A model generated the notes under the pieces. That model was not told the origin of the DNA, did not search any database, and worked only from the letters and a program-made list of their open reading frames with translations. Position numbers and translations under genes: made by a program. A stretch of 37,294 nt of DNA from Bacteroidota bacterium (GTDB lineage: Bacteria > Bacteroidota > Bacteroidia > Chitinophagales > Chitinophagaceae), in assembly GCA_947461595.1 (NCBI GenBank), contig CANHLZ010000002.1:1-37294 (forward strand), in the 5' to 3' direction. Below, piece by piece: positions 1-37,294 of the stretch; the first letter of the stretch is position 1; every line of letters starts with the position of its first letter.

Positions 1-210
1 CTAGCCGCCGCCTTGTCTGAAATTCATGTATTTCAAGCTGGTACAGGCTTTCAAGATAACTCTATTGTTACGAAAGGGGGTCGAGTTTTAACCGTTACCT
101 CCTCTGGCGATACCCTAAAAAATGCAGTAATGAATGCGCAAAAGGGCTTATCCAACATTCAATTCGAAGGAATGTATTTTAGAAAAGATATTGGTTACGA
201 GTTTCCCTAA
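1..210 (+). CDS. purD: Phosphoribosylamine--glycine ligase (PurD), C-terminal fragment cut by window start
   Basis: Frame 1 is open from base 1 (LAAALSEIHVFQAGTGFQ...); C-terminal pattern GGRVLTVTSSGDTLKNAV...QFEGMYFRKDIGYEF is typical of PurD. Confidence 0.85.
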   Translation, partial: LAAALSEIHVFQAGTGFQDNSIVTKGGRVLTVTSSGDTLKNAVMNAQKGLSNIQFEGMYFRKDIGYEFP

Positions 211-317
211 AATGTTTTTAAAAAAAATGTTGATTCATTTGCAAAAAGCTTTGTAGTGTAAGGATTTTAGATGAATTTTGCTTCATTCAATCTGAACTAT
301 TCAAATACTGATGCACA

Positions 318-1343
318 ATGGGATTATTTAACTTTTTTACTCAAGAAATTGCTATGGACTTGGGTACAGCTAACACACTCATCATTCATAATGATGAAGT
401 GGTAGTAAACGAACCTTCTATTATTGCTTTGAATAGAAATAATATGAAAGAAGTTTTAGGCGTGGGTAAGAAAGCATTGTTGATGCATGAAAAAACGCAT
501 GAAAGTATAAAAACCGTTCGTCCACTTAAAGATGGTGTAATTGCCGATTTTAACGCAGCAGAATTAATGATTCGCGAGTTGATGAAAATGATTTACCCAA
601 AGAAGCCATTATTTCCGCCAAGTTGGAGAATGGTTATTTGCATTCCTTCTTCCATTACTGAAGTTGAAAAAAGAGCGGTGCGTGATAGTGCAGAGCAAGC
701 AGGTGCAAAAGAAGTTTATATGATTCATGAACCGATGGCTGCTGCTTTAGGAATTGGTATTGATGTAGAAGAGCCCGTAGGAAATATGATTATTGATATT
801 GGAGGTGGTACCACTGGTATTACAGTTATTGCATTAGCAGGAATTGTTTGTGATCAAAGTATTCGTATTGCAGGAGATGAATTTACTGCAGATATTATGG
901 AAGCATTAAGAAGATATCATAGTTTATTAATTGGAGAGCGAACTGCAGAGCAAATTAAAATTCATGTAGGTGCTGCTTTAAAAGATTTAGACAACCCTCC
1001 AGATGATATGCCAGTCAACGGTCGTGACTTAGTAACTGGTATTCCAAAACAAATTATGGTTACCTACCAAGAAGTAGCAGAAGCCTTAGATAAAAGCATA
1101 TTTAAAATCGAAGAAGCTATTTTAAAGGCTTTAGAAACTACTCCGCCAGAACTAGCGGCAGACATTTATCGCAGAGGTTTGTATTTAACAGGGGGCGGTG
1201 CATTGTTACGCGGCTTAGATAAAAGATTAAGTCAAAAAATTAAATTGCCTGTTCATATTGCAGAGGATCCACTTAAAAGTGTAGTGCGCGGAACAGGTAT
1301 TGCGTTAAAAAATTACCAGCGTTTTCCTTTTATCATGAGATAA
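318..1343 (+). CDS. mreB: Rod shape-determining protein MreB (actin-like)
   Basis: MGLFNFFTQEIAMDLGTANTLI, IIDIGGGTTGITVIAL, LTGGGALLRGLDKRL; followed by mreC/mreD/PBP2/rodA. Confidence 0.97.
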   Translation: MGLFNFFTQEIAMDLGTANTLIIHNDEVVVNEPSIIALNRNNMKEVLGVGKKALLMHEKTHESIKTVRPLKDGVIADFNAAELMIRELMKMIYPKKPLFPPSWRMVICIPSSITEVEKRAVRDSAEQAGAKEVYMIHEPMAAALGIGIDVEEPVGNMIIDIGGGTTGITVIALAGIVCDQSIRIAGDEFTADIMEALRRYHSLLIGERTAEQIKIHVGAALKDLDNPPDDMPVNGRDLVTGIPKQIMVTYQEVAEALDKSIFKIEEAILKALETTPPELAADIYRRGLYLTGGGALLRGLDKRLSQKIKLPVHIAEDPLKSVVRGTGIALKNYQRFPFIMR

Positions 1344-1380
1344 AAGAATATTAAATCAACTTGTTTAAAGGAGATGAGCA

Positions 1381-2235
1381 TTGAAGAATATCATTGGGTT
1401 TTTAAGACAAAATTTTACTTTCCTAACTTTTTTGATACTTCAAATTGTATCATTGGTCGTGTTATCCTCTTATAACAAAACTTATGAAACCTTCTTTGGT
1501 GGATGGAGCAACCAAGTCACAGGCAATATCAATAAAAAATACAACGATTGGTCTTACTTTTTTAATTTAAAAAATACCAATGCGTTATTAATTGCAGAAA
1601 ATACGGCACTCAGAAATCAATTAGGTGAAAATTTCTCACCTATTGATACGAGCAAAAAATTAGGTACCCTTGTATTAAGAAAAGACAGCCTTGAGAAAAT
1701 AAGAAAGTTTTTCTACTACCCTGCTAAAGTAGTAGGCAATACTTTTACACTTCAAAAAAATTATATTACCATCGAAAGGGGAAGTTTGCAAGGTGTTAAA
1801 AAAGATATGGCTGCCATCAGTCCAGAAGGAAGTATTGTTGGTGTGGTGGTGGAAGTAAATGATAACTACAGTAAAATAATGAGTTTACTGCATCGCAATA
1901 GTAAAGTAAGTGCCATGCTAAAAAGAGATAAAATAGCCGGAAGCATTGAATGGGATGGAGAGGACCCTAGTGTATTGGTTTTAAAAAATATCTCAAAAAG
2001 CGCTGCTCCTAAAATTGGGGACTCTGTCTTAACCAGCCCCTATTCCTCTAATTTCCCAGCACAGCTAATGATTGGCAAAGTAACTTCCGTAATTAAAGAT
2101 CCCTCGAGTAACTATTTAACTTTAAATGTAAAATCGACTACTAATTTTTATAATTTAGAATACATTTATTTAGTAGAAAACAGGCGAATGGCAGATCAAA
2201 AAAATATAGAAAAAAACGAGCTTAAAAATGAATAA
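1381..2235 (+). CDS. mreC: Rod shape-determining protein MreC (TTG start)
   Basis: N-terminal TM, coiled coil, then the MreC domain (GSLQGVKKDMAAISPEGSIVGVVVEV). TTG start preceded by AAAGGAG at about 7 nt. Confidence 0.9.
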   Translation: MKNIIGFLRQNFTFLTFLILQIVSLVVLSSYNKTYETFFGGWSNQVTGNINKKYNDWSYFFNLKNTNALLIAENTALRNQLGENFSPIDTSKKLGTLVLRKDSLEKIRKFFYYPAKVVGNTFTLQKNYITIERGSLQGVKKDMAAISPEGSIVGVVVEVNDNYSKIMSLLHRNSKVSAMLKRDKIAGSIEWDGEDPSVLVLKNISKSAAPKIGDSVLTSPYSSNFPAQLMIGKVTSVIKDPSSNYLTLNVKSTTNFYNLEYIYLVENRRMADQKNIEKNELKNE

Positions 2236-2749
2236 CCTTATAAAGAATACAGCAAGGTTTGTTTTATTTTTAGCCATTCAAATTATTATTTTGAATGAAG
2301 TGCCTCCATTACATCAATTCATTACGCCCTATTTGTATTTTATTTTTTTATTATGGTTGCCATTTGGAACTAAAAGGATCACTTTAACACTACTTGGTTT
2401 TATCATCGGCTATACATTAGACTTATTTACGAATACTCCTGGGCTACATGCAGCAGCCTGCAGCTTGCTTGGTTACTTTAGGCCCACCATTTTAAATTTA
2501 TTATTGGCACAAGAATTATCGGAAGAAGTTAACCGAGAGCCAAGTATAGGCTCTATGGGATGGGGACCTTATGCCTTCTATGTATTCTCACTTACCTTCC
2601 TTCATCATTTTTATTTAGTTTTATTAGAATGGCTGCAGTTTGGAAACTTCGGCTACTTCTTGGGTAAAGTAATAGGAACTACTTTAGTAAGCGTACTTTT
2701 AATTTTTATAGTAGAACTTGCTACGAACCGAAGAAAGATAAAAAGATAA
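2228..2749 (+). CDS. mreD: Rod shape-determining protein MreD
   Basis: Multi-TM ~170 aa protein, start overlaps mreC end by 8 nt, located between mreC and PBP2. Confidence 0.85.
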   Translation: MNNLIKNTARFVLFLAIQIIILNEVPPLHQFITPYLYFIFLLWLPFGTKRITLTLLGFIIGYTLDLFTNTPGLHAAACSLLGYFRPTILNLLLAQELSEEVNREPSIGSMGWGPYAFYVFSLTFLHHFYLVLLEWLQFGNFGYFLGKVIGTTLVSVLLIFIVELATNRRKIKR

Positions 2750-2758
2750 CCCATTGCT

Positions 2759-4864
2759 ATGTACAATTCGAATCGAAGTCGTATTATTCAAATCATTATC
2801 GGAGTTATCTTTACATTAATCATTTTGCAACTGATTAGCTTGCAAATCTTTTCTTCAAAATATGTACTTGCGGCCAACAACAATGCCATTTTTAGACGGA
2901 TTATTTACCCTGATAGAGGTATTATTTTTGACAGAAAAAAAAGAGCCTTATTGGAGAATACCATTAGTTACGATTTAGTGGTCATCCCCAATGAAGCTAA
3001 AGGAGTAGATACAGCAACACTTTGCGCTATTCTAAAAATTGATAAAAAAGAGTATGCCAAAAGGATGGTAGAAGTGATTATAAAAAATACAAGGGTAAAA
3101 TTGGGTATTTTCGAACCCTTTCTTTCTACTGAAGTGTATGCTCAAATAACAGAAAATTTATATCGTTTCCCAGGATTCTCCTTATCAGAAAGATCCATTA
3201 GAAATTACCCTTACAATACTGCCGCCCATGTTTTAGGCTATGTAGCAGAAGTAGATATAAATTTTTTAAAAAAACATGAAGCAGATGGTTATGAAATGGG
3301 CGACTATGCGGGCATGACTGGATTAGAAAAACAATACGAGTCTATATTAATGGGGCAAAGAGGTGTAAAAAGATTTTTAAGAGACAACAAAGGAAAAATA
3401 CAGGGGCCATTTGAAAAAGGCGAGTTTGATACCACCGCCATTGCCGGTAGAAATTTATATACTAGTATGGATGTTGAAGTACAACAATTGGCGGAAAAAT
3501 TATTACAACACAAAATTGGAAGCGTAGTGGCTATCAACCCTAAATCAGGAAGTATCATCGCAATGGCCTCTAGCCCAGGATACAATCCTAATTTATTAAC
3601 AGGGAATCAGCGTCGGAAAACCATTGGTCGATTGCTCACAGATACTGCACGTCCTATTTACAATCGTGCCATTAAGGGACAATACCCTCCAGGATCTACC
3701 TTCAAACCGCTGGGTGCTTTAATCGCATTAGATGAAGGTTTGATTACCCCAAGTTTTGGCTACAATTGTTTTGGATTATATACTGCTTGCGGCGACCCAC
3801 GTAAATGCGAGCACCATAATGCTGGGCATGCTGGAAATTTACAATTGGCATTAGCCAACTCCTGTAATTCTTATTTTTTACAAGTATTTAGAATGGCCAT
3901 AGATAACCCAAAATATCATAATGCAAAATTGGGTTATTTAAAATGGAAAGAATATATGAATAGCTTTGGCTTAGGAAGAAAACTAGGTATTGATTTGCCA
4001 AGTGAAAATAGAGCCAACATCCCTGACACCGCACAATACAATAAAGATTTTGGTGGAGCAAAATATTGGAACAGTTGTTTTATGCTTACTTTAGGAATTG
4101 GGCAAGATAGGATGACGGCCACTCCTTTGCAATTGGCTAATACCATGGCTTTTATCGCTAATGATGGCTATTATTACACTCCACATTTTGTAGACAGTGT
4201 GGAAGAGGAAGATGATTACGATAAAGAATTACTTTTAAAATACAGAACAAAGCAAGAAGTAACTAAAATACCAAAAGAGTACTACGATGTCATTAAAGAA
4301 GGCATGCATGATGTAACCATTATTGGCACTGCGGCATTTATTAAAGTGCCTGGTCATGAATTTTGTGCAAAAACTGGTACAGCACAGAACCCACATGGAA
4401 AAAATCACTCCATGTTTGTTTGCTTTGCTCCAAAAGACAATCCTAAAATTGCAGTGGCTGTAGTAGTAGAAAATGCTGGATTTGGCTCTACTTGGGCAGG
4501 TCCAATTGCAGGTTTAATAATGGAAAAGTATTTAAATGATACCTTGACAAAAGAAAGTAAAACAAAAATGGATTACTTAGCGAATGTAGATTTAATGCCT
4601 GCCAATATTAAAGAATGGTATATCAGAAACAATAAAACCGAAATGCTCATTCCACTTAATTACAATAATGATGAGCTTTCTGATATTTGGGATATGGAGA
4701 TGCTATCGGAAACTGCTCCCATTAAGCTTAATGTAGATACCCTTAAAAAAATAGATACCTTTCAAAAAAATAAGCCTCCTGCATCACCCATTCCTCCAAA
4801 ACAAAACAACAAGGAAAGTATATTAACGCCTATTGAGAAAAAGAAAAAAGTGAATTCACAATAA
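2759..4864 (+). CDS. mrdA: Penicillin-binding protein 2 (peptidoglycan transpeptidase)
   Basis: N-terminal TM, dimerisation domain, GQYPPGSTFKPL (SxxK), SCNSYF (SxN), CAKTGTAQNP (KTG). Confidence 0.95.
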   Translation: MYNSNRSRIIQIIIGVIFTLIILQLISLQIFSSKYVLAANNNAIFRRIIYPDRGIIFDRKKRALLENTISYDLVVIPNEAKGVDTATLCAILKIDKKEYAKRMVEVIIKNTRVKLGIFEPFLSTEVYAQITENLYRFPGFSLSERSIRNYPYNTAAHVLGYVAEVDINFLKKHEADGYEMGDYAGMTGLEKQYESILMGQRGVKRFLRDNKGKIQGPFEKGEFDTTAIAGRNLYTSMDVEVQQLAEKLLQHKIGSVVAINPKSGSIIAMASSPGYNPNLLTGNQRRKTIGRLLTDTARPIYNRAIKGQYPPGSTFKPLGALIALDEGLITPSFGYNCFGLYTACGDPRKCEHHNAGHAGNLQLALANSCNSYFLQVFRMAIDNPKYHNAKLGYLKWKEYMNSFGLGRKLGIDLPSENRANIPDTAQYNKDFGGAKYWNSCFMLTLGIGQDRMTATPLQLANTMAFIANDGYYYTPHFVDSVEEEDDYDKELLLKYRTKQEVTKIPKEYYDVIKEGMHDVTIIGTAAFIKVPGHEFCAKTGTAQNPHGKNHSMFVCFAPKDNPKIAVAVVVENAGFGSTWAGPIAGLIMEKYLNDTLTKESKTKMDYLANVDLMPANIKEWYIRNNKTEMLIPLNYNNDELSDIWDMEMLSETAPIKLNVDTLKKIDTFQKNKPPASPIPPKQNNKESILTPIEKKKKVNSQ

Positions 4865-4865
4865 A

Positions 4866-6209
4866 ATGTCAACAATCAACAACCATAACTTTTCTAAAGG
4901 AACAGACTTGGCAGTCATACTGGTCTATATAATAATGGTAACCATTGGTGTCTTGTGTATTTTTATGGTTGAATACAACCCCAATTTAAATTGGAGTAAT
5001 TCATTTTTGACAGCCAAAACCAATTTTAGCAAACAAATTTATTTTTCCATCTTCTGTGCTTTCATTGCCATTTTTATACTGTTATTAGATAGTAAAGTTT
5101 TTACTGCCCTAGCTAACTTATCTTATGCAGCAGGCATACTGCTCATGCTGGCCACTTTTATACTTGGAAAAAATATCAATGGCTCTAAAAGTTGGATTCC
5201 TATTGCGGGCGGTTTTAATTTACAACCTGCTGAATTATGTAAAATATTTACTGCTTTATTTTTAGCGAAATTTATTTCCAAACCAGATACCGATTTTAAA
5301 AAACTAAAATCACATTTAATAGCAGGGGCAGCCATTGCGCTGCCTGCTATATTATCTATCATGCAGCATGAACTAGGATTGGCATTGGTATATAGTGCTT
5401 TTATTTTTGCCATGTATCGAGAAGGGCTTCCTCCTGTTATACTAGTGGTCTTGCTTTCATTTGCTATATTAGTGATAGCCACCTTATTGCTTGACCCTAG
5501 CTTACTTGCTATAATATTAACTGTAATTGCAGGGTTGTTCATTTTTGCAATGATTAAAAGATTTAAAAAAAATAAAAGTAAAATTTTAATCGTGGTTGCG
5601 ATTTGGGGGATTTGTTTTGGAACCGTACGTTTTGCAGTTCCTTATATATTCAACCATGTATTTGAGTGTTATCAAAGTACCCGTATCTATAGCATGGTAG
5701 GAAAAGAATACGACTGTGCTCAAAATAAAAAATCTGCTTCCTCTACTGGACTGCGTCACAGTAAAAAGCCAGATGATTACAACGTAAAACAAAGTAAAAT
5801 AGCCATAGGTTCTGGTGGTTTTTGGGGGAGAGGATTTTTAAAAGGAACGCAAACAAGAGGTAAATATGTGCCTGAACAACATACAGATTTTATATTTACC
5901 TCCTTAGGGGAAGCTTTTGGTTTTGTGGGTACCTTTATATTTTTAGGCTTGTATTTATTTTTCTTATTTAGACTCGTTCGTATTGCAGAAAGACAAAGAA
6001 GTGCTTTTTCAAGGGTATACGCCTATAGCGTAGTGGGCATCTTCTTTTTTCATATTGCAGTCAACATTAGTATGACCATTGGATTGTTTCCAGTAGTGGG
6101 CATCCCCTTGCCACTTATAAGTTATGGGGGATCTTCTTTGTTAACTTTTACGGTACTATTATTTATTTTATTAAGATTAGATGCCGATAGGCAAATGGTG
6201 CTTCGTTAA
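4866..6209 (+). CDS. rodA: Rod shape-determining protein RodA (SEDS glycosyltransferase)
   Basis: NGSKSWIPIAGGFNLQPAELCKI, QSKIAIGSGGFWGRGFLKGTQTRGKYVPEQHTDFIF, GIPLPLISYGGSSLL. Confidence 0.95.
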   Translation: MSTINNHNFSKGTDLAVILVYIIMVTIGVLCIFMVEYNPNLNWSNSFLTAKTNFSKQIYFSIFCAFIAIFILLLDSKVFTALANLSYAAGILLMLATFILGKNINGSKSWIPIAGGFNLQPAELCKIFTALFLAKFISKPDTDFKKLKSHLIAGAAIALPAILSIMQHELGLALVYSAFIFAMYREGLPPVILVVLLSFAILVIATLLLDPSLLAIILTVIAGLFIFAMIKRFKKNKSKILIVVAIWGICFGTVRFAVPYIFNHVFECYQSTRIYSMVGKEYDCAQNKKSASSTGLRHSKKPDDYNVKQSKIAIGSGGFWGRGFLKGTQTRGKYVPEQHTDFIFTSLGEAFGFVGTFIFLGLYLFFLFRLVRIAERQRSAFSRVYAYSVVGIFFFHIAVNISMTIGLFPVVGIPLPLISYGGSSLLTFTVLLFILLRLDADRQMVLR

Positions 6210-6225
6210 TGCTTATTTTTGCAGC

Positions 6226-6984
6226 ATGCGAATTTATCCTTTATCTGAAGGCTGTTTCTCGATAGACCATACTAAAGTATTCGTACCTTTTGATAGTAGC
6301 CATCAAGCATTTCATAATCGCCCAAAGGGTAGTATTTTAGTAGAAGTGCAACCTTTTGTAGTCATCACAGAAAAGGATATTATTTTATTGGATACAGGAT
6401 TAGGCTATACCAATCAAGAAGGCGTTTTGCAATTACATGCTAATTTAATGGCCTTGGGCATTAACCCCAGTTCTGTAACCAAAGTTTTTCTAAGTCATTT
6501 ACACAAAGATCATGCAGGGGGCATCAGCTATCTTCATCCCATCCATCAAGAAAGATATATCAGCTTTCCCTATGCAGTATATTATGTTCAAAAAAAGGAA
6601 TTCGAAGAAGTCCAAGCAAAAAGTAATGATCCAAATTTGTTAGCTCAAATTGAACCACTTGCCAATTTTAGTGGCGTACATTGGTTGACAGAGGAGGAAG
6701 GTGACATAGATCATATTATACATTATCAAATTACAGGTGGGCATAGTAAATACCACCAAGTAGCTTGGTTAAAAGAAAATGAGGAAACCATTTTCTTTGG
6801 AGCAGATGTGGCACCTCAATTACAACAAATGAAGGCCAAGTTTGTCGCTAAATATGATCTGGATGGTAAAAAATGTTTGGAATATAGACAAAGCTGGTGG
6901 GAACAAGGTGCTAAAGAGCAATGGACTTTTGCTTTTTACCACGATATTCAACATCCAACGCAGCTACCTACTGCAATTGATTAA
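6226..6984 (+). CDS. MBL-fold metallo-hydrolase
   Basis: FLSHLHKDHAGG (HxHxDH), GHSKYH, FFGADVAPQ. Track ORF starts at 6181 inside rodA; the internal ATG at 6226 (MRIYPLSEG) is the more likely start. Confidence 0.85.
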   Translation: MRIYPLSEGCFSIDHTKVFVPFDSSHQAFHNRPKGSILVEVQPFVVITEKDIILLDTGLGYTNQEGVLQLHANLMALGINPSSVTKVFLSHLHKDHAGGISYLHPIHQERYISFPYAVYYVQKKEFEEVQAKSNDPNLLAQIEPLANFSGVHWLTEEEGDIDHIIHYQITGGHSKYHQVAWLKENEETIFFGADVAPQLQQMKAKFVAKYDLDGKKCLEYRQSWWEQGAKEQWTFAFYHDIQHPTQLPTAID

Positions 6985-7065
6985 AACGAACATTCATTAG
7001 GAATCAATGCTGGTAAGGCTTTCACAATTACAAACTTAATTTGTAGTACCTTTGCCCTGCAAATT

Positions 7066-9657
7066 ATGACACTCTCTACGCACAACTATTCACAACAATT
7101 TAGAAAAAATGTATCTGATAAATACATTATCTACAATAGCTTATTTGCAGCATTACCCTACTCAGGCGTTGCTAATGTGGGTGCCTTATTACCTATTCTT
7201 TTACAAACTTGCGAAGAAGGCTATGCAAAAGGAAAATCACCTAATGATATTGTAGATTATTTTTTTAGTAGACATACTCAAGTAGAAACTGAAAAAGAAA
7301 AAATTGATCACTTATTTAAATATGTTCAATACATAGAAAGACAAGTTGTTCTTTTTGACGCCATTGAAGATGCAGCATTTACTTCTGTTAATGATATAGA
7401 TGGCCCGGGTAGTTTAAAAACATTGATTAGAGATGCCGCCTTCACCGGAAAAAATCAGGCTTTAAAAAATAAACTTGAAAATTTTAAAGTGCGCATTGTA
7501 TTAACAGCGCATCCTACCCAATTTTACCCAGCCAATGTATTAGGCATTATTCATGATATGGGTGAGGCGATTGGCAAAAATGATTTCGACACCATCAATC
7601 AATACATTCAACAATTAGGTTTGACTCCATTTTTTAATAAAAAGCAACCGACGCCAGCAGACGAAGCATTAAACCTAATGTGGTATTTAGAAAATGTTTT
7701 TTATTATGCCATTGGTAATATTTATAGTGGAATAATTAATGAAGTGTTTGATAGAAATTACACAGGAAGCAATCCATTTATTGAATTAGGATTTTGGCCA
7801 GGTGGCGACAGAGATGGCAACCCTTTTGTAAATGCGGCTACCACTATCCATGTGGCCAAAGCTTTAAGAAGTAGTATTATAGTTTGTTATTATAGAGATG
7901 TGAGAAAATTAAAAAGAAAATTAACTTTCTCAGGAATCGATGTATTATTAAATAATTTAGAAGCGAAATTATATGAAAATGTTTTTAGGCCAGACGAAAG
8001 TCATCCCATCGCCGCAAGTGAAATTATTGCTAGCCTAGTAGCCATTAGACAAAAGATTATTGATGAGGATCATTCACTTTATCTTTCTCGATTGGAAAGT
8101 CTTTTACACAAAGTACATTTATTTGGTACCCATTTTGCTTCTTTAGATATTCGACAAGACAGCAGGATACACCATGCTGTATTAATGAGTATTCATGAAA
8201 GTTTATTAGCAAAAAATGGTAAAGCCTTACTTCCAGCCAATTATAAAAATTTAGATTCAGCGGATCAATTAAATATATTAAGTAAACTTTCGGACCAATT
8301 AAATCCAAACGATTATTCTGACACCATTACCAAAGACACGCTAGAAAGCATTTATGCGATCAAGCAAGTGCAAGCCATGAATGGAGAAGCGGGCTGTCAC
8401 CGTTATGTGATTAGCAATTGTCAATCCGAAGTAAATGTAATGGAATTGTATGCCCTATTTCGATTATGCGGATGGGATGAAAATATAAAGTCGGTAGATA
8501 TTGTTCCTCTTTTTGAAACCATTGACGACTTAACTGCTTCAGAAGCTATCATGTCTGTGTTGTACGAATATCCATTATACGCAGCACATTTAGAGCAAAG
8601 AAATCAACAACAACCCATCATGTTGGGCTTTAGTGATGGTACTAAAGACGGCGGGTACTTACAAGCCAACTGGAGTATTTATAAAGCCAAAGAAACACTT
8701 ACTTCCATTTCAAGAAAAAATAATATTGTAGTTAAATTTTTTGATGGACGTGGCGGGCCCCCTTCAAGAGGGGGTGGCAAAACACATCAGTTTTATGCGT
8801 CTATGGGCAATCAAATAGAAAATGATGAAATTCAATTAACTGTGCAAGGTCAAACCATCACCTCTAATTTCGGTACCATTCAATCAGCGCAATACAATTT
8901 GGAACAATTATTAAGTGCGGGGGTAAGCAATGAATTATTTGCTGACGCTAAATTACAGTTATCCGAAAAGAACCGTGACCTACTAGAAGAATTGGGTAAT
9001 ATTAGTTATGCTTCCTATCAGCAACTTAAAGAAAACCCATTATTTCTTCCCTATTTGCAAAAGTATAGTCCATTAAATTATTACAGTAAAAGCAATATTG
9101 CCAGCCGTCCTACTAAAAGAGGAACAGGTACCACTTTAAGCTTTAGTGATTTAAGGGCCATCCCTTTTGTAGGAAGCTGGAGTCAGTTAAAACAAAATGT
9201 ACCTGGATTTTATGGCGTGGGAACTGCCTTACAAGTTCTTAAAGAAAAAGGTTTATGGAATGAAGTACAATCTTTATTTAATACTATTTCCTTTTTTAGA
9301 ACTTTAGTAGACAATAGTATGATGAGTATGGTTAAGTCTAATTTTGCCATCACCAAACACATCGAATCTGACCCAGAATTCAATCCTATCTGGCAATCCA
9401 TAAAAGAAGAATTTAAATTAACTACTCAGCTTTACTTGGAATTAAATAATGCAAAAAGTTTAATGGAAGCAGATACAGTTGGTAAACATTCTATTTTATT
9501 AAGAGACCGCATTGTACTTCCCTTGCTTACCATACAACAATACACTTTGTGTAAAGTTCAAACTCCTCATTTGGAATCAAGCTTATTGGTTTCCTACGAG
9601 AAATTGTTAACTAGAACTATGTTTGGAGTAATCAATGCCGCACGCAATTCTGCATAA
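7066..9657 (+). CDS. ppc: Phosphoenolpyruvate carboxylase
   Basis: VLTAHPTQFYP, FWPGGDRDGNPFV, MLGFSDGTKDGGYLQANWSIYKAKE, FFDGRGGPPSRGGGKTHQF. Confidence 0.95.
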   Translation: MTLSTHNYSQQFRKNVSDKYIIYNSLFAALPYSGVANVGALLPILLQTCEEGYAKGKSPNDIVDYFFSRHTQVETEKEKIDHLFKYVQYIERQVVLFDAIEDAAFTSVNDIDGPGSLKTLIRDAAFTGKNQALKNKLENFKVRIVLTAHPTQFYPANVLGIIHDMGEAIGKNDFDTINQYIQQLGLTPFFNKKQPTPADEALNLMWYLENVFYYAIGNIYSGIINEVFDRNYTGSNPFIELGFWPGGDRDGNPFVNAATTIHVAKALRSSIIVCYYRDVRKLKRKLTFSGIDVLLNNLEAKLYENVFRPDESHPIAASEIIASLVAIRQKIIDEDHSLYLSRLESLLHKVHLFGTHFASLDIRQDSRIHHAVLMSIHESLLAKNGKALLPANYKNLDSADQLNILSKLSDQLNPNDYSDTITKDTLESIYAIKQVQAMNGEAGCHRYVISNCQSEVNVMELYALFRLCGWDENIKSVDIVPLFETIDDLTASEAIMSVLYEYPLYAAHLEQRNQQQPIMLGFSDGTKDGGYLQANWSIYKAKETLTSISRKNNIVVKFFDGRGGPPSRGGGKTHQFYASMGNQIENDEIQLTVQGQTITSNFGTIQSAQYNLEQLLSAGVSNELFADAKLQLSEKNRDLLEELGNISYASYQQLKENPLFLPYLQKYSPLNYYSKSNIASRPTKRGTGTTLSFSDLRAIPFVGSWSQLKQNVPGFYGVGTALQVLKEKGLWNEVQSLFNTISFFRTLVDNSMMSMVKSNFAITKHIESDPEFNPIWQSIKEEFKLTTQLYLELNNAKSLMEADTVGKHSILLRDRIVLPLLTIQQYTLCKVQTPHLESSLLVSYEKLLTRTMFGVINAARNSA

Positions 9658-9661
9658 ATTC

Positions 9662-10264
9662 TTACACGGCTCCATTGTCTTTCCATTGCCATAAATGCAA
9701 GCAAGCATAGGTTTTATAAGGGCCCCAATTGGCCGCTTTTTTAAGCATTTTTATTTTTAATTCTTTTTTTGTTTCGTATTTTATTTTATACAACCTGATC
9801 ATTGCTTGTTGAATACCTAAATCATCTACTGCAAAAACATTTTCATGTCCCAAACTAAACATCAATAACATTTCAACAGTCCAAGTGCCTACCCCTTTTA
9901 TTTGAGTCAATAATTCAATAACCGCTTCCGGTTCCATCGAATACAATTGCTTATCTAAGATTTTGTTTTCCATAAAGAAATGTGCCACGTTATGAACATA
10001 GTTCACTTTGGAATTACTTAAGCCAATACTACGAAGGGTTTCTTTTGGAGTGTCCACAACCTGCTGCATATTGGGCTCCACTCCTTGGTATAAATCTAAA
10101 AAGCGAAGAAAAATTATTTTAGCCACTTTGGTATTCAATTGTTGGCTTAAGATACTGGCAATAAGCCTTACTGGCGTATTTTTCCTCTTTTTTAAGGTAT
10201 AAGGCTTCCCTTTTAGAAGAGCGGCTAGTTTTAAATCTTTTTTCAAATGATTTTGATAAGTCAT
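9662..10264 (-). CDS. HhH-GPD DNA glycosylase, AlkA-type (DNA-3-methyladenine glycosylase)
   Basis: SILSQQLNTKVA, LTQIKGVGTWTVEMLLMFSLGHENVFAVDDLGIQQA (HhH plus catalytic Asp region). Confidence 0.88.
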   Translation of the reverse strand: MTYQNHLKKDLKLAALLKGKPYTLKKRKNTPVRLIASILSQQLNTKVAKIIFLRFLDLYQGVEPNMQQVVDTPKETLRSIGLSNSKVNYVHNVAHFFMENKILDKQLYSMEPEAVIELLTQIKGVGTWTVEMLLMFSLGHENVFAVDDLGIQQAMIRLYKIKYETKKELKIKMLKKAANWGPYKTYACLHLWQWKDNGAV

Positions 10265-10368
10265 GGCCCTAAATTAACTTGTTTTTATTTATTTATCTTA
10301 AATTCAATTAAGAATTAAAATTTAGTAACTTATAACTAAACCCATACATCCTTTAAAAAAATAAAACT

Positions 10369-10791
10369 ATGAAAAAATATTTCACCTTTATTGCAGTGTT
10401 ACTGTGTACGATTTCTTTTGCTCAAAACAAAGACGAACAAACTATTCGTCAAATTTTAGCCAATCAAGAAAAAGCTTGGAACAAAGGAGATTTGACCACT
10501 TTTATGGTTGGTTATTGGGACAATGACAGCTTAGTGTACATAGGAAAAAATGGTCCCACTTATGGTTACGCTACCACTTTAAATAATTATAAAAAGAACT
10601 ACCCCGACACCAGCCACATGGGTAAGCTAAAATTTCAACTATTAAGTGTAAAGCCATTAAATACAGACCATTATTTTGTCATTGGGAAATTTAACTTAAC
10701 CAGAACGGTGGGAGATGCTAGTGGTTATTTTACGCTTCTATTTAGAAAAATAAATGGGGTATGGAAAGCCATTGCCGACCATAGTAGCTAA
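10369..10791 (+). CDS. Secreted NTF2-like / DUF4440-type protein
   Basis: Signal peptide MKKYFTFIAVLLCTISFAQ; QILANQEKAWNKGDLTTFM...YWDNDSLVYIG...GVWKAIADHSS. Confidence 0.75.
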   Translation: MKKYFTFIAVLLCTISFAQNKDEQTIRQILANQEKAWNKGDLTTFMVGYWDNDSLVYIGKNGPTYGYATTLNNYKKNYPDTSHMGKLKFQLLSVKPLNTDHYFVIGKFNLTRTVGDASGYFTLLFRKINGVWKAIADHSS

Positions 10792-10796
10792 ATTTT

Positions 10797-11030
10797 CTAG
10801 TCTACTTTGATGCCTATTGGATGACGCCAAAGCCTATATAAAGCATAGAATAAACCTGTACAACTTAAAAGTAAAAAGGCATAAAATATTTTATTACCTA
10901 GCTGCCAAGCACCATCTAGATAAGCATACCCCCACATAATACCAAATGTGCTATTGAGTGTCATACACAATACCACCATTACAATGGTACGCATAATGCG
11001 ATTTAAAAATTGAAGTAATTTTGGTTCCAT
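10797..11030 (-). CDS. Small membrane protein, 77 aa, unknown function
   Basis: Two predicted hydrophobic helices; same strand as and 16 bp downstream of the M23 peptidase gene. Confidence 0.65.
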   Translation of the reverse strand: MEPKLLQFLNRIMRTIVMVVLCMTLNSTFGIMWGYAYLDGAWQLGNKIFYAFLLLSCTGLFYALYRLWRHPIGIKVD

Positions 11031-11046
11031 ACTAATTAATAAAATA

Positions 11047-12018
11047 TTAATCGAGACTTTGCTTATTTGCGGCAGCGGCTTTCAATAAGCGATCAAACTG
11101 AGCCGGTGTTAAATCGTTGTAGAAATAATAAACAGGGTCTACTTTTATACTTCTTTTGATTACTTCATAATGACAATGAGGCCCAGTACTTTTTCCCGTA
11201 TTGCCAATGTATCCAATTACTTCACCTCTTTTTATCGCTTGACCCACTCTCGCTTTTACACGCACCATATGTCCATATAAGGTTTGGTAACCATAGCCAT
11301 GATTAATCACTACTTTATTCCCATACCCATCTGTGTTAAACCCCGCTATCTGCACCACTCCATCTGCGGTAGCATAGATTGGCGTACCCACTGGCGCTGT
11401 AAAATCCAATCCCTGATGAAAACGAATATCTTTATACAAGGGGTCAATTCGATAACCAAAGCTTCCGCCAATACGATTTAATTTTTTATTACTCACTGGC
11501 TGAATAGAAGGAATGGCTTTTAATAATTTTTCTTTATTCTTTACCATCGAATTAATTTCAACAAAGGAAGTTGTTTGATAGGCCATTCTTAAAGATAAGT
11601 TATTGAGTTGCCCAATCATATTGGATAGCAATTCCGAATTAGACAAATTTTGAACCAATCTAACTTCTTTTTTAGCCTCCATCTCTTTTACCCTTGCACT
11701 ATCTGGAATAGGACTGGACTCAAAAATGGATCGATATACTTCATTGTCCCTATTTTCTAATTCTGACATTTGTAATTCTAACTGCTTTAATTGCGCGCTT
11801 AAAACACTGTAATTTTCTTTGTAGGTTTCATTTTGTTGACGCAGGAGTTTTTCCTTTGGGGAGTCTATGTATTGAAATAACACTACCACAATGATCACCC
11901 CCGTAATAATAGAAGCTGCTATAAAGCCAAAAAGCTGCAATAACCTAACACGCAGAGGCACTTCGACCTTGTCAAATCTGAGGGTATGTGTATTAAAGAA
12001 GTATTTTATTTTCTTCAT
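11047..12018 (-). CDS. Membrane-anchored M23 family metallopeptidase (LytM domain)
   Basis: N-terminal TM, coiled coil, SFGYRIDPLYKDIRFHQGLDFTAPVGTPIYATADGVV...GYQTLYGHM...GPHCHYEV. Confidence 0.92.
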   Translation of the reverse strand: MKKIKYFFNTHTLRFDKVEVPLRVRLLQLFGFIAASIITGVIIVVVLFQYIDSPKEKLLRQQNETYKENYSVLSAQLKQLELQMSELENRDNEVYRSIFESSPIPDSARVKEMEAKKEVRLVQNLSNSELLSNMIGQLNNLSLRMAYQTTSFVEINSMVKNKEKLLKAIPSIQPVSNKKLNRIGGSFGYRIDPLYKDIRFHQGLDFTAPVGTPIYATADGVVQIAGFNTDGYGNKVVINHGYGYQTLYGHMVRVKARVGQAIKRGEVIGYIGNTGKSTGPHCHYEVIKRSIKVDPVYYFYNDLTPAQFDRLLKAAAANKQSLD

Positions 12019-12141
12019 CTAAATGTTCTATTATTTGTCCCCGAAAGGCCGTAAAAAAGCCCTAATTCCTTACCTTTGAGGACATTAAAAAAGCATAACA
12101 AATATAGCTTTTAAGACCAACACAGCCTAAAATTAAGCTAC

Positions 12142-14835
12142 ATGAGGAAGAGCTCCGAAATAAGACAAGAATTTTTAGATTTTTTCGCATCTAAAGGGCA
12201 TGCCATTGTACCCTCTGCACCCATCGTGGTTAAAAACGACCCTACCTTGCTTTTTACCAATGCGGGGATGAATCAATTCAAAGATTACTTTTTAGGCAAT
12301 CAAGTACCAATTCATAACAAAATAGCTGATACCCAAAAATGTTTAAGGGTGAGTGGAAAGCACAATGATTTAGAAGAAGTGGGTGTAGATACTTATCATC
12401 ATACCATGTTTGAGATGTTAGGTAATTGGAGTTTTGGAGATTATTTTAAAGAAGATGCCATTGCTTGGAGTTGGGAATTATTAACCAAAGTATATGGCAT
12501 TGATCCAGCTAAATTATATGTCACCGTTTTTGAAGGAGATGCTGCAGAAAATTTACCCGCATCCAGCGAAGCCTTACGTCATTGGAAAAAATGGGTGTCA
12601 GAGGATAAAATAATTTACGGCAATAAAAAAGATAATTTTTGGGAAATGGGCGATACGGGCCCTTGTGGTCCATGTAGCGAAATTCATGTTGATATGAGAT
12701 CTGCGGAAGAAATTGCACTAATACCAGGACGAGACTTGGTAAACAAAGACCATCCGCAAGTAATTGAAATATGGAACAATGTATTTATTCAATACAATAG
12801 AAAAAAAGATGGCAGCTTGGAAGCGCTTCCTAATAAACATGTGGATACAGGTATGGGTTTTGAAAGATTGGTACGTGTGATTCAAAATAAAAAAAGTAAT
12901 TATGATACGGATGTTTTTACGGGCACCATTGAAGCGGTAGAAAAAATTACCCATAAATCCTATGATTATAGCGATAGCAAGCAAGCTGTTGCTTTCAGAG
13001 TCCTTGCAGATCATATTAGAGCCATCGCTTTTACTATTGCCGACGGTCAACTGCCCGCCAATACAGGGGCAGGTTATGTCATTCGAAGAATTTTAAGAAG
13101 AGCGGTAAGGTATTATTATTCCTACCTAGATTACAAACATCCATTATTGCATCAATTAATGCCCTTATTGGCCGAGCAATTTGAACATGTATTTCCTGAA
13201 TTAAAAGGACAATTAGATTTTGTAAGTAAAGTGGTCAAAGAAGAAGAAGAAGGTTTCTTAAGAACATTAGAAAAAGGTTTAAAGCGCATGGATGATATTA
13301 TTGCAACTCATGCAAAAAAATCTACCATCGAAGGTAAGTTGGTATTTGAACTTTTTGACACTTTTGGATTTCCTGTAGATTTAACCAGATTGATTGCTAA
13401 TGAAAATGAATTGCAGGTGGATGAAACTGGTTTTGAAAAAGAAATGTTGCAACAAAAAAATAGAAGCCGCGCAGCCACTGCTATTGATACCGGAGATTGG
13501 GTGCAAGTAAATCCTGACACAGAAACAAAATTCATAGGCTATACTGCTACTTCTGCCAATGCTACCGTAATAAAATACCGTAAAGTAAAGGCAAAAGGAA
13601 AAGAGGCTTATCAATGGGTAATTAGTGAAACCCCCTTTTATGCAGAAAGCGGAGGACAAGTGGGTGATACTGGCAACTTTAAATTTGAAGATGGAAGCAA
13701 TATAGAAGTTACAGATACTAAAAAAGAGAATAATTTATTTATACATTTTACCGACTCCTTACCTACTACCATTGGTTCAAAACTAAGCGTGCAAGTAAAT
13801 GTTGCCAATAGAAAAAATATTACACTACACCATTCTGCTACCCATTTATTACACGCGGCTTTAAGAAATATTTTAGGCAAACACGTAGCACAAAAAGGAA
13901 GCTTAGTGAATGCCGAACAATTGCGATTTGACTTTTCTCATTTTGCAAAAATGACCCCTGAAGAAATTATAGCCGTAGAACAAATGGTGAATGCCAAAAT
14001 AAAAGAAAACATTCCTGTAGTCATTAAAGAAATGAATAAGGAGGAAGCCATCCAACTTGGCGCGATGGCTTTATTTGGAGAGAAATATGGCGATAAAGTA
14101 CGTGTGGTAGTAATGGATCCTACTTATTCTATAGAATTGTGTGGCGGAACCCATGTAGGTCATACTGGAGAGATTGAACATTTTATTTTAAAAGCAGAAG
14201 CTTCTGTTGCAGCTGGGGTAAGAAGAATTGAAGCGGTAGTTGGCGCTGCTGCACAGCTTTATGTCACTGAGATAAATGAAAAGCTACATAAACAAATTGT
14301 ACAATTAACTGAGGCTTGTGCAACATTAGCCAACCAATTATCAATTAAATTTCAAGCGCCAGAATGGAATGAGGCAAGTACAGTAGATATTTTAAATGAC
14401 ACTATTTCAGATTTGCAAGCAAAGCAAAAAGAATTGTTTAAAAAACTAGAAAGCCAAGAAGCAGGATTGGTTAATAGTTTATTAGAAACTTATCGTACTC
14501 AGTTTACTTCCATAAATGGTGTTCAATTTTTAGGTACACATATACCATTAAAAAGCAGTGACCAATTAAAAAAATTAGCACAGCTATTGGGTGCTACACA
14601 ACCTAATACCTTGGTGGTATTGGTCAATAAAGTAGAAGGTAAAGCAGCTGTAGCGATTTCCATCAATGAAAGTTTAGCCAATGAAAAAAATTGGCAAGCT
14701 CCTCAAATAATTAAAGAAAAAATTGCTCCACTTATCAAAGGTGGTGGTGGTGGGCAAAAAACTTTAGCAGCAGCTGGTGGGCAAGATGCGACTCAATTGG
14801 ACAAAGTAATTGAAGCAGTAAGAGGAATGCTATAG
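12142..14835 (+). CDS. alaS: Alanine--tRNA ligase
   Basis: Starts with SSEIRQEFLDFFASKGH; TNAGMNQFKDYFLG; HSATHLLHAALR; CGGTHVGHTGEI; C-terminal GGGGGGQKTLAAAGGQD. Confidence 0.98.
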   Translation: MRKSSEIRQEFLDFFASKGHAIVPSAPIVVKNDPTLLFTNAGMNQFKDYFLGNQVPIHNKIADTQKCLRVSGKHNDLEEVGVDTYHHTMFEMLGNWSFGDYFKEDAIAWSWELLTKVYGIDPAKLYVTVFEGDAAENLPASSEALRHWKKWVSEDKIIYGNKKDNFWEMGDTGPCGPCSEIHVDMRSAEEIALIPGRDLVNKDHPQVIEIWNNVFIQYNRKKDGSLEALPNKHVDTGMGFERLVRVIQNKKSNYDTDVFTGTIEAVEKITHKSYDYSDSKQAVAFRVLADHIRAIAFTIADGQLPANTGAGYVIRRILRRAVRYYYSYLDYKHPLLHQLMPLLAEQFEHVFPELKGQLDFVSKVVKEEEEGFLRTLEKGLKRMDDIIATHAKKSTIEGKLVFELFDTFGFPVDLTRLIANENELQVDETGFEKEMLQQKNRSRAATAIDTGDWVQVNPDTETKFIGYTATSANATVIKYRKVKAKGKEAYQWVISETPFYAESGGQVGDTGNFKFEDGSNIEVTDTKKENNLFIHFTDSLPTTIGSKLSVQVNVANRKNITLHHSATHLLHAALRNILGKHVAQKGSLVNAEQLRFDFSHFAKMTPEEIIAVEQMVNAKIKENIPVVIKEMNKEEAIQLGAMALFGEKYGDKVRVVVMDPTYSIELCGGTHVGHTGEIEHFILKAEASVAAGVRRIEAVVGAAAQLYVTEINEKLHKQIVQLTEACATLANQLSIKFQAPEWNEASTVDILNDTISDLQAKQKELFKKLESQEAGLVNSLLETYRTQFTSINGVQFLGTHIPLKSSDQLKKLAQLLGATQPNTLVVLVNKVEGKAAVAISINESLANEKNWQAPQIIKEKIAPLIKGGGGGQKTLAAAGGQDATQLDKVIEAVRGML

Positions 14836-14864
14836 ACAATCACAAAAAAAAGTACTAATACATC

Positions 14865-16322
14865 ATGACTCAAACGGCTACTCCATCTTCTAAATACGAA
14901 GCTGTTATCGGATTAGAAATACATGCACAATTGGCTACCAAAAGCAAAATGTTTTGTGGAGATGCGACCGATTTTGGCGCAGCACCCAATACGCAAATTA
15001 GCCCCATTACATTGGGGCATCCTGGTACTTTACCAAAGACCAATGAGAAAGCCGTTGAATATGCCATTACCATGGGGCTAGCCTGTGGATGTACTATTGA
15101 AAAAAACAACTATTTCGCAAGAAAAAATTATTTTTATCCCGACCTGCCAAAAGGGTATCAAATTTCACAACATACTACCCCAATTTGCGTGGGAGGTACT
15201 GTTTCTATAAAAACGTCAAAAGGTGAAAAGAAAATTCAATTGAATCGAATTCATTTAGAGGAAGACGCAGGGAAAAGTATTCATGACCTTTCTGCTACCT
15301 CTACTATGATAGATTTAAACAGAGCAGGCACCCCATTAATTGAATTAGTTACCGAGCCTTGTCTACACTCGGCAGAAGAAGCTTTTGCCTTTGTAACAGA
15401 AATTAGAAAATTAGTAAGATGGTTAGGGGTATGTGATGGCAATATGGAAGAAGGTAGTTTAAGATGCGATGCGAATATTTCTATTCGATTGCAAGGAGAA
15501 AAGAAATTAGGTACTCGGGTTGAAATAAAAAATTTAAACTCGATACGAAATATCAAGAAAGCCATTGAATACGAAATAGAAAGGCTCATTCAGATCAATG
15601 AAACAGGCGGAATCATTATTCAACAAACCAGAAGCTTTGACTCCAACAACGATACCACTTTCTCCATAAGAGACAAGGAAGATGCCAATGATTATAGATA
15701 CTTCCCCGATCCAGACTTAGCACCATTACATTTGACAGATGAATGGATCGATGAAATTAGAAAAAAATTGCCTTCATTACCCAATGAGTTACAAAAACAA
15801 TGGGTTAACAGCTTTCACTTGTCCGAATATGATGTGGAGCAATTAAGCGAGCACAAGGAAGAAGCTGCTTTTTTTATACAATTAACCCAATTAAGCAAGC
15901 ACTATAAGTCTATTGCTAATTGGATATTAGGTCCTATAAGATCCTATTTGAATGAGTCTAATGCTACTTATGAAAAACTTACCTTAGCACTACCCTATAT
16001 AGCAGCATTAATAGAAATGGTTGAAACCAATCAGTTAAACTTTTCAGTAGCAAGTAATAAAATATTGAAAGAAATCATTGACCAACCACAATCACCATTG
16101 ATGTACGCCGAGCAACATAATTTGCTACAATCCAATTCAGTTGATGAAATGGAACATTGGGTGAATCAGGTCATAGCGAAACATCCCGACAAAGTAAATG
16201 AATATAAAAAAGGGAAAAAAGGCTTGATAGGCTTATTTGTAGGGGAAGTTAAAAGGATAAGCCAAGGTAAAGCCGATCCAAAATTAAGTACACAAATGCT
16301 TGAAAAAAAATTAGCAAATTAA
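14865..16322 (+). CDS. gatB: Aspartyl/glutamyl-tRNA(Asn/Gln) amidotransferase subunit B
   Basis: YEAVIGLEIHAQLATKSKMFCG, GHPGTLPKTNEKAVEYA, FPDPDLAPLHLTDEW. Confidence 0.97.
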   Translation: MTQTATPSSKYEAVIGLEIHAQLATKSKMFCGDATDFGAAPNTQISPITLGHPGTLPKTNEKAVEYAITMGLACGCTIEKNNYFARKNYFYPDLPKGYQISQHTTPICVGGTVSIKTSKGEKKIQLNRIHLEEDAGKSIHDLSATSTMIDLNRAGTPLIELVTEPCLHSAEEAFAFVTEIRKLVRWLGVCDGNMEEGSLRCDANISIRLQGEKKLGTRVEIKNLNSIRNIKKAIEYEIERLIQINETGGIIIQQTRSFDSNNDTTFSIRDKEDANDYRYFPDPDLAPLHLTDEWIDEIRKKLPSLPNELQKQWVNSFHLSEYDVEQLSEHKEEAAFFIQLTQLSKHYKSIANWILGPIRSYLNESNATYEKLTLALPYIAALIEMVETNQLNFSVASNKILKEIIDQPQSPLMYAEQHNLLQSNSVDEMEHWVNQVIAKHPDKVNEYKKGKKGLIGLFVGEVKRISQGKADPKLSTQMLEKKLAN

Positions 16323-16357
16323 CCAATAGTAATTTAATCTATTCAAAAAATATTAAT

Positions 16358-17494
16358 ATGAACATCAAAAGTATTTCAATCGTCTTATTCAGCACCCTTC
16401 TTTTATTGGTTGGCTGCAAAAAAAAATCTAACGAAGCCACTTATTCAGTGACGGGACAAATTCAACATGCAGGGAATAGTAAATTGATGTTACAAGAAGT
16501 GCCCTATGGCGGCAAACCCATTGTCACATTAGATTCAATTACTTTGGATAAGGAGGGTAATTATGCTTTTAGATTCATTGCCAAACAAGAAGGTATTTAC
16601 AGATTGGCTACTGAAAAAGATTTGGAAATTATATTTGTCAATGATGAAGAAAATATTCAAATAAATGCAGATGCAGATAATTATCAATCTTATACTATTA
16701 AGGGTTCTAAAAATAGCAATGCCATGCTGGGGTTTTTAATCCAATATCGAAAAAAAGACTCCTCTTTATTTTCAACTTTATTCAATTTAGATGCTTTGCA
16801 AAAACAAAATGCAAAAGATAGCAGTATTTTTTGGTTGCAAAAACAAAGAATTTCAAAAATTAATGATTTGAATGAATTTGTAGAAAACAATATCATTAGT
16901 TCAACTAGCCCAGCTGTCATTTACTATTCCCTAGGTTTAAGTTTGAGGTCAATGGAATCGGCCAAGGTATTAGCGCTAGCCAAAGCGGCTGCAGAAAAAA
17001 CAAAAGCAACTCCGCTGGTAGAATTTGTTGCCTTATTAAGCACTCAAGTACAGTCCAATACTAAGGCAGCAGCAGCAAGTGTAGGTAATATTGCGCCTGA
17101 AATTTCATTAGCAGATCCCAATGGGAAAATTATATCCTTAAGTAGTTTACGAGGCAAATATGTATTAGTAGATTTTTGGGCAAGTTGGTGTGGACCTTGC
17201 AGAGGAGAAAATCCTAATGTAGTTGCAGCATTTGAAAAATATAAAAATAAAAATTTTACTGTATTGGGCATATCACTTGACGACAACAAAGAAAGTTGGT
17301 TAGAGGCCATCAAAGTAGATAAATTAAATTGGCAGCACATAAGCGATCTAAAGAAATGGGAAAGTATTGTAGTGGGCGCTTATCAAATTGAAGGCATCCC
17401 TTTTAATGTGTTAATAGATCCAACTGGAAAAATTATTGCAACAGAATTAAGAGGCCAAGCTTTACAAGAAACACTGGCTGGCGTTTTGCAATAG
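16358..17494 (+). CDS. TlpA-like thioredoxin lipoprotein with N-terminal DUF4369-like domain
   Basis: Lipobox LLLLVGC; YVLVDFWASWCGPCRGENPNV (CxxC); N-terminal YSVTGQIQHAGNSKLMLQE pattern. Confidence 0.9.
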   Translation: MNIKSISIVLFSTLLLLVGCKKKSNEATYSVTGQIQHAGNSKLMLQEVPYGGKPIVTLDSITLDKEGNYAFRFIAKQEGIYRLATEKDLEIIFVNDEENIQINADADNYQSYTIKGSKNSNAMLGFLIQYRKKDSSLFSTLFNLDALQKQNAKDSSIFWLQKQRISKINDLNEFVENNIISSTSPAVIYYSLGLSLRSMESAKVLALAKAAAEKTKATPLVEFVALLSTQVQSNTKAAAASVGNIAPEISLADPNGKIISLSSLRGKYVLVDFWASWCGPCRGENPNVVAAFEKYKNKNFTVLGISLDDNKESWLEAIKVDKLNWQHISDLKKWESIVVGAYQIEGIPFNVLIDPTGKIIATELRGQALQETLAGVLQ

Positions 17495-17521
17495 AATTAT
17501 TTTAGACCAAATAAGCACCTT

Positions 17522-19840
17522 TTATTTTTGCTTTATAAAAGTCTTTATTAATGCAGGCAGCAATATTAAATTGGTCAATGTACTTACCACTAAGGTTAAT
17601 GAAGTAAGCCAACCTAATGCCTTGGTCCCTCCAAAATCACTGAAACAAAAAATAACAAAACCAGCTACTAGTACCATAGAGGTATAAATAATACTGATGC
17701 CAGTATGTTTAATTGTTTGCACTAAAGTTGCATTCACTTGATGATGTAAACGAGGCAATTCTTGTTTGTAATTAATTAAAAATCGAATGGTTACATCTAT
17801 AGCAATTCCTAATGCTACGCTAAATACTAATACAGTGGATGGTTTTAAGGACACGCCTATCCAACCCATGACTCCAGCCGTAATTAATAATGGTACTATA
17901 TTCGGCACCAAAGAGCACATCAATATAGGGAAGGATCTAAATAAAAATAACATGCACATTGCAATTAATAAAAAAGCCCAAAATATAGACTCTCCTAATC
18001 CTGTAATAATAAAATTACTTCCTTCTAAAAAAGTAACACTACTCCCAGTGATTTGAATATTATATTTACTACTATCAAAAATAGATTGGGTAGCGCTATC
18101 TAATCTATTTAAAAAAATAGGCAATTGTGCACTTCCTATATCTTTCATGTTAACACTCACTCTTGTTTGGCTTTTGTCTTTATCAATAAATTTACCTAAC
18201 AATTGCGCAGGTCCATTTGATCCTTCCTTCTCCACTTTATTAAATTGTAGAAAGGGCGCTATAAAGGCCATTTCAGTACTGCTAGGTAAAGTATACGAAA
18301 GACTATCACCATCATAAAATGCCTGTTTTGCAAATTTAATTCCATCTAACATCCCCATAGGCTTGCCCAATTCCGGCTGATTGCTTAAATACACTTCTAA
18401 AGATTCTAAGGCTTCCAGTGGGTGTATACTTTTTATTAAACCATTCCTTTTTTTAGTATCTACAATTATTTCCAAAGGCATTACACCCCCTCCTTCTTTT
18501 TCAAACCATTTCAAATCGGTATACAGCTGGTCTTTTTTAGGCAAATCATCTACAATAAAAGCTTCCTTCTTAATATGCATCACCCCTATTAAAGAAAAAA
18601 TAACAAAAATTAAAGTAATTCCAAAAACCCATTTAGTATGATGAAAAGTCCATTTTTCTATTTTAATTAAAATATTTTCGAGGTACTTATTATCTAAATA
18701 TTTAATATGCTTCGGTTGTGGTGCCTCTATATAAGTAAGGACCGGTGGTATAAACAATAAACTAATAAAAAATATAGCCATAATGTTTAATCCCGACACC
18801 CATCCAAATTCTTTTAATAAAGGACTTTTTGTAAAAGCAAAAACAAAGAAACCAATCGCTGCTGTGATATTACAAAATAAAGTAACTATCCCCATCCTAC
18901 TCACCATTTGAACAATGGCTTGTTCTTTATTTTTAGTTTCCTTAAAGGAAGTGTGGTACTTATTTAAAAAATAGATACAATTGGGAATACCAATGACAAC
19001 GATCAAAGGAGGTATTAATGCAGTAAGTAAAGTAATTTTTTGTCCCATTAAAACCATGGTCCCAAAACTCCAAATAACACCCATAATTACTACCGACAAA
19101 CTTAAAAGTGTAGCAGAGAGAGATCTGAAAAATAACATCAAAGTAATGGCAGACAACAATAAGGAGCCAATCAAAAACCAAACCATTTCTTTTTTAATTC
19201 TATCCGCCAAAATGGTTCTAATATAAGGTAAGCCACTTATATGCACCTTTAATCCGGTTTGCTTTGTAAATAAATTAAGCTCAATTTGTAACATTGAAAT
19301 AATATGCGACCGAGCTCCACTATTAATAGAATCCGGATTAAAACTAACTGCCATAATATAAGCATGGCTATTAGGATTGTATAATAAATTTTTATAAAAA
19401 GGTAGTTGCTCTAAGGTTGCTTTATTATTTAATAAACTAGAGTCATTTTCATAAGGAGGATTAAAAATCTTATTGGCAATAAATTTAGTTTGAGCACTAT
19501 CTTTAGTAATGGTATACGCATAGGGCAAACTAAGCACATTGGTAACACCTTGGATTTTCTTTAAAGATTGATGTAAATTATAAGCAGCGTTAAATACAGA
19601 TGAAGTATACATACTATTGGTCTGAAATCCAACCACTACAGTAGTTCCATCTACGCCAAATTTTTTTACGAAGTCCTTATAAATAATAAATTTAGGATTG
19701 TCTTCAGGTATAGCTTTAGTAAACTCATAACTCAATTTAACTTGAATTGCAAAATAGCCCATAATTAAAGTAATTACACCCAATAGGATTAAGGATACTA
19801 CTTTGAATCTAACTATCAATTGGCCAAGTTGTTGCCACAT
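17522..19840 (-). CDS. RND/MMPL superfamily transporter
   Basis: About 12 TM in two repeats, large periplasmic loops, VALGIAIDVTIRFLINYKQELPR in second repeat. Confidence 0.88.
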   Translation of the reverse strand: MWQQLGQLIVRFKVVSLILLGVITLIMGYFAIQVKLSYEFTKAIPEDNPKFIIYKDFVKKFGVDGTTVVVGFQTNSMYTSSVFNAAYNLHQSLKKIQGVTNVLSLPYAYTITKDSAQTKFIANKIFNPPYENDSSLLNNKATLEQLPFYKNLLYNPNSHAYIMAVSFNPDSINSGARSHIISMLQIELNLFTKQTGLKVHISGLPYIRTILADRIKKEMVWFLIGSLLLSAITLMLFFRSLSATLLSLSVVIMGVIWSFGTMVLMGQKITLLTALIPPLIVVIGIPNCIYFLNKYHTSFKETKNKEQAIVQMVSRMGIVTLFCNITAAIGFFVFAFTKSPLLKEFGWVSGLNIMAIFFISLLFIPPVLTYIEAPQPKHIKYLDNKYLENILIKIEKWTFHHTKWVFGITLIFVIFSLIGVMHIKKEAFIVDDLPKKDQLYTDLKWFEKEGGGVMPLEIIVDTKKRNGLIKSIHPLEALESLEVYLSNQPELGKPMGMLDGIKFAKQAFYDGDSLSYTLPSSTEMAFIAPFLQFNKVEKEGSNGPAQLLGKFIDKDKSQTRVSVNMKDIGSAQLPIFLNRLDSATQSIFDSSKYNIQITGSSVTFLEGSNFIITGLGESIFWAFLLIAMCMLFLFRSFPILMCSLVPNIVPLLITAGVMGWIGVSLKPSTVLVFSVALGIAIDVTIRFLINYKQELPRLHHQVNATLVQTIKHTGISIIYTSMVLVAGFVIFCFSDFGGTKALGWLTSLTLVVSTLTNLILLPALIKTFIKQK

Positions 19841-19855
19841 ACAGTTTTATTTAAA

Positions 19856-20494
19856 TTATATAACCCATATAAAAGCGGCTACTTGCGTAAGCGCACCTAT
19901 CAAAAAACCAACTATTAATTCATTTTTAGTATGGTCGCTTACCACCATTCTAGCACTCACCACCAAAGCAGTAAATAGGATGGTCATTATTATCCAAGCC
20001 AAGTTATTTACTGGATAATAAAATCCCACCAAGATAACAGCCATCAGTAATCCACTAATACCCATAGCATGAAGACTGACTTTTATAAAATTATTTACAG
20101 TTAATCCAATGGCACTGGATATAAAAATTCCAAAATAAAAATACTTCAAAGCCAAAGGCTGATCCGTAAAATTTCTACTTAAATAATACATCCACCAATA
20201 AAAGAACATAGTAATGACATAAGGTATAATTCTTTCTTTTCTTGTACGTAAAAAGATACTGTCACTGAATTTAAGTCTCCATAATAAAAATACGGCAAAG
20301 GCTGGAAAGAAAGCAGTTAGCCAAAAAACACTAAACAACTTTAATTTCAATTGCCAGTCGGTGATGCCCGCAAATTCAAAAGGCATCAAATACATTAAGT
20401 AAATGAAAAAGTAGGTTGGTATAAATAAAGGATGAAATACATAGGAAACTGTATTGGCAATATAGACGAGTGGTTTAGGTGTTTGGTTTTCCAT
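19856..20494 (-). CDS. Integral membrane protein, divergent PAP2-like
   Basis: Multi-TM; RTRKERIIP, VSLHAMG and ARMVVSDHTKNELIVG resemble degenerate PAP2 phosphatase motifs. Confidence 0.65.
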   Translation of the reverse strand: MENQTPKPLVYIANTVSYVFHPLFIPTYFFIYLMYLMPFEFAGITDWQLKLKLFSVFWLTAFFPAFAVFLLWRLKFSDSIFLRTRKERIIPYVITMFFYWWMYYLSRNFTDQPLALKYFYFGIFISSAIGLTVNNFIKVSLHAMGISGLLMAVILVGFYYPVNNLAWIIMTILFTALVVSARMVVSDHTKNELIVGFLIGALTQVAAFIWVI

Positions 20495-20510
20495 GGATGG
20501 TAATATTTAG

Positions 20511-22025
20511 CTAGAGTTCTTTTCTTAATCTAGCTACTGGAATATTTAATTGTTCTCTGTATTTTGCCACAGTTCTTCTAGCAATATTATACCCTTTTTC
20601 TTGCAATTGTTCTGTTAATTCATCATCACTAAAAGGCTTATGCTTATCTTCCAATTCTAATAACTCTTCTAAAATTGCTTTTACCTCTTTCGTACTCACT
20701 TCTTCCCCGGAATCAGTAGTCAACGATTCGCTAAAAAAATATTTTAATAAAAATGTGCCAAATTCAGTTTGTACATATTTGCTATTGGCTACTCTACTCA
20801 CCGTAGAAACGTCTAAATTAGTTTTTTCTGCAATGTCTTTTAAGATCATAGGCCTTAATTTAGTGGTGTCCCCGCTCATAAAAAATGCCTCCTGATGAAT
20901 TAAAATAGAATTCATTGTTTTCAAAAGTGTTTGTTGTCTTTGGAGAATCATTTCGATAAACCATTTAGCAGAATCAATCTTTTGCTTTAAAAAAAATACG
21001 GCTTCCTTTTGAGCTTTATCCTGTTTATTACCTCTGTCATACTCCTTTAACATTAATTTGTAATCATCGCTAATCACCAGAGGCGGCGCATTCCTACTAT
21101 TTAAAATCAATTCTAATTTTGTATTATTAATTAAAACAGTAAAATCGGGAATAATATATTTATCCGCTTCGCTCATATGACCAGTTTCTGCACCTGGCTT
21201 TGGATTTAAAGAAACAATCTGATGAAGTACTTTTTTAATTTGAAGATCGTCTAAATGTAAACTCTTCTGTATTTTATCATAATGTTTTCGAGTGAATTCT
21301 TCAAAATGTTTTTCAATAATAGTTATAGCTAATACGGTATCTGTATCCACTTCTCCAGCTTCTTCTTTTTTTCTTTTTAATTGTAACAACAGGCATTCCT
21401 GTAGGTTTCTAGCACCAATGCCTGGGGGATCAAATTGTTGCACTTTTAATAAAAGAGCCTCAATCTCTGTTACTTCTACGGTCATACTTTGTTTAAATGC
21501 GAGGTCATCTGCTATCGATTGTAGCGCTCTTCTTAAATAACCATCGTCGTCTAAACTTCCAATAATTTGCTCGGCAATTTTATAAGCATGCTCTTCCAAA
21601 GCCAACATGCTTAATTGATCCATTAAAATTTCGTGTAAACTTAATTCAGCTTTAATTGGAATCACCTTGTCGTCATCCAATTCTGGGTAATAATCATCTT
21701 TTGTTTTATAGTTGGCGACATCCCCGTCATCATCATAATCATAGTTGCTCAACTCTTCATTACTCATTTCAAATTCATCTACAGGGATGGCTTCTTCCTC
21801 TTCTACATTACCATCTAATAATTCATCCTTCATTTCCTCCACCGACTTCTCCATATCTCCTTCTAACAAATCCGCATTCATTTCTAGTGCTGGATTTTCT
21901 TCTAGCTCCTCCTTAATTCTTTGTTCAATTTGTGCAGTAGGAATTTGCAACAACTTCATCAATTGTATTTGCTGCGGCGACAATCTTTGTAATTGTCTTT
22001 GTTGCAAGGATTGTCCTAATGACAT
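20511..22025 (-). CDS. rpoN: RNA polymerase sigma-54 factor
   Basis: N-terminal Q/L-rich region QQLQRLSPQQIQLMKLLQIP; C-terminal RpoN box ARRTVAKYREQLNIP. Confidence 0.96.
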   Translation of the reverse strand: MSLGQSLQQRQLQRLSPQQIQLMKLLQIPTAQIEQRIKEELEENPALEMNADLLEGDMEKSVEEMKDELLDGNVEEEEAIPVDEFEMSNEELSNYDYDDDGDVANYKTKDDYYPELDDDKVIPIKAELSLHEILMDQLSMLALEEHAYKIAEQIIGSLDDDGYLRRALQSIADDLAFKQSMTVEVTEIEALLLKVQQFDPPGIGARNLQECLLLQLKRKKEEAGEVDTDTVLAITIIEKHFEEFTRKHYDKIQKSLHLDDLQIKKVLHQIVSLNPKPGAETGHMSEADKYIIPDFTVLINNTKLELILNSRNAPPLVISDDYKLMLKEYDRGNKQDKAQKEAVFFLKQKIDSAKWFIEMILQRQQTLLKTMNSILIHQEAFFMSGDTTKLRPMILKDIAEKTNLDVSTVSRVANSKYVQTEFGTFLLKYFFSESLTTDSGEEVSTKEVKAILEELLELEDKHKPFSDDELTEQLQEKGYNIARRTVAKYREQLNIPVARLRKEL

Positions 22026-22036
22026 AAACGATTACT

Positions 22037-23236
22037 TTAAGAAAGTGCTTTAAGTAAAACAGTTGAAAAAAGTGCTCCTTTTTCATGCACTTGCTCTTCC
22101 GTCCAAGTTAAGCTAATGGCCGTTGAAATACACCTACTCATAATGACATCGCTTTTTTCAAATGACGTGGTATTTAATTTTTCTAGTCCCGCTTGTTGCG
22201 CCTCGTTTAATCTATTCAAACTTTTAACATTTTTTAGATGCATCCATTTTTTTATATAATGCCAGTTGTTCGCATACCAATAAAAATTACCTGGCAATAT
22301 TCCTGCATCTTTAAAGGCATTGATTACTTTGTCGGCGGCTACTTGGGTGGGTAAAAACCAAGTAAGGAAACTTCCACTGTCTCCAGCAGGATCAGGAACA
22401 GTTCTAAATTCAATTCCTGGTACTTTTTCCAAATACGATTTTAAAATAGTTTGATTCTTTTTTTGAATAGTTAAAAATTGATCTAGTTTTCTTATTTGTG
22501 CCAAGCCAACCGCTGCATGCAATTCACTAATTCTAAAATTATAGCCTAAAAAAGGATGTAAGTCGGCGCCTCTGTCCACGCCCAAATGATCATGTCCATG
22601 ATCCGTATAAGCATCTGCTTTAGTATACACTTCTTGATCATTGGTCATCACCACACCCCCTTCGCCACAGGTAATTGTTTTTACAAAATCAAAGGAAAAA
22701 GTTCCTGCATGGCCAATCGTGCCAAGCGCCTTCCCTTTATAAGTGCCACCAATACTTTGGCAGGCATCTTCCAATAATATCAAATCATGTTCTTCGCAAA
22801 TAGCTTTTAAAGCATCCAAATCCGCCATGCTTCCGCACATATGCACGGGCATAATGCATTTTGTTTTTGAGGTAATTGCTGCCCTCACAGCTGATGGAGA
22901 CAAAGTGAGTGAGCTGTCTATATCTACTAAAACCGGAACGGCGCCCACACTTAATATTGCCTCAAAACTAGCCACGAAGGTAAATGCCGGCATAATTACT
23001 TCATCTCCTGCGCCAACGCCTAAGGCAGCCATAGCGGTGGTAAGTGCAGCAGTACCGCTAGAGGTTAACTGTGCATGCTTGCTGCCAAATTGAGCACAAA
23101 TAGCTTGTTCCAGCTCTTTAGATTTCCAAATACCCTTTCTTGGCCCATCAAATCCATAACGCATTAATATACCGGTCTCTAGGACCTCATTTACTTCTTT
23201 TTTTTCTTCTGCTCCAAAGAATTCAAATCCTGGCAT
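22037..23236 (-). CDS. DegT/DnrJ/EryC1/StrS-family PLP aminotransferase, resembling KdnA (8-amino-3,8-dideoxy-manno-octulosonate transaminase)
   Basis: SSGTAALTTAMAALGVGAGDEVIMPAFTFVAS, LLEDACQSIGG, SFDFVKTITCGEGG (PLP Lys). The KdnA resemblance (MPGFE.FG.EEK, DHGHDHLG.DRGA) is from memory. Confidence 0.88.
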   Translation of the reverse strand: MPGFEFFGAEEKKEVNEVLETGILMRYGFDGPRKGIWKSKELEQAICAQFGSKHAQLTSSGTAALTTAMAALGVGAGDEVIMPAFTFVASFEAILSVGAVPVLVDIDSSLTLSPSAVRAAITSKTKCIMPVHMCGSMADLDALKAICEEHDLILLEDACQSIGGTYKGKALGTIGHAGTFSFDFVKTITCGEGGVVMTNDQEVYTKADAYTDHGHDHLGVDRGADLHPFLGYNFRISELHAAVGLAQIRKLDQFLTIQKKNQTILKSYLEKVPGIEFRTVPDPAGDSGSFLTWFLPTQVAADKVINAFKDAGILPGNFYWYANNWHYIKKWMHLKNVKSLNRLNEAQQAGLEKLNTTSFEKSDVIMSRCISTAISLTWTEEQVHEKGALFSTVLLKALS

Positions 23237-23330
23237 ATCCTTGATTTTTAATGATAAACAAAGGTAGTTTAAAAAACGAAAATTGGGGGTTTTTCAGTAA
23301 TTTGCGCCCGTAAAAAACACTAGTGAACTT

Positions 23331-23747
23331 ATGGAATACAGCAAATTGATCTCCGTGTCTGGTAAGTCTGGATTATTTGAATTATTAACCAGTAAAAGCG
23401 ATGGCGCCATTGCTAAATCTTTAGAAAACGATAGTACTCAATTTATTAGTTCTAGAGCCCATCAATTCTCTCATTTAGAGAGTATTGAAGTATTCACTAC
23501 CCACGAAAACGTATTCTTAGCAGAAGTTTTCATTGCCATGGGCAAATCCAAAGAAGCCTTACCTAGTGACAAGGATCCAAAATTGGTACAAGCCTACTTT
23601 AAAAAAGTATATGCCAAAATGGACTTTGATCGCGTTTACCCTAGTGATATGAAAAAGATGATTAAATGGTACGCTCAATTGCAAAAGCATGAAGTAACCC
23701 CTACTTTACCCGAAGTAGAGGATGATGAAGAAGAATCAAAGGCATAG
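23331..23747 (+). CDS. DUF5606-like conserved protein
   Basis: MEYSKLISVSGKSGLFELLTSKSDGAIAKSLE...; small soluble protein with acidic tail, pattern recalled from Bacteroidota. Confidence 0.75.
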   Translation: MEYSKLISVSGKSGLFELLTSKSDGAIAKSLENDSTQFISSRAHQFSHLESIEVFTTHENVFLAEVFIAMGKSKEALPSDKDPKLVQAYFKKVYAKMDFDRVYPSDMKKMIKWYAQLQKHEVTPTLPEVEDDEEESKA

Positions 23748-23840
23748 GCCTTTGATGATAACAGAGTTACACTACCTAGCCTTTGATGATAACAGAGTTA
23801 CACTACCTAGCTTTTGCTGATAACAGAGTTACACTACCTA
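23748..23840. repeat. 31-bp tandem repeat, 3 copies plus a degenerate partial fourth (to about 23860)
   Basis: GCCTTTGATGATAACAGAGTTACACTACCTA at 23748-23778 and 23779-23809 (identical); 23810-23840 differs at 2 positions; followed by GCCTTTTGCTTAAGACAG. Confidence 0.95.
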
Positions 23841-23872
23841 GCCTTTTGCTTAAGACAGCCAATAAATTACAT

Positions 23873-23907
23873 AAAAAACTTACTCAACTTAGGGTAAGTT
23901 TTTTTTT
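23873..23907 (+). terminator. Rho-independent terminator candidate
   Basis: AAAAAACTTAC-(10 nt)-GTAAGTTTTTT stem followed by T-run, between the DUF5606-like gene and the GH3 gene. Confidence 0.75.
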
Positions 23908-23966
23908 ATGCTTAAATTGCAAGAGAAGCAAAAACTATAAAAATACAATTTGTTTAAATAATTAAA

Positions 23967-26834
23967 ATGAAAAAATTAGTTCTACTATTTTGTGTGTTAT
24001 CTATACTAACTGAAAATGGTTTGTCTCAAAGTAGCCAGGAAAAAAAATGGATACGTAAGCAATTTGCTGCACTTTCTTTAAATGAAAAAATTGCACAGCT
24101 AATGGTACTTAGAGTACATAGTAATTGGGAGGTAAATAAATTAGATAGTTTAGGCGAAATAATAAAAAAATACAATATAGGTGGATTGTGTTTTTTTCAA
24201 GGCGGCCCAATTAGAGAAGCCCTTCAAACGAATCATTTTCAGTCTTTAGCAAAAACACCTTTGTTTATTGCCATGGATGCCGAATGGGGCGTAGGTATGC
24301 GACTAGATAGTGTTGAAATGTTTCCAAGACAACTTTCCTTAGGAGCTATTTCTTCTTCTCAATTAGTTTATCAAATGGGCGAAGCCATTGCTGAACAATG
24401 TAAAAGATTGGGTATACAAATTAATTACGCTCCAGTAATTGATATCAATAACAATCCTGCTAACCCAGTCATTAATGACCGAAGTTTTGGGCAAAATAAA
24501 AACAGAATCATTCAACATGGAATTGCCTATATGCAAGGGCTCCAAAACAATGGTGTGATGGCAACAGCAAAACATTTTCCAGGACATGGAGATGTTTCAG
24601 TGGATTCTCATGATGATATTCCCATAGTCTTAAAATCAAGAACTGAATTAGATTCCTTAGAGCTGACACCTTTTAAAGCACTCATCGATGCTGGCATTGG
24701 TTCAGTGATGGTAGCGCATTTATCTATCCCTAGTATAGACAGTACCCCAAAATTTCCAACTTCCTTATCGGCAAAAGTGGTCAATGGTTTATTAAAGAAA
24801 GAATTGGGATTTAAAGGAATCGCAATTACAGATGCCCTTGATATGAAAGCCATCAGTAATTATTTTCCAGATGGGGAAGCCAATGTGCAAGCCATTTTAG
24901 CCGGCAATGATATGCTTTGTTTGCCAGGCGACATCGAGCCATCCATTAAAAGAATCAGCACTGCCATTCGAGAAGGGCGTATAAGTAAAACCGATATCAA
25001 TAATCGAGTTAAAAAAATATTGGCCGCTAAATATAAATATGGATTAGGTCAATATACTCCAATAGATACTACGAATATCATTGCAGATTTAAATAAATCA
25101 GTGGGTAGTATAAAAAGTCAAATGGCTTTGCAGTCATTGACATTCCTCAAAGGCAATCAAGCATTGCCTTACCTTAGTCTCAATAAAAAAATTGCCTACG
25201 TCGCTTTAAATCTAAGCCAATCCAATACACTAACAAAAGGGTTGGAGGAAAAATACAAAGCAAAAATATTTTATGTCAATGCAAAAGATAGCAATGACAT
25301 GGCTAATTTAAAAACCAGTCTTACTCTTTTTGATCAAGTAATAATCGGAATACATAATTACAACAGAAAGCCTGCCAATCATTTTGAAATTCCCGCTTCT
25401 ATTATTAATCTAATGAATGATACCCAATCTAACCATTGGATTCATTTAATTTTTGGCAATCCCTATGCCGTAGCTAATTTTAAAAATATTGATAATATTT
25501 TATTCGCTTATGAAGACAATAGCTACACACAAGAAGCGGCATTAGCATGGCTGGAAGGAAAAGTACAAGCCACAGGACAATTGCCTGTAACGGTGAGTGA
25601 TAGCTTATTGTATGACTCAGGCAACAAAAACATAACAACCGGTGTTGAGGTCCTCCATCAAAATAATAATAAATTAATTTTTATTGACTCTATTGTTTTA
25701 GATGCCATAGAGAAAAAAGCCATACCGGGTTGCCAGGTTTTAGTAGCTAAAAACAATCAAATCATATTCAATAAAGCCTACGGACAGGTGGCAGGAGAAG
25801 GCTCTGCCAAAGTAGATTTGGAAACCGTATACGACTTAGCCTCGGTGACTAAAATTGCAGCTACTACTGTGTCTATTATGAAATTAGTAGAAGAAGGAAA
25901 GGTGTACTTAGATAAAACCATTGGGGATTATTTACCTTGGGTAAGAGGCAATGAAAAAGAAAAAATAACTATAAAAGATTTGCTCTTACATCAAGCAGGG
26001 CTTTACCCCTATATAAAGTTCTATGAATCTTTGTTAGAAAAGGATGGTCAATTTAAAGCTGGCTTAGTAAGCATGGCGGAAGACAATACGCATCATACAA
26101 TGATTACCCCCTCTAAATTTTTAGTGGACAGTTGGATAGATAGTCTACATAATAAAATACTAGAAAGCCCAATTACCAATCCAGGGAAATACGTTTACAG
26201 TGACAATGATTTTATTTTTTTAGGGGCTATTGTAGAACAAGTAGCTGGCATGTCCTTAAATGCGTTTGCTACTAAAAATTTATACGCACCGCTAGGAATG
26301 AAATCTACTGGATTCTTGCCTTTGCAAAAAAAAAGTATTGAAAAGATTGCAGCCAGTGAAATTGATAACTATTATCGCCATGAGTTAATTCAAGGGGCTG
26401 TGCACGACGAGGGTGCATCAGTTATGGGTGGCATTGCTGGGCATGCTGGTTTATTTAGCAACGCCAACGATTTAGCAAAAATGTACTTAATGCTGCTCAA
26501 TAAAGGGCAATGGGAAGGCAACACTTATTTCAATGCCAATACCATTGATTTATTTACCTCCTACCAAACCGAAAATAGCCGCAGAGGACTTGGATTTGAT
26601 AAGCCCGAAAAAAACAATGCCACCGAAAAAGTTCCTTACCCATGCTTAAGCGCCTCCCCTAGTACATTTGGTCATACCGGATTTACAGGGACCTGCGTTT
26701 GGGCAGATCCGGATAAAAAATTATTATTTATTTTTCTATCCAATAGAGTATACCCAACAAGAGATAGCAAAGTGTACAATGCATTAAATATCAGGTCTAA
26801 AATACAAGAAGGGCTATATACTTTATTAAATTAA
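23967..26834 (+). CDS. GH3 (beta-N-acetylhexosaminidase-type) / serine beta-lactamase-like fusion
   Basis: GH3: KHFPGHGDVSVDSHDDIP, GIAITDALDMKAIS. Beta-lactamase/transpeptidase-like half: LASVTKIAA (SxxK), YSDND, GHTGFTG. N-terminal signal peptide. Confidence 0.93.
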   Translation: MKKLVLLFCVLSILTENGLSQSSQEKKWIRKQFAALSLNEKIAQLMVLRVHSNWEVNKLDSLGEIIKKYNIGGLCFFQGGPIREALQTNHFQSLAKTPLFIAMDAEWGVGMRLDSVEMFPRQLSLGAISSSQLVYQMGEAIAEQCKRLGIQINYAPVIDINNNPANPVINDRSFGQNKNRIIQHGIAYMQGLQNNGVMATAKHFPGHGDVSVDSHDDIPIVLKSRTELDSLELTPFKALIDAGIGSVMVAHLSIPSIDSTPKFPTSLSAKVVNGLLKKELGFKGIAITDALDMKAISNYFPDGEANVQAILAGNDMLCLPGDIEPSIKRISTAIREGRISKTDINNRVKKILAAKYKYGLGQYTPIDTTNIIADLNKSVGSIKSQMALQSLTFLKGNQALPYLSLNKKIAYVALNLSQSNTLTKGLEEKYKAKIFYVNAKDSNDMANLKTSLTLFDQVIIGIHNYNRKPANHFEIPASIINLMNDTQSNHWIHLIFGNPYAVANFKNIDNILFAYEDNSYTQEAALAWLEGKVQATGQLPVTVSDSLLYDSGNKNITTGVEVLHQNNNKLIFIDSIVLDAIEKKAIPGCQVLVAKNNQIIFNKAYGQVAGEGSAKVDLETVYDLASVTKIAATTVSIMKLVEEGKVYLDKTIGDYLPWVRGNEKEKITIKDLLLHQAGLYPYIKFYESLLEKDGQFKAGLVSMAEDNTHHTMITPSKFLVDSWIDSLHNKILESPITNPGKYVYSDNDFIFLGAIVEQVAGMSLNAFATKNLYAPLGMKSTGFLPLQKKSIEKIAASEIDNYYRHELIQGAVHDEGASVMGGIAGHAGLFSNANDLAKMYLMLLNKGQWEGNTYFNANTIDLFTSYQTENSRRGLGFDKPEKNNATEKVPYPCLSASPSTFGHTGFTGTCVWADPDKKLLFIFLSNRVYPTRDSKVYNALNIRSKIQEGLYTLLN

Positions 26835-26838
26835 TTGC

Positions 26839-29037
26839 ATGCTTAGGTTTTTAATTTTAATTAATCTTTTATTCATTCAAATTGCCAATAGTCAAGCACA
26901 AAGCACGCTAGGGGTCATTGGTCAATGGAGAGAGCAATACAATAATAAAAGTGTTCAACATATCATCAAAGGAGATAAAATTTATGGATCAACTACTAAT
27001 CAATTATTTAGCATCGATAATAAAAATAATATTGAATTGTTTGGGAAGTCAACTGGCTTGCATGAAATAGGCATAGCTGCATTGGCTTGGGATGAATTAG
27101 AACAACAATTGGTTATTGCCTACAATAACAGTAATATAGATATCATAAAAGGAGACAATATTTATAATATTAATGACATTGTATTGTCTAATTTATATGC
27201 TAATAAAAAAATTAATGATATTAAAGTTTTAAACCAATGGGCATTGATAGCAACTACTTTTGGAATTGTTGTGGTGGATTTAAAAAAACATGAAATAAAA
27301 GATACTTGGTTCCCCAATAATAATAGACAGGCTATAATCACTTATCAAACCGCAATTACAAAAGATAGTCTCTACGCCGTTACCGAGGAAGGGATATATA
27401 GCGCACCCATAAAAAATAATTGGGTAGCTATTAATAGCTGGAATGTAATAAATGCCTATCAAAATTTAGGCATTAAAAAAATAAGCAGCAACACGAATTT
27501 AGTGACTGTATACAATAACAATAGCGTGTTTCAGTTGCCTTCCACGCTCCCCATTATCAATACCACATCTAGTAACATTCAACAAGTAACTATTGCCAAA
27601 GATGGGACCATTTTATTTACCACCAACCATGATGGGCAAGGAGCCCTCAATAAGCTAAATGCTGATAAAAGTATCACTGCGCTAGTTGATTCAACGATAT
27701 TAGGAAATCCAATGGAAATATTAGTAGATGGGAATAATTTTTGGATAGCAGACAGTGCTAATGGATTATTATTCAAAAATAACAAGAGCCAATGGATCAC
27801 TTTAGCTGGGCCTAGCGAGTATATTAAAGGAAAATCATCCATCAATGACAAATTATTATTGGCGCCATTCAATGGTAATGCCAACGGGTTTAGTGTCTTT
27901 AATCAATCTGGATGGAAAAATTACACAAGCATCAATAATTACAAATTTCCAATTTGTATAGCAAGCACCATTGATCCAAAAGATCAAAGTTGGTGGTTTA
28001 CCACCTCTACTGGTATAGTGCACTACAATTCAACCACGGCAACTACAGAAAGTGGAACCCCTTCCAATTTAAATGGAACTTATAAGGACCTTCAATTTAG
28101 TGCCAATGGAAATTTATGGGTATTACAAGTCAATCAAGGCCTTTGGCAAAAAAAGGACAATGCCTGGAAATTATTTGCACCACCAAGTATTTTAATAAAG
28201 TCTGGCTTAAATAAAATGATCCTCAATAAGCAAGGGCAAGCTTGGATTATCACAGCAAAAAATACAGGATTATATATCTATCAATCTACCGAAGTCTACC
28301 CTACTGAATTATGGAAGCAATTAACCACTTCTAAATCAAGTGGGAATTTACCTAGTAACAATGTTACTTGTGTGGTAGAAGATCGCAATGGTTCCATTTG
28401 GGTGGGAACTGATAACGGTATAGGTATTTTTAATTGTGGTGATATTTCAAAAGAAATTTGTGATGCATCAATACCACTTATTAGCAATACCAATAAATTT
28501 GTCGGGCAGCTTTTTCAGAAAGAAACGGTGAATTGCATAACAGTAGATGGCGCCAACAGAAAATGGGTAGGTACCAATAATGGTGCCTGGTTATTAAGTG
28601 CAGATGGATTGGAATTGATTGAACATTTTACAAAAGACAATAGTCCATTGCCTAGTGATACTTTATTACAAATCATGATTGATCCCAATTTAGGGGAAGT
28701 GTTTTTTAATACCAACACAGAAATAGTAAGTTATAGAGGAAACGCCACAGCTGGGGTTATAGTACAAAGTGACATAGCCATTTACCCCAACCCAGTGGCA
28801 CCCGAATACAATGGCCCTATTGCTTTTAAGGGATTGGTAGAAAATGCAATTGTAAAAATAACAGAATTAAGTGGCAGACTGGTTTTTGAAACACGCGCCC
28901 TAGGTGGGCAAGCTATATGGAATGGAAAAACCTATGAAGGTAAAAAAGTGGCTTCTGGAATTTACCTAGTATTTGTTAGAGACGATCTAGGCAATGAAAA
29001 AGGTGTAGGCAAGGTTGTAATCACTAGCGGCTTGTAA
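26839..29037 (+). CDS. porZ: PorZ-like beta-propeller protein with C-terminal T9SS sorting-type domain
   Basis: Signal peptide; repeated propeller pieces (GSIWVGTDNGIGIFN, RKWVGTNNGAWLL); C-terminal IYPNPVAPEYNGPIAFKGL...ASGIYLVFVRDDLGNEKGVGKVVI. Confidence 0.8.
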   Translation: MLRFLILINLLFIQIANSQAQSTLGVIGQWREQYNNKSVQHIIKGDKIYGSTTNQLFSIDNKNNIELFGKSTGLHEIGIAALAWDELEQQLVIAYNNSNIDIIKGDNIYNINDIVLSNLYANKKINDIKVLNQWALIATTFGIVVVDLKKHEIKDTWFPNNNRQAIITYQTAITKDSLYAVTEEGIYSAPIKNNWVAINSWNVINAYQNLGIKKISSNTNLVTVYNNNSVFQLPSTLPIINTTSSNIQQVTIAKDGTILFTTNHDGQGALNKLNADKSITALVDSTILGNPMEILVDGNNFWIADSANGLLFKNNKSQWITLAGPSEYIKGKSSINDKLLLAPFNGNANGFSVFNQSGWKNYTSINNYKFPICIASTIDPKDQSWWFTTSTGIVHYNSTTATTESGTPSNLNGTYKDLQFSANGNLWVLQVNQGLWQKKDNAWKLFAPPSILIKSGLNKMILNKQGQAWIITAKNTGLYIYQSTEVYPTELWKQLTTSKSSGNLPSNNVTCVVEDRNGSIWVGTDNGIGIFNCGDISKEICDASIPLISNTNKFVGQLFQKETVNCITVDGANRKWVGTNNGAWLLSADGLELIEHFTKDNSPLPSDTLLQIMIDPNLGEVFFNTNTEIVSYRGNATAGVIVQSDIAIYPNPVAPEYNGPIAFKGLVENAIVKITELSGRLVFETRALGGQAIWNGKTYEGKKVASGIYLVFVRDDLGNEKGVGKVVITSGL

Positions 29038-29054
29038 CTTATTAAGTGAAATAC

Positions 29055-29642
29055 TTATGGCTGAGCAGTCATATCAAAAATTTTAAACGACTTGAATTTA
29101 TAATAACCATCATCCCCTGGCACTACCCGATACATAATTTGTCTAACCTTATTGGTAGGTGTTGTAATATTGGTATCCAACTCGTAAATAGGAAATTTTC
29201 TAAAAAGAATGCCTTCTACTAATTTAAATTCATCCTTTCCTCTATAGCCCTTGCTTAATTGCATGTCATTGGTAATATCAGGAAAGAAAATCAATTCCAT
29301 GCGTTCATTATTTTTTGAAGTGAGACTAAAAACATTAATTCTATTACTGTTATCGCTAACGTAAATAACAAGATCCGGGAATCCGTCATTATTCAAATCG
29401 TCTATCTCCGAGCTTGCTACTTTTCCCTTCAATATCAAATGTATTTCCCTAGCCTCACTTTTAAAACCAATGGGTTTAATATTTAAAGAATTTTCATCTG
29501 CTGATTTATTTAAACACATGATACGAAAACCCGCTTTCCCAATTTTGAGCGTACTGTCATACTTGATTAATTTTTGCCCAAAAGCTTGCGCAGACATAAA
29601 AAGCAAGCCAAAAAATAAACATTTATTCATATTTAATTTCAT
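29055..29642 (-). CDS. Secreted protein with one DxNNDGxxD Ca-binding-like loop, unknown function
   Basis: Signal peptide ending AQAFGQ; IDDLNNDGFPDLVIYV. Confidence 0.7.
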   Translation of the reverse strand: MKLNMNKCLFFGLLFMSAQAFGQKLIKYDSTLKIGKAGFRIMCLNKSADENSLNIKPIGFKSEAREIHLILKGKVASSEIDDLNNDGFPDLVIYVSDNSNRINVFSLTSKNNERMELIFFPDITNDMQLSKGYRGKDEFKLVEGILFRKFPIYELDTNITTPTNKVRQIMYRVVPGDDGYYKFKSFKIFDMTAQP

Positions 29643-29696
29643 TACTTACCAAAGTTAATAGAATAGTTTTAATTTTCCATTCAAACAAGATTCAAT

Positions 29697-30638
29697 ATGG
29701 CCTTTGAAATTCAAGTTTCCCCCCTTTTTGACTTCGAAAAAGTACGACTCATAGATGCTGAAATGGGCGTAGCTATTGAAATTACGACCAAGGGCGCCTT
29801 AATGAATAGTTGGCAAGTAAAACACCAAAACAAGAGCTTGAACCTAATTGAGGGGAATGATTTCGACAATGGATGGGGGCCATTTGAGCAAAATGGTTTC
29901 AAAGGGGCAAAGCTGGCTCCATTTGCTTGCAGGCTAGAAGATGGTCAATTTGATCAAGCCGGAGAAAAATATAGCATTGATAAATTTTACTACGATAAAC
30001 ACGCCATTCATGGAATTGTGTACGATGCTTTGTATACCATACAATCTACTCAAGCAGATGAGCAAGGGGCTTATGTCATTTTAAAATATGCTTATTTAGG
30101 CACCGATAAAGGATACCCTTTTCATTTTAACTTACACATAAAATGGCATTTGCAAAAAAATAATAAAGTAAGTGTGGAAACCGTTATTACTAATTATTCA
30201 GCAGTAACGATTCCTATGATGGATGGATGGCACCCTTATTTTACTATGGGTGGCCTCATTAATGAATGTAGTTTAGTTTTTAAAAGTAAAGGGAAAGTGG
30301 TTTTTAATGATCAGCTATTGCCTACCGGGCAAATAATAGAAGACCTTACTTTTAATACCCCTACAAAAATCGGCGCAAGAACATTAGATAATTGTTTTTT
30401 GTTAGTTCCCGATAACCATGAATGTATAGTAGAAAATGAACAAATAAAATTAGTAGTTCAAGCAGGTTTAAATTATCCTTATTTGCAATTGTATACACCA
30501 CCCAATAAAAAAAGCATTGCTATAGAAAATTTGAGTGGAGCTCCTAACTGCTTTAATAATAAAATGGGGCTTCTAACCATGAAGCCCCATGAAAATTTAG
30601 TATTTAAAACAAGCTACCAAGTTTTTATAAAATTATAA
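29697..30638 (+). CDS. Aldose 1-epimerase family protein
   Basis: LAPFACRLEDGQF, HAIHGIVYDALY, MMDGWHPYFTMGG, LQLYTPPNKKSIAIEN. Confidence 0.9.
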   Translation: MAFEIQVSPLFDFEKVRLIDAEMGVAIEITTKGALMNSWQVKHQNKSLNLIEGNDFDNGWGPFEQNGFKGAKLAPFACRLEDGQFDQAGEKYSIDKFYYDKHAIHGIVYDALYTIQSTQADEQGAYVILKYAYLGTDKGYPFHFNLHIKWHLQKNNKVSVETVITNYSAVTIPMMDGWHPYFTMGGLINECSLVFKSKGKVVFNDQLLPTGQIIEDLTFNTPTKIGARTLDNCFLLVPDNHECIVENEQIKLVVQAGLNYPYLQLYTPPNKKSIAIENLSGAPNCFNNKMGLLTMKPHENLVFKTSYQVFIKL

Positions 30639-31019
30639 ATCTATAACAGCCGTAATGCTTACTTCTATATTAACATTGCGTGGCAAAGTTTTTACAGCCA
30701 CTGTTTCGCGTGCCGGAAATTGAGCAGTAAAATAACTTCCATATACATCATTCACTTGTGCAAACAATTGCATATCACTTAAGAAAATGGTTGTTTTAAC
30801 AATATGAGCAAAATTTAACTTGGCTTCATCCAAAATGGCTTTAATATTTTCCATGACTTGCCTAGTTTCAGATTGGATATCTGTTAATACCAATTCACCA
30901 TTGGCAGGGTTGAATGCAATTTGACCGCTAGCAAATAAAAAGCCATTCGCGATAACCGCCTGGCTATATGGCCCAATAGGTGCGGGCACTTTATTAGATT
31001 GAATAATTTCTTTTGACAT
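30633..31019 (-). CDS. ridA: RidA family protein (Rid/YjgF/UK114)
   Basis: KVPAPIGPYSQAVIANGFLFASGQIAFNP; FPARETVAVKTLPRNVNIEVSITAV. Confidence 0.95.
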   Translation of the reverse strand: MSKEIIQSNKVPAPIGPYSQAVIANGFLFASGQIAFNPANGELVLTDIQSETRQVMENIKAILDEAKLNFAHIVKTTIFLSDMQLFAQVNDVYGSYFTAQFPARETVAVKTLPRNVNIEVSITAVIDL

Positions 31020-31044
31020 ATAATTAAATTAAGATTGCAATTTC

Positions 31045-31076
31045 TTGTTTTTCTATCAAATCACCACCTATTTTTG
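31045..31076 (+). promoter_or_regulatory. Candidate Bacteroidota-type promoter upstream of tsaB
   Basis: TTG (31045-31047), 21-nt spacer, TATTTTTG (31069-31076) fits the TAnnTTTG -7 consensus; TTG start of tsaB at 31095. Confidence 0.35.
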
Positions 31077-31094
31077 TAAAACATTCTTAACAAC

Positions 31095-31772
31095 TTGGCC
31101 ATTATCTTACATATTGACACTGCTGGTGAAAAAGCCATGGTTGCCTTTACTAAAAATAAGGAGGTCTTGGCTATTAAAGAAAATACTGTCCCCAATACCC
31201 ATGCCGCCTTTGTACAAGCTAGCATTCAGGAATTAGCAAGGCTAGCCAACATTGACCTACATTTAATAGATGCCATAGCTGTTACCATGGGACCTGGAAG
31301 TTATACAGGCCTTAGAGTAGGATTAGCCAGCGCAAAGGGAATTGCTTATGCGCTTCAAAAACCTCTAATTGGCTTATCCACGCTAGCGCTTTTGGCCCAT
31401 GCCGCCAAAAAAAGTCCCATATTTACTAGCCATGGTTTGCAAATTTTTGCCATGATTGATGCCAAAAGAATGGAGGTATTTGGTGCTATTTTTAATCAAG
31501 CCCAAGAAATAAGCTTAAAAGAACAAGCCATTGAATTAGATTCAGCTTATTTTGAAAATCTAGTACTAAATGGCCCCCTACTTTGCATCGGTAGCGGAGC
31601 CACTAAAGTAAAAGATTTGACTAACCATCCATCGGTATGGTATAGCGATTTAACCTATAACATTTTGGATTTCATTGCATTAGCTGAATCAAAGTTTGCT
31701 TTACAAGCATTTGAAGATCTTGCGTACTCAAGTCCTGCCTATTTAAAAGAGTTTTATATTAAATCGAAGTAA
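31095..31772 (+). CDS. tsaB: tRNA threonylcarbamoyladenosine biosynthesis protein TsaB (TTG start)
   Basis: ILHIDTAGEKAMVAF; AVTMGPGSYTGLRVGLASAKGIAYAL. Confidence 0.95.
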   Translation: MAIILHIDTAGEKAMVAFTKNKEVLAIKENTVPNTHAAFVQASIQELARLANIDLHLIDAIAVTMGPGSYTGLRVGLASAKGIAYALQKPLIGLSTLALLAHAAKKSPIFTSHGLQIFAMIDAKRMEVFGAIFNQAQEISLKEQAIELDSAYFENLVLNGPLLCIGSGATKVKDLTNHPSVWYSDLTYNILDFIALAESKFALQAFEDLAYSSPAYLKEFYIKSK

Positions 31773-31910
31773 GGTAGGGGTGTAAATAGGATAAGCGGTT
31801 TAAACTTATAATGTAGAATCTAATCTAAGATATTGGTCAAAAACATACACAAACATCCAATTGCTAACATTTTATATATTAATAAAAAAGTAATTTTTAA
31901 TTTAAATCAT

Positions 31911-31918
31911 TAACTTTG
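31911..31918 (+). promoter_or_regulatory. Candidate -7 element TAACTTTG upstream of the ArsR gene
   Basis: Matches TAnnTTTG in an AT-rich 188-bp intergenic region; no convincing -33 element seen. Confidence 0.3.
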
Positions 31919-31960
31919 ACCTGCAAATTTTGATGTTAAACCCCACAACACTTTATTAAT

Positions 31961-32296
31961 ATGAATCAGTCTTTACCACAACTACAACTCGCTAATGGCA
32001 GTACTCCATTAAAAGTAGATTTATTACACAGCAAAAAAGCAGCGATGATTCTTCGTGCATTGAATCACAAATTGCGTCAACAAATTGTAAAATTAATTGA
32101 CGAACAACAAAAGGTGACGGTGACCGAAATTTATGTAAAATTAAGACTAGAACAATCTGTTGCATCACAACATTTGGCCATTTTAAGAAGAGCCAGTATC
32201 GTATCCACTATACGTGAAGGAAAATTTATTTTTTATACAGTGGATTACAATCGAATAGATCAAGTTAATAAATTCATTGAACAACTAGTTGGATAA
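31961..32296 (+). CDS. ArsR-family winged-helix transcriptional regulator (Cys-free)
   Basis: ALNHKLRQQIVKLIDEQQKVTVTEIYVKLRLEQSVASQHLAILRRASIVSTIREGKFIFYTVD. Confidence 0.92.
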   Translation: MNQSLPQLQLANGSTPLKVDLLHSKKAAMILRALNHKLRQQIVKLIDEQQKVTVTEIYVKLRLEQSVASQHLAILRRASIVSTIREGKFIFYTVDYNRIDQVNKFIEQLVG

Positions 32297-32297
32297 A

Positions 32298-32969
32298 ATG
32301 TCTTTATCAATAGAACAATTTCAAGCACTTGCACTTGACGAATCTGTTTACATTATAGATACAAGACCTGCCGATTTATTTATTGAAGGCTATATTCCCA
32401 ATGCATTAAACATTACTCCTGCTACTATCAAGTATGCCATAGCTATGGGTATCCTTACCGTAGAAACTCCGATTGTTTTTATTACAGAAGATGATTTAGT
32501 GGCCGAAACCATGGCTTACTTTACAAAAGCTGAATTTACACAAATCAAAGGTTATTTACAAGGTGGTTTTGCAAGCTGGCTGTCTACCTCCAAAAAATAC
32601 GATTTAATTATTGAAGTAGAAGTAGATGAATTGGCCATGGATATTCCCTTTGACGAATATTTAATGGTATTAGATACACGTGAAGAAAATAATTTTGACA
32701 AGGAACATATAAAAAATTCCATTTCTCTCCCTTTATCTGAAATGGGAGATCCGGGTAGCATGTCAGAATTAGATGAGCATTTTAATATTTATATCCTAAC
32801 AGATAATGGACAAAGCAATACCCTTGCTGCTAGTTTATTAAAAAAACAAGGCATTCATAATATCAGAATTACCAAAGGAGGCTGGGAAGAATTATTACAA
32901 ATAAAAGATAAATTCAAATTCGAACGCACTCCACAAAAATCTGCCGAGGAAGACCCCTCCTTAAATTAA
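32298..32969 (+). CDS. Tandem rhodanese-like domain protein lacking catalytic Cys
   Basis: Two rhodanese-like units: IIDTRPADLF...YLQGGFASW and VLDTREENNFDKEHIKNSISLPL...ITKGGWEEL. Likely ATG start 32298, 1 nt after the ArsR stop; track start 32289 is a TTG. Confidence 0.88.
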   Translation: MSLSIEQFQALALDESVYIIDTRPADLFIEGYIPNALNITPATIKYAIAMGILTVETPIVFITEDDLVAETMAYFTKAEFTQIKGYLQGGFASWLSTSKKYDLIIEVEVDELAMDIPFDEYLMVLDTREENNFDKEHIKNSISLPLSEMGDPGSMSELDEHFNIYILTDNGQSNTLAASLLKKQGIHNIRITKGGWEELLQIKDKFKFERTPQKSAEEDPSLN

Positions 32970-32981
32970 GCATTCACCCAA

Positions 32982-33869
32982 CTAGTGCACTACTAAATTG
33001 CTGTGGATAGTAGCATCATATGGAAATCTCCAACGTCTATGTGTCCATAAATAATTGGAAGGATTTTGCTTTATTTTTTCTTCTAGTACTTTAACATACA
33101 AAGCGGTTAACTGCCCATCTTTAAAATAATTAGGAGAAGTGGTCATGATTTCATATTCAGAATGATAATATCCTCTTTTAACTCTATAAAAATGTACAAA
33201 TACTTGTGCTGTATTATTTAATTTAGCACCTTTCTCTGGACCCTTAACAAAGGGAGTAAGTTGACCAAAAAAGGGAACCCAAAAAGCAGATAAAGGATTG
33301 CCAGGATTTTGATCGGCAGCCAATGCCATTGCATAGCGTCCTTTAGTAGCAAATTTTTGAAACTGTGCTCTAAAATTCGTAGCCGGAATCATGATACTAC
33401 CATACCTTTTTCTTAATCCTAATATTATTTTATTAAAATAAGGATTACTCAAAGGCATATATACAGCAATAAATGGATACTGACCATACTTGGCTACGCC
33501 CCAATTGGCAAACTCCCAATTAAAAAAATGGCCTGCCATAATTTGTACATTTTGCCCAGTCTTATATAAATCATTCAATACTTCATAATTTGAACTAAAC
33601 CTTTTCTCAAAAGTTTTATCTGACATAGAAAGTAACTTAAAAGTTTCAATAAAGGAATCTGTAAATTGTCTATAAAAATCATTGGCAATTTTTTTCCTTT
33701 CGAGAACAGTCTTATTGGGAAATGCAATACTTAAGTTTTGTTTCACCACCTCTACTCTATACTTGACTACTCTTTGTAATATAAAAGCAACAATATCGCT
33801 TAATAAATACATGAATCGCCAAGGAAGCAAAGAAAATAAATAACAAAAACTATAAATAATAAAATACAT
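32982..33869 (-). CDS. LpxL/HtrB-like lysophospholipid (lipid A) acyltransferase
   Basis: N-terminal TM; MAGHFFNWEFANWG (HxxxxE); VEVVKQNLSIAFPNKTVLERKKIANDFYRQFTDSFIE. Confidence 0.9.
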   Translation of the reverse strand: MYFIIYSFCYLFSLLPWRFMYLLSDIVAFILQRVVKYRVEVVKQNLSIAFPNKTVLERKKIANDFYRQFTDSFIETFKLLSMSDKTFEKRFSSNYEVLNDLYKTGQNVQIMAGHFFNWEFANWGVAKYGQYPFIAVYMPLSNPYFNKIILGLRKRYGSIMIPATNFRAQFQKFATKGRYAMALAADQNPGNPLSAFWVPFFGQLTPFVKGPEKGAKLNNTAQVFVHFYRVKRGYYHSEYEIMTTSPNYFKDGQLTALYVKVLEEKIKQNPSNYLWTHRRWRFPYDATIHSNLVVH

Positions 33870-33893
33870 GTAGTGATTTATACGATCATCAAA

Positions 33894-35909
33894 TTATTGC
33901 GGTGCTATCCAAGCACCATGTTCTTTCAAAAGTTGAATGAGTTCATCTACAGCTACCGCGCTGTCTATATTCCTTTTCATCACTTCCTTCCCTTTGTACA
34001 AAGTGATTTTACCTACTCCACTTCCCACATAACCAAAGTCGGCATCTGCCATTTCCCCAGGTCCATTTACAATACAACCCATAATGGCTATCTTCAAACC
34101 TTTTAAATGACTGGTTACACTTCTTATTTTAGCGGTGGTTTCCTGCAATTCAAATAAGGTTCTGCCACAACTAGGGCAAGAAATATATTCTGTTTTTGAA
34201 ATTCTAGTTCTAGTGGCTTGTAATATTCCAAAAGCAGTGGTATTTAAAAACTGTTCCATGGAAAGATTGCTAAAATAATTTCTACCAGATACTTTACCTC
34301 CTTCCGTGGACAAAGCAAAATCGGAGTGCACTTTTTCATTCACTCCCAAAAACAAACCATCTCCCATGCCATCCAATAAAAGAGCGCCTGTTTCAGTCGC
34401 AAAATGTATCAAATGCTCATCGGCAGTAGCCCATGCACTTTGCGTAGATAAAATAATAGGATTGCTAATATTTAATTCCATCATTCGAACCACCATGCGA
34501 CGCACTGCTGGCATCGCATGTGCTAAGGGACTGCTCAAGCAAAAAACAACTGATTTGTCTTTAGCAATTTCTAGCAATTGGTCTTCTCTTATTCCATTCT
34601 TAAACCCAAAACAATCTACTTCTACAAAGTTGATAAAAGCGCTTTTACGAGTGGCTTTTAAATATTCTTTATAATCAAAAATGGGTAAATATTTCGTGCG
34701 GTCAGTTACGGTTTCCCATAATTCAGGGGTAGTAATCACTCTTAAGGTACCAGGTAATTCAAAATCCAATAACGCATTTTGTAAATAAATAAAATCCGCA
34801 GCCGCATCCGAAATATTCCACTTGTCGGTAGCTGCATCATATTGATACCCTATTGCAATTAGATCATCTGGGGCAATAGTTGGTTTATGTCTGAAATCGG
34901 AAATTACCACAGGAACAGACTTACTTCCAATAATATGATTGCTTATAGTAGCTCTTCTTTTATATTCAAAAGGATTGTAGGTCAATTTTTCAATGGAGGG
35001 GATATGCTGGATACCTTTCATTCTATTTGCGGGATATCTCCTCACTAAATCTTTACACACAGGTATTTCTAATTCTGGGTCTTCTGTTAAACTTACTCTA
35101 ATAGTATCACCAATACCATCTTCTAATAAAGTACCTATGCCAATGGCACTTTTAATACGACCATCTTCCCCATCACCTGCTTCAGTTACACCCAGATGCA
35201 ATGGATAACATTCTTTAAATTCATTTTGCATTTGTTGTATCAGCAATCGATAAGCTTGCACCATCACTAATGGATTGCTCGATTTCATGCTTAGAATAAT
35301 TTGGTGGTAGTCTAAGCTTCTTGCAATACGTAGAAATTCCATAGCACTCTCTACCATACCCATCGCTGTATCACCATACCTACTCATTATACGATCACTT
35401 AAGGAACCATGATTGGTACCAATGCGCATGGCAGTTCCATGCTGCTTGCAAATCAAAACCAAAGGAGAAAATCTTTCTCTAATCCTTTCTATTTCTTCTA
35501 AATATTCCGCATCTGTATATTCAATTTGTTCAAATTTTTTCTTGTCTACATAGTTACCCGGATTCACTCTTACTTTGGCCACAATAGTGGCAGCTATTTC
35601 AGCAGCATTGGGTGTAAAATGTATATCTGCAACTAAAGGGGTAGTAAAACCTTTGGCTTGTAAGGAAGCTTTAATAGCAGCTAAATTTTCCGCTTCCGTT
35701 TTACTTGGTGCAGTAATCCTTACTAATTCTGCCCCTGCTTCAATACAACGAATTACTTGAGCCACTGTTTTTTCGGTATCTAAAGTATCCGTAGTGGTCA
35801 TTGTTTGAATTCGGATCGGTTGACCTCCGCCAATGATTAAATCACCCACTTTTACTTCTCTAGTAATTAGGCGTTGATAGTTGGTTAAAGAATTGCAATA
35901 TTGTTCCAT
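33894..35909 (-). CDS. ispG: 4-hydroxy-3-methylbut-2-enyl diphosphate synthase, large-insert form
   Basis: GGGQPIRIQTMTTTDTLDTEKTVAQV; LVADIHFTPNAAE; CPSCGRTLFEL...IMGCIVNGPGEMADADFGYVG. Confidence 0.97.
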   Translation of the reverse strand: MEQYCNSLTNYQRLITREVKVGDLIIGGGQPIRIQTMTTTDTLDTEKTVAQVIRCIEAGAELVRITAPSKTEAENLAAIKASLQAKGFTTPLVADIHFTPNAAEIAATIVAKVRVNPGNYVDKKKFEQIEYTDAEYLEEIERIRERFSPLVLICKQHGTAMRIGTNHGSLSDRIMSRYGDTAMGMVESAMEFLRIARSLDYHQIILSMKSSNPLVMVQAYRLLIQQMQNEFKECYPLHLGVTEAGDGEDGRIKSAIGIGTLLEDGIGDTIRVSLTEDPELEIPVCKDLVRRYPANRMKGIQHIPSIEKLTYNPFEYKRRATISNHIIGSKSVPVVISDFRHKPTIAPDDLIAIGYQYDAATDKWNISDAAADFIYLQNALLDFELPGTLRVITTPELWETVTDRTKYLPIFDYKEYLKATRKSAFINFVEVDCFGFKNGIREDQLLEIAKDKSVVFCLSSPLAHAMPAVRRMVVRMMELNISNPIILSTQSAWATADEHLIHFATETGALLLDGMGDGLFLGVNEKVHSDFALSTEGGKVSGRNYFSNLSMEQFLNTTAFGILQATRTRISKTEYISCPSCGRTLFELQETTAKIRSVTSHLKGLKIAIMGCIVNGPGEMADADFGYVGSGVGKITLYKGKEVMKRNIDSAVAVDELIQLLKEHGAWIAPQ

Positions 35910-35943
35910 AAATAGTATACGTAAAGGTAATTATTTTATCGAC

Positions 35944-36693
35944 CTATCTAAGCCCTTTTAAAAATCCCTGTTGTAATAAAATGGCTTTCAATAAAGATAC
36001 TGAAGACATGGAGGCAGTCTGATTGTCCATTCCTTTGGTCCCAGCACTTGTATTTAAAACAAAAAAGTAGATATGCTTATTTTCTTCAACAAAACCTACC
36101 ACCCACGAATTTTGGCTCAATGAATCAGAAGCTTCTATATAACTTAAATGATAGTTGCTATTATCCTCTTTTGAAATCATTTTTTTAAATAACTCCTGCG
36201 AACGCTTTTGAAAGGGCAACTCTTTAAAATACATTTTTTTAATAAGGCCAAGCTGTTCGTCGGCAGTGATACGTAAGGATTGATCTCTCCAAAATTCATT
36301 GCTATTAGCACTTATCACCCCTTTCCCATAATGAATAGAATCAATGCTTTTAATGATTGTCTCTCTTCCAAGAATGGACATTAAATTTTGATAAAATGCA
36401 CTTGAATCGGTGCTCACCCAGGTATTTTGATTTTGATTGATGACCCCCTTGTCCAATGCAATTAAACTTGGGATGATAAAAAAAGTATTCAATGGACTAT
36501 AGGCCGAATCTTTATACCGAGACAAATTTGCAATAGTAAATTGACCAGAACCATTTTCGAGTAAAGCAAAGCTTCCTTGAACGCCTGCACTATCCAAAAG
36601 TTTTGAAATGCCAGCATCCAATTTTACATTGTTTGGCGAGCAGGCAAAAAATAAGGTTGCCACAATAAATAAGGAAAAAAGCTTTTGATTCAT
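35944..36693 (-). CDS. Class D beta-lactamase-like lipoprotein, probable pseudo-enzyme
   Basis: Lipobox TLFFAC; YSPLNTFFIIPSLIALDKGVI aligns to OXA-type PaSTFKIPnaLiaL; IHYGKGVI...EFWRDQSLRITADEQLGLIKKMYFKELPFQKRSQELFKKMI and NSWVVGFVEENKHIYFFVLNT match OXA-type regions. Confidence 0.75.
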   Translation of the reverse strand: MNQKLFSLFIVATLFFACSPNNVKLDAGISKLLDSAGVQGSFALLENGSGQFTIANLSRYKDSAYSPLNTFFIIPSLIALDKGVINQNQNTWVSTDSSAFYQNLMSILGRETIIKSIDSIHYGKGVISANSNEFWRDQSLRITADEQLGLIKKMYFKELPFQKRSQELFKKMISKEDNSNYHLSYIEASDSLSQNSWVVGFVEENKHIYFFVLNTSAGTKGMDNQTASMSSVSLLKAILLQQGFLKGLR

Positions 36694-36736
36694 AATACTA
36701 TTTTAACGAGGTACAAATTTACCACTTAATACCAAT

Positions 36737-36775
36737 AAAAACACCCCCAACCTGTGAATTCAGGAAGGGGGTGTT
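36737..36775 (-). terminator. Rho-independent terminator downstream of the FKBP gene
   Basis: On - strand: AACACCCCC-TT-CCTG-AATTCA-CAGG-TT-GGGGGTGTT followed by TTTATT; 9-bp plus 4-bp stem. Confidence 0.85.
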
Positions 36776-36792
36776 CAACATTTTTAAGGTGC

Positions 36793-37294
36793 TTATTCTA
36801 TGCCCAATAATTCTACTTCAAATATCAAAGTAGACCCTGGTCCTATGAATGGTCCAGCTGAACGCTCACCATAAGCTAACTCTGAAGGAATAAATAACTT
36901 CCATTTACTGCCCAATGTCATTAATTGCAATCCATCTTGCCAGCCTTTAATTACTCCATTCAAAGGAAAGCTAATTGGCTCACCTCTTTGAACAGAACTA
37001 TCAAAAACAGTTCCATCAATTAAAGTGCCATGGTAATGTACTTTCACTTTACTCTTTAAAGTAGGTTTGGTGGTGTCATTGCTTGCTACAATAACTTGGT
37101 ATTGCATGCCATTAGACATTTTAATTACGCCTGGTTTTTTTGCATTTTCAGCTAAAAAATTAGCGCCAATTTCGCGATTTAGTGTGATTTTTTCTTGACT
37201 CATTGTATCTTGGTAGGTTTTAATGCAAACGTCTAATAAACTATCTGGAATGACTCCTTTTGAAAGAAATCCAGCTAAGATACCCTTTTCAAAG
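36793..37294 (-). CDS. FKBP-type peptidyl-prolyl isomerase, N-terminus cut by window end
   Basis: [46 protein letters not shown]...[16 protein letters not shown]. The frame stays open past the track start (37203) to the edge ([31 protein letters not shown]). Confidence 0.93.

Follow-up and report, generated by a model that had tools for sequence, protein, structure and literature searches.

A class D beta-lactamase-like lipoprotein of Chitinophagaceae without its catalytic residues, encoded at a conserved locus where the catalytic motifs have been lost repeatedly

The window, i.e. the whole stretch of 37,294 nucleotides that has been analysed, carries on its reverse strand an intact gene for a class D beta-lactamase-like lipoprotein of 249 amino acids (positions 35944..36693), in which the catalytic residues have been lost. 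The homology of this protein, its lack of catalytic residues and its intact ORF, apparently under selection, would make it a pseudoenzyme of the class D family. At the same gene in Chitinophagaceae, the catalytic motifs have been lost independently at least 11 times (11-18), and in many cases relatives of the same genus have kept them. The explanation that we favour, and hold to be reasonably probable, is that the window protein is the in-place descendant of a core class D lipoprotein, with catalysis lost and the fold kept for a selected, non-catalytic role in the envelope; it joins what we have observed of the ancestry, the motif loss, the intact ORFs, the low omega, the conserved locus and the repeated losses.

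The class D ancestry of the window protein is beyond doubt. The NCBIfam class D profile NF012161 matches the protein with E=3.5e-31, at 108 bits versus a curated equivalog cut-off of 250; the closest solved structure, found by phmmer against the PDB, is a class D enzyme of Chitinophaga pinensis (7K3M, E=2.1e-29), and a profile built from 23 members of the window clade reaches E=3.1e-43 against the PDB. The AlphaFold2 model of the protein, for which 26 sequences were used, has moderate confidence scores (pLDDT 71, pTM 0.65), and the best 50 PDB neighbours of this model by Foldseek are all class D enzymes (E 1e-15 to 2e-16, TM 0.54-0.59). The profile search and the structure prediction had both been named as checks by the first-pass annotation, made from the letters alone; the former has returned the class D profile, under its curated cut-off, and the latter, as far as a predicted model can tell, leaves the proposed fold standing.

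The gene starts at 36693 and opens with a signal peptide and lipobox (36640..36693, reverse strand, as are all features below), whose last residue is Cys18 (LFFAC), followed by a conserved SPNNV; in an alignment comparison, Cys18 is kept in 95/95 active, 31/31 other dead and 24/24 clade sequences. The equivalent of the SxxK motif is N69-T70-F71-F72 (36478..36489): in the alignment with the Cpin_0907 block PASTFKIFNSLVGLETGVI (7K3M/8EP6), N-T-F-F falls on S-T-F-K with no gaps, so that Asn69 (codon 36487-36489) occupies the position of the catalytic Ser and Phe72 (codon 36478-36480) that of the carbamylated Lys. The equivalent of KTG is I186-E187-A188, read within 'YIEAS' (36130..36138). The class D signature stretches IHYGKGVI, FWRDQSLRITADEQ, LPFQKRSQELFKKM and SWVVGFVEENKHIYFFVLN are all found in the window protein, which keeps Y122-G123 of the YGN motif (36325..36330, reading YGK) and W135 (36289..36291), the equivalent of the Trp that contacts the carbamylated Lys in active class D enzymes. 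In its coordinates and letters the first-pass annotation has proved exact: it had placed Asn and Phe at these very codons by a gap-free alignment on an OXA-type block, read YIEAS where KTG was expected, and described the other signature blocks as kept in an intact ORF.

Its description of an erased catalytic machinery is right for Ser, Lys and KTG, but it had missed three further changes. The stretch that leads from the SxxK helix to the SxV motif is shortened (36391..36438), with about 20 residues fewer than in active relatives; the Ser of SxV is replaced by Asp96, in the window protein as in 24/24 clade members; and Ser231 (36001..36003) stands at the position of the carboxylate-binding Arg (the equivalent of OXA-48 R250), which is Arg in 223/233 active and 6/44 dead family copies. 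The shortened loop, Asp96 and Ser231 mean that the recognised ligand contacts have gone along with hydrolysis.

Two groups of active enzymes serve for comparison. The OXA-48-like class D beta-lactamases are the top Foldseek matches of the predicted model (E 2e-16, TM about 0.56), but S70, K73, S118, K208-T209-G210 and R250 (OXA-48 numbering) are all absent in the window protein. Cpin_0907 (PDB 7K3M, 8EP6; PMC9455217) is the best PDB sequence match across the whole mature protein and ranks fourth in the fold search, and it shares the NNV near the N-terminus and a similar C-terminus; it has, however, STFK, the full loop and SYKTG, all three of which the window protein lacks.

The window clade comprises 24 sequences: the window protein, 22 orthologues and one further copy of the same genus (G265). 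The 22 orthologues share 57-90% identity; their MAGs carry the labels Sediminibacterium, Chitinophaga, Chitinophagaceae or Bacteroidetes, and the names of many point to lakes. All 23 other members come from freshwater Sediminibacterium-type genomes. The ORF is intact and W135 is present in 24/24 members. Phe72 is likewise invariant (24/24), at a position that is Lys in 233/233 active copies, while N, S, A and H all occur at the Ser position. Whether N and F replace S and K consistently in orthologues, as the first-pass annotation had asked, is answered by a loss that the orthologues do keep consistently, with Phe invariant and Asn variable. The KTG and Arg positions drift, the latter between S, N, A and H. 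A strain-specific loss or an assembly error has been rejected, as the 23 other clade members carry the same loss in separate assemblies, and a substitute Ser within the motif has been rejected as well, Ser66 being Ala in many clade members. Of the 89 positions that are fixed in the clade, 19 carry residues that are rare in active copies, including F72, P75 and D96; K124 and G125 are also among the clade-specific fixed residues.

The window gene is the orthologue of the ispG-linked class D gene of the family: it occupies the same locus and is usually present in a single copy, profile searches giving a single match in most family genomes. The gene ispG (33894..35909, 671 aa) lies 34 bp downstream on the same strand and is a conserved neighbour in the family, found downstream on the same strand in 91/91 family genomes, 75 of them intact and 16 dead, whose fetched flank reaches ispG, the remaining genomes having a flank that is too short or no ispG nearby. 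An FKBP-type prolyl isomerase-like gene, named from its sequence alone (36793..37203), is located directly upstream, and the order FKBP, class D-like gene, ispG is seen in the clade wherever the contigs extend far enough. In three motif-intact relatives of the same genus the gene likewise stands directly before ispG; we are therefore looking at one locus in two states. A lipid A acyltransferase-like gene (32982..33869; PF03279, E=4.3e-37) follows ispG in the window. In the window clade these two genes are adjacent; in intact Sediminibacterium-type relatives (L035-L037) an L-aspartate oxidase-like ORF separates them. Many relatives (L040, L041, L154) have VWA- and TPR-protein-like (Bat-like) genes between the class D gene and ispG, which the window clade lacks, as far as genes named from sequence allow. 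Four genomes (G004, G120, G228, G089; L130-L133) have, besides, a diverged second gene of class D whose SxxK and KTG are intact.

Across Chitinophagaceae, we have found a homologue in 285/296 genomes and in 248/250 good-quality genomes. We have classified 277/296 genomes by their motifs (the other 19 have no gene, fragments, or a gene that was not fetched), calling a copy intact, i.e. putatively active, when Ser, Lys and KTG/KSG are all kept, and dead when any among Ser, Lys and KTG is lost. By this assignment 233/277 are intact and 44/277 are dead; the dead copies occur in 23/102 genera, 12 of which also contain intact copies. All three motifs are lost in 27/44 dead copies and only one in five: Lys alone in G179, G283 and G226 (L091, L209, L254; Asn or Glu there), Ser alone in G170 and KTG alone in G146. 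Since 40/44 dead copies include the loss of Lys (with Asn, Asp, Gln or Glu in 31/40) and Lys is the sole loss in three genomes, it often seems to be the first to go. The Ala that precedes the Ser has become Gly in 24/44 dead versus 2/233 intact copies. The scaffold is retained: the dead family copies keep the Y and the G of YGN in 44/44 and 40/44, and the Trp equivalent to W135 in 41/44; in dead copies that do not belong to the window clade, the scaffold residues Y, W, DEQ-G, LPF, W197, G200, E203 and F211 stand at 0.87-1.0, and the catalytic and ligand residues fall from about 1.0 to 0.1-0.55.

The number of losses has been estimated from trees, the columns of the trait itself being left out of the 157-row and 300-row alignments used for parsimony. 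The changes needed are 16 on 157 rows and 18 on 300 rows, the 300-row tree having 18 maximal dead clades. In a cleaner set of 49 rows, drawn from 11 mixed genera, each dead copy groups with its own genus and 11 changes are needed; a single dead clade fits this set worse (delta lnL 434, p-AU 0.025). The IspG tree of 113 loci, which covers part of the cases, has eight dead clades. A single ancient dead paralogue is thus disfavoured by the 300-row, IspG and 49-row trees. The 300-row tree unites 11 other dead copies with the window clade, a grouping that we treat as probable long-branch attraction, and for this reason the count is given as 11-18. The direction is taken to be from intact to dead, because the regain of several motifs at once is implausible. 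The window protein is accordingly no isolated oddity: it is the end state of a loss that a single core gene has undergone on at least 11 occasions.

Two general causes have been considered for these losses and rejected. Replacement by a class A enzyme is not a general explanation, because a PF13354 match of E<1e-40 is about as common in dead (29/44) as in intact sister genomes (19/32); no such match was found in the window genome (an assembly of 156 contigs, 73.7% complete) nor in G265. Genome reduction in dead lineages gives no signal, the genomes being smaller in only 7/12 mixed genera.

To judge from the motifs, the repeated loss with a gene that is almost always intact suggests a useful function other than the destruction of antibiotics. 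We propose that the ancestor was a class D beta-lactamase lipoprotein which belongs to the core genes of Chitinophagaceae and is inherited vertically; that the window clade and many other lineages, independently, lost the residues for acylating and holding beta-lactams, purifying selection on the folded protein staying in place; and that the protein, anchored in the membrane, may serve in the periplasm as scaffold or regulator for a partner in the envelope. From the retention of the protein we infer that the non-catalytic role, most likely of this scaffold or regulator kind by analogy, is already present in the active relatives; on this proposal, hydrolysis could be lost without loss of the protein because the other job was already there. 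The role is probably common to the intact relatives, though the reason may also differ from one dead lineage to another. The wider claim, that the family-wide core OXA-type protein has a conserved envelope function that is neither antibiotic-related nor catalytic, with hydrolysis dispensable, we put forward tentatively, at slightly less than an even chance. For the window protein, a peptidoglycan-related or adaptor role, as the first-pass annotation had suggested, is possible.

The working mode would resemble that of NlpD and EnvC toward amidases, which are described (PMC5533458, PMC7668044, PMC8360153) as catalytically degenerate LytM factors that regulate these enzymes. As portrayed there, the likeness would be that of a peptidoglycan-enzyme fold without catalysis and of a regulated partner, NlpD being also a lipoprotein; their fold is nevertheless unrelated, so that they serve as a working analogy and not as relatives. 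Pseudoenzymes in general, e.g. pseudopeptidases (PMC11266112), similarly keep a fold that has lost catalysis and are often regulatory or scaffolding; what differs here is that orthologues of a single core gene have lost it many times over.

The other explanations have to be weighed against the same evidence. It is unlikely that catalysis has become useless and that the gene is drifting toward loss, caught early in many lineages, even though an in-frame stop lies inside the class D match of the dead copies G125, G075 and G170; a stop is also found in G108, whose motifs are intact, and these four may reflect decay or assembly error. Omega, in averages from quick codon fits with synonymous sites saturated in deep groups, is 0.079 for the 24 clade sequences and 0.091 for the nine nearest or inner members, within the range of six groups of intact relatives (0.011-0.098), and pairwise dN/dS in the clade is 0.06-0.17 at dS<1.2. 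Some relaxation is possible, because omega reaches 0.12 in some dead groups, slightly above the active ones; decay is, however, hard to reconcile with an omega of 0.08 across 24 species, with intact ORFs and clade-specific fixed positions, and with a gene that is lost entirely in only 2/250 good-quality genomes versus at least 11 losses of its motifs. The same dN/dS values, which the first-pass annotation had asked for, together with the clade-wide loss and the intact ORF of every member, favour its reading of a fold kept without hydrolysis.

We regard it as quite unlikely that the protein is a sensor or sink that still binds beta-lactams or muropeptides, without hydrolysis, in the manner of the sensor domains of BlaR1 and MecR1. 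The sensors BlaR1 and MecR1 share the fold and family of the window protein and do not hydrolyse, and BlaR1 is among the better profile matches (NF000326, E=8.9e-23; its PDB entry 1nrf is also matched by the clade profile); furthermore, the three copies that lack Lys alone keep Ser and KTG and might, judged by these motifs, still be acylated by beta-lactams, in which state a covalent acyl complex could persist. BlaR1 and MecR1, however, retain the acylated Ser, within a transmembrane receptor, whereas the window protein has Asn69 and is a single-domain lipoprotein without a transmembrane receptor or metalloprotease domain. The window clade lacks the Ser, the SxV Ser, the KTG Lys and the carboxylate Arg, i.e., with the Lys of SxxK, the residues that hold a beta-lactam, so that a role as beta-lactam sensor or binder, which the first-pass annotation had also entertained, is unlikely for this clade.

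The clade-specific fixed residues F72, P75, D96, K124 and G125 could belong to a remodelled pocket that catalyses another reaction, but we hold this to be very unlikely, as no conserved nucleophile or general base visibly replaces Ser and Lys, Ser66 is Ala in many members, and the KTG and Arg positions vary. Least credible of all is that the frame is kept only since a stop or deletion would hurt the expression of ispG, which directly adjoins the gene in the clade and shares its strand throughout the flanks covered: polarity would keep a frame open but would account neither for a dN/dS near 0.08 nor for fixed amino acids, and in many relatives other genes intervene.

In the open literature we have found no family of inactive class D lipoproteins described, which is weak evidence of novelty. 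The family bears on the question of how class D beta-lactamases benefit their hosts beyond antibiotic resistance: the same core gene repeatedly loses its catalytic residues and is hardly ever deleted, giving matched active and dead pairs within genera (e.g. g94, g42, g10, g82) that allow a direct test of a native non-catalytic role. If our reading is true, evolution would have performed the catalytic knockout a dozen or more times. The family also calls for caution in annotation, given that the dead proteins score far under the curated class D cut-offs and looser searches would call them resistance genes. The window that encodes the putative pseudoenzyme also contains, in a single run at positions 318-6209, mreB, mreC, an ORF (2228-2749), a PBP2-type transpeptidase and a RodA/FtsW-type gene, an ordinary rod-shape cluster.
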